From positions 92,612 through 156,611 of the forward strand of contig JALHNB010000006.1 in assembly GCA_022843745.1 (NCBI GenBank): DNA of 64,000 nucleotides, written 5' to 3'. Below the pieces are notes generated by a model. The model saw only the letters and a program-made list of their open reading frames with translations. It was not told where the DNA came from and did not search any database. Source of the DNA: Anaerolineae bacterium (GTDB taxonomy: Bacteria; Chloroflexota; Anaerolineae; Aggregatilineales; Phototrophicaceae). Numbering within the stretch: the stretch's first letter is position 1; every line of letters begins with the position of its first letter. The translations under genes and the position numbers were made by a program. Shown here piece after piece: positions 1 through 64,000 of this stretch.

Positions 1-1368
1 GAGGCTGTCTGGCAGTTCAGCCATAACGTGTTGGCGGGTCTGCGCGATCATCGTGGGCCGATTTTGACCATCGCCAATTGGAGTGGTCAGTGGCCGGGGC
101 TGGTCGGCCTGCTTAATCTGAACGGTTCGCTGACCAAGATGGGCGTGAAATACAGCTCGATCTGGAGCATTGATTTTACCGACGACTTTTTCCGTAATGG
201 CATCCGCGAGTGGATTAAAACGGGCAAAATCACCCACGACGCTTCGCATGTGCGTGACCTCGACGCGGCAAAAATCCCGGCGGCTGAGGCGGAACTGGGG
301 CAAGCTTTGGCGCGGCAGTTGAAAAGCGAGAAAGCCATTTTCGGCATTTTCGACGAAGGCTGCATGGGCATGTACAACGCCATTATCGACGACGAACTGC
401 TCAATCCCACCGGAATCTACAAGGAACGCCTCAGTCAATCGGCGCTGCTGGCGGGCATGAATCAAGTGACGGATGCCGAAGCCCAGGCGGTGCGCTCGTG
501 GCTGGATGACCGGGGCATGACTTTTGTAACCGGCAAGGACGAGGCTACCGAACTGACCGACGCGCAAATCCACGCCCAGTGCAAAATGTACATCGCTGCC
601 GTCCGCATCGCACACGAATTTAGCTGCGCGGCTGTCGGCATCCAATATCAGCTTGGCCTGCGCGACATGACATCGGCCTCTGATCTGGTGGAAGGCCTGC
701 TCAACAACGTTGATCGTCCCCCCGTCTATCATATTGAATCAGGCGAGGAGTTATTCGCTGGGAAAGCGCTGCCGCACTTCAACGAAGTGGACGAGGGCGC
801 AGGCGTGGATGCCCTGGTGACGAACCGCATCTGGACGGCAATGGGTTTTGACCCGGCGACGACGCTGCACGATGTCCGCTGGGGCGAACATTATAAAGGT
901 AACGGCGTGGACGATTACGTCTGGGTATTTTTGATCTCCGGCGCGGCACCGCCCTCACACTTTATCGGCGGCTACGCGGGTGCAAGCAGCGAACGCCAGA
1001 CACCGATGTATTTCCGGCTCGGCGGCGGCACGCTCAAGGGCATCAGCAGGCCGGGTGAGATCGTCTGGAGTCGCGTCTACGTCATGGGCGGTGCGCTCCA
1101 CGTCGATATGGGACGGGCGCATGTGGTCGAACTCCCGCGCGAAGAAACCGAACGCCGCTGGCAGCTTTCCAGCCCACCCTGGCCGATCATGCACGCGGTT
1201 CTGCACGGTGTCACCCGCGACCAGATGATGGCACGGCACAAGGCTAACCACGTCAACGTTGTCTATACGCCCACCGCTGATGATGCCGATAAAGCGCTTG
1301 CGGCAAAAGCGGCCATGTTTGACGAAATGGGCATCCAGGTACACCTGTGCGGCGACGTGAAGCTGTAG
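1..1368 (+). CDS. L-fucose/L-arabinose isomerase family protein (5' partial)
   Basis: The reading frame is open from base 1, so the true start lies outside the window; the first internal start candidate is GTG at 28. The protein resembles the FucI/AraA-type ketol isomerase family, which interconverts aldoses and ketoses in the cytoplasm using a divalent metal. It shows the acidic segment FDEGCMGMYNAIIDDELL and a C-terminal domain ending in KANHVNVVY, which I recognise from fucose-isomerase-like proteins. The actual sugar is not evident from sequence, and no sugar kinase or transporter is visible in the 1.4 kb downstream. A hairpin element follows the stop codon. Confidence 0.75.
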   Translation, partial: EAVWQFSHNVLAGLRDHRGPILTIANWSGQWPGLVGLLNLNGSLTKMGVKYSSIWSIDFTDDFFRNGIREWIKTGKITHDASHVRDLDAAKIPAAEAELGQALARQLKSEKAIFGIFDEGCMGMYNAIIDDELLNPTGIYKERLSQSALLAGMNQVTDAEAQAVRSWLDDRGMTFVTGKDEATELTDAQIHAQCKMYIAAVRIAHEFSCAAVGIQYQLGLRDMTSASDLVEGLLNNVDRPPVYHIESGEELFAGKALPHFNEVDEGAGVDALVTNRIWTAMGFDPATTLHDVRWGEHYKGNGVDDYVWVFLISGAAPPSHFIGGYAGASSERQTPMYFRLGGGTLKGISRPGEIVWSRVYVMGGALHVDMGRAHVVELPREETERRWQLSSPPWPIMHAVLHGVTRDQMMARHKANHVNVVYTPTADDADKALAAKAAMFDEMGIQVHLCGDVKL

Positions 1369-1389
1369 ATTTTCTCTCAAAACGATATT

Positions 1390-1450
1390 CGTAGGGGCGC
1401 AGCGTGATGCGCCCTTTTGCATGGCCCAAACGACAAAATTCGCTCCTACG
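1390..1450. repeat. GTAGGGGCG-type interspersed element, copy 1
   Basis: A 61-bp segment opens with CGTAGGGGCG and closes with CGCTCCTACG, an inverted repeat with one mismatch, and carries an internal hairpin. Related elements occur at 13738-13763 and 59894-59921, each also just after a gene. It resembles small non-coding palindromic elements scattered in many bacterial genomes. It encodes nothing. Confidence 0.5.
1394..1418 (+). terminator. hairpin with T-run after the isomerase gene
   Basis: GGGCGCA (1395-1401) and TGCGCCC (1408-1414) form a 7-bp stem with a 6-nt loop, followed by TTTTGC. It suits termination of the isomerase gene. It is also the left part of a longer GTAGGGGCG-bounded element (see repeat entry). 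Confidence 0.55.
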
Positions 1451-1453
1451 ATT

Positions 1454-2644
1454 CTATTCCTCATCCCCCAGATCGCTGCCACGCTGGATGATGTCCTCGC
1501 CGAATTTGTCACGCAGCTTGTCGAGGGCGTTCTGCAACTTGGAATCGACTTTTTTGACAGGCGATTCCGGCTTCCCCCACAATTCCAACTGCGCCTCGTG
1601 AACATCGAAGCCGCTGACACCCACGCCCAGCAGCCGCACCCGCCGTCCCTTCGGCCAGTTCTGGTGAAACAGAATCAGCGCCGTCTCATAAATTTCGGTA
1701 TCACTGTCAGTGGGGTGATTGAGCGTGATCTGCCGTGTGAGCGTGGTGAAATCCTCCCAACGGAGCTTGACCTTCACTGTCGTGCCGCGCAGCTTCTCGG
1801 TGCGCAGTCGCCAGCCCACGCCATCACACATCTTGCGCAGGGTGCGCCGCAGTATGTCGCCGTCGGTCACGTCATGCGTAAATGTGATCTCTTTGCTGAT
1901 GGATTTGGTTTCGCGCTCGGTTTCCACTTCGCGCAGGTCGATTCCCCTGGCATGTTGCGCCATTTCCGTGCCATTTTTGCCGAAAAGCCGGGTCATTCCC
2001 GCTTCCGGCTGCCGCGCCAGATCGCCAATGGTATAAATGCCCATTCGCGCCAGTTTTTCTGCGCTCTTGGGGCCAACTCCCCACAATTCGCGAATCGGCA
2101 GCGGCGCTAGAAATTCCGCCTCCTGCCCCGCTGGGATCACCTTGATCGCGTTCGGTGGGCCATCACCTTTGGCCTCGGATTTGCCCATGTTATTGGCGAT
2201 TTTCGCGACCAGCATATTCGCCGCCACGCCGAATGAGCAGGACAAGCCCAACTCGCTGTTGATCTGGTTTTGCAGCCGCCGCGCTAATATGTCGCCCGTC
2301 TCGCGCAGCCCGGTCACATCCATAAACGCCTCGTCTATCGAAATCTGCTCGATCATCGGTGTCACATCTTGCAGCCGTGCCATCACCAGCCCGGAAAAAT
2401 GGTGATAATCCTTAAAATGTGCGGAAACGATCAGCAAATTGGGGCAGAGTTTGACGGCGCGTGACATCGGCATAGCAGAATGAACGCCAAACCGCCGCGC
2501 GGCATACGAGCAGGACGCGACCACACCGCGCTGGTCGGGCTGTCCACCAACGGCAAACGCCTGTCCCCGCAGCGCCGGGTCACGCTGCTCCTCGACAGCA
2601 CAGTAAAACGCATCCAGATCAAGGTGCAGAATTGTTCGGTTCAT
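1454..2644 (-). CDS. dinB: DNA polymerase IV (Y-family translesion polymerase)
   Basis: A 396-residue Y-family polymerase that copies across damaged template. The N-terminus has the metal-binding LDLDAFYCAVE motif. The palm has ISIDEAFMDVTG with the catalytic Asp-Glu pair. HhH thumb sequences follow (LPIRELWGVGPKSAEKL) and then a little-finger domain. The length is typical for DinB. There is no obvious C-terminal beta-clamp-binding motif beyond the acidic tail. The first ~27 bases of the gene have a near-copy immediately upstream (2649-2675) in another frame. The gene stands alone on the minus strand, divergent from the GNAT gene. Confidence 0.96.
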   Translation of the reverse strand: MNRTILHLDLDAFYCAVEEQRDPALRGQAFAVGGQPDQRGVVASCSYAARRFGVHSAMPMSRAVKLCPNLLIVSAHFKDYHHFSGLVMARLQDVTPMIEQISIDEAFMDVTGLRETGDILARRLQNQINSELGLSCSFGVAANMLVAKIANNMGKSEAKGDGPPNAIKVIPAGQEAEFLAPLPIRELWGVGPKSAEKLARMGIYTIGDLARQPEAGMTRLFGKNGTEMAQHARGIDLREVETERETKSISKEITFTHDVTDGDILRRTLRKMCDGVGWRLRTEKLRGTTVKVKLRWEDFTTLTRQITLNHPTDSDTEIYETALILFHQNWPKGRRVRLLGVGVSGFDVHEAQLELWGKPESPVKKVDSKLQNALDKLRDKFGEDIIQRGSDLGDEE

Positions 2645-2648
2645 GGCA

Positions 2649-2675
2649 ATTCAGGTGCAAAATCATTCGGTTCAT
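2649..2675 (-). repeat. duplicated dinB start region
   Basis: On the minus strand an ATG at 2675 starts a ~27-nt near-copy of the dinB 5' end (ATGAACCGAA, then ATT.TGCACCT with few changes). The two ATGs are 31 nt apart, so the copy is out of frame and stops after 18 codons, inside dinB. Unit and spacing are read directly from the sequence. Confidence 0.75.
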
Positions 2676-2787
2676 ACATTTGAGTTTAGCACGTCCCTTT
2701 ATGCGGCGCTCTCATCCACCACTCTATATGTGACAGGTCGAATCGTGATATAAATAGGGTAGAAAAATCAGATGCCGGAAGCGATTC

Positions 2788-3228
2788 ATGAACGATTACA
2801 CGATTCGTCCCGCGACTGCTAACGACGCGGAAACGATTAAACGCATGGTGCGCTCTGCCCCACTCGATCCCAACGCCATCGACTGGCATTATTTTCTCGT
2901 GCTGGAAATTGTCGAAAACGGTGCTGAGAAAATTGTCAGCATCGGCATGGTGCGTCCAGAGGGCGATATTCACGAAATCGACAGCATCGTAACACATCCA
3001 GAATATCGTAAGCGCGGCTATGCGGAGGCCATCGTGCGGGCGTTGATCGACCATGCGCCGCATCCGCTTTACTTGCTATCAGAGACAAAGCTTATCCCCT
3101 ATTACGAAAAATTGAGCTTCCGCGTGATGAAGCCGGAAGAATCGCCGCAAGTGATGACCGATCAGGCCAATTGGGTAAACGATTTCATCAAAAGCCGGAC
3201 ATATTATGTAATGGGAATGACGGAATAG
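2788..3228 (+). CDS. GNAT family N-acetyltransferase
   Basis: A 146-residue single-domain GNAT acetyltransferase that would move an acetyl group from acetyl-CoA to an unknown amine. The acetyl-CoA pyrophosphate-binding motif A is clear: IDSIVTHPEYRKRGYAEA, with the R/Q-x-x-G-x-A/G pattern seen as RKRGYA. A GGAAG Shine-Dalgarno lies about 7 nt before the ATG. The gene is monocistronic and divergent from dinB. The substrate cannot be told from sequence. Its 3' end is duplicated in the following gap. Confidence 0.85.
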   Translation: MNDYTIRPATANDAETIKRMVRSAPLDPNAIDWHYFLVLEIVENGAEKIVSIGMVRPEGDIHEIDSIVTHPEYRKRGYAEAIVRALIDHAPHPLYLLSETKLIPYYEKLSFRVMKPEESPQVMTDQANWVNDFIKSRTYYVMGMTE

Positions 3229-3281
3229 AGACTAATACTCTAATAGAGACATGATGACTGGAATAGGGACTAATTACAGAG
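3219..3281 (+). repeat. degenerate short repeats including GNAT gene end
   Basis: The motif AATAGAGAC occurs at 3224 and 3242, and AATAGGGAC at 3262, at spacings of 18 and 20 bases. The outer copies share a longer match (TGACGGAATAGAGACTAAT against TGACTGGAATAGGGACTAAT), so the GNAT stop codon and its context are repeated just downstream. Confidence 0.6.
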
Positions 3282-3306
3282 ATCGTGAACGGAAGAGGTT
3301 TATTTT

Positions 3307-3801
3307 ATGAATATCCAACGTGAAAAGCCAAATGACTCCCAGGAATCGGTCTGGGATTACCCGCGTCCGCCGCGTGTCGAGCCAACACCAAAATTGGTGC
3401 GCGTGGAATTTAACGGCGTGACGATTGCCGAAACCAGCCGCGCCAAACGGGTGCTGGAAACCAGCCACCCGCCCGTCTATTACATCCCACTTGACGACAT
3501 CAAGCGCGAATATCTGAGCCTGACGAAACAGCACACATTCTGCGAATTTAAAGGCGCTGCCAGCTATTGGACACTCAAAGTGGGCGAACGCATCTCACAA
3601 AACGCCGCCTGGAGCTATGCCGATCCCAGCCCCGGCTTCGAAAGCATCAAGGATCACCTGGCGTTTTATCCAAAGCGAGTCGATGCCTGCTATGTGAACG
3701 ACGAAAAAGTCGTCCCCCAGGAAGGCGATTTTTACGGCGGCTGGATCACATCGGAGATCGTCGGCCCGTTTAAAGGCGCGTCGGGGACGTGGGGCTGGTA
3801 A
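3307..3801 (+). CDS. DUF427 domain-containing protein
   Basis: A 164-residue DUF427 protein. It has the family core: VRVEFNGVTIAETSRAKRV, then SHPPVYYIPLDDI, the CEFKGAASYW segment, a DHLAFYP stretch and the FYGGWITSEI motif near the end. The fold is a small beta barrel of unknown biochemical function. The ~20-residue N-terminal extension is polar. It is transcribed towards the zinc-ribbon gene, and a strong hairpin lies between the two. Confidence 0.88.
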   Translation: MNIQREKPNDSQESVWDYPRPPRVEPTPKLVRVEFNGVTIAETSRAKRVLETSHPPVYYIPLDDIKREYLSLTKQHTFCEFKGAASYWTLKVGERISQNAAWSYADPSPGFESIKDHLAFYPKRVDACYVNDEKVVPQEGDFYGGWITSEIVGPFKGASGTWGW

Positions 3802-3825
3802 TTCTGGGACTTCGAACTTGACTAC

Positions 3826-3860
3826 GCTGTTGGGCAGGGTTGTGAGACCTGCCCAACAGC
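3826..3860. repeat. perfect 13-bp inverted repeat without U-tract
   Basis: GCTGTTGGGCAGG (3826-3838) is exactly inverted at 3848-3860 with a 9-nt loop. It lies between convergent genes, but neither side carries a T-run, so it is not a classical intrinsic terminator. It could still end transcription from both sides or be a REP-like element. Confidence 0.65.
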
Positions 3861-3891
3861 AAAATATTCCGGCTGATTTCTACGATTGCAA

Positions 3892-4176
3892 TTAAACCTC
3901 GTCCTCTGGCGGATGCAGACGGATAGCCTGTTCCCAGGGTTTTTTCGCCTCGCCCGTATAACCGATCTCGCGCATTCGCTCGATTTCCAGTTTTTCGAGA
4001 ATATCGGCGACGTGGGGATAATCCGCCTCCGGGATGCGGTGGTCAACATCTTTTTCGTCACGATAAACGTAGCCCACACCGCCGCACCAGTCGCAATCCA
4101 CGACCTGCCCGTCATCATCTTCGATCCAGGCATAACCTGTACATGACAAACATCGAATAATCCGTTTTTCGCTCAT
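3892..4176 (-). CDS. small DnaJ-like zinc-ribbon protein
   Basis: A 94-residue protein starting MSEKRIIRC. It carries two CxxC pairs (CLSC, and CDWCGGVGYVY in the CxxCxGxG style of the DnaJ zinc domain), followed by an acidic helical tail. The start at 4176 is chosen because its ATG overlaps the TGA of the PBP gene by 4 bp (ATGA), with GGCGG upstream; a longer open frame upstream is only a shadow of the PBP gene. Translational coupling suggests co-expression with the PBP. The function is unknown. It could be a metal-binding or chaperone-adapter protein. Confidence 0.75.
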   Translation of the reverse strand: MSEKRIIRCLSCTGYAWIEDDDGQVVDCDWCGGVGYVYRDEKDVDHRIPEADYPHVADILEKLEIERMREIGYTGEAKKPWEQAIRLHPPEDEV

Positions 4177-6449
4177 CCGCCGTAAGTTCCCCCTTCCGGC
4201 ACCATTAGCGGTGTATACGGGTCTAACCACAAGCCTGGATAACCCCAGACCGGATCGCCCATATAAGCATCCAGAATGCGGCGGGTAATGGGCGCGGCGA
4301 CCTGCGAGCCTTCCAGCGACTGCTCGACCACAACCGCAATAGCAATCTGCGGATTTTCGGCAGGAGCATAGGCCACAAACCACGCATTGGGATAACGCGA
4401 GGTCTGGGCAGTGCCTGTTTTTCCGCAAACACGATAGCTGGTTCCCTCAAACGGCCATACTGCCGTGCCTAATTTTTCGTTAGTCGTCACTTCGCACATA
4501 CCCTCGCGAATAACATCCAGCACATCCTCGCTGAGTCCCATGTCAACAGCAACAGTCGGCTCGGCCTGAAATGTCACGGCTGTTCCATCCATACCGCCGA
4601 CCTGCTGCACCAGATAAGGCTGGAAAACTTTACCACCATTGGCAATCGCCGCCGCGATCCGAACCATCTGGATGAGCGTGACTTTCACATCACCCTGCCC
4701 GATGCCGTTGTTAATCGCCTCAGTGACATTCGCAGGGATCGGAAGAATGCCTGCTGCTTCCGGGCCATAATAATTGATCCCCGTCATGCTGCCCAAACCC
4801 ATCCGGTGAGCATAATCGACCACGATTGTCGGCCCACGCTGGTTAAAAAGCTCGGCACTCATCTGGTAATAAAACGGATCGCACGAGGATGCAAGCGCCT
4901 GTGACATGGTAATGTCCCCTGTGGGAAAGCGGAATTCTTCCGGCTCCCATTTGCGCCAATCGCCGCGAATAAAGCCCGCTGTATCGCCAAACGATGGCCC
5001 TTCGTCCCATTGCAGATCGCAGTAAAAAATCTCGTCGGGGTCGCGGATATTCTCGCCCGCTGCGGCTGCCGTCGTGATGATTTTATAGACTGATCCCGGC
5101 GAAAATTGATCTAGGAAAATACGATTAGTCAGTGGCCTGCGGGAATCCGCAAAAATTTCCGCGATGCGATCCCCCGCTGTGACAGGCTGGCAGCAAAACG
5201 TGTCTGGGTTAAAAATGTCCGGTTCAAACAAGGGGTAGCTCGACATTGCCAGGATCGCGCCTGTGTTGACATCCATAACAACAACCGCTGCGCCTGTTGA
5301 AACGCTGCGCGCTCCCCAACTTCCCTCGGCGTAGTTATAGGCATCTGACAAGGCTTGTGCGACCTCGACCTGCAAATCACGGTCAATCGTGAGCATAATC
5401 GGTGTCGGCGGTGTGCCTTCGGTGCTGCCCAGACTCCGAATCGCCGTGCCACCGGGTTCGACAATCCGCAAGACGCGCTGCGCTTTACCGCTTAATTGTT
5501 CCTCAAATGCGCTTTCAATCCCAGTTCGCCCAATCAGATCGCCGGACTGATACCCGCGCGATTCCCACGTACTCACTTCATCCACTGGAATCTGACCGAT
5601 ATAGCCTAATACGTGTGAGACTGCATTGCCGCGATAATAGTTCCGCGTCTGGCGTTCATACTTCTGGCCTTCATCAACGCCGCATAATTCAAGCAATAAC
5701 TGACTGTTGGAAGCAGCAACATCCGGTTCAATTTCACCCAGGTAAAAGGCAGATTCCGGCAAGAATCGACTGAATAAATCGACCAACTCCTGACGCGGGC
5801 GGCGCAATAAGGTCGCCAGCAATTCAATACAGGCTGCCTCATCAGCGATATTCTGCCGCCGGGTGTAAATCGCGATGACTGTTCCGCCCTGCTCCGCTAA
5901 CGGTAGTCCCTCACGATCATAAATATTGGCACGCTCGTTAGGCTGGGCAATCGAACGGATCTGCGCACCACCCGCGAGTCCGTCAAAAATATCCATGCTC
6001 GACCAGGCCACCCGCCAACCGGAGGGGTCTTGCACCAAACGCATCGTTCGGTTTTTATCCTCAATCGTCCCGAATAAACCCGATGTGATGGCAAGATCAT
6101 ATGTGACAGCGGCAGATGTCCCCTGAAGTGTGATGTCATGCACCGTATAGGTCACATCTTCCAACCCGGTCACGCTGTCTGCATTTTCATAAGTTGTCTG
6201 GAAAACAGACTGGGTATAGAGTTCGCGGCTCTTGACACTGATCTGGTTATACATGGCCGCATAGTCGCGCGTCTTCCAGCTATTCAGAAAAGCGGAGACA
6301 GCATCGCCAGGTGAGCCTTGCATCAGCGGCGCTAAAATGGGTGCATTGGTGTTTGAGCCACTTGCTGTCAGTCCTGCGCATGAGGTCAGAATGAGCATCA
6401 GGCAGGCCATCAGTGCTGCGAATAATTTTTGGGGAGATAAATGAATCAT
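4173..6449 (-). CDS. lipoprotein penicillin-binding protein (class B transpeptidase)
   Basis: A 758-residue D,D-transpeptidase that cross-links peptidoglycan. The N-terminus has a lipobox (LILTSC, Cys24). An NTF2-like MecA_N domain follows (AVSAFLNSWKTRDYAAMY), then a PBP dimerisation domain and the transpeptidase domain. Catalytic motifs are SVYK (Ser453), SCD (522-524, where SxN is usual) and KTGT (Lys677). An alternative TTG start at 6464 adds five residues, but the AGAGGG abuts it directly; the ATG at 6449 is preferred with moderate confidence. The gene is coupled to the zinc-ribbon gene downstream by a 4-bp overlap. It would be membrane-anchored after Lgt processing (lgt is at 61.5-62.4 kb). 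Confidence 0.9.
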   Translation of the reverse strand: MIHLSPQKLFAALMACLMLILTSCAGLTASGSNTNAPILAPLMQGSPGDAVSAFLNSWKTRDYAAMYNQISVKSRELYTQSVFQTTYENADSVTGLEDVTYTVHDITLQGTSAAVTYDLAITSGLFGTIEDKNRTMRLVQDPSGWRVAWSSMDIFDGLAGGAQIRSIAQPNERANIYDREGLPLAEQGGTVIAIYTRRQNIADEAACIELLATLLRRPRQELVDLFSRFLPESAFYLGEIEPDVAASNSQLLLELCGVDEGQKYERQTRNYYRGNAVSHVLGYIGQIPVDEVSTWESRGYQSGDLIGRTGIESAFEEQLSGKAQRVLRIVEPGGTAIRSLGSTEGTPPTPIMLTIDRDLQVEVAQALSDAYNYAEGSWGARSVSTGAAVVVMDVNTGAILAMSSYPLFEPDIFNPDTFCCQPVTAGDRIAEIFADSRRPLTNRIFLDQFSPGSVYKIITTAAAAGENIRDPDEIFYCDLQWDEGPSFGDTAGFIRGDWRKWEPEEFRFPTGDITMSQALASSCDPFYYQMSAELFNQRGPTIVVDYAHRMGLGSMTGINYYGPEAAGILPIPANVTEAINNGIGQGDVKVTLIQMVRIAAAIANGGKVFQPYLVQQVGGMDGTAVTFQAEPTVAVDMGLSEDVLDVIREGMCEVTTNEKLGTAVWPFEGTSYRVCGKTGTAQTSRYPNAWFVAYAPAENPQIAIAVVVEQSLEGSQVAAPITRRILDAYMGDPVWGYPGLWLDPYTPLMVPEGGTYGG

Positions 6450-6464
6450 AACGATTAAACTCAA

Positions 6465-6786
6465 CCCTCTTACAACATTGACCCAGAACTATAGCATCAG
6501 CATCCGGCAGCGTCCAGCTATAGAAGGGGAAACGTTGAGTTTGGAAGGTGAGCCGCCAGGGTGAAACTCTACGCTGGCGGCTTCGAATTCTCGCGTTATA
6601 TCACGAGTTACACGGCTTGAATCACTTCAATGGTGCGACTTATCTGGTCAGTATGTACACGAGTGTGTGAGACCAGACCATCCAAAGCCTACGAAAGGCA
6701 TTATTAGGTTTCCCCATTTCACCGTAATCTGCGCTAAAATACGTTTCACGTTTGACTCAGTATTCAGCAACTTAAAGGAACTTATT
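6465..6786. other. 322-bp divergent intergenic region (PBP / ilvD)
   Basis: This gap must hold the promoters of both flanking genes. The one structure I can see is an 8-bp inverted repeat, GCCGCCAG (6552-6559) and CTGGCGGC (6574-6581), with a 14-nt spacer and no T-run. It could be an operator. I see no leader peptide rich in Leu/Ile/Val, no T-box and no riboswitch. AAAGGAA at 6773-6779 is the ilvD ribosome-binding site. Confidence 0.5.
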
Positions 6787-8496
<1,710 letters not shown>

Positions 8497-8520
8497 TTAA
8501 CCTTTAAATATTCGATAATA

Positions 8521-8555
8521 AACGCTCCGTCCTCAAAAGGCGGAGCGTTTCTTTT
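8521..8555 (+). terminator. intrinsic terminator of ilvD
   Basis: AACGCTCCG (8521-8529) pairs perfectly with CGGAGCGTT (8541-8549), with an 11-nt loop followed by TCTTTT. It is a textbook Rho-independent terminator 24 bases after the ilvD stop. Confidence 0.92.
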
Positions 8556-8621
8556 AGAACTGGTGTTTTAAAAATTATTCTGGCAAAATTATATATAAGT
8601 GTAGTTTGCAAGGATAATTCT

Positions 8622-9098
8622 ATGCTGTATTGCTTTCTTGATACCAACATTTTTCTACAGTTTAAGATGTTTGATGATATAGATGTATGGTTACATTTCC
8701 CAGAGGGCATAACCGTATTCGAAGAGGAATTTATCACTCCTGACCCTCCCAAAGCACCAGAATTGCCACAGCATCAAAGCTCTATAGCTGGATTATCGTA
8801 TTCATCACGTTTACTTGCATCGGATGTATCTGATATGTCCCTCTCGATGCCTATCAATTTGAGTAAATTAAGTTTTCCTTCCACTTCTCCAAAACTCACA
8901 ATACAAAAAACAGATAACGACTATGAGATTGACTATTACAGAGACAACCTCAAACATTATCAGCAGTGCGAGTTGAAATTGTATATAAATTTTGAAGTAC
9001 CTTTAAGACTTCCTACTGGATTTGAGGTTGACTACACTATTACAGTCGGCAATCTTATAAATCAAATTGAGGGGAAATTAACAATCAAGCTTGAGTAA
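8622..9098 (+). CDS. AT-rich hypothetical protein with PIN-like N-terminus (possible chimera)
   Basis: A 158-residue ORF, visibly more AT-rich than its neighbours, with AAGGA 8 nt before the ATG. Residues 5-21 (FLDTNIFLQFKMFDDID) match the opening strand and helix of PIN-type nucleases, including the Asp-x-Asn. The rest of a PIN domain is missing. A Pro/Ser-rich middle follows, then a C-terminal ~65 residues (from TIQKTDNDYEIDYY) that remind me of the tail of AlbA-type DNA-binding defence proteins; that second match is from memory and weak. It is probably a fusion remnant of two transferred genes. It sits between two terminators. Confidence 0.55.
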   Translation: MLYCFLDTNIFLQFKMFDDIDVWLHFPEGITVFEEEFITPDPPKAPELPQHQSSIAGLSYSSRLLASDVSDMSLSMPINLSKLSFPSTSPKLTIQKTDNDYEIDYYRDNLKHYQQCELKLYINFEVPLRLPTGFEVDYTITVGNLINQIEGKLTIKLE

Positions 9099-9121
9099 AA
9101 AATGATTAATTTCTTCATAGT

Positions 9122-9157
9122 AAAACGCCCCATCCTAGCGACAGGGCGTTTTATTTT
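9122..9157 (+). terminator. terminator between convergent genes
   Basis: AAAACGCCC (9122-9130) pairs with GGGCGTTTT (9144-9152), followed by ATTTTT. It ends the AT-rich ORF on the plus strand and may also serve the convergent secreted-protein gene. Confidence 0.9.
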
Positions 9158-9176
9158 TAGCGATCAACCAGCGAAA

Positions 9177-10238
9177 TTACGGAACGGCGATGATGCGATC
9201 CGACAGCACCACCGCGTAATCCTGGTAATCGGCGAACACCGTTTGATCGATTGTCAGGTTCAAATCCTGCTCAAGTGTGGACACGTCATAGGGTTTGACC
9301 GTGCCGAAAACCCGAACCTGCTGCCCTTCGGTAAACTCCGTGATCCCCGCAGCATTCATCACTAGCAGGCGATTGTTGTTGAGCAAGCCACCCTCGTTCA
9401 GCACAAAGGCGTTATCAGAAACCAGCGTTTCGACAGTCCCCTGCACCATCAACGAACGCTCATAATACTGGTCGGCGTTGCCTGTAATTTCTCCGAGGGG
9501 TACGACCAGCGTCAGGTCGGACAACGAAGTCAGTTCGACAATCGTGTAGTTGCGATACTGCTCAAGCTGCGTTTCGTCCAGAAGGCTTTGCAGCGAGAAG
9601 ATTTCGCTAACCACATCCGTTTGAGATTCCTGAGTCGCTTCCAGAGTAGCCATCGTATCCGGCTGCTGCGTCAGGGAAGGAGTCGCCGGGGTTTCGTTGA
9701 TGTCCGGCACATCCGGCGCATCGACATCAGCCTCCGAAGTGGCTTCATCTGGAAGAGGTGTAACATTCGCCGTGTCCCTGGTGGTGACGGCTCTGTCCAT
9801 CTGCGATTGAATAGACGGCTGAAAGATACCGGTCACATAAACGCGCGCGCCTTCGCTGAATGACAGGTCAAATTCTTCGTTGGTGCGGTTCACAACCAGA
9901 ACCTGATCGTTATCAATGACCGCACCTTCGCCCACGACGAGGATTTTGACGTTCGCCAGCGATTCGATCACGCCTTCGAACGACACGCGTTGACCGACGA
10001 ATTGCTCCGTTCCAGAGGTCAGTTCTTCAAGCGAGGTTACGGATGCCGCCATCGGATCAGTAACTTCATCAATGACCTCAGCCGTCGCATCAGCAGCAAC
10101 TGTAGCAGTGACTGTAGCATCAGGTGTCGGCGTTTCAGTCGCTTCCTGAGCGCTCACGCTGACAGCTAAAAGGCTGCATACCATAAGCATCATGAACATG
10201 AAGACGGCTTGCCGATTCATCATGGATTTAAATCCCAT
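9177..10238 (-). CDS. secreted protein with two OB-like repeats
   Basis: A 353-residue exported protein of unknown function. An N-terminal signal peptide (hydrophobic residues ~11-30, cleavage near VSAQ) leads into a Thr/Ala/Asp-rich linker. Two related beta-rich units then follow: one around VGQRVSFEGVIESL...ARVYVTGIFQP and one around YERSLMVQGTVETL...QVRVFGTVKP. Each has the V-x-V-x-G-x-V pattern of OB-like barrels, and an acidic Thr/Pro/Asp-rich linker separates them. AAGGAGA lies before the ATG. It is divergent from the phosphodiesterase gene. A role at the cell surface is an inference from the signal peptide only. Confidence 0.7.
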   Translation of the reverse strand: MGFKSMMNRQAVFMFMMLMVCSLLAVSVSAQEATETPTPDATVTATVAADATAEVIDEVTDPMAASVTSLEELTSGTEQFVGQRVSFEGVIESLANVKILVVGEGAVIDNDQVLVVNRTNEEFDLSFSEGARVYVTGIFQPSIQSQMDRAVTTRDTANVTPLPDEATSEADVDAPDVPDINETPATPSLTQQPDTMATLEATQESQTDVVSEIFSLQSLLDETQLEQYRNYTIVELTSLSDLTLVVPLGEITGNADQYYERSLMVQGTVETLVSDNAFVLNEGGLLNNNRLLVMNAAGITEFTEGQQVRVFGTVKPYDVSTLEQDLNLTIDQTVFADYQDYAVVLSDRIIAVP

Positions 10239-10442
10239 TCAGTTTCTCCTTGATTACATTAAATTGTGAGCCAGAAATTAGATCAACTTCTACCGTAACG
10301 GAAAGTGAAGTGGTTTACATGAGGCTTATGGGGGTACTCGCTATAGGCTGGCAGACCCAACTTGAAGCCAACCGAATGCAGTCAGGATACGCGGTTTGAG
10401 GTAAAATGAGCGTCAACAACGCATCAACCGATAAGGAAAATT

Positions 10443-11249
10443 ATGAAATCCAAAGTCATCCTCACGATTATTGATGGCTGCCGACCCGACGGTCTGGCTC
10501 AAGCGAATACGCCCAATATTGATTCGCTCTGGCAGAACGGCTCGTATAGCTGGACGGCACAAACGGTCATGCCCAGCGTCACGCTGCCCGTGCATAACTC
10601 GATGTTTCGCGGAATCTCACCTCAAAAACACGGTGTCGGCGCAGATAATATTTATCAGCCATCGGCATCGGCGTTTCCAAGCATGATCGACCTGGCATTC
10701 AATTCCGGCCTGCATACCGCCATGTTTTACAGTTGGGGACAGCTGCGCGATCTGGCATCGCCGGGGAAACTTCGCCAGAGTTACCTGCGCGAATCCATCT
10801 ACGGCCAGGATAATGACACCCATATTGCCGAAGTCGCTGCCGACTATATCGTTCAATATCAGCCGGATTTGACAGTTTTATATCTGGGCGATGTCGATAT
10901 TTTCGGTCATTTATCCGGCTGGATGTCGCCGGATTACATCAGCGCGATTGAAGCCAATGACCGCGCGATTGGGCATGTCGTCAAGACGCTGACCGACGCG
11001 GGTATACGCGATCAGTTCACAATAATCGTGCTGTCGGATCACGGCGGACACGACAACAATCACGGCACGGAAATGCCAGAGGACATGACGATCATCTGGA
11101 TGCTCAACGGCCCGGTTATCAAGCGCGGTCATGTTATCCAAACGCCCGTTGGCATCCGTGATACCGCCTCGACGATCATGCACCTATTGGACTTGCCACG
11201 CCCGGAAGTGTGGGAAGGCCAGCCGGTTTACGACGCATTTTCAGGCTAG
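10443..11249 (+). CDS. alkaline-phosphatase-superfamily phosphodiesterase
   Basis: A 268-residue type I phosphodiesterase / nucleotide pyrophosphatase-like hydrolase. It has the metal-site start TIIDGCRPDG, the nucleophile segment MPSVTLPVHNSMF with Thr as likely nucleophile, and the C-terminal metal ligands SDHGGHDNNHGTE. No signal peptide is apparent, so a cytoplasmic place is likely. The substrate is unknown; this superfamily hydrolyses phosphodiesters, phosphonates or sulfates. The gene is monocistronic and converges with the SDR gene with a gap of only 5 bp. Confidence 0.87.
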   Translation: MKSKVILTIIDGCRPDGLAQANTPNIDSLWQNGSYSWTAQTVMPSVTLPVHNSMFRGISPQKHGVGADNIYQPSASAFPSMIDLAFNSGLHTAMFYSWGQLRDLASPGKLRQSYLRESIYGQDNDTHIAEVAADYIVQYQPDLTVLYLGDVDIFGHLSGWMSPDYISAIEANDRAIGHVVKTLTDAGIRDQFTIIVLSDHGGHDNNHGTEMPEDMTIIWMLNGPVIKRGHVIQTPVGIRDTASTIMHLLDLPRPEVWEGQPVYDAFSG

Positions 11250-11254
11250 TCAGA

Positions 11255-12133
11255 TTAGACGACAGCAGATTTCAGCCCTACGAGCGATTCGCTGATTTCC
11301 CACAGGCGGTGTGCAGCATCCTTGTCATACGATTGTGATGAGGACTGCACCGCCTTACTTTTATCGAAATATTTGCCCGTGATGCCTTCAACTTCAGGCG
11401 AAGTCGCGAGGTAAATCATTGTCTCCGCACCCTGCTCCGGTGTAAGGGCGAAAAAGCGCTGAACAACACCCATTACAAGACCCATTATCTTGCTGCTGTT
11501 GTGGCCGAAACCTGTAGCAACGAAGCCGGGATGAAGCACGTTAGCGGTCACGCCTGTTCCAGCCAAGCGCTGCGCGAGTTCATACGTGAATAGAATATTG
11601 GCAAGTTTGGACTCGCCATAAGCCGGCCAACCCGCTGTTCCATAGGCTTGCTTGTGTTGCAGATCGTCAAAATTCAGCGACATACCGCGATGGGCATCCG
11701 ACGACACATTGACAATGCGCGACGGCGCACTGGCTTTGAGCGTATCCAGCAGCAAATCGGTGAGCAGGAAATAATTCAGATGATTGAGGGCAAACGTCAT
11801 CTCATAGCCGTCTACCGTTTCCTGACGTGACGTAAAATATGCGCCCGCGTTGTTCACCAGCACATCGAGCCGCTGATATTTACGCTTAAATTCATCAGCA
11901 ACCCGGCGCACGTCCGCCATTACTGAAAGATCGCCGATCAAAATATCGACTGCATCATTTTTGCTGGCAGCTTTAATTTCGTTGGCGACAGCTTGGGTTT
12001 TGCTGGCATTGCGCCCGACGATAACCACACGAGCGCCCATTTTTGCAATTTCCAGCGCCGTCACTTTGCCGATTCCATTGGTTGCTCCGGTAATCAGGAC
12101 TGTTTTGCCACGCATGTCGGTGTGCTGTGCCAT
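11255..12133 (-). CDS. short-chain dehydrogenase/reductase (retinol-dehydrogenase-like)
   Basis: A 292-residue NAD(P)-dependent oxidoreductase with a Rossmann fold. The cofactor motif is VLITGATNGIGKVTA (TGxxxGIG), the NNAG motif is present, and the active site reads YGESKLAN (YxxxK). Sequence and length fit the RDH/WW-oxidoreductase-like SDR branch. The ATG at 12133 is preferred over a TTG one codon upstream. The substrate is unknown. The gene is divergent from ada across a ~160-bp gap. Confidence 0.88.
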   Translation of the reverse strand: MAQHTDMRGKTVLITGATNGIGKVTALEIAKMGARVVIVGRNASKTQAVANEIKAASKNDAVDILIGDLSVMADVRRVADEFKRKYQRLDVLVNNAGAYFTSRQETVDGYEMTFALNHLNYFLLTDLLLDTLKASAPSRIVNVSSDAHRGMSLNFDDLQHKQAYGTAGWPAYGESKLANILFTYELAQRLAGTGVTANVLHPGFVATGFGHNSSKIMGLVMGVVQRFFALTPEQGAETMIYLATSPEVEGITGKYFDKSKAVQSSSQSYDKDAAHRLWEISESLVGLKSAVV

Positions 12134-12297
12134 CAATTTTTTGCCTTTGCTCTCTAGAGGAATATTTTGATTGTAAGGGATAATGATGTGAGTAAGATAA
12201 GAAAACTTTTATTTGACCACAAGAACCGGATAGACCTATCAGGCCGAGTGGCTTATCCTAAGCATAGTTATCAACGCGCAGGAAAGGACATAATCGA

Positions 12298-13395
12298 ATG
12301 ACCGACACCCTACTCGACACAAAATTGGATGAGGCCGAGCGTTGGGAAGCCGTGATGAACCGGGACAGCCACTACGATGGTCGATTCGTCCTGGGTGTGC
12401 GCTCGACGGGTATTTACTGTCGCCCATCCTGCCCAGCCCGCAAACCAAAGCGCAGCAATGTCGTTTTCTACGCCGTTCCCGAAGAGGCTGAACGCGCCGG
12501 ATTCCGCGCCTGCAAACGCTGCCAACCCAACCAGCAGGCATTTGAGGCCGAGGTCATTCAGCGTGTGTGTGAATATATCGACCAACATCTGGATGATCGG
12601 CTTACCTTAGCCGACCTGGGGAGCTTTACCAATCTCAGCCCGAATCACTTTCAACGTGTATTCAAGCATGTTATGAGCATCAGCCCGCGCCAATATATTG
12701 AAGCGCGACGAATCGACCAGCTTAAAAATCGGCTCAAAAGTGGCGATACGGTCACAGAGGCGCTTTACGAAGTGGGCTACAGTTCCAGCAGCCGTCTCTA
12801 TGAACGCTCCAATGACCAACTCGGCATGACCCCGGCAGATTATCGCAAAGGAGCAAAAGGCATGAATATTCGTTATACCGTCACCGAATGTCCACTTGGC
12901 TATTTACTCGTCGCCGCCGCCGAACGCGGTATCTGCGCCGTCAGCCTGGGCGACTCGCCGGAATATCTCGAAGCCGAACTCCGTGCGGATTACCCGGCGG
13001 CTGAAATCTCGCAGGACGATTCCAGCCTGGGGGAATGGGTACACACACTTTTAGATCACATCAACGGGCAGCAGCCCCATCTGGAGCTACCATTGGATGT
13101 GCAGGCAACAGCCTTCCAGTGGCGCGTGTGGCAGGAATTACGCGCCATTCCGATGGGCGAAACGCGCTCCTATGGACAGATCGCCGCCGCCATTGGCAGC
13201 CCTAAAGCAGCACGCGCTGTCGGCACGGCCTGCGCCAATAATCGCGTTTCGCTGGTCATTCCATGCCATCGTGCGATACGCGAAAATGGCGATCTCGGCG
13301 GTTATCGCTGGGGATTGGAGCGCAAGAAGCGGATTCTGGAAACAGAGCGAAACGTAAGAGACTTAAGATTGCCTGAAGTGAAACGAGAAAGCTAA
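12298..13395 (+). CDS. ada: bifunctional Ada: AraC-type regulator / O6-methylguanine-DNA methyltransferase
   Basis: A 365-residue adaptive-response protein. The N-terminal methylphosphotriester-receptor domain has the four zinc cysteines (Cys41, Cys45, Cys72, Cys75). The middle is an AraC-type double HTH (LADLGSFTNLSPNHFQRVF...). The C-terminus is the suicide methyltransferase with PCHR (Cys323) and flanking GTACANNRVSLV. Full-length Ada repairs alkylated DNA and, once methylated on the N-domain, activates repair genes. AAGGA lies upstream of the ATG. No alkA or alkB is adjacent. All key residues are present. Confidence 0.96.
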   Translation: MTDTLLDTKLDEAERWEAVMNRDSHYDGRFVLGVRSTGIYCRPSCPARKPKRSNVVFYAVPEEAERAGFRACKRCQPNQQAFEAEVIQRVCEYIDQHLDDRLTLADLGSFTNLSPNHFQRVFKHVMSISPRQYIEARRIDQLKNRLKSGDTVTEALYEVGYSSSSRLYERSNDQLGMTPADYRKGAKGMNIRYTVTECPLGYLLVAAAERGICAVSLGDSPEYLEAELRADYPAAEISQDDSSLGEWVHTLLDHINGQQPHLELPLDVQATAFQWRVWQELRAIPMGETRSYGQIAAAIGSPKAARAVGTACANNRVSLVIPCHRAIRENGDLGGYRWGLERKKRILETERNVRDLRLPEVKRES

Positions 13396-13468
13396 GGATT
13401 GTCTGATAAGTATCTAACAATTTGCGTGTAACGTGGATTGTCATAAACAGGTTACAAGGACATACACG

Positions 13469-13720
13469 ATGGCTTTAACTCAGCAGCGCTCTGAAATTCC
13501 GCAGCCCCTCCCGCCCGAACCGCCAGGGCCATTTCCACCTGACCCGCCGGGGCCAATGCCGCCCGATCCGCCAGGGCCATTCCCGCCCGATCCGCCTGGC
13601 CCTATGCCACCGGAGCCACCAGGGCCGTTCCCACCCGAACCACCGGGGCCAATGCCGCCTATTCCGCCCGACCCGGAGCCACGACTCCCGCCAATGCCGG
13701 ATATTGATACGAGTACATAG
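13469..13720 (+). CDS. small proline-rich repeat protein (PPG octapeptides)
   Basis: An 83-residue protein built almost wholly from an 8-residue unit, P-[FM]-P-P-[DE]-P-P-G, repeated six times (24 bp each). Phe and Met alternate in five consecutive units (the first has Leu), giving a 16-residue higher period. A short MALTQQRSEIPQ head has no signal peptide, and the tail ends in MPDIDTST. The ATG at 13469 has AAGGA 8 nt upstream; an earlier open-frame start at 13433 lacks this. It probably forms an extended polyproline rod. Its function is unknown. It follows ada by 73 bp and could be co-transcribed. Confidence 0.7.
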   Translation: MALTQQRSEIPQPLPPEPPGPFPPDPPGPMPPDPPGPFPPDPPGPMPPEPPGPFPPEPPGPMPPIPPDPEPRLPPMPDIDTST

Positions 13721-13737
13721 CCCCAACGTAAATATAA

Positions 13738-13763
13738 GGGCGGGTCACAGACCCGCCCCTACG
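13738..13763. repeat. GTAGGGGCG-type palindromic element, copy 2
   Basis: GGGCGGGT (13738-13745) and ACCCGCCC (13751-13758) form a perfect 8-bp stem with a 5-nt loop, followed by CTACG. The right end, CGCCCCTACG, matches the other copies in this window. It lies between convergent genes and may act as a terminator. Confidence 0.55.
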
Positions 13764-13807
13764 ACAAAATATCCCCCGAAACACTATTCAATTTTGCAAC
13801 AACCTGT

Positions 13808-15037
13808 TCAGTACAGGTCTTTCATGAGATTATCGGTCAATTCTTTGGCGCGTTCGGCAACGTCTGCCAAATCGGTCAGCAAAGTGCGTCGATTGGTTGG
13901 GATTGTACCGTAGTGCGCGTACTGCCACACTTCCTCGCTAATCTCGAAGACCGCATCCGGGAGCGCGAGACGGCGGGCGTTATCGGAGCGCCGTTTCAAG
14001 CCTTCCGGCCCTTCGGCTAGCCAATCCGTGAGTGCATCGGCCACACCGTAGGGACTGGGCGCGAAAATCCCCGCGCGATTTTCAGTAACGAACTCCACAT
14101 TGCCCGTTTCCTGACCGGGGATGGCATCATAAATAATCATCGGGACACCCGCGATGCAGGCTTCGCTGATCGTCGCCGGGCCAGCTTTGGTCACGAGAAT
14201 ATCGGCGGCGGCCATCAGCGTTGGCATATTCTTGACGAACGGATAGACCTTTGTCGGCTGATTCCAGTTACAGGCTTCCAGATTATCTTTCAGCGCTTTA
14301 TTATGTCCAGCGATGATAATAAGCTGACATTTCAGCCGACGACCATTAATCGCCCGCGCCGTCTGGTAAATCGGCCCCATTCCCTCACCGCCGCCGACCA
14401 TCAGCACGGCTGGCAGGTTCGGGTCCCAACCGAGTGATTGGCGGGCGGAAGCTTTATCGGTCAAGCCCTGGGCGAAGCGATAATGCACTGGCAAACCCGT
14501 AATTCGCATCTGATCCAGCGATAAGCCGGATTTCAGGCCTCGATCATAGGCAGCCTCAGTCGGGACGAGGCAGCGTTCGCAGTTTTTGTCATACCAAAAA
14601 TGATGGGTCGAAACCAGATCGGTGACGACCACGATAAACGGCGGGCGCTGTTCGAACGAAAGCAGCGCACTCATCGCCGGGTGAGTCAACACAGAATGAA
14701 CCGATACCACGACATCCGCAGGGTGTTCGCGCAGCATCCGCTTCAGGCCGCTTTCGAGCGTGACGTACATGCCCTGCGAGAGAATCTTCGCACGGCGCTT
14801 GGTATTGGAGAAATTGTAACCTGCGCCCCATGACGATTTGCTGCGGTTAATCCACCAGGGGTAAAACTCTGGCATATATTTGAAAGGAACGGGAGAATAA
14901 TCGCGAAACACATCAACCAGTTCCACCTTAACTGCGGCTTCGCCATGCTTGAGATATAACGCATCCCGGATTGCTTCTGCCGCCGCGCGGTGTCCGCCGC
15001 CCGTGTCGGACATCAAAATCAGGACTCGTTTCTTCAA
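13808..15037 (-). CDS. GT28 glycosyltransferase, MGDG-synthase-like
   Basis: A 409-residue glycosyltransferase of the MGDG synthase / processive diacylglycerol glucosyltransferase type, which would move a sugar from an NDP-sugar to diacylglycerol at the membrane. The N-terminal MGDG_synth domain has the SDTGGGHRAAAEAI loop. The C-terminal GT28 domain has VMVGGGEGMGPI and the donor site TKAGPATISEACIAGVPMII. It is cytoplasmic or peripheral, with no membrane segment. The start overlaps the DUF951 stop by 4 bp (ATGA), indicating translational coupling. Confidence 0.9.
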   Translation of the reverse strand: MKKRVLILMSDTGGGHRAAAEAIRDALYLKHGEAAVKVELVDVFRDYSPVPFKYMPEFYPWWINRSKSSWGAGYNFSNTKRRAKILSQGMYVTLESGLKRMLREHPADVVVSVHSVLTHPAMSALLSFEQRPPFIVVVTDLVSTHHFWYDKNCERCLVPTEAAYDRGLKSGLSLDQMRITGLPVHYRFAQGLTDKASARQSLGWDPNLPAVLMVGGGEGMGPIYQTARAINGRRLKCQLIIIAGHNKALKDNLEACNWNQPTKVYPFVKNMPTLMAAADILVTKAGPATISEACIAGVPMIIYDAIPGQETGNVEFVTENRAGIFAPSPYGVADALTDWLAEGPEGLKRRSDNARRLALPDAVFEISEEVWQYAHYGTIPTNRRTLLTDLADVAERAKELTDNLMKDLY

Positions 15038-15234
15038 GATTCGCCTCCAGTGGACTTGCTCATTACTTTTTTCAAGTGCTTATAAAACTCATTTCGAGAA
15101 AGCATCACTCGGCGCTCACAACCCGCACAGCGCAGGCCAATATCCGCACCGACTCGGTAGACGATCCATTCACTGCTGCCGCAGGGGTGTGATTTTCGCA
15201 TTTGTACGTGATCCCCTGAACGAATTTCTTCCAT
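15034..15234 (-). CDS. DUF951 domain-containing protein
   Basis: A 66-residue protein of the DUF951 family. It shows the family core HPCGSSEWIVYRVGADIGL followed by CAGCERRVMLSR. Cys18 together with the CxxC pair suggests a small zinc-binding beta fold. Its role is unknown; homologues are often linked to translation or envelope genes. It is the first gene of a two-gene unit with the GT28 gene. Confidence 0.9.
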   Translation of the reverse strand: MEEIRSGDHVQMRKSHPCGSSEWIVYRVGADIGLRCAGCERRVMLSRNEFYKHLKKVMSKSTGGES

Positions 15235-15272
15235 TATCGCTTGCCTGTTTAATCTTAACGTCTCTTGACGGT

Positions 15273-15300
15273 CTTAACCACTCATCTTTTAGCGGTTAAG
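15273..15300. promoter_or_regulatory. 7-bp inverted repeat in divergent promoter region
   Basis: CTTAACC (15273-15279) and GGTTAAG (15294-15300) lie between the divergent DUF951 and M50 genes. Arm length and position fit an operator. No -10/-35 pair could be fixed with confidence here. Confidence 0.3.
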
Positions 15301-15491
15301 TCAGATACCGAAAATGTTTAGCAAGATTCCGCCACATGTTTTACCGTAGAATTACAATATATTGCGCCCTTTCAGCGCCCTGGCCGTCCCGCAGAACTCA
15401 CCGCACGTTAAGCCAAAATAATACACAGTCCCTACAGTGCTATGATATACTTGCAGTGAAAGTTTCATCCCTATCTGACGGAGAATTCTCC

Positions 15492-16127
15492 TTGCTTCTC
15501 TTTGGCGACTTTTCAATTCAAATGATGGTGTCCATTATCGCCGCTGCGCTAATTGGCATGACGGTGCATGAATTTGCACACAACTACGTTGGCTATCTCA
15601 TGGGCGACCCCACCCCGGCACGCGAAGGCCGCTTGACGTTGAATCCGATGGTACATATCAACTGGTTCGGATTTCTCATGTTTGTCCTCATCGGTTTTGG
15701 CGCACTTGGTTCTGCGCCGATTGCTGCTTACCGAATGCGTAATCCACGATGGGGATACCTGGCTGCTGTGGCTGCCGGGCCACTTTCGAACCTGGTGCTG
15801 GCTGTTATTGCCGCCATTCTGTACCGGATCATCGCACCCATGAGCCTGACGCGCGGCTTTCTGCCAGAGTTCCTGTTCATCATGATCTACTTCAATCTGG
15901 TGCTGTTTCTGTTTAATCTGATCCCCTGCTTTCCGCTAGACGGTTGGCATATCGTTCTGGCCTTGCTGCCGCCCGATCTGGCCCGAACCTGGCAAAGCTG
16001 GCAGCAGTACAGCTATTATGCCTTCTTCTTTCTCATCCTGCTCAGTTTTGTCGGCGGGTCGTTTAACATTCTCGGCCTCCTCATTACTGGGCCAGCCTTT
16101 CAGATCATGAATATCCTGATTCGCTAA
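15492..16127 (+). CDS. site-2 protease family (M50) membrane metalloprotease
   Basis: A 211-residue intramembrane zinc protease. The metal site HEFAH lies in the first membrane helix, the third ligand is in NLIPCFPLDGWH (LDG motif), and about five hydrophobic helices are present. The start is taken as TTG 15492 because CGGAG lies 8 nt upstream; an ATG at 15522 would drop ten residues, and a 52-codon upstream extension looks non-coding. Family members cut membrane-embedded substrates such as anti-sigma factors. It heads a compact operon with the HD and thioesterase genes. Confidence 0.87.
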   Translation: MLLFGDFSIQMMVSIIAAALIGMTVHEFAHNYVGYLMGDPTPAREGRLTLNPMVHINWFGFLMFVLIGFGALGSAPIAAYRMRNPRWGYLAAVAAGPLSNLVLAVIAAILYRIIAPMSLTRGFLPEFLFIMIYFNLVLFLFNLIPCFPLDGWHIVLALLPPDLARTWQSWQQYSYYAFFFLILLSFVGGSFNILGLLITGPAFQIMNILIR

Positions 16128-16131
16128 GCTC

Positions 16132-16653
16132 ATGGCAGCGACCCAGCGTCTGCGCCAGGGCATCCGTGCGCTGCTGGCATTCTCTCAGCCCGTCGATAAC
16201 ACGTTGGCGGCGGAATATTTGTCTCCCGCGCTGATGACGTGCTTTCGATCCATGCGCCGCAGTGAGCAGCTTCACAGCCTGAATGTATTACGAGACACAC
16301 TGGCACAAGGTTCTACGCCATCCGATCTGGCAATCGCCGCCCTGCTGCACGATGTCGGCAAATCGCGCTATCCTTTTCCGACCTGGCAAAAGACACTCGT
16401 CGTGCTGGTGCGCACTTTTACGCCGGATATTTTCCAGCGCTTGAGCCTGGGCGACGAAAATATTTACTGGCAGCGCCCTTTTGTTCTCAGCGAACAACAT
16501 CCTGCCTGGAGCGCCGAGATGATCGCCGCTGCCGGAGCGCCGGAACGCGCTGTCTGGCTGGTCGCGCACCACGCTGACTCGCTCGCGCAGTGGGCGAATC
16601 ACGCTGATGTTCATTTATTAGAACGCCTGAAACAGGCAGACGATGCGAATTAG
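16132..16653 (+). CDS. HD domain-containing phosphohydrolase
   Basis: A 173-residue HD-superfamily protein with metal ligands visible as H...HDVGKS...H...HH.D: HSLNVLRDTL, ALLHDVGKS, SEQHPAWSAE and VAHHADS. Such proteins hydrolyse phosphate esters, often nucleotides, in the cytoplasm; the substrate here is unknown. It starts 4 bp after the M50 stop and ends 11 bp before the thioesterase gene, so the three are one transcription unit. Confidence 0.85.
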   Translation: MAATQRLRQGIRALLAFSQPVDNTLAAEYLSPALMTCFRSMRRSEQLHSLNVLRDTLAQGSTPSDLAIAALLHDVGKSRYPFPTWQKTLVVLVRTFTPDIFQRLSLGDENIYWQRPFVLSEQHPAWSAEMIAAAGAPERAVWLVAHHADSLAQWANHADVHLLERLKQADDAN

Positions 16654-16664
16654 GTGAAAATATC

Positions 16665-17531
16665 ATGACACCAAGCCATATCAGCACTTTCAAAGTTCGC
16701 AATTACGAGTGTGACGCCTACGGGCATTTAAACCACGCCAATTATCTGCGTTACATGGAAGAAGCGGCTTTTAACGCTTCGGCTGATGTCGGCTATGGCA
16801 AGGCGCGTTATGAAGCGATGGGGTATCTGTGGCTGGCGCGTGAAACCGATATTGAGTATCTACAGCCGCTTTTTTACGGCGATATTGTCGAGATCAAAAC
16901 ATGGGTGTCCGATTTCCGGCGCGTGCGTTCGATTCGACGCTATGAATTTCGGCGTGGTGATGATCTGGTTGCCCGCGCCAGCACCGACTGGGTATTTTTG
17001 AACGCCGCGACGATGTGCCCATCGGCTGTCCCGCCGGAAATGGTGGCGGCATTCGCGGGCAATGAACCGGTAGTGCCAGCCGATCCGCGTGAATCTTTTC
17101 CGGCTAGTCCACCCCCGCCAGAGGGCGTATTTAAACTGAACCGCCGCGTCGAATGGCGCGATATTGATAGCGCACAGCACGTCAACAACGCGGTTTATTT
17201 CAACTACATCGAAGACTGCGGCATCCAGGCGATTGCAGCTTTTGGCTGGCCGATTACCCGGATGCGTGAAGCTGGATTTGGGATTTTCGCCCGCCGCGAA
17301 CGAATCGAATATCGCCAACCTGCCCTGCTGGGGGATGAACTCGAAATCGCGACGTGGGTATTCGACGTGAAGCGCATCTCCGCCACACGCGGCTATACGA
17401 TCACCCGTAACGGCGAGCTATTGGCACAGGTACATACACTCGGCGTGTGGACGGAATTGGCAAGCGGCAAACCCGCGCGTATCCCCGATCATTTTCTAGT
17501 GGATTTTGCGCCTAATATTGCACAAATCTGA
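16665..17531 (+). CDS. double-hotdog acyl-ACP/acyl-CoA thioesterase
   Basis: A 288-residue protein with two tandem 4HBT hotdog domains. Domain 1 begins FKVRNYECDAYGHLNHANYL and domain 2 VEWRDIDSAQHVNNAVYFNY. Each has the D-x-x-x-H-x-N active-site pattern. It would release fatty acids from ACP or CoA in the cytoplasm; the double-domain layout is that of the acyl-ACP thioesterase family. It is the last gene of the M50-HD-thioesterase operon. Confidence 0.85.
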   Translation: MTPSHISTFKVRNYECDAYGHLNHANYLRYMEEAAFNASADVGYGKARYEAMGYLWLARETDIEYLQPLFYGDIVEIKTWVSDFRRVRSIRRYEFRRGDDLVARASTDWVFLNAATMCPSAVPPEMVAAFAGNEPVVPADPRESFPASPPPPEGVFKLNRRVEWRDIDSAQHVNNAVYFNYIEDCGIQAIAAFGWPITRMREAGFGIFARRERIEYRQPALLGDELEIATWVFDVKRISATRGYTITRNGELLAQVHTLGVWTELASGKPARIPDHFLVDFAPNIAQI

Positions 17532-17656
17532 GTGCTTTTCTACATAAGTCACACTACTCGACTCTGCAATTTTCAACCATAATAAATACACATCGACAAC
17601 CACTTGTCAGATTTTTGTTGTTCACCTGATAAGGTCTACATCGGAGGATTACATTG

Positions 17657-18954
17657 ATGGGTCGAACACGTGTCATCATTATGGGGGATGCAGGACGCGG
17701 GTTTCATAGCTTTAATGTTCATTTTCGTGACAATATTGATTATCAGGTTATCGCCTTTATAACGCCTCAGATGACCAGCACTGAAGGACGCGTTTATCCG
17801 ACTGAATTAGCTGGGAAATTTTATCCAAACGGTATTCCCCTTTATCACGAGTCTCAATTAAATCATTTGATTGTTCACCACAGCGTTGATGAGGTCATTT
17901 TCGCTTATGACGATGTATCTCATTCGAAAGTGATGAGCAAAGCCGCAGAAGTCAACTCGCTCGGCGCGGATTTCCGGCTGATGGGAATGGTAACCACACA
18001 AATTCGGAGCAGCAAGCCTGTTATCACAGTTTGCGCAGTGCATCCCCGCAGCGGCAAAAGTCTGGTCGCGCGACAAATTGCTGCCGAGCTACAAAAATTA
18101 AAGTATAAAGTTGTTGTCGTTCGTCATGCTATGCCTTCTATCATGTTGCAAGATGTCAAGCGTTTTTTCGAATACGAAGACCTCGACAAGTATCAATGCA
18201 CGATTGAGGAGCGCGAAGAATATGAGCCGTATCTTGATCGCGGTATGGTGTTTACACAGGGGCGGATTACGCTGCAATCCTGAAAAATGCTGAGGACGAG
18301 GCAGACATCATCGTTTGGGATGGCGGCACGAATGACCTGCCTTTTTTTGTCTCAGATTTTCATGTCGTCATGGCTGATCCGCACCGTGCCGGAAGCGAAC
18401 TTCAGCATTATCCTGGCGAAAGTAACCTGCGCGTGGCGGAACTCGTCATTATCAACAGAGTGGATAGTGCGAATTATGCGGACATTGTAAAAATGCGCAA
18501 AAATATTCAATCCATTAACTCAAAAGCGATCATTTTAGAGGCAGCCGCGCCGCTTGTCGTCATCCATCCCCAGGCAATACAGGGTAAACGTGTTCTCGTG
18601 GTCGAAGATGGCATCCAGAACCAAACGGGTGCAGGATATATCGCGGCACAGCGTTTTCGTGCTGCCGAAGTGATTGATCCGCGTCCATTCGCCGTCAATT
18701 CGATTGCCGAAACGTATGCCAAAAATCCCTCTATAGGGCATGTCCTCCCGGCTATGGGCTACAGTGAGGCGGAACTACATGATCTGGAACAGACGATTAA
18801 TCATTCGGATGCCGATCTGGTCATCGCCGCAACACCAATCGACCTACAGCGGGTTATCCATCTCAATAAACCCGTTGAGCGTGTTCGCTATGAGCTTCAG
18901 GTCATTGGCACACCAACCCTGAGTGACTTATTGATGGAAAAATATGGGCGTTAA
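17657..18954 (+). pseudogene. cyclic 2,3-diphosphoglycerate synthetase-like GTPase, one-base frameshift
   Basis: Two open segments in different frames (17657-18283 and ~18254-18954) together give one ~432-residue protein. The N-terminal part starts RVIIMGDAGRGFHSFNVHFR. A P-loop follows (HPRSGKS), and the second part has DIIVWDGGTNDLPFF. Adding one T to the TTT at 18251-18253 restores the sequence through GMVF-Y-TGADYAAIL. Without it, translation stops at 18281-18283. The family forms cyclic 2,3-diphosphoglycerate in some archaea; many bacterial relatives have unknown roles. GGAGG lies 9 nt before the ATG. It could be a real lesion, a sequencing error or recoding. Confidence 0.8.
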
Positions 18955-19008
18955 ATCCAACAATCCTCGGTTAATCAAACCCTCACCAAACTGCAACCTA
19001 TTACCCAT

Positions 19009-19096
19009 ATATCGCTCATATGAGTCAGCGATCATTGATAATGCGTATCCTAATATCGCTCATACAAATCAGCGATCACTGATAATGCGCATACTA
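19009..19096 (+). repeat. two 44-bp direct repeats with internal dyads
   Basis: Copies at 19009-19052 and 19053-19096 are head-to-tail with about 7-8 differences. Each contains ATCGCT...AGCGAT inverted arms; in copy 1 the loop holds the palindrome CTCATATGAG. They end 24 bp before the TIGR01777 oxidoreductase start. This suggests a duplicated regulator-binding site or slippage product. Confidence 0.7.
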
Positions 19097-19120
19097 TCTG
19101 GCAATTTTGAGTGAGAAATC

Positions 19121-20020
19121 ATGCGCGTACTCATCACTGGTGGCACAGGGCTTATTGGTGGGCTGTTGTGTCGAGTGCTTGTGGCGGACGGGCATGAGGT
19201 TATCGTCCTTAGCCGCAGTCCGCAGATTAAAAAGAACAGCGTTCCGCACGGTGTCCAGCTTTGTGAGTGGGATGGCCGCAGCGCGGATGGCTGGGGGCAT
19301 TTGATTCAGCACGATACGGCGATTATCAACCTTGCCGGAGAAAACACCGCCGCACTTCGCTGGACAGGTTCACATCAACAAAGCATCCTTGAAAGCCGCA
19401 TCGCCGCTGGGCAAGCGGTGGTGCAGGCGATTGAAAATGCGCCAGAAAAACCGCGCGTCCTGTTGCAAGCCTCTTCCGTTGCCTACTATGGCGATTGCGA
19501 AAACGACATCGTTATCGAGGACAGCCCAGCGGGAGAAGGCTGGCGGGCTGAGGTTTGCCAGCAGTGGGAACAAGTCACCACCAGACTGGACGTGCGACAG
19601 TGTATTTTGCGATTTGGCCTTGTATTGGATACGAAGGGCGGCGCACTCCCCTTGATGCTGTCAGGGTCACGCTTTTACCGTAAGCAACCCGGCAGCAGCG
19701 TACAGTGGATTGCCTGGGTTCATAATCAGGATGTTGCCCTGGCGCTGCGATTTCTGCTGAAACACGAGACCGCGTCCGGCGCGTTTAACATTGTTGCACC
19801 AAACCCCCAAACCAACACCGTTTTTATGCAGGCTTTGAACGAGACAATCAAAGCAACACCCTTAATTCCACTACCGGAGGCTGATCTCCGGCTGACTTCA
19901 GACGAAATGACCACCACTACGCTCGACAGCCAGCGCGTGATTCCCTATAAGCTCAATCAGCTCGGTTATAAATTTCGATTTCCCACTGTTGAAGATGCCC
20001 TCCACCATCTGATGGGCTGA
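19121..20020 (+). CDS. TIGR01777 family NAD-binding oxidoreductase (YfcH-like)
   Basis: A 299-residue extended-SDR/epimerase-like protein. The Rossmann start is VLITGGTGLIGGLLCRVL, followed by INLAGENTAALRW, then SSVAYYGD and a C-terminal DUF1731-like region (FRFPTVEDALHHLMG). The substrate is unknown; the family includes plant GIANT CHLOROPLAST 1 (SulA)-like and E. coli YfcH proteins. It is a single gene behind a repeat-containing upstream region. Confidence 0.9.
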   Translation: MRVLITGGTGLIGGLLCRVLVADGHEVIVLSRSPQIKKNSVPHGVQLCEWDGRSADGWGHLIQHDTAIINLAGENTAALRWTGSHQQSILESRIAAGQAVVQAIENAPEKPRVLLQASSVAYYGDCENDIVIEDSPAGEGWRAEVCQQWEQVTTRLDVRQCILRFGLVLDTKGGALPLMLSGSRFYRKQPGSSVQWIAWVHNQDVALALRFLLKHETASGAFNIVAPNPQTNTVFMQALNETIKATPLIPLPEADLRLTSDEMTTTTLDSQRVIPYKLNQLGYKFRFPTVEDALHHLMG

Positions 20021-20106
20021 AGCCCCAATATTCCGGGGTTCAGGGAACGCTGCAACTGATCTGGGTGTAGGATGAAATTATTCACCGAATGAGGGGGAGT
20101 CATAAA

Positions 20107-20532
20107 ATGGATGCCATTGGTCTTGATGCAGGCGAAGTTTCTCAACAGGTCTTATATGCAATTATAGGGACACTCGTTATTTTCTTTGTTCTCTCACCTA
20201 TTGGCGGCTATTTTCTACACAAATTTATCAAGAGCAAAACGCCGGACACGGATACATTTGCGATTATCGCAGGCGCATTTATCATGTTCATCGTCACCAG
20301 CGGGCTGACATTAGCGCTCATTTTGCAGCTTACCGAGCAAACCGAAGCCACATTCATAGCGGCGCTGTTGATGAGCGTACTGGTCGGCATGGTGACGACA
20401 GGCATTTCAGCATTCCTCGTCGTCCGTATGATCGAGCGCGGCAAAAAGAAGATCAACCTGGAAGAACAGTCTTTTAGCGTGTGGGAAGAAGATAAGCGCA
20501 ATAAACCGAAAAATTTGCGCCATCGTCGTTAA
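20107..20532 (+). CDS. three-helix membrane protein, unknown
   Basis: A 141-residue integral membrane protein with three hydrophobic helices (about residues 13-33, 46-67 and 76-96), then a basic, charged cytoplasmic tail (ERGKKKINLEEQ...RNKPKNLRHRR). The ATG at 20107 is chosen since GGGGGAG lies 8 nt upstream; a 6-codon longer frame starts at 20089. No family recognised. It precedes the ArsR-type regulator, which has its own promoter. Confidence 0.7.
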   Translation: MDAIGLDAGEVSQQVLYAIIGTLVIFFVLSPIGGYFLHKFIKSKTPDTDTFAIIAGAFIMFIVTSGLTLALILQLTEQTEATFIAALLMSVLVGMVTTGISAFLVVRMIERGKKKINLEEQSFSVWEEDKRNKPKNLRHRR

Positions 20533-20555
20533 AATAACTATTTTCAGTGGAGTTG

Positions 20556-20584
20556 TTGACAAGCAGTATTTTTTGTGATATGCT
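20556..20584 (+). promoter_or_regulatory. sigma-70-type promoter of the ArsR-family gene
   Basis: TTGACA (20556-20561) and TATGCT (20579-20584) are separated by exactly 17 bases, with an AT-rich spacer. It is the best -35/-10 pair in the window and reads into the regulator gene at 20640. Confidence 0.75.
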
Positions 20585-20593
20585 GTATTCACT

Positions 20594-20613
20594 TTACCCA
20601 CTTATTCGGGTAA
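20594..20613. promoter_or_regulatory. operator-like dyad downstream of the promoter
   Basis: TTACCC (20594-20599) and GGGTAA (20608-20613) form a perfect dyad with an 8-bp spacer, extended imperfectly by ATTCA on the left and TGAAT on the right. It starts about 10 bases past the -10 box and lies before the ribosome-binding site, as expected for autorepression by an ArsR-type protein. Confidence 0.6.
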
Positions 20614-20639
20614 TTGAATAAAGAAACCAAGGAATCACT

Positions 20640-21755
20640 GTGGCTAACCAAGATTTTATCCTCGCCCCTCAAACTGTAACTGTGACATTCGCGCTCGAAC
20701 CAGCATTGAATAATCTGGATTCACTTTTACTTCTTGAGCAGGTACAGGAGCGTTCCGGGTTCAATGAGTGGGTGGGACAGACTGCAGCCCGGCTTTCGCC
20801 AGAACAGAGGCGAAATAATCGGTTAGTGGTTGACGGATTGCACAAAGCGCTGAAGCCTGAAAGCGATTGGCCGAGTTTTCCAGCCTATATTGATGATCTG
20901 GAAAAGCGCGATCCTGATATCATGCGCGATGCAGCCATTGACTGGATGTGCAGCCCGGAAAAAAGCAAACATACTCATATGGAGCCTATAGATCGGGATT
21001 TGCTTCTCGGCAACCGCCAGGCCTATCTCGATTGGGTGGAGGGTATGTATCAAAAAATGGGCGAACTTGAAAAAGACAGTGATGTATTTGCCCCGGATTT
21101 TTATATCGAATTGCATGAGCTGCTCAATGACCCGCCAAAAATGCAAAAGTTGATCGTCGCGCACCTCCGAGACATGTGGGAAAGTTATCTGGCGAGCGAA
21201 TGGTCGCGCGTTTTACCGATGCTGCAACAATCGCTGGATGCTTTCAAGCAGCTTGATTACAGCGGATCAACGCCATTAGAAGCGATTCGGGCTGTTACGG
21301 GGCGCGACCTGACCGGGCATTGGGACGCAATGCTTGGCGGCGCACAGCAGATCATTTTTATCCCATCGGCGCATATGGGGCCGTATGTTTCATGGTTTGA
21401 AGCCGAACCGGGGGTTGCCAAGATTATTTTCGGCGCTCGCTTGCCAGAAGGAACGCGCGTTGAATCGCCTGCCCTCAGCCGATCCGAACTGCTGGTGCGT
21501 CTGAGCGCGTTGGCGGACGATACCCGCCTGCAAATTCTTGAACTGCTGAGTCAGCACGAGGAACTCTGCGCTCAGGACATCATGACGATGCTCGATCTCA
21601 GCCAATCCAGCACATCGCGCCATTTGCGACAGCTTTCCGCTACGGGGTATCTGATCGAACGCCGCCGCGAAGTCGCCAAATGTTACAGCATAAATCCTAC
21701 CCGCTTTGAGGATACGCTGCGTGCGCTCAAGCGTCTCTCCCGCCCACATGCGTAA
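20640..21755 (+). CDS. ArsR-family regulator with large N-terminal DUF5937-like domain
   Basis: A 371-residue protein starting with GTG, with AAGGA 6 nt upstream. The C-terminal ~95 residues are an ArsR winged helix (SALADDTRLQILELLSQ, then QDIMTMLDLSQSSTSRHLRQL and GYLIERRRE). The first ~270 residues, rich in charged helices, resemble the DUF5937 region fused to such regulators. No clear metal-binding cysteine cluster is seen, so the signal is probably not a classical metal. It likely represses itself through the dyad at 20594-20613, and is followed 27 bp later by a small gene. Confidence 0.82.
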   Translation: MANQDFILAPQTVTVTFALEPALNNLDSLLLLEQVQERSGFNEWVGQTAARLSPEQRRNNRLVVDGLHKALKPESDWPSFPAYIDDLEKRDPDIMRDAAIDWMCSPEKSKHTHMEPIDRDLLLGNRQAYLDWVEGMYQKMGELEKDSDVFAPDFYIELHELLNDPPKMQKLIVAHLRDMWESYLASEWSRVLPMLQQSLDAFKQLDYSGSTPLEAIRAVTGRDLTGHWDAMLGGAQQIIFIPSAHMGPYVSWFEAEPGVAKIIFGARLPEGTRVESPALSRSELLVRLSALADDTRLQILELLSQHEELCAQDIMTMLDLSQSSTSRHLRQLSATGYLIERRREVAKCYSINPTRFEDTLRALKRLSRPHA

Positions 21756-21782
21756 GACATTCGCAATAAGAAAGGGAACATC

Positions 21783-22061
21783 ATGAGTTTCGATTGGAAT
21801 CATATGCAGATTTCGTCTGCTGCACGTCGGCAGGTATTGCAGGCTGAAGCGACGCAAAACCACTTAGCGTTGATCAGCCGTAAACGTACTGTTCGTATTT
21901 ATGGGCCGGTCATGTTCCGGGTCGGTGGCTGGTTGATGGCGCGGGGCCGACAATTACAGGCAGAATATGGTGAAATTTCGAACAGCATCCAGGGAATGCG
22001 CGAATCCGATGCCCTTTTCGCGAAACAAGTACCCCATGACATTCTGCACGATTGCAGCTAG
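21783..22061 (+). CDS. small hypothetical protein downstream of the ArsR gene
   Basis: A 92-residue soluble protein (MSFDWNHMQ...), basic in the first half. AAAGGGA lies before the ATG, and it starts 27 bp after the regulator stop, so it is probably in the same operon. The middle (IYGPVMFRVGGWLMARG) is amphipathic and could contact the membrane. No family recognised. Confidence 0.6.
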   Translation: MSFDWNHMQISSAARRQVLQAEATQNHLALISRKRTVRIYGPVMFRVGGWLMARGRQLQAEYGEISNSIQGMRESDALFAKQVPHDILHDCS

Positions 22062-22193
22062 ATAGAAGTCACTGTGATAAAAGGCTGTTTGGACGGACAA
22101 TGAAATAGAAGGTAAGCGGTGATCCAAAAGATCCATCTGTCTGGTTTCGCCATTTCCGGACAGCGCTACCTGTATCAATCAATTGCTCCTCCC

Positions 22194-22233
22194 AAAAATG
22201 AACGCCAGACAGATTAATCTATCTGGCGTTCAT
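22194..22233 (-). terminator. terminator of the phytanoyl-CoA dioxygenase gene
   Basis: ATGAACGCCAGA (22198-22209) is exactly inverted at 22222-22233 around a 12-nt loop holding the palindrome GATTAATC. On the minus strand the hairpin is followed by a TTTTT run (22194-22198). Confidence 0.9.
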
Positions 22234-22240
22234 GATTCTG

Positions 22241-23059
22241 CTATTTTGCGAGTGCTATTTCCCCGCCATCCTGCGTGTCGAACAATTCCATCCCTGGAAG
22301 CCGTTGGCGGAAGCCTTGCACCATCAGGCCAGGACGATTCATGCTCTGCCCAAACGTCTGCTTGTTCTCTGGGTCACGATAGCCGACACGCACCAGACGG
22401 CGCGGCTTATTCGTCTGGTTGATATACGAGCCGTGAATCGTATAAATATTAAACAGCACGACATCGCCACGTTTGGCTGGTACTGCAACTGTCTCTTCTA
22501 ATTTATAGTCGCTGAATGGGAGGTGCGGTGTGCAGGGTGATCCATCGGGCATGGTAATAACGTGCTTCAGCCCGCCCATCTTGTGCGAACCATCCAGAAA
22601 ACGAATTTCACCATTTTCGTGACAGGTATCATCCAGGTGAACCAGAACATCGACGTACTTATTATTTTCGTGTGTATAAAACGGGTTATCCTGGTGCATC
22701 GGGAATGGGTGGCCGGTCTGCGGGGGTTTAATATGCATCGTCGAGTGATGCAGTTCCACATTGGGGCCGATCAGTTGGCTGATTGCGCCAGTCAAGCGCT
22801 CGTGAGTGACACAGCGCATCCAGGTACTTGAGTAAAAATGCAGGTCGTGCATCGCTGTGAGCTTCGATTTTTTCTCGATTTCCGGATCCATATAGGCCTG
22901 TCGCCAGGGGCCACTCCACCCAGGGCTGGTGAATGACCAGGTCTCTACCAAGCGATCCATCTCGTCGGAGAGTTCGTCAGTTTCTTCCTTCGTAAACATT
23001 TCCGGGATACGCAAATAACCATGTTCATGATAGAAATCAACTTGTTCTTGTGTCAGCAT
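22241..23059 (-). CDS. phytanoyl-CoA dioxygenase family protein
   Basis: A 272-residue Fe(II)/2-oxoglutarate-dependent dioxygenase of the PhyH family. The facial-triad ligands are visible as PMHQDNPFY (H-x-D) and TIHGSYINQT (distal His), and RRLVRVGYR supplies the 2-oxoglutarate-binding Arg. Family members hydroxylate lipids or small metabolites in the cytoplasm; the substrate here is unknown. GAGAGGA lies upstream of the ATG. It is monocistronic, bounded by its own terminator and that of cdsA. Confidence 0.9.
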   Translation of the reverse strand: MLTQEQVDFYHEHGYLRIPEMFTKEETDELSDEMDRLVETWSFTSPGWSGPWRQAYMDPEIEKKSKLTAMHDLHFYSSTWMRCVTHERLTGAISQLIGPNVELHHSTMHIKPPQTGHPFPMHQDNPFYTHENNKYVDVLVHLDDTCHENGEIRFLDGSHKMGGLKHVITMPDGSPCTPHLPFSDYKLEETVAVPAKRGDVVLFNIYTIHGSYINQTNKPRRLVRVGYRDPENKQTFGQSMNRPGLMVQGFRQRLPGMELFDTQDGGEIALAK

Positions 23060-23121
23060 TTTAAAGTCCTCTCTTTTGAAATTATTTTACTTGAAAAATA
23101 GCGAAACAAAATAGACCAATC

Positions 23122-23147
23122 AAAAAGCCCGCCTTTCAGCGGGTTTC
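23122..23147 (-). terminator. terminator of cdsA transcript
   Basis: On the minus strand, ACCCGC and GCGGGC(T) flank a 6-nt loop (CCCGC/GCGGG core at 23128-23132 and 23139-23143) and are followed by TTTTTG. It lies about 140 bp after the cdsA stop. Confidence 0.8.
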
Positions 23148-23288
23148 TTAGTCGGCGCATTCAAGGGATTTCCCTTGTTATTGACTTTGGAAGTGGGATT
23201 GATGAGGTATTCCGCGTCTTTTCTGCGCTGATGAGATTCCATTGTATCACACTATGGTCTGAAATTTCGAGTCTCTTCATACTCATTT

Positions 23289-24104
23289 CTAACCGAACAA
23301 CCGGAGAATCAGATATAAAGACACTGCTGCGACCAAAGTACCATCAATGCGATCCAGAAAACCACCATGTCCGGGCAGGATTGAGCCGCTGTCTTTGACC
23401 GCCAAACGCCGTTTCACCCACGACTCAAACAGATCGCCGATCTCGACAGAAAGCGCGATCAAAATATTCGTCAGAATCGCTAAACCCGGCGCGATGCCAC
23501 CCGCAAGTGCGATGACGATGCCAATCAGAGAGCCAAGCGTCAAGCCGATAAACGCGCCTTCAATCGTTTTGCCAGGTGATATGCTCGGCGCGAGTTTATT
23601 CCGTCCGGCGATTCGTCCACCGATAAGCGCAAAAGCATCAGTAGACCAGTTATTCACAAAGAGCATGGCAGTCCACAACAGGCCGTTATTGCCGTCACGG
23701 ATCAGAATCAGCAAGCCCAGCGGAATGCCGATATACAGCGACCCGATGATGGAATAAAAATAATTACGGATAAAAAAATGGCTTTTCGGCTGGTCAGTTT
23801 GAGATGTTTCGGCCAATCCCAGCACTAAAAAGAGGATAATCGCCAGTGGAATGAGTATGGGAATGCCAAGTGCAACACCCTCAATACACGCCAGAATCGT
23901 CAAAATCGTCATCAGCAAGGCAGCACGTTGATTCGGGCGAATCATGGTTTGGAACTCAGTGGCCGCGACAATGCCGACGATGACAACAGCGAGATTAAAA
24001 ACCCACCCGCCTACCACGATGCTCAACAGCACCATCGGCCCGCCAATAGCAGCGGTGACGAAACGTGCGCGGAAATCTGCCCCTAAACGTGTTTTAGTCG
24101 CCAA
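23289..24104 (-). CDS. cdsA: phosphatidate cytidylyltransferase
   Basis: A 271-residue integral membrane enzyme making CDP-diacylglycerol from phosphatidate and CTP. It has six to eight hydrophobic helices and the C-terminal family signature, here spread over SISPGKTIEGAFIG and LPGHGGFLDRIDGTL. It supplies the substrate for the CDP-alcohol phosphatidyltransferase at 62.4-63.0 kb. It starts 12 bp after the alpha/beta hydrolase stop, so the two form an operon. Confidence 0.94.
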   Translation of the reverse strand: MATKTRLGADFRARFVTAAIGGPMVLLSIVVGGWVFNLAVVIVGIVAATEFQTMIRPNQRAALLMTILTILACIEGVALGIPILIPLAIILFLVLGLAETSQTDQPKSHFFIRNYFYSIIGSLYIGIPLGLLILIRDGNNGLLWTAMLFVNNWSTDAFALIGGRIAGRNKLAPSISPGKTIEGAFIGLTLGSLIGIVIALAGGIAPGLAILTNILIALSVEIGDLFESWVKRRLAVKDSGSILPGHGGFLDRIDGTLVAAVSLYLILRLFG

Positions 24105-24116
24105 AATTCTACTGCC

Positions 24117-25172
24117 TTAAAAATGTTGTTCCAGCCAATCGAACATTTTCGTCCAGAAAAAGAAGGTGTTCGGCCAGTCAAATAAATGACCGCTTCCCGG
24201 CAAGCGCATTTGCTCTGTCGTTGGTGGGAGCTTCTCGCCCAATTTTTCAAACGCCGCCGCCGGGACATCAATCGTCGTATCGTAATCGTTATAAACCAGC
24301 AAAATCGGGATGTGCGGCACCAGAGGCGCGAAGTCCAGAATGTTCATAAACGTCTTGCCCGGCACAACGCGCATATAACGGGCTGTCGCGGCGGCGCTTC
24401 CACCAGGGAACTGCATCGCGGGAATACGCTTGAGCAGTTGAAGGTGTTTGTATTCTTGCAGGCTCACGGGCGGCGGCGATCCGGCGATAATCGCGTCGAT
24501 TGGCGCACCATTGGCGGCAGCTAACAAAGCCGTCGTCGCGCCGACTGACCAGCCGATGACCGCGATATGCTCATAGCCCAACTGCTGCACATGCTTGATC
24601 ATCGCATTGAGATCATGCTCGGTATCACCGTTGGCGCGAAAAATGCCGCCGCTTTCCATATGACCGCGAAAATCAAACGTGAATACATCGTAGCGCGTCG
24701 CCAGAATCGAACACGTCTGGACAATCGACATGGTATTTTTGCTTCTGCCTGCGCCGTGACAGACAATAACTGCTTTTTTATCGGATTTCGCGCCGTTTTC
24801 TTCATTTTTCAGGCTGATCCCCTGGATTCTGACTCCATCCTGGGTGCGCAGCGTGAAGCGTTCATGGGGCTGCTCATAGCGAACGAGCGCGCGATTGGCC
24901 TTATGAATCCAGCGATATTTGTTGTCGCTGTCAAAAAGAATCTTGAATACGCAAAGAGCAAGGTGATAAACTGCGACGCTGCCAGCGATCAACGAAATGA
25001 TGATCTGCGGCCAGCTTATAACCGCTAACGCCGCCGCCAACAGGCCGATCATCAGCAAAACACCAGCCTGAATGTAATAACGTGTACTGAAAAAACCTGT
25101 GCGCCATTGTAGAAACCAAAAAGCGCCCAGAGAGCAAGCCAGGAGCAGGCTTAAAAGAATGATCGAATCCAA
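24117..25172 (-). CDS. membrane-anchored alpha/beta hydrolase
   Basis: A 351-residue hydrolase. Three N-terminal hydrophobic segments (residues ~3-21, 32-50 and 58-78) place it in the membrane. The catalytic domain follows, with the oxyanion-side motif VCHGAGRSKNT, nucleophile elbow GWSVGA, a likely acid in VYNDYDTTID and His in GSGHLFDWP. Substrate unknown. It is upstream of cdsA in the same operon. Confidence 0.85.
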   Translation of the reverse strand: MDSIILLSLLLACSLGAFWFLQWRTGFFSTRYYIQAGVLLMIGLLAAALAVISWPQIIISLIAGSVAVYHLALCVFKILFDSDNKYRWIHKANRALVRYEQPHERFTLRTQDGVRIQGISLKNEENGAKSDKKAVIVCHGAGRSKNTMSIVQTCSILATRYDVFTFDFRGHMESGGIFRANGDTEHDLNAMIKHVQQLGYEHIAVIGWSVGATTALLAAANGAPIDAIIAGSPPPVSLQEYKHLQLLKRIPAMQFPGGSAAATARYMRVVPGKTFMNILDFAPLVPHIPILLVYNDYDTTIDVPAAAFEKLGEKLPPTTEQMRLPGSGHLFDWPNTFFFWTKMFDWLEQHF

Positions 25173-25221
25173 AATGGAGATACCTCAATCGCGATAGCCC
25201 CATCAGCATAGCATGTGAGCG

Positions 25222-25277
25222 TAGAGGCCGCAATTGTCGGTTATATTCCATACATAGAGGCCGCGATTGTCGGTTAT
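25222..25277 (+). repeat. 23-bp direct repeat, 33-bp period
   Basis: TAGAGGCCGC[A/G]ATTGTCGGTTAT occurs at 25222-25244 and 25255-25277 with one difference. It lies in the divergent gap between the alpha/beta hydrolase and the geranylgeranyl-reductase-like gene, about 48 bp before the latter start. Confidence 0.75.
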
Positions 25278-25324
25278 TTTTCGCGTAATGTAGTAAAATT
25301 AATACGCAGGAGGAAGAAAATATC

Positions 25325-26440
25325 ATGATACACGATGTCATTGTCGTTGGTTCGGGGCCTGGGGGGGCAACGGCTGCGGCTACCCTGGCTTCGCATGGAA
25401 AATCCGTTTTGATGGTAGACCGTCAAAGCTTCCCGCGTGATAAAGTCTGCGGCGACGGAATGCCTATCGAAATCATGAAACTGCTGCGCCAGATGAATGT
25501 GGATATTCATCGCCACAAACTGCATTATCATCGCATTGAGGCACTCTCGATTTCCAGCCCTTCCGGGCGTGAGCTTAAGACTATCGAGAAGCAGCGTGAC
25601 GTTTTTTCGATGACCTCGCCGCGTTATAGCTTCGATAACACGCTGCACAACCACGCCCTGCAATCAGGCGCGAAGTTTGAGCAGATGAACATTGTCAAAC
25701 CGCTGATGAGCGCTGATAGGGAAAAAGTAACAGGCATCATCGAGCGCCGTGATAACCAACTGATCGAGCACGAAGCGCGAGTCGTCATCGCAGCAGGCGG
25801 TGTGGCCTCACCCATCGCGCGAGCGCTGCGCGGTGAAAATAAAGAGCAGGATGTTACAGCTATCTCGATTCGAGCCTATGCCTGCCTCAAAAAGCCGATT
25901 GAAGCCTGCGTTCATTTTTATTTTGAGCCGAATCTGCTTCCCGGCTATGCGTGGCTGTTCCCTGTTGGCGAAGATCGCGCCAATGTTGGCGTTTATTTGC
26001 ACCAGAATCATGGTCAGAATATGCGTGCCTTACTGGACGAATTCTGCGCGGAACTCGATGTCGAAATGGAAATCGATCCGGCGACGGTCAAAACGTGGTC
26101 GCTGCCGCTGTATGTCTCGGACGAGAGTCGGGCGATGCCGGGGGTTTTGATGGTGGGTGATGAAGGCCGTTTCGTTAATGCGCTCACAGGCGGCGGCATT
26201 TACAGCGCTATGCTCACCGGGCATGAAGCAGCAATTCAGGCGATCAAATTGCTCGAAGGCCATCCATCTGATTATGACCGCGCGTGGCGGGAACAGTTGG
26301 ACAGCAGTTTAAAGCGTGGGCGTTTTGTCCAGAAAAATATCGTCAGCCATCCCACGCTGTTCAATGGGCTTTTTACCCTAACCGATCTTCCACTGCTCAG
26401 ACGACGATTTTTAAAGGCTATCGCGGGCGATCATTATTGA
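25325..26440 (+). CDS. geranylgeranyl reductase family FAD-dependent oxidoreductase
   Basis: A 371-residue flavoprotein. The dinucleotide motif VVGSGPGGATAAATLA is at the N-terminus, then RQSFPRDKVCGDGMP typical of the geranylgeranyl-reductase family, and a second FAD motif GVLMVGDEGRFVNALTGGGI. The family saturates isoprenoid chains of quinones, chlorophylls or archaeal lipids. AGGAGG lies upstream. A UbiA-type prenyltransferase is encoded 4 kb away (30.6-31.4 kb), which fits a shared isoprenoid substrate, but the two are not in one operon. Confidence 0.88.
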   Translation: MIHDVIVVGSGPGGATAAATLASHGKSVLMVDRQSFPRDKVCGDGMPIEIMKLLRQMNVDIHRHKLHYHRIEALSISSPSGRELKTIEKQRDVFSMTSPRYSFDNTLHNHALQSGAKFEQMNIVKPLMSADREKVTGIIERRDNQLIEHEARVVIAAGGVASPIARALRGENKEQDVTAISIRAYACLKKPIEACVHFYFEPNLLPGYAWLFPVGEDRANVGVYLHQNHGQNMRALLDEFCAELDVEMEIDPATVKTWSLPLYVSDESRAMPGVLMVGDEGRFVNALTGGGIYSAMLTGHEAAIQAIKLLEGHPSDYDRAWREQLDSSLKRGRFVQKNIVSHPTLFNGLFTLTDLPLLRRRFLKAIAGDHY

Positions 26441-26442
26441 GA

Positions 26443-26922
26443 TTATGGTTCATCGGTTGCAGCGGGGGCTGCGGCGGCTGGAGGCAGTACGGCTTCGCAG
26501 CCCTGCCAGATAAACGCAAAAGGCTTGCCATGCTCGTCGTAGCCATTAAGCTGCAATTCGCCTGTGGTCAGCACGTATAAATCGAGTGGACGACCATAGG
26601 CATCCGGCGCGGAAGCAATCAGCATATTTTCGGTGAGTTCGCCGCTTAGAGCAGCCTGGAACGGCGTATCCACCACGCGGGCATCGGCTAAAAGCAGCGT
26701 TTTGCCCTGTGTCGAAAGTATGGTGATGCCGCCTTCATAGCTGCCAGAGGCCTGCCCCTTTTCGTTGAGGCAGTAAACGGCATTGCCGCCGACATGATCG
26801 CCGACGTTGATGCGACCATCCGCCGGATAGCCGCCCTCAGCGACGACAAGCGTGAGGCCGATTGAGAAGACTAGCGCAAGCAATACAACAAACGTGAATA
26901 ACTGATTTTTCTTCAAATCCAC
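26443..26922 (-). CDS. secreted hypothetical protein
   Basis: A 159-residue protein with an N-terminal signal peptide (hydrophobic residues ~8-27), a beta-rich body (GRINVGDHVGGNAVYCLNEKG..., ending GCEAVLPP) and an Ala/Pro/Thr-rich tail. Two cysteines (CLNEK, GCEAV) could form a disulfide. No family recognised. It converges with the flavoprotein gene, leaving 2 bp between stops. Confidence 0.65.
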   Translation of the reverse strand: MDLKKNQLFTFVVLLALVFSIGLTLVVAEGGYPADGRINVGDHVGGNAVYCLNEKGQASGSYEGGITILSTQGKTLLLADARVVDTPFQAALSGELTENMLIASAPDAYGRPLDLYVLTTGELQLNGYDEHGKPFAFIWQGCEAVLPPAAAAPAATDEP

Positions 26923-27003
26923 CCCCTGTGTTATCTATAGAATCGTATAAAACAGGGGTTATGGATTGATATGCTACAAAACTGATGTGCAAGTCTTCTG
27001 CGC

Positions 27004-27303
27004 TTACATCACCGAGTTGATAAACCGCACTTCCATATGGGCGATGTGCTGTGCCGGATCAGGATTAAGCGCTGTACGTTCCGGCGCGGTGTAATACACC
27101 TGGCTTTTCGCTTCCCAATCCTCGTCACCTTCGAGACTCAGAATCCAGACGAATTTATTTTCTCCCTCGGCAACCCATCCGCCATCCACGCGCCATCCAT
27201 ATTGCAGGCGGATCGGGACAATCCCATCACGCCAGCCTTTGACAAATTCATCCATCTTGCCCTTGTTGATGGTGTAGATGCGAAGTTGCGATTTTAAAGC
27301 CAT
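27004..27303 (-). CDS. NIPSNAP family protein
   Basis: A 99-residue alpha-beta barrel protein of the NIPSNAP type: SQLRIYTINKGKMDEFVKGW, then a beta strand with KFVWILSLEG and a C-terminal HMEVRFINS strand. The start at 27303 is preferred over the ATG at 27312 because AAGGAGA is ~9 nt from the former and almost touches the latter. The role is unknown; such small domains bind hydrophobic or metabolic ligands. It follows the S9 peptidase gene by 20 bp. Confidence 0.82.
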   Translation of the reverse strand: MALKSQLRIYTINKGKMDEFVKGWRDGIVPIRLQYGWRVDGGWVAEGENKFVWILSLEGDEDWEAKSQVYYTAPERTALNPDPAQHIAHMEVRFINSVM

Positions 27304-27323
27304 GAAATTCATTCTCCTTGAGT

Positions 27324-29294
27324 TTAGTTTGCGCTGTCCATGCCCAGCACATAGCGGTTCATCCAGTCCAGGAGCGCTTCGTTATGTACGCGGCGGTTGA
27401 CAGGATCGCCATCAATTGTACCCGCATGTGCCGCCCCCGGCAGGCGCAACATTTCGACGATGCAGCCGTTGGCCTTTAATGTCGCGTAAAACTGCTCCGA
27501 CTGTTCCGCCGGGCAGCGCCAGTCATGTTCACCCTGTACCAGCAGGGTTGGCGTTTTGCAGCGGTGTGCGTAGGTGATCGGGGAGCATTTTGCGTAAATT
27601 TCGGGAATTTCGTGCGGGTGTCCACCGAGTTCTTCGACGGCAAACCACACACCGATGTCGCTCACACCATAGAAGCTGACCCAATTTGTAACCGGGTTTT
27701 CCGGCACAGCCGCTTTAAACCGATCTGTCTGTCCAACTGTCCAGCAGCTTAAATTGCCACCACCGGATAAGCCGCACACGCCGAGCCGATCCCCATCGGC
27801 AATACCTCGCGCAATCGCCTCGTCAACGCCTGCCATCAAATCCTTGTAATCCAGATTGCCCCAATCGCCTTTGATGACCGTCGAAAATTCGTCACCATAG
27901 CCGGTTGACGCGCGGTGGTTGACCATCAGAACGGCATAGCCAGCTCCGGTCAACATTTGCGTATCGAAGTGGAAGACATGGCCGAACGCACCATGTGGCC
28001 CGCCGTGAATATACAGAATTGTTGGATAGGGTGCTGTCCCAATATCAGGCTTGATAATCCAGCCTTCGACCTCTGTGCCATCGCTGCCCGGAAATAATAG
28101 CTGCTCAACCGTCGGCAGCTTGAACTGCGCCATGAGTTCGTCGTTGATATGAGTGAGCTGCTCTTCGTTGCCGCCTTCAATATCTGAAGCAAACAGGTCG
28201 CCAGGATGATTGAACCCTGATCCCATGTATAAAATATGCGCGTCGTCAGCATCCAGCAGGAAACATGAACGATCCCCACTTAGCAGCGGCTCACAGGACT
28301 CCGGGCCGCTTAACGCGATCCGATAAATCTGCACCGTGCCGCCAATTTGTGCGCGTACATAGGCCGCCGAGCCATCTTTTGTGATGGGAATTGCGGGTGA
28401 CGCGGGTGCTGCTGTCGGCATATCGTCCTGCAAACTGCCACCAACACCGGTTTTGAAGCTGCTTGTCCGGCATTCCGGCTCACCACCCTGGCTGCTCACT
28501 ACCCACAAATCGGATTTTGAGCCGATGAGTTTTCCCGCTGGCGTGCTGATAAAGGCGATTTTCTTGCCGTCCGGGAGCCACGCCGCTGCACCGGAATTGT
28601 CCCAGGCGCCAACGACTTCGCGAATCGCACCGCCCACGACATCAATAATGCGAAGACGCGGGAAAAAAGTGTTATGCACATCCGGCAGCATCGACGCGGC
28701 ATAGAGAATTTCTTTGCCATCCGGCGACCACTGCGGATTGGCAACTGCGCAGCGATCATGAGTAAGCTGGCGCGGTTCGCCGCCGTCTACACTGACCACA
28801 AAAAGCGCTTCTACGGTATCGTCCAGATATTCGCGCTTATCGAAGCGATATACATGACGATCCACGCGGTAGGGCTTATCAGCGGGACGCGGCTCGGCGG
28901 CTGGGACGGCGGTAAAAGCCAGATATTTGCCATCCGGCGACCAGGCAAGACCACCGCCAACACCCTGTTTCAGGCTGGTGATCGCCTGCGCTTCGCCGCC
29001 ATCAACTGCGATCACAAAAATCTGAGGCTTCTCGCCGCGCTTGGAGATAAAAGCAATGGAACTACCATCCGGCGACCACTGGGGGTTGCCATCGCTGGTT
29101 TCGCCGCTGGTGAATTGTCGGTTCTCGCCTGTTTCCAGCGACGTGAGCCAGAGGACGCTGCGTTCTTCTTCTTTTTCGGCATCCACTTGCGAGACTGCAT
29201 AAATCGCCTGTTTGCCGTTGGGGGAAATCTGGCCGGATTGCAGAAATTTGAATTTGAATAGGTCTTCACGTGCTACGGTGCGCAAATCTGTCAT
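27324..29294 (-). CDS. S9 family peptidase (acylaminoacyl/prolyl oligopeptidase-like)
   Basis: A 656-residue serine peptidase. The first ~400 residues form a beta-propeller with repeated PDG-type PD40 units (WSPDGSSIAF, WSPDGKYLAF, WSPDGKEILY). The C-terminal alpha/beta hydrolase has the nucleophile GLSGGG (Ser510), with Asp in EHDWRCP and His in GAAHAG. No signal peptide, so it probably degrades peptides in the cytoplasm. It lies between the Gfo/Idh/MocA gene (33 bp) and the NIPSNAP gene (20 bp), probably one operon. Confidence 0.93.
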   Translation of the reverse strand: MTDLRTVAREDLFKFKFLQSGQISPNGKQAIYAVSQVDAEKEEERSVLWLTSLETGENRQFTSGETSDGNPQWSPDGSSIAFISKRGEKPQIFVIAVDGGEAQAITSLKQGVGGGLAWSPDGKYLAFTAVPAAEPRPADKPYRVDRHVYRFDKREYLDDTVEALFVVSVDGGEPRQLTHDRCAVANPQWSPDGKEILYAASMLPDVHNTFFPRLRIIDVVGGAIREVVGAWDNSGAAAWLPDGKKIAFISTPAGKLIGSKSDLWVVSSQGGEPECRTSSFKTGVGGSLQDDMPTAAPASPAIPITKDGSAAYVRAQIGGTVQIYRIALSGPESCEPLLSGDRSCFLLDADDAHILYMGSGFNHPGDLFASDIEGGNEEQLTHINDELMAQFKLPTVEQLLFPGSDGTEVEGWIIKPDIGTAPYPTILYIHGGPHGAFGHVFHFDTQMLTGAGYAVLMVNHRASTGYGDEFSTVIKGDWGNLDYKDLMAGVDEAIARGIADGDRLGVCGLSGGGNLSCWTVGQTDRFKAAVPENPVTNWVSFYGVSDIGVWFAVEELGGHPHEIPEIYAKCSPITYAHRCKTPTLLVQGEHDWRCPAEQSEQFYATLKANGCIVEMLRLPGAAHAGTIDGDPVNRRVHNEALLDWMNRYVLGMDSAN

Positions 29295-29326
29295 GATTCT
29301 TCTCCCAGGTTGTCTACGAACGAAAT

Positions 29327-30301
29327 TTACGATTGTGCGGCGGCTTTCAACATATCAATGGCCTTCATGGTATATACACCATCATCCGGCGCGTAACGCG
29401 GCGGTCGGTTATTGAGCAGCGCATCCGCGAAGTCCTCGGCCATCAGCGTATATTGGTTAACAGGTGAAATTTCGATCTCGTGATGCATCCCTTCCTGCCA
29501 GAGGTGAATCACTGGCTGGGTATATGGCTCGGCTACGAAGGATTCACCCACATAAATGCGACCTTTCGAGCCGCGAATCTCATAGGTGTTCGTGCGCAGG
29601 CTGTGAAGTCCGCTGTCAAAATGACCTGTCGCGCCGGATGGAAAGCTCAGAATTCCCACAAATTTTTCATCCACGCCTGTCTCTGCGCCGATCTCGGCAA
29701 CGGCACGGGCGCTGGTTGGCTCCTCACCTGTCATAAAGCGCATGACGTTGACGCAGTAGCAGCCAACATCCATCAGCGAGCCACCTGCCAACTCTTTGCT
29801 CAGGCGGATATTGCCCGCGTCACGAATAGTAAAGGTGAACGTGGCCTGCATGATGTTGATGTCACCCACTGCGCCGTCTTCAACAAGCTCCTTCACTTTG
29901 ACATTTTGCGGGTGGAAGCGATACATAAAGCCTTCAGTGAACGGCACACCGCGCGATACAAACGCATCAACCATCGTTTGCGCTTCGGCAGCATCGCTGG
30001 CAAGCGGCTTTTCGCAGAGGGTCGCTTTGCCCGCCTCGGCACATTTAATGCTCCAATAGGCGTGTTCGCTGTTGGGCAGCGGATTGTAAATCGCGTCGAT
30101 GTCCGGGTCGGCGATCAATTCTTCATAGCTGCCATAATATTTGGGGATGTTGCGATCCTCGGCATACTGCTTGGCTTTATCCAGGCTGCGGCTGGCGACA
30201 GCCGTCACAATGCCATTGCCCGACTGTTGAATCGCCGGAATGACCCGCCGGTAGCCGATACTGGCCGTACTGAGAACACCCCATCGAATTTTTTGGCTCA
30301 T
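29327..30301 (-). CDS. Gfo/Idh/MocA family oxidoreductase
   Basis: A 324-residue NAD(P)-dependent dehydrogenase. The Rossmann N-domain starts KIRWGVLSTASIGYRRVIPAI; the catalytic CEKPLA motif (Lys) follows YNPLPNSEHAYW, and then a C-terminal alpha/beta domain (GGSLMDVGCY). The family oxidises sugars, inositols or related compounds. The substrate is unknown. It is the first gene of the group with the S9 peptidase and NIPSNAP genes. Confidence 0.92.
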   Translation of the reverse strand: MSQKIRWGVLSTASIGYRRVIPAIQQSGNGIVTAVASRSLDKAKQYAEDRNIPKYYGSYEELIADPDIDAIYNPLPNSEHAYWSIKCAEAGKATLCEKPLASDAAEAQTMVDAFVSRGVPFTEGFMYRFHPQNVKVKELVEDGAVGDINIMQATFTFTIRDAGNIRLSKELAGGSLMDVGCYCVNVMRFMTGEEPTSARAVAEIGAETGVDEKFVGILSFPSGATGHFDSGLHSLRTNTYEIRGSKGRIYVGESFVAEPYTQPVIHLWQEGMHHEIEISPVNQYTLMAEDFADALLNNRPPRYAPDDGVYTMKAIDMLKAAAQS

Positions 30302-30558
30302 GAATCCCTCTCTATATAGACCGTTAGCTTTCAGCAGTCAGCCTATCAGCTTCTTTCGTGGTGGCTGCCGAACGCTAAAAATTGAACATATATTTATCTA
30401 CGGGCAGGCGATGATGTTTACAAAATAGACGAGCTAAGAATTTAACGCAAAGCTGCCAATAACGCTAAGGCGATTAGTACCGAGTTTCGAGTAAAATTTC
30501 TCGGCACTTTTTACTTAGCATTTCAGATTTTTCTCTACAATTTTGATGGCAATGGAGT

Positions 30559-31428
30559 TCAGATTCCGGGGATCGAGCCGATGAGCAGCGCTGCCGCCAC
30601 CAGCAAAAACAGCAGCTTGGAGAGGCGGATAATGCTGGTTACGTTATCAGCGGTGGCTTTATAGAGCGTGGAAAACATCAGCGGCCAGATCACTACCAGC
30701 GAGATCAGCGTGTATCCAGCGTTCAAAGGCCATACCAGCGGCACGAAAGGCAAAATTACCGCCGTCAGCCCCATCGAGACTTGGGCGACACGCAGCGCGG
30801 TTTGAGGGCCGTAGCGGGTGGCGATGTTATCGACACCATTCGCCTTATCACCTTCGTAGTCCGGCACGGTTTTCAGCACTTCACGCGCGACGAACGCCGG
30901 AAAGGTGAACAACACGCTGTAAATGGTGGGGAACAGCGCCCCTGCCGCCAAACCGCCAAATGGAAATAACAGCGCACCGAGCGCCGCAACCGTTATATGC
31001 CCGATCAGAAAGCGTTTTTTCAGCGTGTAGGAGTACAAAAACAATGCTATTGCTGTGATGATGCTCAAAACGCCTGTCGCCGGGTTGATCGACAGCGCCA
31101 GCAGGATTCCGATCACTGTCGTGGCGATATATGCCGCCCACGCCGCCGGAACGGAGACTTTGCCCGCTGCCAGGGGGCGATCCGGCCTGTTGATACGGTC
31201 AATTTCAATGTCGAGGATGTCGTTAATGACAAAGCCGCCGCCGGAAATCAAAATCGTCGAAATCGCCGCACACACCAATGCGATGTAGTTAAATTCGATA
31301 CCCGTGTTCCACGCGGTCATGATGTAGCCGATCATCACACCCGCGCCAGAACTGATGCTGTTGAACAGATGGAATATCGCCAAAAAATCCTTCAACGAGG
31401 TAGTTGAGCGATCAGAAATTTGTGTCAT
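30559..31428 (-). CDS. UbiA family prenyltransferase (DGGGP synthase-like)
   Basis: A 289-residue membrane prenyltransferase with about nine helices. The first Asp-rich motif reads NDILDIEIDRINRPDRPL (NDxxDxxxD), the second DYEGDKANGVDNI. The latter and the preceding REVLKTVP resemble archaeal digeranylgeranylglyceryl phosphate synthases more than UbiA or MenA. It would attach a prenyl chain to an unknown acceptor. It stands alone, with ~257 bp of non-coding sequence before the next minus-strand gene. Confidence 0.87.
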   Translation of the reverse strand: MTQISDRSTTSLKDFLAIFHLFNSISSGAGVMIGYIMTAWNTGIEFNYIALVCAAISTILISGGGFVINDILDIEIDRINRPDRPLAAGKVSVPAAWAAYIATTVIGILLALSINPATGVLSIITAIALFLYSYTLKKRFLIGHITVAALGALLFPFGGLAAGALFPTIYSVLFTFPAFVAREVLKTVPDYEGDKANGVDNIATRYGPQTALRVAQVSMGLTAVILPFVPLVWPLNAGYTLISLVVIWPLMFSTLYKATADNVTSIIRLSKLLFLLVAAALLIGSIPGI

Positions 31429-31508
31429 ACTTTTTCACTTAAAATTGATTGCGCAGTTGATTGTAGCGCAAAGCACCCTCTACTATGAGGCTTTATCTGT
31501 CACCTTCG

Positions 31509-33143
31509 TTACTGTGAGGCTTCATCTGTCGCCTCTGGTGTAGGAGTCGGCAATGGTGTGGAGGTCGGCATCGGTGTCGGAGGCCGCGTGATCGTTTCGA
31601 CCAGGATAAACGGTGAACCGCCAATCGCCGTCACATCACCCGGCTCTAATTCCGGGTAATTATCGAGTGTCGCGGCGGGTAACGTGATCTGATAGACCCC
31701 GGCAGCATCCGGGTAAATCATCTGGCTGCCAACGAGCGAATAGAGTTTCCCGACATCACCGCTGGCAGGAAGTGGTATATCACCTGTTTCCAGGGTGCGA
31801 TTCCACATGACAGAGATACGCTGATTCGTCTCCGGGCGGTCAAAAGTAATGACGATGCCGCGCCGTCTCACTGTTGCTACGCGCGGATTTTCCAGCGATC
31901 CTGAGCCAAAAATCTCGGCCATTAACCGGAAAGCTCCGGCAGCCGGACGTGGAGTTCCCGGTGCGATGCTGTTACTGAAACAGATTGAGCTGCTTTCGTT
32001 GCGAAACAAGCCATAAGCATCACCCGAACAAATTTCTCCCGGCAAACACTGCTTACTTGTATATTCAAAATCTGTCCCCGGCGGCTGGTTGCCACAGTCG
32101 TCATAGAGTTGGTGAAAGAAAATCACGTCCGCGCCGTTTGCCCAGGCGTAGGCACTGCTCTGGATAAAAAACGCGGCTTGCTGGGCTGCCGTCGCCCGCA
32201 GCAGACGTTCATCGGGGTTAGATTCTGCCCACACCGGGCCGGGGTAATCGTCCCACGCTGGCACACCGCTTTCGTTGAGCCAGATGGGAATATCGAGTTT
32301 ATAGGCTTTCAAAGTCTGGTTGACGACCAGCGCCAGCCAGCCGCTTCGCCAGGGATAAGTGTAGTTATGCACTGCGACCATATCCATGTACCAGTTATTT
32401 TCTTCGTGGAAGGGGTCGTTTTCGATGATCGCCAGCACACGCGCCAGCCAGTTATCCTGTGTTCCGTAAAGCAGACCACCAAACATGATCTGCGCGTCCG
32501 GGTCAACCATTTTGGCGACAATGTAGGATATTTTGAGCAAGCGGGCATAATCATTGAATGTCCCTTGCCAGAAAAGCTCGAAATCCGGCTCGTTCCAGAC
32601 TTCCCAGACGCGGATGCCCCACTCGTCCGGCCAATCTTGCTCACGCGCCAGTTCGCCGCCGGGCATATAGCGCTGCACCGATTTCCAGACGAAATTCGCC
32701 CAGGGGTTATCGGGATTAATCGCTTTATCAGGTTCGGCGAAATCGCTTCCATCACTGAAAATCGGCTCATTCAGTCCGGTGATGCGCACATCATCCTTAT
32801 AAAATTCAGGTCGCCCTAACAGGATCGCGTTGATCTGGAAGCCATAGCTCAAATCGTCCTCCACCTGACGATCATAGGCATTCCAGTCAAATTCACCGGG
32901 TTTGGTCTCGATCTGATTCCAATAAAGCGGCCAGCGATTCCAGCCAGCACCCAGCGAAAGCGCATTCTCATAGCGCTGTTCGCTCGTGATTTCACCCGTT
33001 AAGCTGATGTGTGTGATACCAAGACGTGGGGAGCGAATATAGTTGGTGGAATCATGAACCGACACAGGCAGTGTCTCTTGCGCTTGCACAGCGATGGCTA
33101 CAAGAAGCAGGCAAAAAATCACGATCATGAGGCGATAACGCAT
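31509..33143 (-). CDS. secreted clan-A glycoside hydrolase
   Basis: A 544-residue exported (beta/alpha)8 glycosidase. The signal peptide ends near VQAQ. The acid/base lies in WEVWNEPDF (Glu185) and the nucleophile in WLNESGVP (Glu291), as in clan GH-A families such as GH39/GH5. A beta-type accessory domain follows. The tail is a Thr/Pro repeat (TPMPTSTPLPTPTP), a linker common in cell-surface proteins. Polysaccharide substrate unknown. A putative promoter lies ~30 bp upstream of the start. Confidence 0.85.
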   Translation of the reverse strand: MRYRLMIVIFCLLLVAIAVQAQETLPVSVHDSTNYIRSPRLGITHISLTGEITSEQRYENALSLGAGWNRWPLYWNQIETKPGEFDWNAYDRQVEDDLSYGFQINAILLGRPEFYKDDVRITGLNEPIFSDGSDFAEPDKAINPDNPWANFVWKSVQRYMPGGELAREQDWPDEWGIRVWEVWNEPDFELFWQGTFNDYARLLKISYIVAKMVDPDAQIMFGGLLYGTQDNWLARVLAIIENDPFHEENNWYMDMVAVHNYTYPWRSGWLALVVNQTLKAYKLDIPIWLNESGVPAWDDYPGPVWAESNPDERLLRATAAQQAAFFIQSSAYAWANGADVIFFHQLYDDCGNQPPGTDFEYTSKQCLPGEICSGDAYGLFRNESSSICFSNSIAPGTPRPAAGAFRLMAEIFGSGSLENPRVATVRRRGIVITFDRPETNQRISVMWNRTLETGDIPLPASGDVGKLYSLVGSQMIYPDAAGVYQITLPAATLDNYPELEPGDVTAIGGSPFILVETITRPPTPMPTSTPLPTPTPEATDEASQ

Positions 33144-33173
33144 AACAATGAATTCCCTGAAGAAGCGACACTC

Positions 33174-33202
33174 ATTATGGTAGCAGTCGCTTCCGAGCGC
33201 AA
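33174..33202 (-). promoter_or_regulatory. putative promoter of the glycoside hydrolase gene
   Basis: On the minus strand TTGCGC (33202-33197) and CATAAT (33179-33174) are 17 bases apart. They lie just upstream of the gene start and after the rpsD terminator. Confidence 0.4.
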
Positions 33203-33233
33203 AACCTTAACGTTTTGTTGATCTGACAGAATC

Positions 33234-33265
33234 AAAACGCCCCGCTAAAAAGTGGGGCGCATTTT
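33234..33265 (-). terminator. terminator of rpsD
   Basis: CGCCCC (33238-33243) pairs with GGGGCG (33254-33259), extended inward by a G-U pair and CT/AG to leave a tight loop. On the minus strand it is followed by TTTT. Confidence 0.88.
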
Positions 33266-33281
33266 TCAATATGGGTAAATC

Positions 33282-33908
33282 TTAGGCCAGACGGTTGTAG
33301 AACTCGACGACCAGTGATTCTTCGACTGGAACGGGAACATCGCGGCGTTCGGGAATACGAATGAACGAAACCGAAGCATTGTTCTTGTCCAGCGACAGAT
33401 AATCCGGCACTGCGCCAATCGATTCGAGCGCTTCGACAGTGTGAACGTTCTTGCGCATCTTCTCGGTCAGGGCGATCACATCGCCGACGTTTACCGAATA
33501 GGATGCAATATCCAGACGTTTGCCGTTAACGGTGACGTGACCGTGCGCGACCAGTTGGCGGGCAGCCCAGATCGTCGCGGCAATGCCAGCGCGATAAACA
33601 ATGTTATCCAGACGTCGTTCGAGCAATACGACCAGGTTTTCGCCCGTGTTGCCAGAACCCTGACGTGCCTTCAAGAAATAACGACGCAGTTGTTTTTCGC
33701 GAACGTTATAGATAAATGACAGTTTTTGCTTTTCGTTAAGCTGCATTCCATAGTCACTGCGACGGCCAGAACGGAACTGCTTGTCTTTGCCGTGATCGCC
33801 GGGCGGGTAGGAACGCTTCTCGACAATGCGCGCGTATTTAGGGCGGGGGATCAACACCTCACCAAAACGTCGCTGCACTCTTGCTTTTGGCCCGTGATAA
33901 GATGCCAT
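33282..33908 (-). CDS. rpsD: 30S ribosomal protein S4
   Basis: A 208-residue primary 16S rRNA-binding protein. The S4 RNA-binding domain reads RLDNIVYRAGIAATIWAAR then QLVAHGHVTVNGKRLDI. The N-terminus lacks the zinc-binding cysteines seen in some S4 proteins (C- type), having RFGEVLIPRPKYARIVEKR. It is a lone gene here rather than part of the alpha operon (no rpsM, rpsK or rpoA beside it). It ends at a strong terminator. Confidence 0.97.
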   Translation of the reverse strand: MASYHGPKARVQRRFGEVLIPRPKYARIVEKRSYPPGDHGKDKQFRSGRRSDYGMQLNEKQKLSFIYNVREKQLRRYFLKARQGSGNTGENLVVLLERRLDNIVYRAGIAATIWAARQLVAHGHVTVNGKRLDIASYSVNVGDVIALTEKMRKNVHTVEALESIGAVPDYLSLDKNNASVSFIRIPERRDVPVPVEESLVVEFYNRLA

Positions 33909-34011
33909 ATTTCAGAAACCTCGTTCTCGCGGGCGTGAAACCCGTCCGTAAACATTAATTCAAGTCGGAAATGAGCAATCATTGTATCGGTTTCAATAAA
34001 TTTTTCCAGGG

Positions 34012-34839
34012 CTAATTTTCACGATTTGCTCCCAACGCGTACACATCACGCCGATTCCAGTTTGATAGTACCGCAACCGCTTTGGCTGCGCTGCTGAGAG
34101 AATCTCCCTCATCCAAACGCATATACAGCGCTTCCCGCACCCGCCCCTCCTCCCAGGGTGTGTCATCCTCCGGCGGAGCACCGCTGATGACCAGCACAAT
34201 TTCCCCGCGCGGTGGATTGGCCTCATAATGAGTCATCGCGGCACTGGCTAAACCGCGAAAAAATTCTTCATAAAATTTGGTTAATTCACGTGCCACGCAT
34301 ACGGCTCGATCTCCCAACACGTCACGGATGGTTTGCAGCGTGTCCAGCAGGCGGTTTGGGCTTTCGTAGACGATCAATGTGCGCGTCTCTTGTGCCAGTT
34401 TAGCCAGAAAATCGGCGCGGGCTTTCGATTTTTTCGGCAAAAAACCCAGGTAGATGAATTCATCTGTCGGCAGGCCGGATGCCACCAGCGCCGTAATCAA
34501 CGCACTCGCTCCCGGCAGCGGCTCAACCCGAAATCCACGCGCGATGGCTTCTCGAACGAGTTCATAGCCAGGGTCGGATATACCCGGTGTCCCAGCATCC
34601 GAAATAAGCGCGACATCTGAGTTTGCAAGTGTTTCGAAAATGGAATCGAGTTTTGCCAGCTTATTGTGTTCGTGATAGCTGGTCAACGGCGTGGTGATCT
34701 GATAATGCTGGAGCAGAACGCGGCTGGTGCGTGTATCCTCGGCAGCGATCAGGGCGACCTCGCGCAGCACACGCAGCGCCCGCAGCGTGATGTCTTCCAG
34801 ATTGCCAATCGGAGTCGGCACGATATAGAGCGTTCCCAT
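34012..34839 (-). CDS. rsmI: 16S rRNA (cytidine1402-2'-O)-methyltransferase
   Basis: A 275-residue tetrapyrrole-methylase-fold enzyme that 2'-O-methylates C1402 in the ribosomal P site. The N-terminus GTLYIVPTPIGNLEDIT is the family hallmark; ALISDAGTPGISDPGYE and PLPGASALITALVASGLPT follow. It uses SAM in the cytoplasm. The length is normal. It lies upstream of rpsD on the same strand, ~100 bp apart, a sensible pairing by function. Confidence 0.96.
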   Translation of the reverse strand: MGTLYIVPTPIGNLEDITLRALRVLREVALIAAEDTRTSRVLLQHYQITTPLTSYHEHNKLAKLDSIFETLANSDVALISDAGTPGISDPGYELVREAIARGFRVEPLPGASALITALVASGLPTDEFIYLGFLPKKSKARADFLAKLAQETRTLIVYESPNRLLDTLQTIRDVLGDRAVCVARELTKFYEEFFRGLASAAMTHYEANPPRGEIVLVISGAPPEDDTPWEEGRVREALYMRLDEGDSLSSAAKAVAVLSNWNRRDVYALGANREN

Positions 34840-34991
34840 ACCAATTTTCCCAATAAAATCAACCGTCTTTATTCTACACGAGCATCAAGCGTCGGTAAAA
34901 CGTTGAGAAAGGATATGAAAAATTTTGCTCAGATATGGTAATATTTTGTCGATTCGCGAACACAGACAATCATTTGGAGCGTAAATTCGAC

Positions 34992-36074
34992 ATGAAACGG
35001 CGTTTACTATTGTTCATCCCTCTTATTGGTATTTTCCTCATCTCTGCCAGCCCTGGCTCTGCCGCCGAAACCTTTGCCAGTGTTTGCGCAGAAGGTCTTA
35101 CACTGGAAAACCCAACCCCAACCGAAGAATGCCAGCAAATTATGCTCTCATTCCCCGTACCTGTTGTCACGGAAATCCCCGAAGATCGCTTCACACTCAG
35201 CAATTACGAGTTCTGGAGAGTGATGGGCGATGCGCCGAATTTGTACGATGGCCCGGCAGGGAATATCGTCGGTCAAATGCCTGCTGGCTTCAACTTCATC
35301 CAGGCGATAGATAGCAGTGGCGACTGGGTAAAATCAAAAAATGGCGAGTGGATGAATACCGCCGATCTGAAATATTCTCCCGCGTCCTATTTTCGCGGTG
35401 TGCGCCTGTTGAATGGGCTGGAAAATCCGTTTGGATGGGTGCTGGGTGATCTGATGACCACCGCCTACCCTGGTGGCCCACAATCGATGGAAACCGGAGT
35501 CTATAAAGAGCGCTATTCCCGCGTGAATATCTTTGGGCAGGTCAAGCTCGGCGATTGGTATTGGTATATGGTTGGCCCTGACCAATGGATTGACCAGCGC
35601 TCCGTCGCGGTTGCCAAGCCTGTTGAGCGTCCAGAAGGCGTTTCGGGACGCTGGGTGTCCATTGATCTGTATGAACAGGTCTTGATCGCCTACGAGAATG
35701 ATACACCGATTTTCTCGACACTCGTCGCAACGGGTTTACCAGGCTGGGACACCAACGAAGGCGTTTTTCAGGTATGGGCTTACATTGATCGTGACCGGAT
35801 GGCAGGCGCTACCGGTGCGCCGGATGCTTATGCGCTGGAGAGTGTCCCCTGGGTCATGTATTTTGACGATGGCATTAGCCTGCATGGTGCATACTGGCAT
35901 GATGGCTTTGGCTATCGCCGCAGTCACGGCTGTGTGAATATGAGCATCAGCGACTCAAATTTTATCTTCCACTGGATGGAAGACACGCCGCCCAATGAAG
36001 ATGGCGAAATCGTCAACCACGTTTACGTTTACGCCAGCGGCCAATATCGCGGCAGCGGCCCCGCCACGAAGTAA
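34992..36074 (+). CDS. secreted L,D-transpeptidase (YkuD)
   Basis: A 360-residue exported cell-wall enzyme. The signal peptide (MKRRLLLFIPLIGIFLISAS) is cleaved near GSAA. The middle carries an SH3-like region, and the C-terminus a YkuD domain with the catalytic RRSHGCVNM (Cys314) and upstream His in SLHGAYWH. It would make 3-3 cross-links or attach proteins to peptidoglycan. The ATG at 34992 is preferred since the open frame before it encodes polar residues ahead of the signal. GGAG lies 12 nt upstream. Confidence 0.93.
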   Translation: MKRRLLLFIPLIGIFLISASPGSAAETFASVCAEGLTLENPTPTEECQQIMLSFPVPVVTEIPEDRFTLSNYEFWRVMGDAPNLYDGPAGNIVGQMPAGFNFIQAIDSSGDWVKSKNGEWMNTADLKYSPASYFRGVRLLNGLENPFGWVLGDLMTTAYPGGPQSMETGVYKERYSRVNIFGQVKLGDWYWYMVGPDQWIDQRSVAVAKPVERPEGVSGRWVSIDLYEQVLIAYENDTPIFSTLVATGLPGWDTNEGVFQVWAYIDRDRMAGATGAPDAYALESVPWVMYFDDGISLHGAYWHDGFGYRRSHGCVNMSISDSNFIFHWMEDTPPNEDGEIVNHVYVYASGQYRGSGPATK

Positions 36075-36104
36075 ACAAAGAAGTAAACACAAAAGCAGAA
36101 ATAA

Positions 36105-36136
36105 AAAATCCCCCGTCAAGTTTCATGGGGGATTTT
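36105..36136. terminator. bidirectional terminator between L,D-transpeptidase and ferredoxin genes
   Basis: AAAATCCCCC (36105-36114) pairs with GGGGGATTTT (36127-36136) across a 12-nt loop. A T-run follows on both strands, so it can stop both convergent transcripts. Confidence 0.92.
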
Positions 36137-36151
36137 CGTTTCAGATATTAT

Positions 36152-36502
36152 CTACGAAAGTGCGTCGTAGCCGGGGCCTTCGCTGAAGAAGTCATAATTC
36201 GGCTGAATATCGACAGTTAAGTCAACAACGTCGCCCGCTGCACCGGACACACGCGCTTTGGTATCAAACGGTATACGTTCCTGGCCTTCAGCCATTGTGT
36301 ATTCCGAAGGCACTTCTTCTTCAATAAAAATGGCTTCGTAGGGGCATTCGGGAATGCACGCGCCGCAATCAATGCAGGTATCCGGGTCAATGAAATACCA
36401 GGGCCACTCATTTTCGGGCTGACCTGGGACAATGCACTCCACCGGGCAAACTTCCACACATGCGCCATCGCGCAAACACAGGCTGGTAATGATATGAGTC
36501 AT
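36152..36502 (-). CDS. ferredoxin family protein (two Fe-S clusters)
   Basis: A 116-residue electron carrier. The first cluster motif is CLRDGACVEVCPVEC; the second is CIDCGACIPECP. The spacing of the first is irregular (C-x5-C-x3-C-x3-C), as in FdxA-like seven- or eight-iron ferredoxins, so cluster 1 could be [3Fe-4S] or [4Fe-4S]. A ~50-residue acidic C-terminal extension follows. Cytoplasmic. It is encoded downstream of a Crp/Fnr regulator on the same strand, 174 bp away. Confidence 0.93.
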   Translation of the reverse strand: MTHIITSLCLRDGACVEVCPVECIVPGQPENEWPWYFIDPDTCIDCGACIPECPYEAIFIEEEVPSEYTMAEGQERIPFDTKARVSGAAGDVVDLTVDIQPNYDFFSEGPGYDALS

Positions 36503-36676
36503 GAGGTTCTACTCCTTAAAGCAGATGGCTTTTTCGATGATTCTGCGATTTTTATCCAATGTACTCTGCTTTAACCAGACTGTCTGGTACTTTTGTTGGA
36601 TTTGAAAACAGAATTTAACCACAAACCACAGGAGTATTACATCGCGAGATAAAAGGTTTAACCGCGATTAAATCCC

Positions 36677-37381
36677 TTACGGGGTGATAATCTTTCGGAG
36701 GCGTTCCGGCATCGTGTTCGTTTCTGCCAGGTATTCCAAACCCGTCCGATCCGCGATATACACGTGGCGGCCTTTTTTCACCAGCAGTCCGGCATTGAGC
36801 AGGCCGCGCAGCGCCCGCCCCACCACTTCGCGCGTTGTACCCAAAATCGAGGCGATGTCTTCCTGCGTGAGACCAGTCGGCGTTTCAGAAATCTGATCGG
36901 CATAGGTACTTTCGTGCAAAAACAACTTCGCCAACCGCGAGGGGATGCTGCGGAAGGTCATATCTTCGAGGCGCTCAATATATTCACGGTTAACACGCGC
37001 CAGCGATTGCACGTAATTGTTGAGCAGCGATTGCTCTGTCGTCATCAGGTTTATCAGGCGGGGATGGCTGATCGCCAGCACTTCAGCATTGGTCACAGCG
37101 ACGGCATTATACGGATTTGGCCCACCGTCCACCGCCGCCACTTCGTTAAAAGTGGAAAATGGGCGTAGCAAGCTGAGGGTATGCAGACGACCTTCCGTAT
37201 TGACACGGTAAATGCGTACCAAACCTTCCAGTACGACCTGAAAACCAGCGCAATCGCCACCTTCAGTAAAAACCACCGCGCCCGCCTGATACATATGGCG
37301 ATGCGCGGCCTGTTCGATTCGGTACAGCCGATTACGGTCTATACCGGAAAAATACGGAATGAGCGCGAGATCAATGTCCAT
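36677..37381 (-). CDS. Crp/Fnr family transcriptional regulator
   Basis: A 234-residue regulator with a cyclic-nucleotide-binding-like domain (MYQAGAVVFTEGGDCAGF..VLEGLVRIYR) and a C-terminal winged helix (LTQEDIASILGTTREVVGRAL). The N-terminal cysteines of Fnr are missing, so it is not an oxygen-sensing [4Fe-4S] type. The RPFSTFNEVAA segment replaces the cAMP-contact FGExA pattern only loosely, so the ligand is unknown. It follows the small membrane-protein gene by 19 bp and is probably in its operon. Confidence 0.9.
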   Translation of the reverse strand: MDIDLALIPYFSGIDRNRLYRIEQAAHRHMYQAGAVVFTEGGDCAGFQVVLEGLVRIYRVNTEGRLHTLSLLRPFSTFNEVAAVDGGPNPYNAVAVTNAEVLAISHPRLINLMTTEQSLLNNYVQSLARVNREYIERLEDMTFRSIPSRLAKLFLHESTYADQISETPTGLTQEDIASILGTTREVVGRALRGLLNAGLLVKKGRHVYIADRTGLEYLAETNTMPERLRKIITP

Positions 37382-37400
37382 GCAACAGTGCTAAAACCTC

Positions 37401-37835
37401 TTAGCGAATAATGATGGCAGCGATGACAATCAGAGCAGCAAACAATACACCTGCAAGAATCGCCATGCTGCGCAAATCCGCCAGAACATAACCGTACTGT
37501 TCGCGCAGCGCCTCCTCCGTGACAATCCTGGTTGGATGGTCCAGCGCGTAAGCGACCTCTTCCTGTGACATATCCTCGTAATTCATCGAACGACGCGGCT
37601 TGGCCTTGCGCTTGGCTGACTGCGCAGACACCTCACGGCGGCGGGATATTTCTGGCTTGGGAATGCTGACAGCAGGTGCAACAAGCGCAGCAGCTACAAT
37701 TTCCTCGGCTTCATCTTCCGGCTCGGATTCTTCGCTTTTCGGTTTTGGTGCTAATCCGGCTTCCTGGCGCGCCCGTTCGAGTGTTTCTTCCGGTATATTG
37801 GGGCTACTGTTCTTACGGGTTTTACGCTTCGACAT
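37401..37835 (-). CDS. hypothetical tail-anchored protein
   Basis: A 144-residue protein with a highly charged N-terminal half (KRKTRKN..., an acidic stretch, then a basic RRREVSAQSAKRKAK region) and one C-terminal membrane helix (MAILAGVLFAALIVIAAIIIR) at the very end. Topology would put the charged part in the cytoplasm. No family recognised. It lies 36 bp after the sortase gene and before the Crp/Fnr gene. Confidence 0.65.
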   Translation of the reverse strand: MSKRKTRKNSSPNIPEETLERARQEAGLAPKPKSEESEPEDEAEEIVAAALVAPAVSIPKPEISRRREVSAQSAKRKAKPRRSMNYEDMSQEEVAYALDHPTRIVTEEALREQYGYVLADLRSMAILAGVLFAALIVIAAIIIR

Positions 37836-37871
37836 ACGACTTCCTTTTTGGTATATCTGTGAAAGATGGCG

Positions 37872-38909
37872 CTAAGTATCTACCCGATTCGCAAAAACAA
37901 CAATACGTTTGTCGTCCACTTGATAGGGATAGCAGGAAATCAACGTTAAGGTTGCCCCGCCGCGAGGATCCAGGACATGCACATCCGTGGGCGCGTAAAC
38001 ATCCCAACCCGTGATCTCATAAGTGACTATCTTAGTCTGCGTCTGGACTTGCAGCCGATCACCCGCTTCAAGCTGGTCGAGATAGCGGAACAATTCACCA
38101 TAAATATCGTTGTGCGCGGAAAAAACCACGTTCCCCTGCTCGTCTGTAGGGTCAACCCCGTTCAGCAATTGACCGACACCCTGCTTGAGCGCTTCCCAGT
38201 CTGTGCCTTGAACAATTGAGGAATCCAGTTCAATTTTGGGAATAATCAGGCGCAGAGCCGTTTCATCCGTCCTCGGTGGTCGGCTGATCTGCGGCTGGAA
38301 AAGCTGGCTCTGGACAACGGGCAGTAGATTCGCCGGAATCTCGTTCAGGTTAAACTGTGGCCCACCCGGCGAACTTGGCGGCGTATGACCACCCGGAAGC
38401 ACGACCTGCTCCAGCCGAAGCTGCGGGGTCGGCGCAATGGTCGGCATAGCGGCCATGCGCTGCGAATCGGCCATTTGCTGTGCGCTGGCCGTCTCTTTTT
38501 CCAATTTGCCGATGCTTTGGATTAAGGTATAGCCCAGGTAAAGCAGTCCTGCTACGGCTAAAACCTCGACCAACAGGAGCGCCTGGTTCACAAATGATTT
38601 CCAAAAGCGATCTCGCTCCGGGTCAGCCGTAGGTGCATCATCCACAGCATCCTCAAAACGCGGTGCGGCATTGCTATTGGTTGACGCTGGTTTGCTCTCC
38701 ACCGCTGGAGCTGGCACAGCAGGCATGGATGGTGCGGCAAGAATCGCATCTGCATTTGGATGCTGTTTTACGCCGTTGTTTTCACTCACATTACGCCCGG
38801 CGCGTTTCATGCGATCCAGTTTTTGCTGGCGATCTTCACGCCGCTTGATCGCAAGGACTCGCTCCAGCTCTTCGATTGATAACTCATCAACAGGTCGTTT
38901 ATCGCGCAT
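37872..38909 (-). CDS. sortase
   Basis: A 345-residue sortase that would join secreted proteins to the cell wall or each other. A long cytoplasmic N-terminus (residues 1-~110) leads to a membrane helix (ALLLVEVLAVAGLLYLGYTLI) and a C-terminal catalytic domain. The triad is His266 (FSAHND), Cys326 (TLISCYP, TLxTC-like with Ser for Thr) and Arg342 (VFANRVDT). The C-terminus ends right after the Arg, as in class D/E-like sortases. It is first in a run with the tail-anchored and Crp/Fnr genes. Confidence 0.9.
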   Translation of the reverse strand: MRDKRPVDELSIEELERVLAIKRREDRQQKLDRMKRAGRNVSENNGVKQHPNADAILAAPSMPAVPAPAVESKPASTNSNAAPRFEDAVDDAPTADPERDRFWKSFVNQALLLVEVLAVAGLLYLGYTLIQSIGKLEKETASAQQMADSQRMAAMPTIAPTPQLRLEQVVLPGGHTPPSSPGGPQFNLNEIPANLLPVVQSQLFQPQISRPPRTDETALRLIIPKIELDSSIVQGTDWEALKQGVGQLLNGVDPTDEQGNVVFSAHNDIYGELFRYLDQLEAGDRLQVQTQTKIVTYEITGWDVYAPTDVHVLDPRGGATLTLISCYPYQVDDKRIVVFANRVDT

Positions 38910-38944
38910 TCAACACTCACAATAATTCAATATCTTCTCGACGG

Positions 38945-41458
38945 TTATGGCGCAAAAAAGGCACTCACCCAAATGGGTCGAGGCGGCAGGTTGCCTGCGC
39001 TGACCTGCACACGCCATTCGTCATCGCTCAAGCGATTATCAATATTGTTCACAAATTCATAGTAGCTGTAAACTGTGCCGCGTGCCACCTGCAAGCCATC
39101 CGGACTGTCGGTAATCACGTAGATATAATCCACGCCCCCGGTTGCTACTTGCAAAACCGTACCTGCATCCGGGTTACTGGCGACATCGGCTACTAGTGCT
39201 GCCAGCTTTGGTGGATCAGCCAGTGGAAGCTGCGCCATATAGCGCACATTCCACAGTAAAGGTCCAAAAGTGTATTTCAGGAAAAACTGATCGTCCTCCG
39301 TCAGTGCTTCACCAGCCAATATCTTGCGCGACATTTCAGCCATCATCGCAGAGAGAGGGGCGAGACCATTAAAAGCACCTGCCACAACATTCAGGCTGTC
39401 CGAGCCAGAATCCGGACCGATCAAACCGCGATCACTCAACCCTTGATAGACTGCGGCTGAAACGATAGCGATACGCGCGAACACCAGCGGATTTGGCTCG
39501 ACGAGGCTGTAGGCGGTCAACGTGCGTTCACCACCGCCGCCCAAACCGCCCTGTGGCTGCGCAATATACAACAACGTATCATGCTTGAGTTCCGTCCAGC
39601 TTGCTAAACCGGCGTGCAGATCACGCAGCATCCAGGCTTGCGTACTCATCAACGGTGGATAGGCAGCAGAATCTCGCACCCACAAGGGTTGCAGCCCCCA
39701 CAGCCAGCCACCATAGATATTCTGCAACCAATCGGCAGACGAAATTTGATTAACTTCGCCACGCAGCGATGTCAGATTAGTCTCATAATTTTCGAAATCG
39801 GTGTCACCTTGCGTGTCGAGCAGCGCATAAGCCACATCCGAACCCATTGCGGCAGCAACATCAAGGCCAGAAGGCAGCATTCGTTCTTTTCCGGCAACAC
39901 CCACATAGGGATAGATCAAGCGCTGCATGACATAGCCGTCGAACGTGAAGCGCTGACCAAATAACCGAAATCCACGCGTCGCGTCATCCAATTCGCCGAC
40001 ACCAGTCCCGATAGGCCGCACGACATTGTTGATTCGCGGCTCCGGCAGCGCTTTTATCTGTGCGCGAAAATCGGCTAAAAGCACGGAATCAGCCAGCTTA
40101 TCTGGCGGCAAGTCATCGCCAAAAATCGCTTGCGCTAGCGGCAAGTATTCCGACGGGCCGAGGTTATCGGTTGGTCCGATGAGGAACGTCAGTATATCAG
40201 AGACAACATACCAGTCATCCATTGCTTCCGAACCGGCCAGCGCCCGTAGCACAAACAGACTTGTTTGCAGCGCCATGTCATCTCTGGCAAGGAAGGTAAT
40301 GCGTCCCAACCACATCATTGCCCGAAAATAGGTCTGAAGAATGAGATCGTCAGCGTAATGACCGCGCAGCTTATACTGGCTGAAATCCTCATCCAAGCCC
40401 GGTAAAAACGATATGGGCAGCCGTCCTTGCGCGTTTAATGCAGCCTCAATCAGCGGATCAGCCTCCGTGCGAATCTCGTCTGTCACGGCATCCAAATAAT
40501 TGTCATGATTCAGCAAACCCATCGCAACTGCATAGTAAATCACCGCGCCGCGCGCCGCATCTTCGTTAGAGGTTCCCAGTGCTTCTTCAAGCTGTTCAGC
40601 AGCATTTCTATAACCCGTCCCCAGCACAATGAACAGCTTTGAACTGAGCTGCTCCTGCTCCAAGAACGACAGCATATTGTCGAAGGCGAGATGCAGTGCG
40701 TGTAAGAGCGAATCCGTCGTCACCCAATAAGGATGACCTGTTTCAGGATCCCACTCGTCCGGGAAGCGATAGGCATCTTCAAACTGCGGCAGGTTGGCAG
40801 GCACGACGACAAAACCATTTTGCGCCAACATTGCCCGCTGGGTCTCGTTGAGACCCGTGTCATTCAGGAATCGTATCTGTGACAGGTCAAAAGGCCCGAG
40901 GGGGATGTCTGTGCCCCGATATGTATCGGGAATTTGAATTGTTAGCGGGTCAGGCGGTTGGTAGAAAGATGCACCCAGAAATTTTTCCCAGTCCCAGTCA
41001 ATAAAATCGGTTTCCAGCGATTCCGGATTCCCGCCCGGGATGACAACAGCCAAATCATTGGTCAGCACTAGATCACCAATCGGCACAAGAGTCGGGGCAG
41101 GTATCGATGAGCCTATCGGCAGAAATGGATCAACCAGGTAAGCGCCATCGACAGCTTCGGCAACCCACCCGATCACATCATCCGCTTGAATTCGCCACCA
41201 ATTGATATTGTCGGCACACAGCGGCCCTTCGACCACTCTGAAGACCTCTCCATCCGGCAGTCGAATGATTCCCTCAGCGCTCAAGCCTGGATTTTGCCGA
41301 ACATTCAAGGTAAATCCTTCTCCGACCGCCACCGCAGCCTGACCGCCCACCTGTAAGCGCGTGGGGGGCGCGGTGCTGCAATCAGAGTCATTTTGCGCGG
41401 CTAACGGAGTGATGATGAACGTAAAAATGAATAGAATCGTTAGGATACTTCTCATCAT
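38945..41458 (-). CDS. secreted DUF3160 protein with N-terminal SH3 domain
   Basis: An 837-residue exported protein. The signal peptide (MMRSILTILFIFTFIITPLAA) precedes a bacterial SH3-like domain (~residues 30-110, FTLNVRQNPGLSAEGII...WVAEAVDGAYLV). A DUF3160 domain fills the remainder (GLNETQRAMLAQNGFVVV, then YWVTTDSLLHALHLAFDNML). DUF3160 has no settled biochemical role. SH3 domains usually bind peptidoglycan, suggesting wall attachment. It lies 14 bp after the methyltransferase gene, upstream of the sortase gene. Confidence 0.88.
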   Translation of the reverse strand: MMRSILTILFIFTFIITPLAAQNDSDCSTAPPTRLQVGGQAAVAVGEGFTLNVRQNPGLSAEGIIRLPDGEVFRVVEGPLCADNINWWRIQADDVIGWVAEAVDGAYLVDPFLPIGSSIPAPTLVPIGDLVLTNDLAVVIPGGNPESLETDFIDWDWEKFLGASFYQPPDPLTIQIPDTYRGTDIPLGPFDLSQIRFLNDTGLNETQRAMLAQNGFVVVPANLPQFEDAYRFPDEWDPETGHPYWVTTDSLLHALHLAFDNMLSFLEQEQLSSKLFIVLGTGYRNAAEQLEEALGTSNEDAARGAVIYYAVAMGLLNHDNYLDAVTDEIRTEADPLIEAALNAQGRLPISFLPGLDEDFSQYKLRGHYADDLILQTYFRAMMWLGRITFLARDDMALQTSLFVLRALAGSEAMDDWYVVSDILTFLIGPTDNLGPSEYLPLAQAIFGDDLPPDKLADSVLLADFRAQIKALPEPRINNVVRPIGTGVGELDDATRGFRLFGQRFTFDGYVMQRLIYPYVGVAGKERMLPSGLDVAAAMGSDVAYALLDTQGDTDFENYETNLTSLRGEVNQISSADWLQNIYGGWLWGLQPLWVRDSAAYPPLMSTQAWMLRDLHAGLASWTELKHDTLLYIAQPQGGLGGGGERTLTAYSLVEPNPLVFARIAIVSAAVYQGLSDRGLIGPDSGSDSLNVVAGAFNGLAPLSAMMAEMSRKILAGEALTEDDQFFLKYTFGPLLWNVRYMAQLPLADPPKLAALVADVASNPDAGTVLQVATGGVDYIYVITDSPDGLQVARGTVYSYYEFVNNIDNRLSDDEWRVQVSAGNLPPRPIWVSAFFAP

Positions 41459-41472
41459 TTTCCTTAACAGCT

Positions 41473-42285
41473 TTAGCCGGATTTGGCAGCAACGGCGAAA
41501 ACTTCACGCTCAAAAAACCAACGGAACGGCGGCACATCGAAAGCCAAATAGCGCAGTGCACCCATGATGACATTTTCTTCGCGATTTTGCGGTGGGCTGT
41601 CCAGCCAGACTTTGCCCGCAAAGCCCGCATCATGCAGCGCCCGCGACATACTGACAATCGACTGTTCATTCACATGGACATGCTGGTTCACGGCGACACC
41701 AAACTGGCGAGGATCTTTTGGGTATTTCGCGCCCTCCCCCATCAATGTGCGGACAACCCGCACCATCGGATAGGCGTAACGGTCATACCAGATATTCGGC
41801 GCGGTGTGGATGATAAAACGGCCATCCGGCTTGAGAACACGATGAACTTCCAGCATCGCCTCATGCAATTCCCAGGGATGCAGATGCTCTACCACGTCGA
41901 ACATCAGCACGCGGTCAAATATCCCTGTCGGAAATGGGAGTTTTTTAGCATCCGCCTGCCCAACTGCCGTTTTACCGGGGGTGATGCCGTCCAATGCCTG
42001 GATGACATTCTGCGACATATTGACCGCTACCGCCGCATAGTCGATGCCAAAGGAATTCGCACCCAGCTTGGCACAGTGGCGCAAAATTTCGCCGCGCCCG
42101 CAGCCCACATCGAGAATAGTCATTCCCGGCGTGATTTCGGCCAATTGGAAAGCCGCAGATAACCGCCGCGAAAGATGTTCGCCTTCGGTGCTGTTAAATT
42201 CGTCATATCCTTCGCAGGCGGTACGGAAGTATTCCTCCGTATACAGCGTTGAAGGGAGTGGTTGTTGCTCACGTTCGTCGTTCAC
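41473..42285 (-). CDS. class I SAM-dependent methyltransferase
   Basis: A 270-residue Methyltransf_11/25-type enzyme. SAM motif I is TILDVGCGRGEILRH; motif IV/post-I positions include FDRVLMFDVVEHLHPWELHEA. It resembles methyltransferases acting on lipids or sugars, with no evidence for the exact acceptor. It is the first gene of a minus-strand run (methyltransferase, DUF3160, sortase). Confidence 0.88.
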   Translation of the reverse strand: MNDEREQQPLPSTLYTEEYFRTACEGYDEFNSTEGEHLSRRLSAAFQLAEITPGMTILDVGCGRGEILRHCAKLGANSFGIDYAAVAVNMSQNVIQALDGITPGKTAVGQADAKKLPFPTGIFDRVLMFDVVEHLHPWELHEAMLEVHRVLKPDGRFIIHTAPNIWYDRYAYPMVRVVRTLMGEGAKYPKDPRQFGVAVNQHVHVNEQSIVSMSRALHDAGFAGKVWLDSPPQNREENVIMGALRYLAFDVPPFRWFFEREVFAVAAKSG

Positions 42286-42377
42286 GGATACTGCCTATTA
42301 AAATCGCATCTAAATTTTATGGCGATTATACTGGACAGTGGGGACAGCGCAATGAGCAGTTAGAATGTACCCAAGAT

Positions 42378-42434
42378 AATCTATAGCGTTATCCAGCTAA
42401 TTTATAGCGTCCTCAAGGTAATCTAACCTGATTT
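42378..42434 (+). repeat. 21-bp tandem repeats upstream of the ECF sigma gene
   Basis: AATCTATAGCG (42378), AATTTATAGCG (42399) and AATCTAACC (42420) recur at exactly 21-base spacing; the rest of each unit is less conserved. The period is two helical turns, so equivalent bases face the same side of the DNA. They lie in the 275-bp divergent gap between the methyltransferase and sigma genes. Confidence 0.6.
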
Positions 42435-42560
42435 ACGCGATAGGCTATTATAAAGATCGTAAATTATTCAAGGATTGTCGTTTGAAATTGACATTGTGGC
42501 GTAACTTTGTGGGGCGTAATACGGTAAACAGGCCAGGTCAAGCGCGTGGGAGACTCGGTT

Positions 42561-43139
42561 GTGGATCGCGTTAACGAACGGCGTCTCCTGCAACAGGCGC
42601 AGCGCGGTGATTCTGATGCGTTCGCCGAGATTTATCGCGAGAATGTACAGGTCATCTTCCGCTATATCTTTCATCGCGTGAATGATTCGCATCTGGCTGA
42701 AGACCTGACGGGCGATGTTTTTACCAAAGCGTTGGAAGGACTGCGCGATTATCAGGATCAGGGCAAACCGTTCATCGCCTGGTTGTATCGCATTGCCCAC
42801 GCGCGGGTCATTGACCATTATCGCCGGGTAGAGCGACGACCTACCGAAAGTGATGTTGAGGACGAGCCGATTTCCGTCGATCAGGATATGGATGCCGGGA
42901 TGATCCGGCGGCATGCAGCACAGGTACTCCGCGCGGCGATTACCGAATTGACCGATGAGCAGCAGCAGGTCATTATTTTGCGATTTATTGAAGGAAAGCG
43001 GATCGAAACAGTGGCGGAACTCATGGGCAAACAGGCAAATGCGATCAAGGCCCTCCAATTTCGCGCACTGCGATCCCTCGCAGGTCGTCTGGAACGCTCC
43101 GGGTTCGATATTGATTCCATCATCGCGGGGCTGTCATGA
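42561..43139 (+). CDS. ECF-type RNA polymerase sigma factor
   Basis: A 192-residue sigma-70-family ECF sigma factor. Region 2 is visible (AFAEIYRENVQVIFRYIFHRV then AEDLTGDVFTKALEGL), and region 4 (ELTDEQQQVIILRFIEGKRIETVAELMGKQANAIKALQFRAL). GTG 42561 is preferred because GGGAG lies 8 nt upstream; GTG 42546 adds five residues. Its stop overlaps the start of the DUF5667 gene by 4 bp, which points to that protein as its regulator. Confidence 0.92.
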   Translation: MDRVNERRLLQQAQRGDSDAFAEIYRENVQVIFRYIFHRVNDSHLAEDLTGDVFTKALEGLRDYQDQGKPFIAWLYRIAHARVIDHYRRVERRPTESDVEDEPISVDQDMDAGMIRRHAAQVLRAAITELTDEQQQVIILRFIEGKRIETVAELMGKQANAIKALQFRALRSLAGRLERSGFDIDSIIAGLS

Positions 43140-44305
43140 TCGACTATAGCCCCAAATTCGAGTCCATTCTTGATGAATGTCTGGATGATGTGCTGCGCGG
43201 CACACGAACGATTGAGCAATGCCTGGAACTTTATCCCGATTATGCTGCCGATCTGAAACCAGCCTTGCAGATCGGCATTTTGACAAGTCGTTTAAAATCC
43301 CCGGAAATGTCCGCTGCAAGCATCGACAAACTCGAAAATCGGTTGCGCGAAAAAATGGCAATGAACGCCAAACCGAAGATTGTTCGTGGGCGATTTGCGC
43401 CGTTTGCGAAATTGGCGGCGATGATCGCTATTGTTTTCCTCGTTGCGCTCGGCAGTGGCGCGGGGGCAGTTGCCGCATCCTCAAATGCTGTGCCGGGGGA
43501 TTGGCTCTATGGACTCAAGCGCCTCTGGGAAGCGATCATCCTCGCTTTAACGCCGCTCACAGGTCAGGTTGATGATTTGTGGTTGCAGATGGCCGATAGA
43601 CGGCTGGACGAAGTGGAAGAACTGGCGCAGCGCGGGCAGCTCAACGAGACGGCGCTGTTTGATTTGTATATGGCAATGTCACAGGCTATCGCGCTGGCAG
43701 ATACCGAAACGAAGCCAAATTTAATGGCTTATCTCACCCAGGCGCAGGTCGCCCTCATCAGTATCCAACCGCCAGATCAGGAGAAAGCACTTTTCACCGA
43801 TGTCATGCTGCTGACCGCACCGACGATTCGCGAAGATGGCAGCCTGGAAGCGCCGCCGACATCGCCGCCGAGCAGATCAATTACCCCAACACCCACGTTG
43901 ACTATGACACCGACGATGACGGCTACGGCAACAGCCATCGAAAATCAAGCAATTCTGCCGACGTTCACGGCAACATCCACTGAAACGCTGACCGCCACCA
44001 ACACACCGACTCCGCGAGTCCCGGCAACGGCGACACGAACGCCCTCGCCCACCAACACACCCGTGCGCCCGACAGCGACACATACGCCTTCTCCAACGCC
44101 GACAGCGACATGGACACCCCTACCGCTGCCGACTTTGCCGGGTTCAACGCCTATTCGTCAGCCAACCGTGCCGCCGTCATCCGGGGGAGAGAGCCAGCCG
44201 ACCAATACGCCTGATCTCCAATCAACCGTCCGTGTTCGCGAGACGGAAATGTCGGTTTATCTGACACAGACGGCAGGGCCAGAACCCACAGAGGCATCAC
44301 CCTGA
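43136..44305 (+). CDS. DUF5667 membrane protein with Thr/Pro stalk (putative anti-sigma partner)
   Basis: A 389-residue protein. The cytoplasmic N-terminus (~85 residues, ILDECLDDVLRGTRTIEQCL...) is followed by one membrane helix (LAAMIAIVFLVALGSGAGA). A DUF5667 domain comes next (VPGDWLYGLKRLWEAI...ADRRLDEVEELAQRG), then an external ~140-residue Thr/Pro-rich stalk. The 4-bp overlap with the sigma gene and the single-pass layout suggest an anti-sigma or surface-sensing role. That role is inferred from position, not from a known anti-sigma zinc motif, which is absent. Confidence 0.82.
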   Translation: MIDYSPKFESILDECLDDVLRGTRTIEQCLELYPDYAADLKPALQIGILTSRLKSPEMSAASIDKLENRLREKMAMNAKPKIVRGRFAPFAKLAAMIAIVFLVALGSGAGAVAASSNAVPGDWLYGLKRLWEAIILALTPLTGQVDDLWLQMADRRLDEVEELAQRGQLNETALFDLYMAMSQAIALADTETKPNLMAYLTQAQVALISIQPPDQEKALFTDVMLLTAPTIREDGSLEAPPTSPPSRSITPTPTLTMTPTMTATATAIENQAILPTFTATSTETLTATNTPTPRVPATATRTPSPTNTPVRPTATHTPSPTPTATWTPLPLPTLPGSTPIRQPTVPPSSGGESQPTNTPDLQSTVRVRETEMSVYLTQTAGPEPTEASP

Positions 44306-44382
44306 GATTACACAAAATAGAATCATGCAGAGAGTTAGTTAAACGGGTATATCGTCAGATTGAACGAGATGGAAAAATGAAT

Positions 44383-45732
44383 TTATGCGTTTTCGACGGT
44401 GGTGATGATCGGCTGACTGGCTGGCGTACTGACGAGTTCGGCTTCTCGGCTGGCATAGCCCCAACCCAGGCCGATCACCCAAAGGAAAACCACGCGGAAC
44501 GGATGCACCGCCCACCAGTAGTTATCGAACAGCATGACTACGCAGATCGCCAGAAAGCAGCATAACCAGACCCATAAATCGGTATTCGGGCGTTTACGCA
44601 AGTGCTTCAATATTGAAAAGCAAGCGATCAGAAACAGCGCCAACCCGGGCAACCCCAGTTCCGCCCAGATGTATAGGTAGACATTGTGTACGGGCAGTAA
44701 ATGCTCAACGCTCATGCCCCACATACGCCCGACTTCGAGCATTAGGTTGCCCGCGCCAACACCGAGAATGGGGTGATTTTTAATCACTTCGAAGCTATAA
44801 GTAAAGAAGAATTCACGCGAGGCAAAAATACGCGCCTGAAGATCACCGCTCAGGATAACCCATATTAAAGCCGCAGCAGCGACGATAATCATCACCACCC
44901 CGCCGCCGATCAGCCAACGACTGCGCCGTGCGCCTGACCAGAGGATCAGGGCGATAATGGGCGCGAACCCGATAGCGGTGGATAACATCGCGCTGCGTGA
45001 AAGTGTTGTCACCATCCCCACACCAATCACGAGGCCAGCCAATACAGGCAAAATAATCGACTTTTTATTCTGAATATTCTGACGAATAAGAACAGCACAG
45101 GCGAACAGCGCGACCATCAGATAGCCGCCGAGGTAATTGGGGTGCATCGAAAGGCCAGGCGCGCGGTAGAAAGCGGTTGTCTCGTAAGCAAAGCGATCTA
45201 TTTCGCCAAGCCCCCATAATCCCAACGGCCCGTCATTGACCATCTGGATAACCGCGATGATCGACTGGATAACCGCGCTCAAGACCAGTGCCAGCAGCAG
45301 CGCAATTTCGCTCCGCCGCCGCGTCAGATCAGCCAGGATGACGGCCATCACCAAAAGTACAACATAATGAAGTGTGGTGAAACGCAGCATCGTGCTATCA
45401 CCTGCCCACAACGTTCCAATGACCATCCAGAGCGCCAAAACACCCCACCAACGCCCACCCCAACTGGTAATCACCCAATTTGCGGTTAACGCAAGCTGCT
45501 GCCGATATTCCGCATCGAATAGCAACCGCCCAATCGTGAGAGCGAACAGCAGGAGAACGAAATAATCGGGTATGGAAATGGAAACGATGCGAAATTCAAC
45601 AGGAGTATTCGGTTGAGCAGAGACTTCCAGGAGCATCGAGCGTGGGCTGGAAACGACGCTTAAAAATATGATAAGGCACAAAAGCGCAAGTTGCAGCGCC
45701 TCAGTTCCTTTCGCTATACGATTTGTAATCAA
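44383..45732 (-). CDS. O-antigen ligase / Wzy-like polymerase family protein
   Basis: A 449-residue membrane protein with about eleven helices and the Wzy_C (O-antigen ligase) region in its second half (FFTYSFEVIKNHPILGVGAGN, HNVYLYIWAELGLPGLALF). It would join or polymerise lipid-linked glycans on the outer face. TTG 45732 is chosen: AGGA lies 8 nt upstream, while the longer-frame TTG at 45759 falls inside a terminator stem. It begins the surface-glycan region. Confidence 0.85.
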   Translation of the reverse strand: MITNRIAKGTEALQLALLCLIIFLSVVSSPRSMLLEVSAQPNTPVEFRIVSISIPDYFVLLLFALTIGRLLFDAEYRQQLALTANWVITSWGGRWWGVLALWMVIGTLWAGDSTMLRFTTLHYVVLLVMAVILADLTRRRSEIALLLALVLSAVIQSIIAVIQMVNDGPLGLWGLGEIDRFAYETTAFYRAPGLSMHPNYLGGYLMVALFACAVLIRQNIQNKKSIILPVLAGLVIGVGMVTTLSRSAMLSTAIGFAPIIALILWSGARRSRWLIGGGVVMIIVAAAALIWVILSGDLQARIFASREFFFTYSFEVIKNHPILGVGAGNLMLEVGRMWGMSVEHLLPVHNVYLYIWAELGLPGLALFLIACFSILKHLRKRPNTDLWVWLCCFLAICVVMLFDNYWWAVHPFRVVFLWVIGLGWGYASREAELVSTPASQPIITTVENA

Positions 45733-45751
45733 GGAGATTTTCCTGGAAATG

Positions 45752-45785
45752 AAAACCAACCGGGAGTTATTCCCCGGTTGGTTTT
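45752..45785 (-). terminator. strong terminator after the secreted 133-aa gene
   Basis: AAAACCAACCGGG (45752-45764) is exactly inverted at 45773-45785, an uninterrupted 13-bp stem with an 8-nt loop. TTTT ends the stem on the minus strand. Confidence 0.9.
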
Positions 45786-45797
45786 ATGACACAAAAA

Positions 45798-46199
45798 TTA
45801 CTGGCTGTCAGTGTAGTCGCGCGGTACGATGCTCGCAACGTCGTTTGCATTGACATACAGAATCTTATTGCCTGGGAACAGAATCGGCACATACCCATCG
45901 GCGCGCGTATCCGCAGAGCCGCAGAGCAGGTATTTCTGCCAGAAACCATCTGGAACCGAGGCAGCAGTGGATGAAAGATCGGATGATGCGAAGAAGGACG
46001 CTACACCGTCATTCAGGCGAACCTGGAAACGGACAGGGCCTCCGCATGTTCCGACTTCATCAAGCGCATTCGGGCCAACATATTGAGCATCAACCGAGGT
46101 CAAGCCCAACCGAGCAAATGGGAGTCCAGCGACCAGAAATACAAATACAAACGCCAGAGCTACCACGAGCAGAAAAGAAAACCGACGATTATAAACCAT
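45798..46199 (-). CDS. secreted hypothetical protein
   Basis: A 133-residue protein with a signal peptide or N-terminal anchor (FSFLLVVALAFVFVFLVAGLPF) and a short beta-rich body containing GTCGGPVRFQVRLNDG and LLCGSADTRADGYVPI; the two cysteines could pair. AAGGAGG lies 10 nt before the ATG. No family recognised. It is flanked by its own terminator and divergent from the ABC exporter, so it may be a highly expressed small surface protein. Confidence 0.65.
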   Translation of the reverse strand: MVYNRRFSFLLVVALAFVFVFLVAGLPFARLGLTSVDAQYVGPNALDEVGTCGGPVRFQVRLNDGVASFFASSDLSSTAASVPDGFWQKYLLCGSADTRADGYVPILFPGNKILYVNANDVASIVPRDYTDSQ

Positions 46200-46376
46200 T
46201 GTTTACAAACCTCCTTAAAGGAAAGGATCACATTGCTACAATTCATATTCTAATGCAAAAGAAGATTTGCGCAACCGCCATAAGGACTATTTTCCCTTAA
46301 TAAATGCGGAATAGCATTACAAAATCTATATGTTATTATTCTTTTCTGGCTTATCAAATCAACCAACGGATCATGT

Positions 46377-47561
46377 ATGCGTTATATCACTAAAACGTTT
46401 GCCATGGCTTTTCTGGCTATTCTGGCAATTGTTGTCGGCGCAATGCTGGTATCTATTCAGGTACGATTGAGAATTACTGTAGGCAAACAACTGGGCGAAG
46501 AATATCTTGCACAGCCCTTATCCTTGTTCATTATTCTGGCGATGTCAGCAGCGGCAAGCACCTGGATTATGCACATTACCGGACGGCTTATCTCACGAGC
46601 CAGTTACTTTACAACCGTGATTATGGCGTTGGGCTTCTCAACCATTCTCATCGCTCTGCTGCTGCCGGAAATATCCCTGCTGCAACTGGTCTATTTTGGC
46701 GGGTTTGGTGTCTTTATAGGTGTTGTCACCATTTTATTACCGCCCCGGCAGAGGGGAAACAACAAAAATTTCGATTTTTTCTACTATCTGGCAAGGCTCT
46801 GGGAAAACCGTGTCCTTTTGAGTCTCTGGGTGCGCTATAACGTGCGTTCGCGTTACAGTCAGACTTTCCTAGGCATTGCCTGGATTATTTTACTCCCCCT
46901 CTCGACTTCGTTTATCATGGCATTCGTCTTTTCAGAAATTCTTCCAGCGCGCTTCATCGGTGATGCGCCATTTATCTCCTTTTTTCTGACTGCGGTAACG
47001 GCCTGGAATGTTTTCAGCCAGGGGGTACTCAACGGTACAACTAGCCTGACGCGCGAAATGGGATTGATGGGCCAGATTTATTTTCCACGAGAAATTCTGG
47101 TAATTGTTAAACTCGGCGAAACACTGGTCGATTTCACATTCACCTTTGCAGCGATGCTGGTCATTAATGCGGTAGTCGGCGTCTGGCCGAACATCAATTT
47201 CATTTATTTACCGATTGTCATTCTGATTCAAATCACGTTTACGCTCGGATTAATGTTGTTCCTGAGCTATATCAGCGTGCTGGTACGTGATATTCCGCAG
47301 TTGGTTGCTGTTTTACTCCAGCTCTTGTTTTATCTGACGCCTATCATCTACTCGGTGCAATCAATCCCGGAAAACCTGAGCTTCTTGCTCTTGGTGAACC
47401 CTCTGGCGCTGCTCATTGATGCTTATCGCTCGATCATCGTTTACAACATGCCCCCAGACCCGGTTAACCTGTATTATCCGCTGGTGATGGCCGGGGTACT
47501 CTTATATACGGGCTATATGTTCTTTAAAGCGAATGAAAAACGCGTGGTGGATTACGTTTAA
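46377..47561 (+). CDS. polysaccharide ABC transporter permease with extra N-terminal helices
   Basis: A 394-residue ABC-2 type permease (TagG/Wzm-like) of a glycan exporter. The conserved part starts near residue 145 (LWVRYNVRSRYSQTFLGIAW) with six helices and the TPIIYSVQSIPE end region. The first ~125 residues add four hydrophobic helices (about 7-25, 48-66, 76-96 and 102-121) and a short basic linker (RQRGNNKN) that normal ~260-residue TagG proteins lack. It overlaps the ATPase gene by one base (TAATG). Confidence 0.9.
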   Translation: MRYITKTFAMAFLAILAIVVGAMLVSIQVRLRITVGKQLGEEYLAQPLSLFIILAMSAAASTWIMHITGRLISRASYFTTVIMALGFSTILIALLLPEISLLQLVYFGGFGVFIGVVTILLPPRQRGNNKNFDFFYYLARLWENRVLLSLWVRYNVRSRYSQTFLGIAWIILLPLSTSFIMAFVFSEILPARFIGDAPFISFFLTAVTAWNVFSQGVLNGTTSLTREMGLMGQIYFPREILVIVKLGETLVDFTFTFAAMLVINAVVGVWPNINFIYLPIVILIQITFTLGLMLFLSYISVLVRDIPQLVAVLLQLLFYLTPIIYSVQSIPENLSFLLLVNPLALLIDAYRSIIVYNMPPDPVNLYYPLVMAGVLLYTGYMFFKANEKRVVDYV

Positions 47562-48343
47562 TGCTCAACAAACGACCTATCATCCAAGTGAACAACCTGT
47601 CAAAGCATTACGTGCGCAATGAATATCGTCCCAGTCTGCGCCATGAAGCGACGCAAATGGTTCAGCGCTGGCTTGGCAGAGCAACCCAGGTAAGCTGGCA
47701 GAGTGAGCCTTTTTGGGCGCTCAAAAACATCAGTTTTACTATCTATCAGGGTGAAAGTGTTGGGATTGTTGGGCGCAATGGGTCAGGCAAAACGACCCTG
47801 CTCCGCACACTTTCGAATATTACCGACCCCACCGAAGGCACTGTCAGCGTTCATGGCCGTTTCAGGACGCTCATTGGCTTAAGTGCAGGCTTTGATTTCC
47901 AGCGCACCGGACGCGAAAATATTTACTTTAACTCGGCGATCTATGGTTTTCCCCCATCGGTTGTCGATACGTTCATCGAGGATATTATTGAGTTTTCCGA
48001 ACTTCGCGATTTTTTAGACACGCCCGTTAAACGCTATTCCAGCGGTATGGTGTCGCGGTTGGGCTTCAGCATCGCGATTCATATGATGCCGGAGATCATT
48101 TTCCTCGATGAGATTCTCTCTGTCGGCGACAGCGCCTTCCAGGAAAAATGTCAGCAGCGGGTACTGGAACTCAAAGATCGCCAATGCACGATTGTATATG
48201 TCTCGCACAGCGAAGCATCCGTGCGAATGCTTTGTGATCGGGCAATCTGGCTGCACCAGGGGCATCTCATGATGGATGGATCTGTCGATGATGTGTTTGA
48301 GGCCTACACCGAAATGATACATGGTGAGGCCACCACGACTTGA
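47561..48343 (+). CDS. polysaccharide ABC transporter ATP-binding protein
   Basis: A 260-residue TagH/Wzt-like ATPase. Walker A is GRNGSGKTTLL, the signature YSSGMVSRLGFSIA and Walker B EIIFLDEILSVGD, all typical of the polysaccharide-export branch. It ends after the nucleotide-binding domain, so it lacks the C-terminal carbohydrate-binding domain that in some Wzt proteins selects capped O-antigen. It overlaps the next glycosyltransferase start by 4 bp. Confidence 0.93.
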   Translation: MLNKRPIIQVNNLSKHYVRNEYRPSLRHEATQMVQRWLGRATQVSWQSEPFWALKNISFTIYQGESVGIVGRNGSGKTTLLRTLSNITDPTEGTVSVHGRFRTLIGLSAGFDFQRTGRENIYFNSAIYGFPPSVVDTFIEDIIEFSELRDFLDTPVKRYSSGMVSRLGFSIAIHMMPEIIFLDEILSVGDSAFQEKCQQRVLELKDRQCTIVYVSHSEASVRMLCDRAIWLHQGHLMMDGSVDDVFEAYTEMIHGEATTT

Positions 48344-50070
48344 AAAACGCGCTTTATCGCAAAATTCTCAAACGAATCCGGACATCTCCTCTAAAGGCTG
48401 TCCGTAAAGCCTGGACAATGGCGCGTTCTGGCGGCATTCTCAGCATCTTTGAGATGATGCGTATTTACACGGCTATCAACCGCCAGTATAGCCGCTGGCG
48501 TGAGCGTGGAGGGTCAAGCGCCGTTGACCTCTTCTACCAGCCACTTATCAGTATCATTATGCCCACCTACAACACGCCGGAGCGCTGGCTACGCCGAGCT
48601 ATCGAGAGTGTTCAGGAACAGATTTATCCCAATTGGGAGCTATGCATCGCCGACGACGCATCGACAGCACCCCATGTCCGCGCTGTTTTAAGCGAATATG
48701 CCGCTCGCGACAAACGGATTAAAGTTGAGTTTCGGGCAACAAATGGGCATATCTCAACGGCCTCAAACTCAGCGCTTTCACTGGCGACGGGCGCGTACAT
48801 CGCCCTGCTCGACCACGACGATGAGATCAGCCCGGATGCGCTTATGGAAGTCGTCAAATTATTGAATCAGCACCCCGAAGCGGATTTCGTCTACTCCGAT
48901 GAGGACAAAATTGAGCCGGACGGTGCGCACACTGAGCCATTTTTTAAGCCGGATTGGTCGCCGCGCCTGCTGCTGTGCTGCAACTACATCACCCATTTTG
49001 CGGTCATCCGGCGCGAACTGGTCGAGAAAATTGGTGGCTTTCGCGATGCTTTTGTCGGCAGTCAGGACTACGATTTATTCTTGCGCGTCACTGACCACAC
49101 TGATAATGTGTTTCACATCCCTAAAGTCTTATATTCATGGCGAAAAATCCCGACTTCAACGGCATCGGTCATAGAAGCCAAATCCTATGCCGCCGATGCC
49201 GCCCGCCGCGCACTGGTGGAGACAGTGGAACGCCGTATGCTGGACGCGAGCGTTGAGCCGGGAGATTATTTTCCGTTCTGGCGCATTCGTCCCCATATCC
49301 GCAGACAGCCAAGTATCACCATCGTGATGTCGCTGGTTGGATGCAGCGATACAGCACTCCAACGATTGCAAAGTGTCGATTTTCCGTCCGTGATCGTTGC
49401 TGATGCACAACAGGAAACGCTGATTCGGACGCGGGTTCATGCGGATAAAACGCAAATTGTGACCGTCGAATCGACGATTTCGTTCGTGGATTCGCTGAAT
49501 ATTGGCGCACAGTCCACTGAAAGTGATTATCTCGTTTTTCTATCGCCGCAAGCTGCATCCGGCGATCCTGATTGGCTGACCGCGATGCTGGAAATCGCCA
49601 TCCAACCGGGAGTCGGTTGTGTCGGCGCAAAGCTGATTTCGCCACAAAAACGACTCATTCACGCCGGGATTACGCCTGGGCTTGGCTGCCCTGGCATGGG
49701 AATCGCGGACATCGCACATGGCATTTTTTACTTCAATCTCAAGGATGCTATTCGCGAAGTCTCGGCGGTATCCGGCGCAGCGATGATGATCGCGCGAGAG
49801 CGATTCGAATCCATCGGTGGTTTTGATACGGCTTATCAGCACAGTTTTCACGATGTTGATCTGTGTTTGCGGCTGGCGCAAGCCGGATTCGCGACGATCT
49901 ACACGCCATTCGCGAAATTGGTGATGCACGGTGACTTGAATCTGGCGCATCCGCCCGATGAGGAGCATTTTCGCCGCCGATGGGGAAATGCGATTCAGAC
50001 AGACCCGTTCTATAATATCAATCTGAGCCGTAATCGCACTGACCTTAGTATTCAAATATCTGAAAAATAA
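48340..50070 (+). CDS. glycosyltransferase family 2 (tandem domains)
   Basis: A 576-residue cytoplasmic glycosyltransferase with a TTG start inside the ABC stop (TTGA). After an ~65-residue basic helical head, a first GT2 domain begins PLISIIMPTYNTPERWLRRA with DDAST and YSDEDKI donor-site acids. A second GT-A-like part (from ~residue 310) has ASGDPDW and SGAAMMIARERFESIGGFD. The layout resembles rhamnan/capsule chain enzymes with two GT2 units. The sugar is unknown. Confidence 0.88.
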   Translation: MKNALYRKILKRIRTSPLKAVRKAWTMARSGGILSIFEMMRIYTAINRQYSRWRERGGSSAVDLFYQPLISIIMPTYNTPERWLRRAIESVQEQIYPNWELCIADDASTAPHVRAVLSEYAARDKRIKVEFRATNGHISTASNSALSLATGAYIALLDHDDEISPDALMEVVKLLNQHPEADFVYSDEDKIEPDGAHTEPFFKPDWSPRLLLCCNYITHFAVIRRELVEKIGGFRDAFVGSQDYDLFLRVTDHTDNVFHIPKVLYSWRKIPTSTASVIEAKSYAADAARRALVETVERRMLDASVEPGDYFPFWRIRPHIRRQPSITIVMSLVGCSDTALQRLQSVDFPSVIVADAQQETLIRTRVHADKTQIVTVESTISFVDSLNIGAQSTESDYLVFLSPQAASGDPDWLTAMLEIAIQPGVGCVGAKLISPQKRLIHAGITPGLGCPGMGIADIAHGIFYFNLKDAIREVSAVSGAAMMIARERFESIGGFDTAYQHSFHDVDLCLRLAQAGFATIYTPFAKLVMHGDLNLAHPPDEEHFRRRWGNAIQTDPFYNINLSRNRTDLSIQISEK

Positions 50071-51030
50071 ATGCTACGAATTTCCGTTCACATCGTCACC
50101 TATAACAGCGCCCACGTTATTGAGACGTGTATCGAGTCGGTGATCCAGCAGCAGGGTGCTGATTATGACATCCTGGTGATCGACAATGCCTCACAGGATG
50201 ACACCGTAGAGCGAGTCAAACGCATGGGTGTAGAGATCATCCGCAACAAGACGAACTCCGGTTATGCCGCTGCCCATAATCAGGCGATCATGCTTACAAG
50301 CAGTGAATATGTGCTGACGCTGAATCCTGACGTATGGCTTGACCCGGATTATCTGCGCTCAATGACGGCTGCGCTGGATCGTAATCCGCGCGTCGGCTCG
50401 GCAGCGGGCTGTCTGCTGCGTGTCAATTATCTGGGAACCAAACCACTCGGCATCGACAGCACCGGACTCGTGATCTCCCGCGCTCGGCGGCAAGCACTCC
50501 GCGATGAAAATACGCCCATCAACAAACGCCCCGCTTACTACACACCGATTTTCGGCCCGGATGGTGCGGCAGCCTTTTATCGCCGTGCGATGTTGGAAGA
50601 CATTAATGTCATGGGCGAAGTTTTCGACAGCGACTTTTTCATGCACAAGGAAGATGTCGATGTCTGCTGGCGGGCGCAGCTTCGCGGATGGGGGTCGATC
50701 TATGTCCCCAGCGCGGTTGCCCATCATATCCGTAGTTTTCGACCTGGGCAGCGTGGGCGTGTTTCGCAGGAGATGCGCTTTTACGGGGTACGCAATCGCT
50801 ATTTATTGATGCTCAAAAATGAAACATGGCCGCATTATTTGCGTGATTTATGGGCCATTGCTTTCTACGATCTGGGTATTTTTCTCTATATTCTGCTGCG
50901 CGAACGCCAATCGCTGGAAAGTTATCGTTCGGTGCGGAAACTTTATCCGCGCATGATCGAAAAGCGGCGCATCATCCAAACGCGGCGTACCGTCCGCTGG
51001 CGCGACATCCGGCGGGCGTTCAAATCATAA
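50071..51030 (+). CDS. glycosyltransferase family 2, rhamnosyltransferase-like
   Basis: A 319-residue GT-A glycosyltransferase: RISVHIVTYNSAHVIETCI at the start, DILVIDNASQDDTVERV, LNPDVWLDPDYL (DxD-like) and the acceptor-side HKEDVDVCWRAQLRGWGSI. The pattern is that of the WbbL/rhamnosyltransferase group. It starts directly after the previous stop, so translation is likely coupled. Basic C-terminus (RRTVRWRDIRRAFKS). Confidence 0.9.
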   Translation: MLRISVHIVTYNSAHVIETCIESVIQQQGADYDILVIDNASQDDTVERVKRMGVEIIRNKTNSGYAAAHNQAIMLTSSEYVLTLNPDVWLDPDYLRSMTAALDRNPRVGSAAGCLLRVNYLGTKPLGIDSTGLVISRARRQALRDENTPINKRPAYYTPIFGPDGAAAFYRRAMLEDINVMGEVFDSDFFMHKEDVDVCWRAQLRGWGSIYVPSAVAHHIRSFRPGQRGRVSQEMRFYGVRNRYLLMLKNETWPHYLRDLWAIAFYDLGIFLYILLRERQSLESYRSVRKLYPRMIEKRRIIQTRRTVRWRDIRRAFKS

Positions 51031-51053
51031 AATTCTGGTGAACAGGTGAGCAC

Positions 51054-51620
51054 ATGAAATCACGTACTGTTGTCTGGAAACCTGTCGAATATCAGGGAAT
51101 GGAATATCTGACACTACGCGAGGAAGGGCAGCACATTCTCATTGACAGCGTTGTGCTTGCTGTTGAGGATCAATCGGCTTTCCGGCTAGATTATCATCTC
51201 CAATGTGATTCAAATTTCGCGATCCGATCCGTAAAGTTGGAAATAACGGATCAAGCTAAATTCCAGCTTACAGCCGATGGATTGGGAAATTGGTTCAATG
51301 CTGAGGGCCAACCTCTCGCAGAATTTAAGGGCTGTATCGATATTGATATTGTCGCCACACCCTTTACGAATACACTGCCGATCAACCGTGTGGCATGGCA
51401 GCCGGGGCAATCCCAAATCTTCAGTATGGTCTACATCTGGGTTCCCGATCTGACCATTTCCGTTGAAAAACAGCGCTACACCTGTCTCGAAAAATCGGCT
51501 GATGGGGGTGTTTACCGCTTCGAACAACTCAGCACCGGATTTACGGCAGTGCTGCCTGTAGATCGCGATGGATTGGTTCTCGATTATCCTGAGTTATTCA
51601 GCCGAGAGTGGTCAGGCTAA
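51054..51620 (+). CDS. putative glycolipid-binding domain protein
   Basis: A 188-residue beta-rich protein that fits the putative glycolipid-binding family (PF06475, formerly DUF1089). It begins TVVWKPVEYQGMEYLTLRE and has IDIDIVATPFTNTLPINR, then the closing LVLDYPELFSREW. No signal peptide, so it is cytoplasmic. It starts 23 bp after the second GT2 gene, ending the plus-strand glycan operon. The name comes from fold-level annotation of the family, and its real role here is unknown. Confidence 0.8.
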   Translation: MKSRTVVWKPVEYQGMEYLTLREEGQHILIDSVVLAVEDQSAFRLDYHLQCDSNFAIRSVKLEITDQAKFQLTADGLGNWFNAEGQPLAEFKGCIDIDIVATPFTNTLPINRVAWQPGQSQIFSMVYIWVPDLTISVEKQRYTCLEKSADGGVYRFEQLSTGFTAVLPVDRDGLVLDYPELFSREWSG

Positions 51621-51634
51621 GCAACTGACGAAAT

Positions 51635-53020
51635 TCAATACGCGCCCCTGCCCGTAATTACCGCCAGAAGCGTACGTAAAACGATCTGTGTATCCAGCCA
51701 CAGCGAATAATGGCTGATATAAAACAGGTCGTCCTCAGTGTTCAGGTACATTGGTCTGTCGGCGCGACCATTGATCTGCCACCAACCGGTGACACCCTGC
51801 GGCATTTCAAAACGTTTGCGCTGCCACCACTCGTATTTTTCGACAAATTCCGGCAGTTCCGGGCGCGGCCCAACCACGCTCATCTCGCCGCGCAGAACGT
51901 TGATAAACTGCGGTAGTTCATCCAGGCTGGTGCGCCGCAGAAAGCGCCCGATGCGGGTCACACGCGGGTCATCAGGGTCTTTATAGCCGGGATGATTCGT
52001 GTGAGAATCGACGTACATGGTGCGAAATTTGAGCATTCTAAACGGACGACCATATTGCCCGATGCGGATTTGTTGAAAAATGACCGCACCGGGGCTGTCC
52101 ACTCGGATCGCCAGCATAATCAACCCAAATATCGGTAAACCAAGCGTCATCACCCCAAGCGAAACGATCACGTCAAAAACCCGTTTGGCGACACGCTCGA
52201 CGGGCGAAAGAATCGCTTCACGCACGCCGATAAGCGGAATTCCGCTAAAATTCTCCGTCGAGAGGTAAAAATAAGCGAGTTCCGAATAATCCGGCGCGAG
52301 GCGAATATTCACTGCTCGACGTTGCAGGAGCTTCACGATCTGCTCGACGCGGTTGAACACATCGTCGTCCAGCCGCTTGATATAGATGACCACTTCGTCA
52401 ACCTGGCGCTGGTCAATCACCGCATCCAATTCATCCACTGTACCCAGAATATGGGGATCAATGCCGTCAGCCGCCATGTCGTCGAGCGCGTATTTCAGAT
52501 AGCCGACCAACCGCAGCCCTGCCCACTCGTGATGTTGGATCGTTTTGCCGATTTCATGGGCATATTCGCTGACACCGATAATCAATACGCAGCGATTCGG
52601 CGCAAAACGCTGGCTCAAACGTTTCGACAACACCCAGACGACAGCGCGATGAGCCACAATGCCCACAAACGCGATCACAATAAAATAGAGCGCCTGCAAA
52701 CGGGAATAATCGCGATAGGTGATGTAGAGCATCCCCAGGAATAGCAGCGATGCCATCCAATGTCCGGTGATGATGCGGCGCAGTTGCAGCCCAAAATTAT
52801 GGTGCGGACTGTAGACTCTCGCCTGCCAGAATCCCAAAATCCAGACGGTGCAGGCGATCATGAAAACCGTCAGCGGTGTCTCAAAGGCGAGTTCCGGCCC
52901 TGTGCGCCCCACGCCGAGCGTAATTCGCAGGTAATCAGCGAGTTCAAGCGCCCCCCAAACAAGGCAAAAATCAGAGAGCAAAAAAAACGCTAACCGCCGG
53001 GGACTTACAGGGCGAATCAT
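51635..53020 (-). CDS. polyprenyl-phosphate sugar-1-phosphate transferase
   Basis: A 461-residue WbaP/CpsE-type phosphoglycosyltransferase that puts the first sugar on undecaprenyl phosphate. Four N-terminal helices, a CoA-binding-like domain ([15 protein letters not shown]) and a C-terminal catalytic domain ([59 protein letters not shown]). ATG 53020 is chosen because it overlaps the WecG/TagA stop by 4 bp (ATGA); the longer frame reads through that gene's end. Confidence 0.94.
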
Positions 53021-53763
53021 CGTCGGACTCCGTGATGGCGCAAGACCTCCCAGATAAAACGCGAGTTGTAGATCACATAGCGCCGCCACAAACGCCGAGG
53101 TTCGCGAATGAGCCGGTACAGCCATTCGAGGCCGCTGCGCTGCATCCAACGGGGCGCTTGCGGCTTCGTCCCGGCGATAAAATCAAAGGCCGCGCCAACG
53201 CCAATCAATAACGGCGCATTCAGAACCGGACGATAAAGCGACATCCACAAATCCTGTTTGGGTGAGCCTAATCCGACCCAGATGACGTGGGGATTGGCGT
53301 TGTTTAAATGTTCAATGATCGCTGGATTTGGCGTATCACCGATTTCTTCGATGGGTGGTGAGTAGAATCCGGCGATCTGTAAACCAGGTGAGGCGCGTTG
53401 AAGCTGTTGCACAAGCTGTTCGGCGACACCGGGCAGCCCGCCCCAGAAAAAATGGCGCACTTCTCGGTTGGCTGTTTTTTCGCACAAAGCCCGCATCACG
53501 TCCGGGCCATAGACACGTTCGGCTTGGGGGTATCCGAGACGGCGCTGCAACCAAACCAGCGGCATTCCGTCCGCCGTCACCATATCAGCGCGTTCGAGTG
53601 CCACGCGCATCTGAGGATTTTCACGCGCGATCATCAACGTATAGACCGGGCAGGTCGAAACATAGCGTTTCTGAGACTCTACAGCCCAGCCTGCCAATAT
53701 GTTCACGGCTTCATCGAATGTCTGGGCATCGACTGGAATATCGAGAATTGGAACGCGCATCAT
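53017..53763 (-). CDS. WecG/TagA/CpsF family glycosyltransferase
   Basis: A 248-residue GT26 enzyme that adds the second sugar (often ManNAc or ManNAcA) to a polyprenyl-linked first sugar. Motifs: STCPVYTLMIAR, ADGMPLVWLQRRLG, FFWGGLPGVAEQLV, WVGLGSPKQDLWM. It is membrane-associated in the cytoplasm. It is upstream of and coupled to the sugar-1-phosphate transferase, the enzyme that makes its substrate. Confidence 0.93.
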   Translation of the reverse strand: MMRVPILDIPVDAQTFDEAVNILAGWAVESQKRYVSTCPVYTLMIARENPQMRVALERADMVTADGMPLVWLQRRLGYPQAERVYGPDVMRALCEKTANREVRHFFWGGLPGVAEQLVQQLQRASPGLQIAGFYSPPIEEIGDTPNPAIIEHLNNANPHVIWVGLGSPKQDLWMSLYRPVLNAPLLIGVGAAFDFIAGTKPQAPRWMQRSGLEWLYRLIREPRRLWRRYVIYNSRFIWEVLRHHGVRR

Positions 53764-53830
53764 TTTCCCCGTCAGATCGAGACAGACGAATTATACATTG
53801 CGCGGAATCGAAATAAACAGGTTGCTCGCC

Positions 53831-53923
53831 CAATATCGACCATCTCGGTATCAGACATCACGAATATCGACCATCCTGACATCGCGTGTAACCAAATATC
53901 TATCATCTCAGCATCAGAGATCG
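53831..53923. repeat. three degenerate ~30-bp repeats
   Basis: CAATATCGACCATC (53831), GAATATCGACCATC (53862) and AAATATCTATCATC (53894) open three units at ~31-base spacing, each followed by a similar CTC/CTG..ATC stretch. They fill the divergent gap between the WecG/TagA gene and the S41 peptidase gene. Confidence 0.6.
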
Positions 53924-53969
53924 TATGTTAGACTGAAAGGGTACATGCTCGTTTATTGTGGGAAGATTT

Positions 53970-55958
53970 ATGCGCAGTTTGTTTCGATATGCCGTCCAGA
54001 TGTCGCTTGTTTTAGCGGGGGTGCTGGCCGCACTCACCCAAGGGCAAGCAATACCGCCGATTATCAACGATGAGGGCGGCGCGGTATCTATTACTGGAAC
54101 ACTCCACTACACAAATCCGTTCTTTACCAGCGGTGTCGCGCAGCCACTTGTCATCATGGAAGATCAGGCCGGATTTGTAGATCGCAACGTTTCGTTTCTC
54201 ATGCCTGTTGAATCTCAAACACTGGGGCAGATCACGTCCGATTTTTCCCACTCACCCTTCACCTACAGTCTTACCTTGCCCGCTGTGCCAAAAGGTACGC
54301 CACGTGATGTGGATCATGACGACATCGCAGAAATCGGCGTTCAAATATTCGCGATTGCTTATTGGAATAACACCTTTGGCGACCCTTATCTTGAAGCACG
54401 TGATTTGTTTGGGGGCGGCTGGTCTACGGCTTATGCCTCCACCCGTATCAGCGCCGAAGCCGAGACTTATCGCGAAATTATCGGCGGCAAACTGCTGGTC
54501 TATGCACCGGATGACCAACAGGGATTCCCATCGGGTTTCGGCGATGACGATTTACTCTTTACGGGCGACGAGCCAACCGTGCGTTTGCCGCAGGGCTATA
54601 CATTAGTGAATCTGGATGCCGATCCGTTTACTTTTGATCGCTCGGCGAACCCGGTGATTGATCTGATCGAGGGCGAAGGGGCAAGGGCGGACGATTTTTC
54701 GACTCTTGCTTATACCCAGGCTTTTGACGCGATGATCGCCAAAATGCGCGTAGAATATGCCTTTACCGAATATAAGAATATTGATTGGGATGCAAAAATC
54801 GCGGAATTTCGCCCACGTTTTCTGGATGCCGAAAACAACAAAAGCTCGCTCGAATATCAACGTGCGCTGCACGATTTTGCGCTCTCGATCCCGGATGGTC
54901 ATGTCGGCGTACCATTGGTCTTTAGCGATGTTCAGCGTGATTATGGCAGCGGTCTGGGGATGGCGATTCACGAGACGGATGATGGACGCGCACTGGTGAC
55001 ATACATCATGGCAGGTGGGCCAGCCGATAAGGCCGGAATTCGCGAACAAGCGGAAATTCTGACTTTAAACGGCCTGCCGATTGCTGAGGCGATTGATGCC
55101 GCCGTGCCACCCAACGGCCCTTTTAGCACCGAGCAAAATCTGCGTCTGGAACAGGTCAGATGGGTCATGCGGTTTCCGTCCAGTACCAAAGTGAAAATCC
55201 GATATCGTAATGCTGGCGACGATCTTGAAACAGCCACCACGATACAAAGTGTGGGCGAATGGGCAAGTTATGACGCTTCTGGGCAGAATCCAAAGCTGAC
55301 TGGATTCGAAATCCCCGTTTACTATCGCATACTGGACAGCGGCTGCGGCTACGTCAAAATTTATGCGTTCGACGAAAATTCGCTGCTCACCATGCAGCTT
55401 TGGGAACGCATGATTCAAACCTTGAAAGATCAGGGCGTTGGATGTTTAGTCATTGATATGCGGCAAAATGGCGGTGGCAGCGGCTTCCTCGCCAACCAGA
55501 TGGCTGCTTATTTTTTCGATGAGTCTCTACCGCTGGGCAATACCAGCTATTATGATAAAAGCCTGGGTACTTTTTACAATGATCCGAACACGGTTCATTA
55601 CTTTTTTCTGCCGCCCATCGAAATGCGCTATCACGGGAGAATCGCTGTTTTAGTTGGCCCTGACTGCTACAGCGCGTGCGAATTTTTCGCCTATGATATG
55701 ACGCAGCAAGACCGCGCCGTGATTGTCGGTCAATATCCGAGCGGAGGCTTAGGCGGCAGCGTTGAAGACTTTTTTATGCCGGAAGGGATATTATTTCGGT
55801 TTACGGTTGGGCGTGCAGTCGATGCAAACGGCGAAATTCACATTGAGGGGAAAGGCATCGTGCCGACAGTGCGTGTCCCCGTGACAGCCGAAACGCTGTT
55901 CAGCGCGGGCGACCCTATATTAGAGGCGGCGGAAGATTATTTTGCGACAGGATTTTAG
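53970..55958 (+). CDS. secreted S41 family (C-terminal processing) peptidase
   Basis: A 662-residue exported serine peptidase. The signal peptide covers the first ~25 residues. An N-terminal beta-rich region of ~200 residues precedes a PDZ-like part (GLGMAIHETDDGRALVTYI..GGPADKAGIREQAEIL) and the catalytic core (CLVIDMRQNGGGSGFLA; nucleophile Ser568 in CYSACEFFAY). It is unusually large for CtpA. ATG 53970 is chosen with GGAAG upstream. It sits next to the glycan genes but on its own promoter. Confidence 0.88.
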   Translation: MRSLFRYAVQMSLVLAGVLAALTQGQAIPPIINDEGGAVSITGTLHYTNPFFTSGVAQPLVIMEDQAGFVDRNVSFLMPVESQTLGQITSDFSHSPFTYSLTLPAVPKGTPRDVDHDDIAEIGVQIFAIAYWNNTFGDPYLEARDLFGGGWSTAYASTRISAEAETYREIIGGKLLVYAPDDQQGFPSGFGDDDLLFTGDEPTVRLPQGYTLVNLDADPFTFDRSANPVIDLIEGEGARADDFSTLAYTQAFDAMIAKMRVEYAFTEYKNIDWDAKIAEFRPRFLDAENNKSSLEYQRALHDFALSIPDGHVGVPLVFSDVQRDYGSGLGMAIHETDDGRALVTYIMAGGPADKAGIREQAEILTLNGLPIAEAIDAAVPPNGPFSTEQNLRLEQVRWVMRFPSSTKVKIRYRNAGDDLETATTIQSVGEWASYDASGQNPKLTGFEIPVYYRILDSGCGYVKIYAFDENSLLTMQLWERMIQTLKDQGVGCLVIDMRQNGGGSGFLANQMAAYFFDESLPLGNTSYYDKSLGTFYNDPNTVHYFFLPPIEMRYHGRIAVLVGPDCYSACEFFAYDMTQQDRAVIVGQYPSGGLGGSVEDFFMPEGILFRFTVGRAVDANGEIHIEGKGIVPTVRVPVTAETLFSAGDPILEAAEDYFATGF

Positions 55959-56099
55959 GCCGATTTCCGCCCAGAGTTTTCGAAAATATTGATTTGTTAG
56001 GACTTCGCATTAAGCAAATTTAGGTATAACGGCGCTTGTCGCGTCTATAAATTGTCAATATGATGAAATTGTGTTTTTCATCTTGAGGGGTAAACTTTT

Positions 56100-57176
56100 A
56101 TGAAAGCAATTATTCTTGCGGCAGGTCAGGGAACACGTCTGCGTCCCGTTACTCTGACCATGCCCAAACCACTCGTGCCAGTTGCCAATAAATCACTGAT
56201 CGAGTACGCGATTGACGTTTTGAAAGCCGCCGGATTGAACCATATCGGCATTGTCGTCAATGATCTGGAATCGGCGATTCCAAATCAGCTTGGTAATGGC
56301 AGCAAGTTAGGTGTCAATCTCGAATACATCGTCCAGGCCGAACAGCTTGGTCTGGCACATGCCGCGAATTTGTGTCGGGATTTTGTGGGTGACGAGCCGT
56401 TCTGTATGTTTCTGGGCGATAATATTTTTCAGGACAAGATGGAAGGTTTTCTGAAGGGTTTTGTCGAATCGGACGCAGAAGCCGCTATCGCGCTGGGCGA
56501 GGTTTCCGACCCTTCCCGCTTCGGGATCGCCGCGATTGATAATGGACGTATCCTGCGCGTGGTCGAAAAACCCAAGCAAGACCCCCCTTCCAATCTGGCA
56601 ATCGCCGGAGTTTATCTGTTCCGCAAATCTATCTTTGAAGCCATCGCCAATATCAAACCCTCGTGGCGAAATGAACTCGAAATCACCGATGCGATTCAAT
56701 GGCTCATCTCCAATGGACATAACGTTAGCCCGTATACCCTCAAGGGGTGGTGGATCGACGCTGGAAAGCCCGACGCGATTATCCAGGCGAATCAACTGGT
56801 ATTGGGCGAACTCCCTTACGCTCCCGCGCCGGAAGGCGATCAGCAGATCATTGGGCGCTCCGAGGTATCGCACCGCGTCATTCTGGGTGAAGGCAGCCAG
56901 ATCATTGACAGTGTGGTGCGCGGGCCGGTCATCATCGGCAAAAATGTCATCGTGCGCAACAGCTTTGTTGGCCCATACACCTCACTTGGCGATAATGTTC
57001 TGATCGAAAACAGCGAGATCGAGGCCAGTATCGTCATGAAAGACTGCGTGATTCGCAATATTCCGGGTCGTATTGACTCAAGTCTGCTGGCGGATAGTTC
57101 TCAGGTGACATCCGCGCCGCATGTACCGGTCGTCCATCGTTTTATCCTGGCTGAAAACAGCTACGTCCAACTTTAA
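56100..57176 (+). CDS. nucleotide-sugar pyrophosphorylase (glucose-1-phosphate thymidylyltransferase-like)
   Basis: A 358-residue sugar-1-phosphate nucleotidylyltransferase. The start is KAIILAAGQGTRLRPVT with KPLVPVANKSL; FLGDNIF gives the metal Asp. The C-terminal ~110 residues are a left-handed beta-helix (hexapeptide repeats, IIGKNVIVRNSFVGPYTSLG), as in the long RmlA/StrD type that also occurs in archaea. It would supply an NDP-sugar, perhaps dTDP-glucose, for the glycan locus upstream. No rmlB, rmlC or rmlD is in the window. Confidence 0.9.
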   Translation: MKAIILAAGQGTRLRPVTLTMPKPLVPVANKSLIEYAIDVLKAAGLNHIGIVVNDLESAIPNQLGNGSKLGVNLEYIVQAEQLGLAHAANLCRDFVGDEPFCMFLGDNIFQDKMEGFLKGFVESDAEAAIALGEVSDPSRFGIAAIDNGRILRVVEKPKQDPPSNLAIAGVYLFRKSIFEAIANIKPSWRNELEITDAIQWLISNGHNVSPYTLKGWWIDAGKPDAIIQANQLVLGELPYAPAPEGDQQIIGRSEVSHRVILGEGSQIIDSVVRGPVIIGKNVIVRNSFVGPYTSLGDNVLIENSEIEASIVMKDCVIRNIPGRIDSSLLADSSQVTSAPHVPVVHRFILAENSYVQL

Positions 57177-57185
57177 GAGGCACTC

Positions 57186-57665
57186 ATGAGCGAACGCATT
57201 GAAAAAATTAAGGCTGATCTCGCCAGCGCACGTCAGCATCTTGAGCACGTTCTGGATTCTGTCGGTGATCGCTGGGACACACAGGTTTATTCCGACGGCG
57301 CAGGCTGGACAGTCAAACAGTTGGCGATACATTTATCCGATGCTGACCGAGGGACGAACGGTCAGGTTATGGGTATCGCCGCTGGGCGTGATGTCATCCC
57401 GGCGGATTTTGATCTGGATCGCTATAACAAGCGTTCCGTCGAAAAACGAAGTGAGATGTCGATAGACGATGTGCGTAAATCTTTGAACACGACACGGGCT
57501 GAACTGCTCACCTGGCTCGATACTGTTGACGAAGCGGCGTTAGACAAAACAGGCCGCCATGCCACGCTGAAGATTCTCTCTGTTGGCGAAATCCTCGGCG
57601 TGATGGCAGCACACGAGCGCGGTCATGCCGATGACATTGCTGACGTTTTGGGACTGAGTCGGTAG
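57186..57665 (+). CDS. DinB-fold (DinB_2) protein
   Basis: A 159-residue four-helix-bundle protein with the three metal-binding His positions visible (AIHLSDADRG and AAHERGHADDI). Members include thiol-S-transferases and stress proteins. It is unrelated to DNA polymerase IV despite the family name. It starts 9 bp after the pyrophosphorylase gene, so they probably share a transcript. Substrate unknown. Confidence 0.85.
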   Translation: MSERIEKIKADLASARQHLEHVLDSVGDRWDTQVYSDGAGWTVKQLAIHLSDADRGTNGQVMGIAAGRDVIPADFDLDRYNKRSVEKRSEMSIDDVRKSLNTTRAELLTWLDTVDEAALDKTGRHATLKILSVGEILGVMAAHERGHADDIADVLGLSR

Positions 57666-57704
57666 AATAGAGTCTGGAAAGACAGGTCTCAAAAGGAAAC
57701 AATC

Positions 57705-58226
57705 ATGAACATATTAGTAGGGTATGCCAGCGCACACGGCTCAACCGCTGAAATTGCTGAATTTATTGGCAAAGTTTTTGAAGAACGCCAGATGTCAGTG
57801 ACAGTGGCGAATGTCGCAGATGTACAGTCGGTTGATGCTTACGACGCTTTTGTCCTGGGGTCTGCTATTCACGCCGGGATGTGGCTGACAGAATTTTCGC
57901 AATTTCTCTCGCGCTTTGAGGATCACCTGGTGAAAAAACCATCCTACATGTTCATCGCCTGCATCCGCGTGCTGGAGGCCGATGGCTATCAACACAGCGT
58001 CGAAAATTATGTCAACCATGCTGTCACCGATAGACTGGATATTCGAGAAATTCATCCGCTTGCAGGAAAACTGCAAATGAACGTTGTGGACTGGAACGAT
58101 CGCTGGACGCTGGCGGCACAATTTGATGGCTCACACGCAGCATCCAGCTACAATAACGATTTTCGCAACTGGGATGCCATTCGCGAGAGTGCAACACACG
58201 TCGCGAACAAATTGCTGGCGAAATAA
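57705..58226 (+). CDS. flavodoxin-domain protein (HemG-like)
   Basis: A 173-residue flavodoxin-fold protein: MNILVGYASAHGSTAEIAEFI provides the FMN phosphate loop and AFVLGSAIHAGMW the second loop. This pattern is typical of menaquinone-dependent protoporphyrinogen oxidase (HemG) and related flavodoxins. Without other haem genes nearby the exact role is open. It follows the DinB-fold gene by 39 bp. Confidence 0.83.
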   Translation: MNILVGYASAHGSTAEIAEFIGKVFEERQMSVTVANVADVQSVDAYDAFVLGSAIHAGMWLTEFSQFLSRFEDHLVKKPSYMFIACIRVLEADGYQHSVENYVNHAVTDRLDIREIHPLAGKLQMNVVDWNDRWTLAAQFDGSHAASSYNNDFRNWDAIRESATHVANKLLAK

Positions 58227-58256
58227 TCGAATCCCCACTGACATTTTCTGACTTGA

Positions 58257-58290
58257 ACGCGCCGGGGTTATGCTCGGCGCGTGATATTTC
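58257..58290 (+). terminator. hairpin after the flavodoxin-domain gene
   Basis: ACGCGCCG (58257-58264) and CGGCGCGT (58275-58282) form a perfect 8-bp GC-rich stem with a 10-nt loop, then GATATTT. The T-tract is weak, so termination is likely but not certain. Confidence 0.6.
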
Positions 58291-58375
58291 CAGTACCTTT
58301 CCCAAATCCGCGCTATAATAAAATCCAATCTGTTCAATTATTTTTGTCCATTCAAATTTTGTTGCAGGAGAGCCG

Positions 58376-59881
58376 ATGGAAGCCAAGCTACAGGAACTTA
58401 AAAATAGACTGATGGAAGTAGACGATCTGAATAACGCTGTCGCACTTCTATCGTGGGATCAGACGACCTATATGCCTCCCGGCGGTGCGACGGCACGTGG
58501 GCGGCAGATGGCGACTTTGCAGCGCATCGGTCATGAAAAGTTTACCGATGCAGCCATCGGCAAACTGCTCGATGACCTGCGCCCTTACGAAGAAAGCCTG
58601 CCCTATGATTCGGATGATGCCAGCCTGATCCGTGTAACGCGACGTGCTTATGAAAAACTGATCCGCCTGCCCTCTGATTTTGTCGCGGAAATGTCGAATC
58701 ATGCGGCGCTGTCGTATCAGGTATGGACAGAAGCGCGTCCAGCCAATGATTTCAACAAAGTCCTCTCGCATCTCGAAAGAACACTCGACATGAGCCGGAA
58801 AATGGCCGACTATTTCCCCGGTTACTCGCACATTGCCGATCCGCTGATTGATTTTTCGGATGATGGCATGAAAGCCGAATCTGTGCGGGAAGTTTTTGGG
58901 CAGCTTCGTCAGCAGCTTGTGCCGCTTGTACGCGCGATTACCGCGCAGGAACCCGCCGACAGTTCATGCTTATCGCTGCATTATCCCGAAAATCAGCAGC
59001 TAGATTTTGGGCTGGAAGTCATCAAGCAGTATGGTTACGATTTCAATCGGGGGCGGCAGGACAAAACCCATCACCCCTTTATGACCAAGTTTTCATTGGG
59101 CGATGTGCGCATCACCACCCGCGTCAATGAGCATGATCTCGGCGATGCGCTGTTCAGCACCCTGCACGAAGCAGGACACGGTATGTATGAACAGGGCATT
59201 AATATGGCCTACGAGGGCACTCCCCTGGCAGGCGGCACATCAGCGGGTGTTCACGAAAGCCAATCACGCCTGTGGGAAAATATTGTCGGTCGCAGCCGGG
59301 GATTCTGGGAATACTATTACCCCAGACTGCAATCCATCTTCCCGGAGCAGCTTGGCAAAGTTTCACTCGACAAGTTTTACCGCGCCATCAACAAAGTCCA
59401 GCGTTCCCTCATCCGCGTGGATGCCGACGAAGTTACCTATAATCTGCATGTGATGATCCGTTTCGATCTCGAACTCGAACTACTCGAAGGCAAGCTCGAA
59501 ATCCGCGATCTGCCGGAAGCCTGGGACGAGCGCTATGAAACTGACCTGGGGATTCACGCGCCGGATAACCGCGACGGTGTGTTGCAGGATGTTCACTGGT
59601 ACGGCGGACTGATCGGCGGCGCCTTCCAGGGCTACACGCTCGGCAATATCCTGAGTGGGCTGTATTATGCCCAGGCGCTCAAGGCGCACCCGGAGATTCC
59701 GTCCGAAATTGGTCAAGGTAAATTTGACACGCTCCACACCTGGATGCGCGACAATATTTACACACATGGCAGCAAATTTACCGCCGACGAACTGACCGAG
59801 AAAGTGACTGGCGGCCCGCTGCGCATTGAACCCTACATCGACTACCTCAAAACCAAATACGGCGAGTTGTACAGCCTGTAA
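58376..59881 (+). CDS. M32 family carboxypeptidase (thermostable carboxypeptidase 1)
   Basis: A 501-residue cytoplasmic zinc carboxypeptidase of the Taq carboxypeptidase family. Hallmarks are WDQTTYMPPG near the N-terminus, the zinc site HEAGH (His264, Glu265, His268) in LHEAGHGMYEQG, and GVHESQSRLWEN with the third ligand Glu. The length is exactly that of the family. It stands alone and is followed by a GTAGGGGCG-type element. Confidence 0.97.
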   Translation: MEAKLQELKNRLMEVDDLNNAVALLSWDQTTYMPPGGATARGRQMATLQRIGHEKFTDAAIGKLLDDLRPYEESLPYDSDDASLIRVTRRAYEKLIRLPSDFVAEMSNHAALSYQVWTEARPANDFNKVLSHLERTLDMSRKMADYFPGYSHIADPLIDFSDDGMKAESVREVFGQLRQQLVPLVRAITAQEPADSSCLSLHYPENQQLDFGLEVIKQYGYDFNRGRQDKTHHPFMTKFSLGDVRITTRVNEHDLGDALFSTLHEAGHGMYEQGINMAYEGTPLAGGTSAGVHESQSRLWENIVGRSRGFWEYYYPRLQSIFPEQLGKVSLDKFYRAINKVQRSLIRVDADEVTYNLHVMIRFDLELELLEGKLEIRDLPEAWDERYETDLGIHAPDNRDGVLQDVHWYGGLIGGAFQGYTLGNILSGLYYAQALKAHPEIPSEIGQGKFDTLHTWMRDNIYTHGSKFTADELTEKVTGGPLRIEPYIDYLKTKYGELYSL

Positions 59882-59893
59882 TTCCAATTATTC

Positions 59894-59921
59894 GTAGGGG
59901 CGCAGCGCACTGTGCCCCTAC
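59894..59921. repeat. GTAGGGGCG-type palindromic element, copy 3
   Basis: GTAGGGGCGCA (59894-59904) is inverted as TGTGCCCCTAC (59911-59921) with one mismatch and a 6-nt loop. The left arm with its flank (ATTCGTAGGGGCGCAGCG) is the same as in the element at 1390. It lies right after the M32 gene. Confidence 0.65.
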
Positions 59922-59983
59922 AAAAATACTTGCAAACCGAACAAATATTCGATACTATCTTCCAGATAGTCAGGAGAAGTGGT

Positions 59984-60334
59984 ATGAAAATTGATCGGAT
60001 CACGATAGCTGTTACCCATATGAAGGAAGTCGTGGAATTTTATAATGCTGTATTCGATAGCGAACTTAAGCCGATAGCCGGTCTTGAGGGTTTTTACAGC
60101 GGAAAATTGGGCGGTTTCGATATGCTGCTGTGTCCCAACGAAATCGCCGGCGTGGTTGCCGAGCAAAATCGTCATCAGTTCCGCTTCGTGGTCGGTGATC
60201 TTGACGCGGTGCTGTCAAAAGGTCGCGCGATGGGCGGCATATTGATTGATGATGCTCAGGCAAATGGAACTTCAAAAAGCCAGGGTATGCGCGATCCAGA
60301 CGGCAACAGTATGGAGTTTATTCAATATCTTTAA
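59984..60334 (+). CDS. VOC family (glyoxalase/bleomycin-resistance fold) protein
   Basis: A 116-residue single VOC module: MKIDRITIAVTHMKEVVEFYNAV begins the first half, and RDPDGNSMEFIQYL closes it with the usual Glu metal ligand. AGGAGA lies 6-7 nt before the ATG; a 24-codon extension upstream overlaps the repeat element and is rejected. Substrate unknown. The last six codons and stop are duplicated 33 bp downstream. Confidence 0.85.
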   Translation: MKIDRITIAVTHMKEVVEFYNAVFDSELKPIAGLEGFYSGKLGGFDMLLCPNEIAGVVAEQNRHQFRFVVGDLDAVLSKGRAMGGILIDDAQANGTSKSQGMRDPDGNSMEFIQYL

Positions 60335-60367
60335 GTTCGATTATGGGGGTTTATTCAATATCTTTGA
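60316..60367 (+). repeat. in-frame duplication of a gene end including stop codon
   Basis: GTTTATTCAATATCTTTAA (60316-60334) recurs as GTTTATTCAATATCTTTGA (60349-60367), one base different, 33 bases apart. The second copy is in the same frame and encodes FIQYL-stop again after the real stop. Confidence 0.8.
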
Positions 60368-60376
60368 ACTCCCATG

Positions 60377-61375
60377 TTAACCCCATGTCTCCAAAGCCCA
60401 TATCAGTTCATCCGGTGTGGGCGAATAATTACCGACTCGCCGTACCACCAACCCACTGGCATAGTTGGCGAGCGATGTCGCCTCGACATAGGGCGCTCCA
60501 GCAGCAACAGCCAGCGTCAGAACTGCAATGGCCGTATCGCCCGCCCCAACCACATCATAAACATCGGTAACAGCAGGCGCACGGCAATGTGAAACTTCGC
60601 CTTGAGTAGTGGCAACCGTTGCGCCTTCCGGCCCGCGCGTGATGACCATCGCCCCGCTTAAGCGAAGGCGATCACACAATTCACGAGCCGCCGCCGAAAA
60701 GTCGTCATCACCATGAAGATCGCGTCGTAAATAATCGCGTGCATCGTCAGCGTTACATTTGACCAGCGAAAATTGAGCATATTTATCAAGCTGGCCTTGC
60801 GCGTCAGCAGTCACAAGAATACTCCCCGCCTGCTGGCGAATCTTGCTCACAAACGACTCGGTCAGCAAGCCTCCGTGATAATCGGAAACCAGGATCGCAT
60901 CGATTCGTGGGATTTGCTCTTGAATCAGCTCGCACAAGCGGCCTTCTACTGTTGGGCTGATCGGTTCCCGTGAGAGGGTATCAAGCCGGGCGACCTGCTG
61001 CGGAAAACGCAGTCCCATCTGCGCCATGATGCGGGTTTTGACCGTCGTCGGCCTTGTCCCATCTTTCAACAGCGCATTGACTTCGATGCCGAGCGCCTGC
61101 AAAACCTGCCAGAGCGTCGTCCCTGCGGTATCCGAGCCAATCACGCCAACCTGGATCGCTTGACTGCCTAATTTTGCAATATTAGCTGCTGGATTGGCAG
61201 CGCCGCCAGGAATCAGTTGACGCGATTCAAACTCCAGCACAGGGACAGGCGCTTCACGGCTGAGTCGCGTTGTCCTGCCGATCAGATACTCATCGAGAAT
61301 GACATCGCCGATCACCAGAATGCGCTGACCAGCCAGTTTGGGTATCCACGACTTTAGTTTGTCAGGCGTGAGCAT
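60377..61375 (-). CDS. PfkB family carbohydrate kinase (HldE kinase-domain-like)
   Basis: A 332-residue ribokinase-fold kinase most like the kinase half of HldE/RfaE (D-glycero-D-manno-heptose-7-phosphate kinase): RILVIGDVILDEYLIG, then VPVLEFESRQLIPGGAANPA, and the catalytic DVVGAGDTAIAVLTLA. The nucleotidyltransferase half of HldE is absent. Heptose kinase activity is plausible but not proven, since no other heptose genes are nearby. It follows lgt, but a terminator separates them. Confidence 0.85.
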   Translation of the reverse strand: MLTPDKLKSWIPKLAGQRILVIGDVILDEYLIGRTTRLSREAPVPVLEFESRQLIPGGAANPAANIAKLGSQAIQVGVIGSDTAGTTLWQVLQALGIEVNALLKDGTRPTTVKTRIMAQMGLRFPQQVARLDTLSREPISPTVEGRLCELIQEQIPRIDAILVSDYHGGLLTESFVSKIRQQAGSILVTADAQGQLDKYAQFSLVKCNADDARDYLRRDLHGDDDFSAAARELCDRLRLSGAMVITRGPEGATVATTQGEVSHCRAPAVTDVYDVVGAGDTAIAVLTLAVAAGAPYVEATSLANYASGLVVRRVGNYSPTPDELIWALETWG

Positions 61376-61407
61376 TCAAAACCTATATCGCGCACAGATG
61401 CGCTAAA

Positions 61408-61438
61408 CAAAAATAGGGACACATAACCGTATCCCTAT
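61408..61438 (-). terminator. terminator of the lgt operon
   Basis: ATAGGGA and TCCCTAT (61413-61419 and 61432-61438) form a 7-bp stem with a 12-nt loop. On the minus strand it is followed by TTTTTG. Confidence 0.8.
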
Positions 61439-61468
61439 ACTCATCGTTATACAAATTGCCCGCTTCGA

Positions 61469-62353
61469 TCAGGCTTTATTTTCGACTGTCGTCTGCTCTG
61501 GTGACACATGAACTGCACCCGGGCGATGACGGTAGGCAAGAATCGCCAGAGAACCAACAAATGTCACGAACATTAAAGCCTGAGACAGGTTTATCTCTGT
61601 CCAGGGAATATAGGTGACTTCGACACGAATACCCTCTAGCAAGAAGCGAATAAGCGAATACTGCGCGACGTAAATGAGGAAGAAATCGCCGGTCAGGAAA
61701 CGGTTACGATAGCGCTGGAACAGATTCAGCAACACGATAAATGCCAGAATGCTCCACAGCGACTCGTACAAAAACAAGGGGTGGAACAAAGTGGTCGTCG
61801 GAAATTCGACCAGGCTGCGATAGGGGTCAACGCGCTTGGCTGAGTCAATCATAAGTCCCCAGGGCAGCGTCGTCGGAGTGCCGTAAAGTTCCTGATTGAC
61901 GAAATTCGCCCAACGCCCAATCGCCTGTCCCAGCGGCAGCGCTACAGCCGCAATATCCAACCAGGGCATCAACGGCTGCTTATTGCGCCGGAGGTAAAGA
62001 TACGCGCCGAGGAAGCCGCCGATCACTGCGCCAAAAATGCTGAGACCGCCACTCCAGATGGCAATCGCGCCGCTTTGTAAATTAAAGAAATTCTGGAAAA
62101 ACCACACACTATCCATACCCTGCGAAATCAACGATGCGGGCGGGAACAACACAAACCACAAACGTGCGCCGACAATTGCCGGGATAATCGCCCAGGTGAG
62201 AGCGCCCCAGATGTGGTCGGGATCACGCCCTGTACGTTTCGCCAGCCGGGCTGCCACCGTTGCCGCGATGAGCATCGCAACGACGATGATGATGCCATAA
62301 TAGCGCACCTGCACCCTATCAAACAGGACGATTAGTTCTCGTTGGAACTCCAT
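61469..62353 (-). CDS. lgt: prolipoprotein diacylglyceryl transferase
   Basis: A 294-residue membrane enzyme that adds diacylglycerol to the lipobox cysteine of lipoproteins such as the PBP at 4.2-6.4 kb. About seven helices; the family signature GRWANFVNQELYG with the essential Arg, and HPLFLYESLW. ATG 62353 is chosen, with GAGGG 8 nt upstream and the usual N-terminus (LFDRVQVRYYGIIIV); a GTG at 62368 overlaps the upstream stop and is the alternative. Confidence 0.95.
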   Translation of the reverse strand: MEFQRELIVLFDRVQVRYYGIIIVVAMLIAATVAARLAKRTGRDPDHIWGALTWAIIPAIVGARLWFVLFPPASLISQGMDSVWFFQNFFNLQSGAIAIWSGGLSIFGAVIGGFLGAYLYLRRNKQPLMPWLDIAAVALPLGQAIGRWANFVNQELYGTPTTLPWGLMIDSAKRVDPYRSLVEFPTTTLFHPLFLYESLWSILAFIVLLNLFQRYRNRFLTGDFFLIYVAQYSLIRFLLEGIRVEVTYIPWTEINLSQALMFVTFVGSLAILAYRHRPGAVHVSPEQTTVENKA

Positions 62354-62364
62354 ATTGAAAACCC

Positions 62365-62970
62365 TCACATTTCCGTAAATTCAGTATTTCTGTAAACAAA
62401 CCACACCCGCTGCAAACCTGTAACATTCGTGCCAATCGCCAGTATCCACATCCCCAGAACCAACAAAGGCGGAATCAACAGCGAAGGCAGCAAAACCGCC
62501 ACACGTTCCAGGCGCGTGAATAAGCCGACTTTGACGGATATCCCCGCCTCGCCAGCACGCGCGCGCACGTAGCTTACCACAAAACTGCCGATCAGGGATG
62601 CCATCGTCAGCAGCAAATAGTCGAGTTGCCCCTGACTGGCAAAATAATACCCCAATGCGGCAAAAATTAAACTGTCTGCATAGCGATCCAGCGTTGAATC
62701 CAGGAGGCCGCCAAATTTGTCGCGACGCTGCATGGCACGTGCGACTGCGCCATCGAGCGCATCCAGCGGCAAACCCAATATTAAAATCACGCCGCCAAGC
62801 TGTACCTGACCCCGTGCGATAAAAAATGACGCGATCATGACGACCACCAATCCGGCTACGGTGATATAGTCCGGGTGAATGCCTACCCGATAAAAAGCCA
62901 TGCCAGCACGGGCGACAACTCCACCAGTCAGTTCACGAATGCGGTCGGTGAAGGTAGGGATGTTATTCAT
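62365..62970 (-). CDS. CDP-alcohol phosphatidyltransferase family protein
   Basis: A 201-residue membrane enzyme with about five or six helices and the full catalytic motif: DG-x2-AR-x8-G-x3-D-x3-D, seen as DGAVARAMQRRDKFGG then DSTLD. It transfers a phosphatidyl group from CDP-diacylglycerol to an alcohol, e.g. glycerol phosphate or inositol phosphate. The start is set at 62970, since the longer frame runs through the tRNA gene. It is directly upstream of lgt. The acceptor is not settled. Confidence 0.92.
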   Translation of the reverse strand: MNNIPTFTDRIRELTGGVVARAGMAFYRVGIHPDYITVAGLVVVMIASFFIARGQVQLGGVILILGLPLDALDGAVARAMQRRDKFGGLLDSTLDRYADSLIFAALGYYFASQGQLDYLLLTMASLIGSFVVSYVRARAGEAGISVKVGLFTRLERVAVLLPSLLIPPLLVLGMWILAIGTNVTGLQRVWFVYRNTEFTEM

Positions 62971-63017
62971 AATTGCTCTTGCCAATCGTAGGCTTTGCCT
63001 GTATAGTTGACCCTTAG

Positions 63018-63093
<76 letters not shown>

Positions 63094-63100
63094 CAAAATC

Positions 63101-63126
63101 ATCCCGCTTTCATAGCGGGATTTTTA
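63101..63126 (+). terminator. terminator of the tRNA-Pro transcript
   Basis: ATCCCGC (63101-63107) pairs with GCGGGAT (63115-63121), 7-nt loop, followed by TTTTATTT. It starts 8 bases after the tRNA end. Confidence 0.92.
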
Positions 63127-63214
63127 TTTCTCAAATTTCGGGATAATACTACACTAAATAACACTCTTATCACAGAGTCGTTACAGCAGCGCAGACTTCC
63201 GCGTCACAGAGGCG

Positions 63215-64000
63215 TTACAGCATTGCCGACTTGCGTTCCAGCCGTCCGGTTTCAAGAAATCGGCGCAGTTCCTCCACGCGATCACGGATAATTTGCGGGG
63301 CGCGTTCTCGCACATGGGGATTATGCAGATTGCCGACGATCCAGCGGCACGAAGCAACATGCCGTGCCGCGACAAATATCTCCACATAATCACGATACTG
63401 CTCCGGCAGCGGGCGCACAGCCGTATAGCCCTTCCACAAAGCCGCTTTCATAGACGGATATGCGGGTTCACCGCTGAATTGCAGCAGCGGCGGCGCGAGA
63501 TCATAAAGATAATAGCCGAACGCGCAGTTGTCAAAATCAATCGCGCAGGCTGTATCGCCGTCAAACAGGTAATTTTTAGCGATAAAATCGGCATGGATGA
63601 GGCCAAAATTTTCGCGTGTTTCGCCCAATTTCTCGATCATTTTTCGCGCACGAGCAGCAACCGAATCGAAAACAGCCGTCTGTTCAGGCGTGAAAAATTC
63701 CGTGTCAGAGTGATACGGCGAGTTCTCGCCAAATAAGCCTTCCCAATCCAGACGCGGGAGTTTCAACTCCCGCTGAAAAGTCTCGGAATATTGGTGCAAA
63801 GTTGCCAGGAATGCGCCTAAAGTTCGTATCTGCTCTAAATTCAATTCCGATATTTTATGGAACATGCCCTCAACCCAGCCCAGCAGCGTACAGTTCAACG
63901 GATCGCTCATGCCTTCTACTTCAGCTTGGGCAATAAAGCTGCCATCCAATGTGCGTACTGGGCTTGGCACACACAACTCCGTATCTTGCCGAATGCCATC
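63215..64000 (-). CDS. aminoglycoside phosphotransferase (APH)-fold kinase, 5' partial
   Basis: The frame is open to the window end, so the N-terminal part is missing; at least 261 residues are present. The catalytic loop LIHADFIAKNYLF (HxDxxxxN) and the metal Asp in CAIDFDNCAFGYYLYDLA are those of the APH/choline-kinase/homoserine-kinase-II superfamily. The substrate is unknown; it resembles the SrkA/homoserine-kinase-like group more than true resistance enzymes. It is encoded convergently with the tRNA gene. Confidence 0.85.
   Translation of the reverse strand, partial: DGIRQDTELCVPSPVRTLDGSFIAQAEVEGMSDPLNCTLLGWVEGMFHKISELNLEQIRTLGAFLATLHQYSETFQRELKLPRLDWEGLFGENSPYHSDTEFFTPEQTAVFDSVAARARKMIEKLGETRENFGLIHADFIAKNYLFDGDTACAIDFDNCAFGYYLYDLAPPLLQFSGEPAYPSMKAALWKGYTAVRPLPEQYRDYVEIFVAARHVASCRWIVGNLHNPHVRERAPQIIRDRVEELRRFLETGRLERKSAML

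Follow-up and report, generated by a model that had tools for sequence, protein, structure and literature searches.

An 83-aa open reading frame (P0001) in the window, the whole stretch of 64,000 nucleotides that was analysed, looks like a genuine small protein gene, and nearly half of its product (41 of 83 residues) is proline set in eight-residue units. In our best reading, which has close to an even chance of being right, this gene encodes a cytosolic, acidic polyproline-II rod that acts as a multivalent docking or spacer element for a partner protein, with EF-P required merely to make the rod. The ORF lies behind ada on the same strand with a gap of 73 nt, among the following features.

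11255..12136, minus strand, short-chain dehydrogenase gene, divergent from ada
12298..13395, plus strand, full-length Ada (bifunctional regulator / O6-methylguanine-DNA methyltransferase; NCBIfam NF011964 at 394.4 bits, cut-off 345; also Pfam)
13456..13460, plus strand, Shine-Dalgarno-like AAGGA, 8 nt 5' of the ATG at 13469
13469..13720, plus strand, 83-aa proline-octad ORF P0001 (49% Pro, pI ~4, without Cys)
13505..13672, plus strand, seven in-frame 24-bp units (PLPPEPPG, PFPPDPPG, PMPPDPPG, PFPPDPPG, PMPPEPPG, PFPPEPPG, PMPPIPPD)
13735..13761, no strand assigned, GC-rich hairpin with 12-nt arms (92% complementary) between the convergent P0001 ORF and glycosyltransferase gene
13808..15037, minus strand, MGDG-synthase-type glycosyltransferase gene, convergent to the P0001 ORF

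The second residue of the seven octads runs L-F-M-F-M-F-M, the acid position E/D/D/D/E/E/I, and the last position is Gly six times and then Asp. TRF reported the array at a period of 24 bp (73% matches, score 132) and of 48 bp (80%, score 193), and the pattern CCNGGNCCNNTNCCNCC has six occurrences in the window, where 0.05 would be expected. A preliminary description of this DNA had announced six near-perfect P-[FM]-P-P-[DE]-P-P-G units; the exact ORF position and the 24-bp array stand by TRF and the pattern count, but only five units have this form completely (F, M, F, M, F), the sixth PPG octad carries Leu and the seventh is degenerate (PMPPIPPD). At the protein level the units are near-perfect; at the DNA level they are not, neighbours being 62–83% identical within the six PPG octads and 50% identical at the step to the last unit. 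The suggested true period of 16 residues applies to the Phe/Met codon but to nothing else (mean identity 0.733 between units two apart vs 0.746 between neighbours). Asp and Glu do not alternate, and the alternation of F and M through six units has, for three of each, an arithmetical chance of 1 in 10. A collagen-like Gly-X-Y pattern was not found, Gly being every eighth residue of P0001 and not every third. Read by eye, the translation has no hydrophobic stretch at its N-terminus, in agreement with the reported lack of a signal peptide.

The codon positions at which the units differ bear out the earlier proposal of selection on the protein beyond mere DNA slippage. Among units 1–5, Pro and Gly codons differ at least 9 times at the third base but never at the first or second, a pattern with a probability of ~5e-5 if changes were spread evenly over codon positions, and units 0–5 have a pS of 0.62 vs a pN of 0.10. 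When all seven units are compared, bases 1 and 2 of these codons change only once, where the degenerate seventh unit has Asp in place of Gly. Since the changes are confined to the third base, strand and frame have been kept as protein. GC3 of the ORF is 0.57, compared with 0.59 in sampled long ORFs. A non-coding minisatellite with an accidentally open frame is thus next to impossible and was rejected: the array is tandem and the exact repeat was not found in relatives, but in the six PPG octads, codons for Pro and Gly vary only at the third base of the P0001 frame, and a Shine-Dalgarno sequence precedes it. Absence from relatives had been named beforehand as a sign of a satellite; the exact repeat is indeed absent from them, but this does not imply a satellite because the codon-position evidence opposes one.

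Unlikely, though with a probability well above that of a satellite, is a young orphan gene of little or no function, in which a proline-codon tract grew by slippage, became an ORF, and was tolerated. Repeats of this kind arise easily, the identical repeat was found nowhere else in the material searched, and the genus of the window has no second genome among the 98 family genomes. Against this origin, neighbouring units have drifted to 50–83% identity as DNA over all seven units while the protein pattern was maintained, and similar genes with good Shine-Dalgarno sites occur in three other genera.

Homology searches returned little beyond the gene itself. A P0001 protein search of 61 genomes matched the own genome only (60 relatives without match), and an exact two-octad DNA pattern had 0 occurrences in genome_contigs and 0 in viral_contigs, two collections that may lack the record of the window itself or very similar ones. 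At E ≤1, P0001 matched 131 of 396 class genomes, its own among them; the matches in all others were weak (best E 1.9e-4). A script scan for dense PP in 29 of the class loci (L032–L060) flagged six, none of which holds a short octad gene by eye: L033 consists of Cys-rich overlapping frames, L037 is a Pro-rich stretch in a 406-aa frame, and L045, L051, L052, and L055 are Arg-rich or mixed frames. Profile A1, made from five sequences, matched 4 of 98 family genomes; three of these matches were sequences of the profile itself, and the fourth (E 0.024) was a frame interrupted by three stops. Although P0001 was among the five sequences, the genome it comes from was missed; such profiles are therefore nearly blind here and their negatives weak. 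Two look-alike proteins described below also served as queries. The 79-aa protein of genome G066 matched 17 of 61 family genomes at E ≤1, strongly only itself (dense PP frames at L094 and L112 were set aside, the layout being unlike in both), and the protein of G021 matched 16 of 396 class genomes at E ≤0.05, the best (1.4e-4) being in a frame with three stops. P0001 matched 0 Pfam and 0 NCBIfam families at E ≤0.001 and four PDB sequences (best E 0.062), and its AlphaFold2 model had 0 Foldseek matches in the PDB. The literature search returned no paper on a gene of this kind.

Because low-complexity sequence weakens homology searches, we examined ada-region DNA directly in 40 regions from the family and 20 from the order; these 60 regions represent G036 and 59 of the 86 further genomes for which ada was listed. 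Under a fixed rule (45–300 aa, ≥30% Pro, ≥5 PP, Shine-Dalgarno), 3/60 regions were positive, all less than 4 kb from ada: G066 (79 aa), G024 (71 aa), and G021 (180 aa). No such gene was present in the other 57, some of which are truncated at a contig end; because many contigs with ada are short, absence is not always demonstrable (that of G004, from the genus of G024, ends ~300 bases upstream of ada, L123). In G066, a second acidic Pro-rich ORF of 68 aa lies directly behind the 79-aa ORF and, at 26% Pro, falls below the limit of the rule. The Shine-Dalgarno sequences are GAGGAGG for both ORFs of G066, AAGGAG in G024, and AGGAG in G021, and P0001 and the look-alikes are all acidic (pI 4.05–4.27) and without Cys.

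Residue autocorrelation at lags 8, 16, and 24 gave z = 9.6, 8.9, and 5.3 for P0001 and 7.5, 6.0, and 4.5 for the 79-aa protein of G066. G021 has a lag-16 z of 4.7 and a lag-8 z of 2.2, and no significant period was detected in G024 (lag-8 z −0.9) or the 68-aa protein of G066 (lag-8 z −0.7). P0001 and the 79-aa protein have a PPx-PPx-zz layout in common, in which zz is Pro-Phe/Met in P0001 and ID, ID, IQ, IT, ID, and TD in the six PPxPPxID-type octads of G066. Judged from the two sequences, this is a shared design with differing letters that does not imply common descent; among the four genes no alignment beyond composition was demonstrated, and G024 has no period.

P0001 seems to be one of a loosely knit, rapidly evolving group of small genes for acidic, proline-rich proteins that occur near ada in four genera of a single Chloroflexota family. 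This class (small, >30% Pro, acidic, Shine-Dalgarno, <4 kb from ada) was defined post hoc and comprises the gene in the window and those in 3/60 ada regions. In ~1.67 Mb away from ada, a figure that is approximate because the far sets overlap somewhat, there was no credible case; one frame passed the rule (L208, 10092–10241), which is Arg-rich and was judged a chance frame. Applied to 864 kb of the own genome, the rule had P0001 as its sole match. With even placement, three look-alikes would all fall near ada with p ~0.012, a post hoc value for genes that were found by reading ada regions and with a 4-kb limit chosen after they were seen. The L208 frame, L226 (the window locus again), and the 68-aa gene of G066 (on account of its 26% Pro) were removed from the near/far count, and the p value excludes 28 named ada loci (26 recognised as holding ada, 0 matches) as well as those stretches of the dehydrogenase loci and the window that lie near ada. 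Frames that appeared under looser rules were judged chance (e.g., L117, L118, L127, L131, L150, L153, L160, L186, L187, L207, L208, L218, L241, L276, L280, L285, and L286). On these sequence counts, the link to ada is suggestive only.

One conceivable meaning of this link is a role in the ada-linked alkylation response, with P0001 as a small acidic partner of Ada or repair enzymes whose gene has been shuffled around ada in the family. This is improbable. Three independent look-alikes within 4 kb of ada, the want of a credible one elsewhere, and the position of the window ORF behind ada on the same strand speak for it; on the other side are the 57 ada regions with no such gene, the way in which look-alikes and limit were arrived at, and neighbours that make ada a possible bystander, the short-chain dehydrogenase and ilvD also being near ada in some relatives (a close dehydrogenase relative of >50% identity in 8/40 family regions, ilvD in 4/40). 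Around the dehydrogenase itself (30 loci, ~1.5 kb flank), no octad-like gene was found except the window's own. The position relative to ada also differs per genus: an operon-like layout is limited to the window and perhaps G066, and opposite-strand genes lie between the look-alike ORF and ada in G024 and G021. In the window, a consensus scan, which is weak evidence, found neither a plus-strand terminator nor a promoter in the gap between ada and P0001. The ORF is perhaps read from the ada transcript.

The ada regions of relatives contained some further ORFs. An ORF of 124–132 aa directly follows ada in G066 (L125:8383-8781, minus strand) and G021 (L126:8496-8870, minus strand); the two N-termini are similar by eye, and the slot is that of the P0001 ORF in the window. 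In G066, a second Ada-like ORF (L125:7469-8341, minus strand) comes after the full-length Ada and matches it only from about residue 78; this shorter kind is the sole Ada among the matches listed for nine genomes of genus g18.

P0001 contains six PPG, four PPD, and three PPE motifs (13 in 83 aa), and the own genome has an EF-P gene (188.2 bits, cut-off 185.8; G000:C1:78450-78998, L287), and this very high load of EF-P-type motifs supports the preliminary description to that extent. Arrest-type motifs, self-defined as PP[PGDENSWQ], reach 15.7 per 100 aa in P0001, whereas 468 ORFs of ≥250 aa in 864 kb of the own genome average 0.12 and do not exceed 1.39. The EF-P loop tip is Arg (PGRG) by eye. 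An EarP search had no match, and neither did the control genomes, which makes it uninformative. The look-alikes carry fewer pause motifs (two PPE in the 79-aa protein of G066; three PPP, two PPD, and one PPG in G024; three PPD, one PPE, and one PPG in G021), and the density of PP[PGDE] per 100 aa is 15.7 in P0001, 2.5 in the 79-aa protein, 8.5 in G024, and 2.8 in G021, a comparison that does not imply common descent.

The choice of proline codons bears on how these genes are read. According to the available part of PMC8129111, CCC and CCU are strongly avoided in E. coli as first codon of Pro-Pro pairs, where slippage is possible, and among 15 bacterial genomes CCC is disfavoured in Pro pairs in 13 and CCU in 11. 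In the four main genes, CCC/CCT stands first in 0/15, 1/15, 2/13, and 1/18 pairs (4/61) and second in 8, 5, 5, and 10 (28/61). The long ORFs of the own genome have CCC/CCT first in 16% of 602 pairs, and 40% of all their Pro codons are CCC/CCT. In a control of 122 chance proline-rich frames, the counts are 66/398 first and 110/398 second; comparison of the four genes with this control gives a one-sided p = 0.026, calculated with repeat units that are not independent. The control frames share the first-codon bias, and composition therefore explains part of the scarcity of slippery codons. The codon pattern gives support, but not proof, that the four genes are translated and run smoothly instead of stalling.

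The preliminary description had gone further and suggested a possible sensor of translation. In such a sensor, the PPG/PPD/PPE run would stall ribosomes at low EF-P and report this, e.g., via ada mRNA stability or its own level. We consider such a sensor very unlikely. The motif load, the arrest-type density far above that of own-genome ORFs, and the presence of EF-P would suit it, as would the strong EF-P-dependent pauses that the available part of PMC4140641 lists for PPG, PPD, and PPE in E. coli and the retention of some strong-pause motifs in the look-alikes. The layout of a leader peptide is absent, however: the next gene (13808–15037, minus strand) is convergent and the next plus-strand gene candidate 3' of the ORF starts only at 15336. 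Motif density thins out in the look-alikes, slippery first codons are scarce (partly through composition), and most PPX motifs are independent of EF-P in E. coli, again by the available part of PMC4140641.

The docking or spacer rod is the reading that we prefer to such a sensor. An extended polyproline-II rod is a plausible and natural reading of the composition of P0001, and the protein is most likely located in the cytosol. The single-sequence AlphaFold2 model is fairly confident by its mean pLDDT of 82 (~90 mid-chain) and has a pTM of 0.17; the intracellular polyproline rod of the preliminary description is plausible at most. The rod would be set by proline pairs, with a single hydrophobic knob (Phe/Met/Leu), a single acid (Asp/Glu), and a Gly displayed on every octad (PPx PPx Px). 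By helix geometry, these three non-Pro residues, spaced three apart, should fall on one face of a three-fold helix, with successive octads turned by 240 degrees. Such a surface could dock a partner protein at several sites or act as a spacer rod, EF-P would be needed simply for making it, and P0001 may have some tie to Ada. A broader version is quite improbable: here the cytosolic polyproline-II rods of bacteria would include an undescribed kind that travels with ada, is used in alkylation repair or its control, and is built on an acidic template of eight residues, constant in layout but with letters that drift between genera (PPDPPGPF to PPQPPTID).

Among known systems, the proline-rich segment of TonB, a periplasmic polyproline-II spacer, is likewise Pro-rich, charged, extended, and bacterial, but P0001 has no membrane anchor, export signal, or folded end domain visible by eye, and the whole protein is repeat. 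Vertebrate small proline-rich proteins of the cornified envelope are also small and Pro-rich with an eight-residue repeat; they are eukaryotic, cross-linked, and use other residues, and kinship with P0001 is not suggested. EF-P-dependent PPX sites, as described in the available parts of PMC4140641 and PMC8129111, resemble P0001 in their PPG/PPD/PPE motifs and in the rarity of CCC/CCU as first codon of Pro-Pro pairs, but are single motifs in ordinary proteins, whereas P0001 is built of such motifs and has no regulated gene after it. P0001 is an unusually pure natural case of a short bacterial protein, nearly half Pro and with 13 potentially costly motifs, that is kept by selection; it could serve to study the benefit of a free polyproline-II rod to a bacterium and the way in which EF-P handles motifs in dense arrays. 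The ada link, if true, would add an uncharacterised component to a DNA-repair neighbourhood in Chloroflexota.

Downstream of P0001, the hairpin at 13735–13761 is terminator-like on the minus strand, such sites being no commoner in the scan than in shuffles, and its core pattern had no other occurrence in 864 kb of the own genome. In 29 glycosyltransferase loci of relatives (flank ~1.5 kb or less), neither ada nor an octad ORF was present; a small 66-aa gene adjoins the glycosyltransferase in 26 and a membrane-protease-like gene (M50-like by eye; start at 15336 in the window) in 23. Further along the window, a 44-bp unit occurs in two tandem copies (19009–19096, 86% matching).
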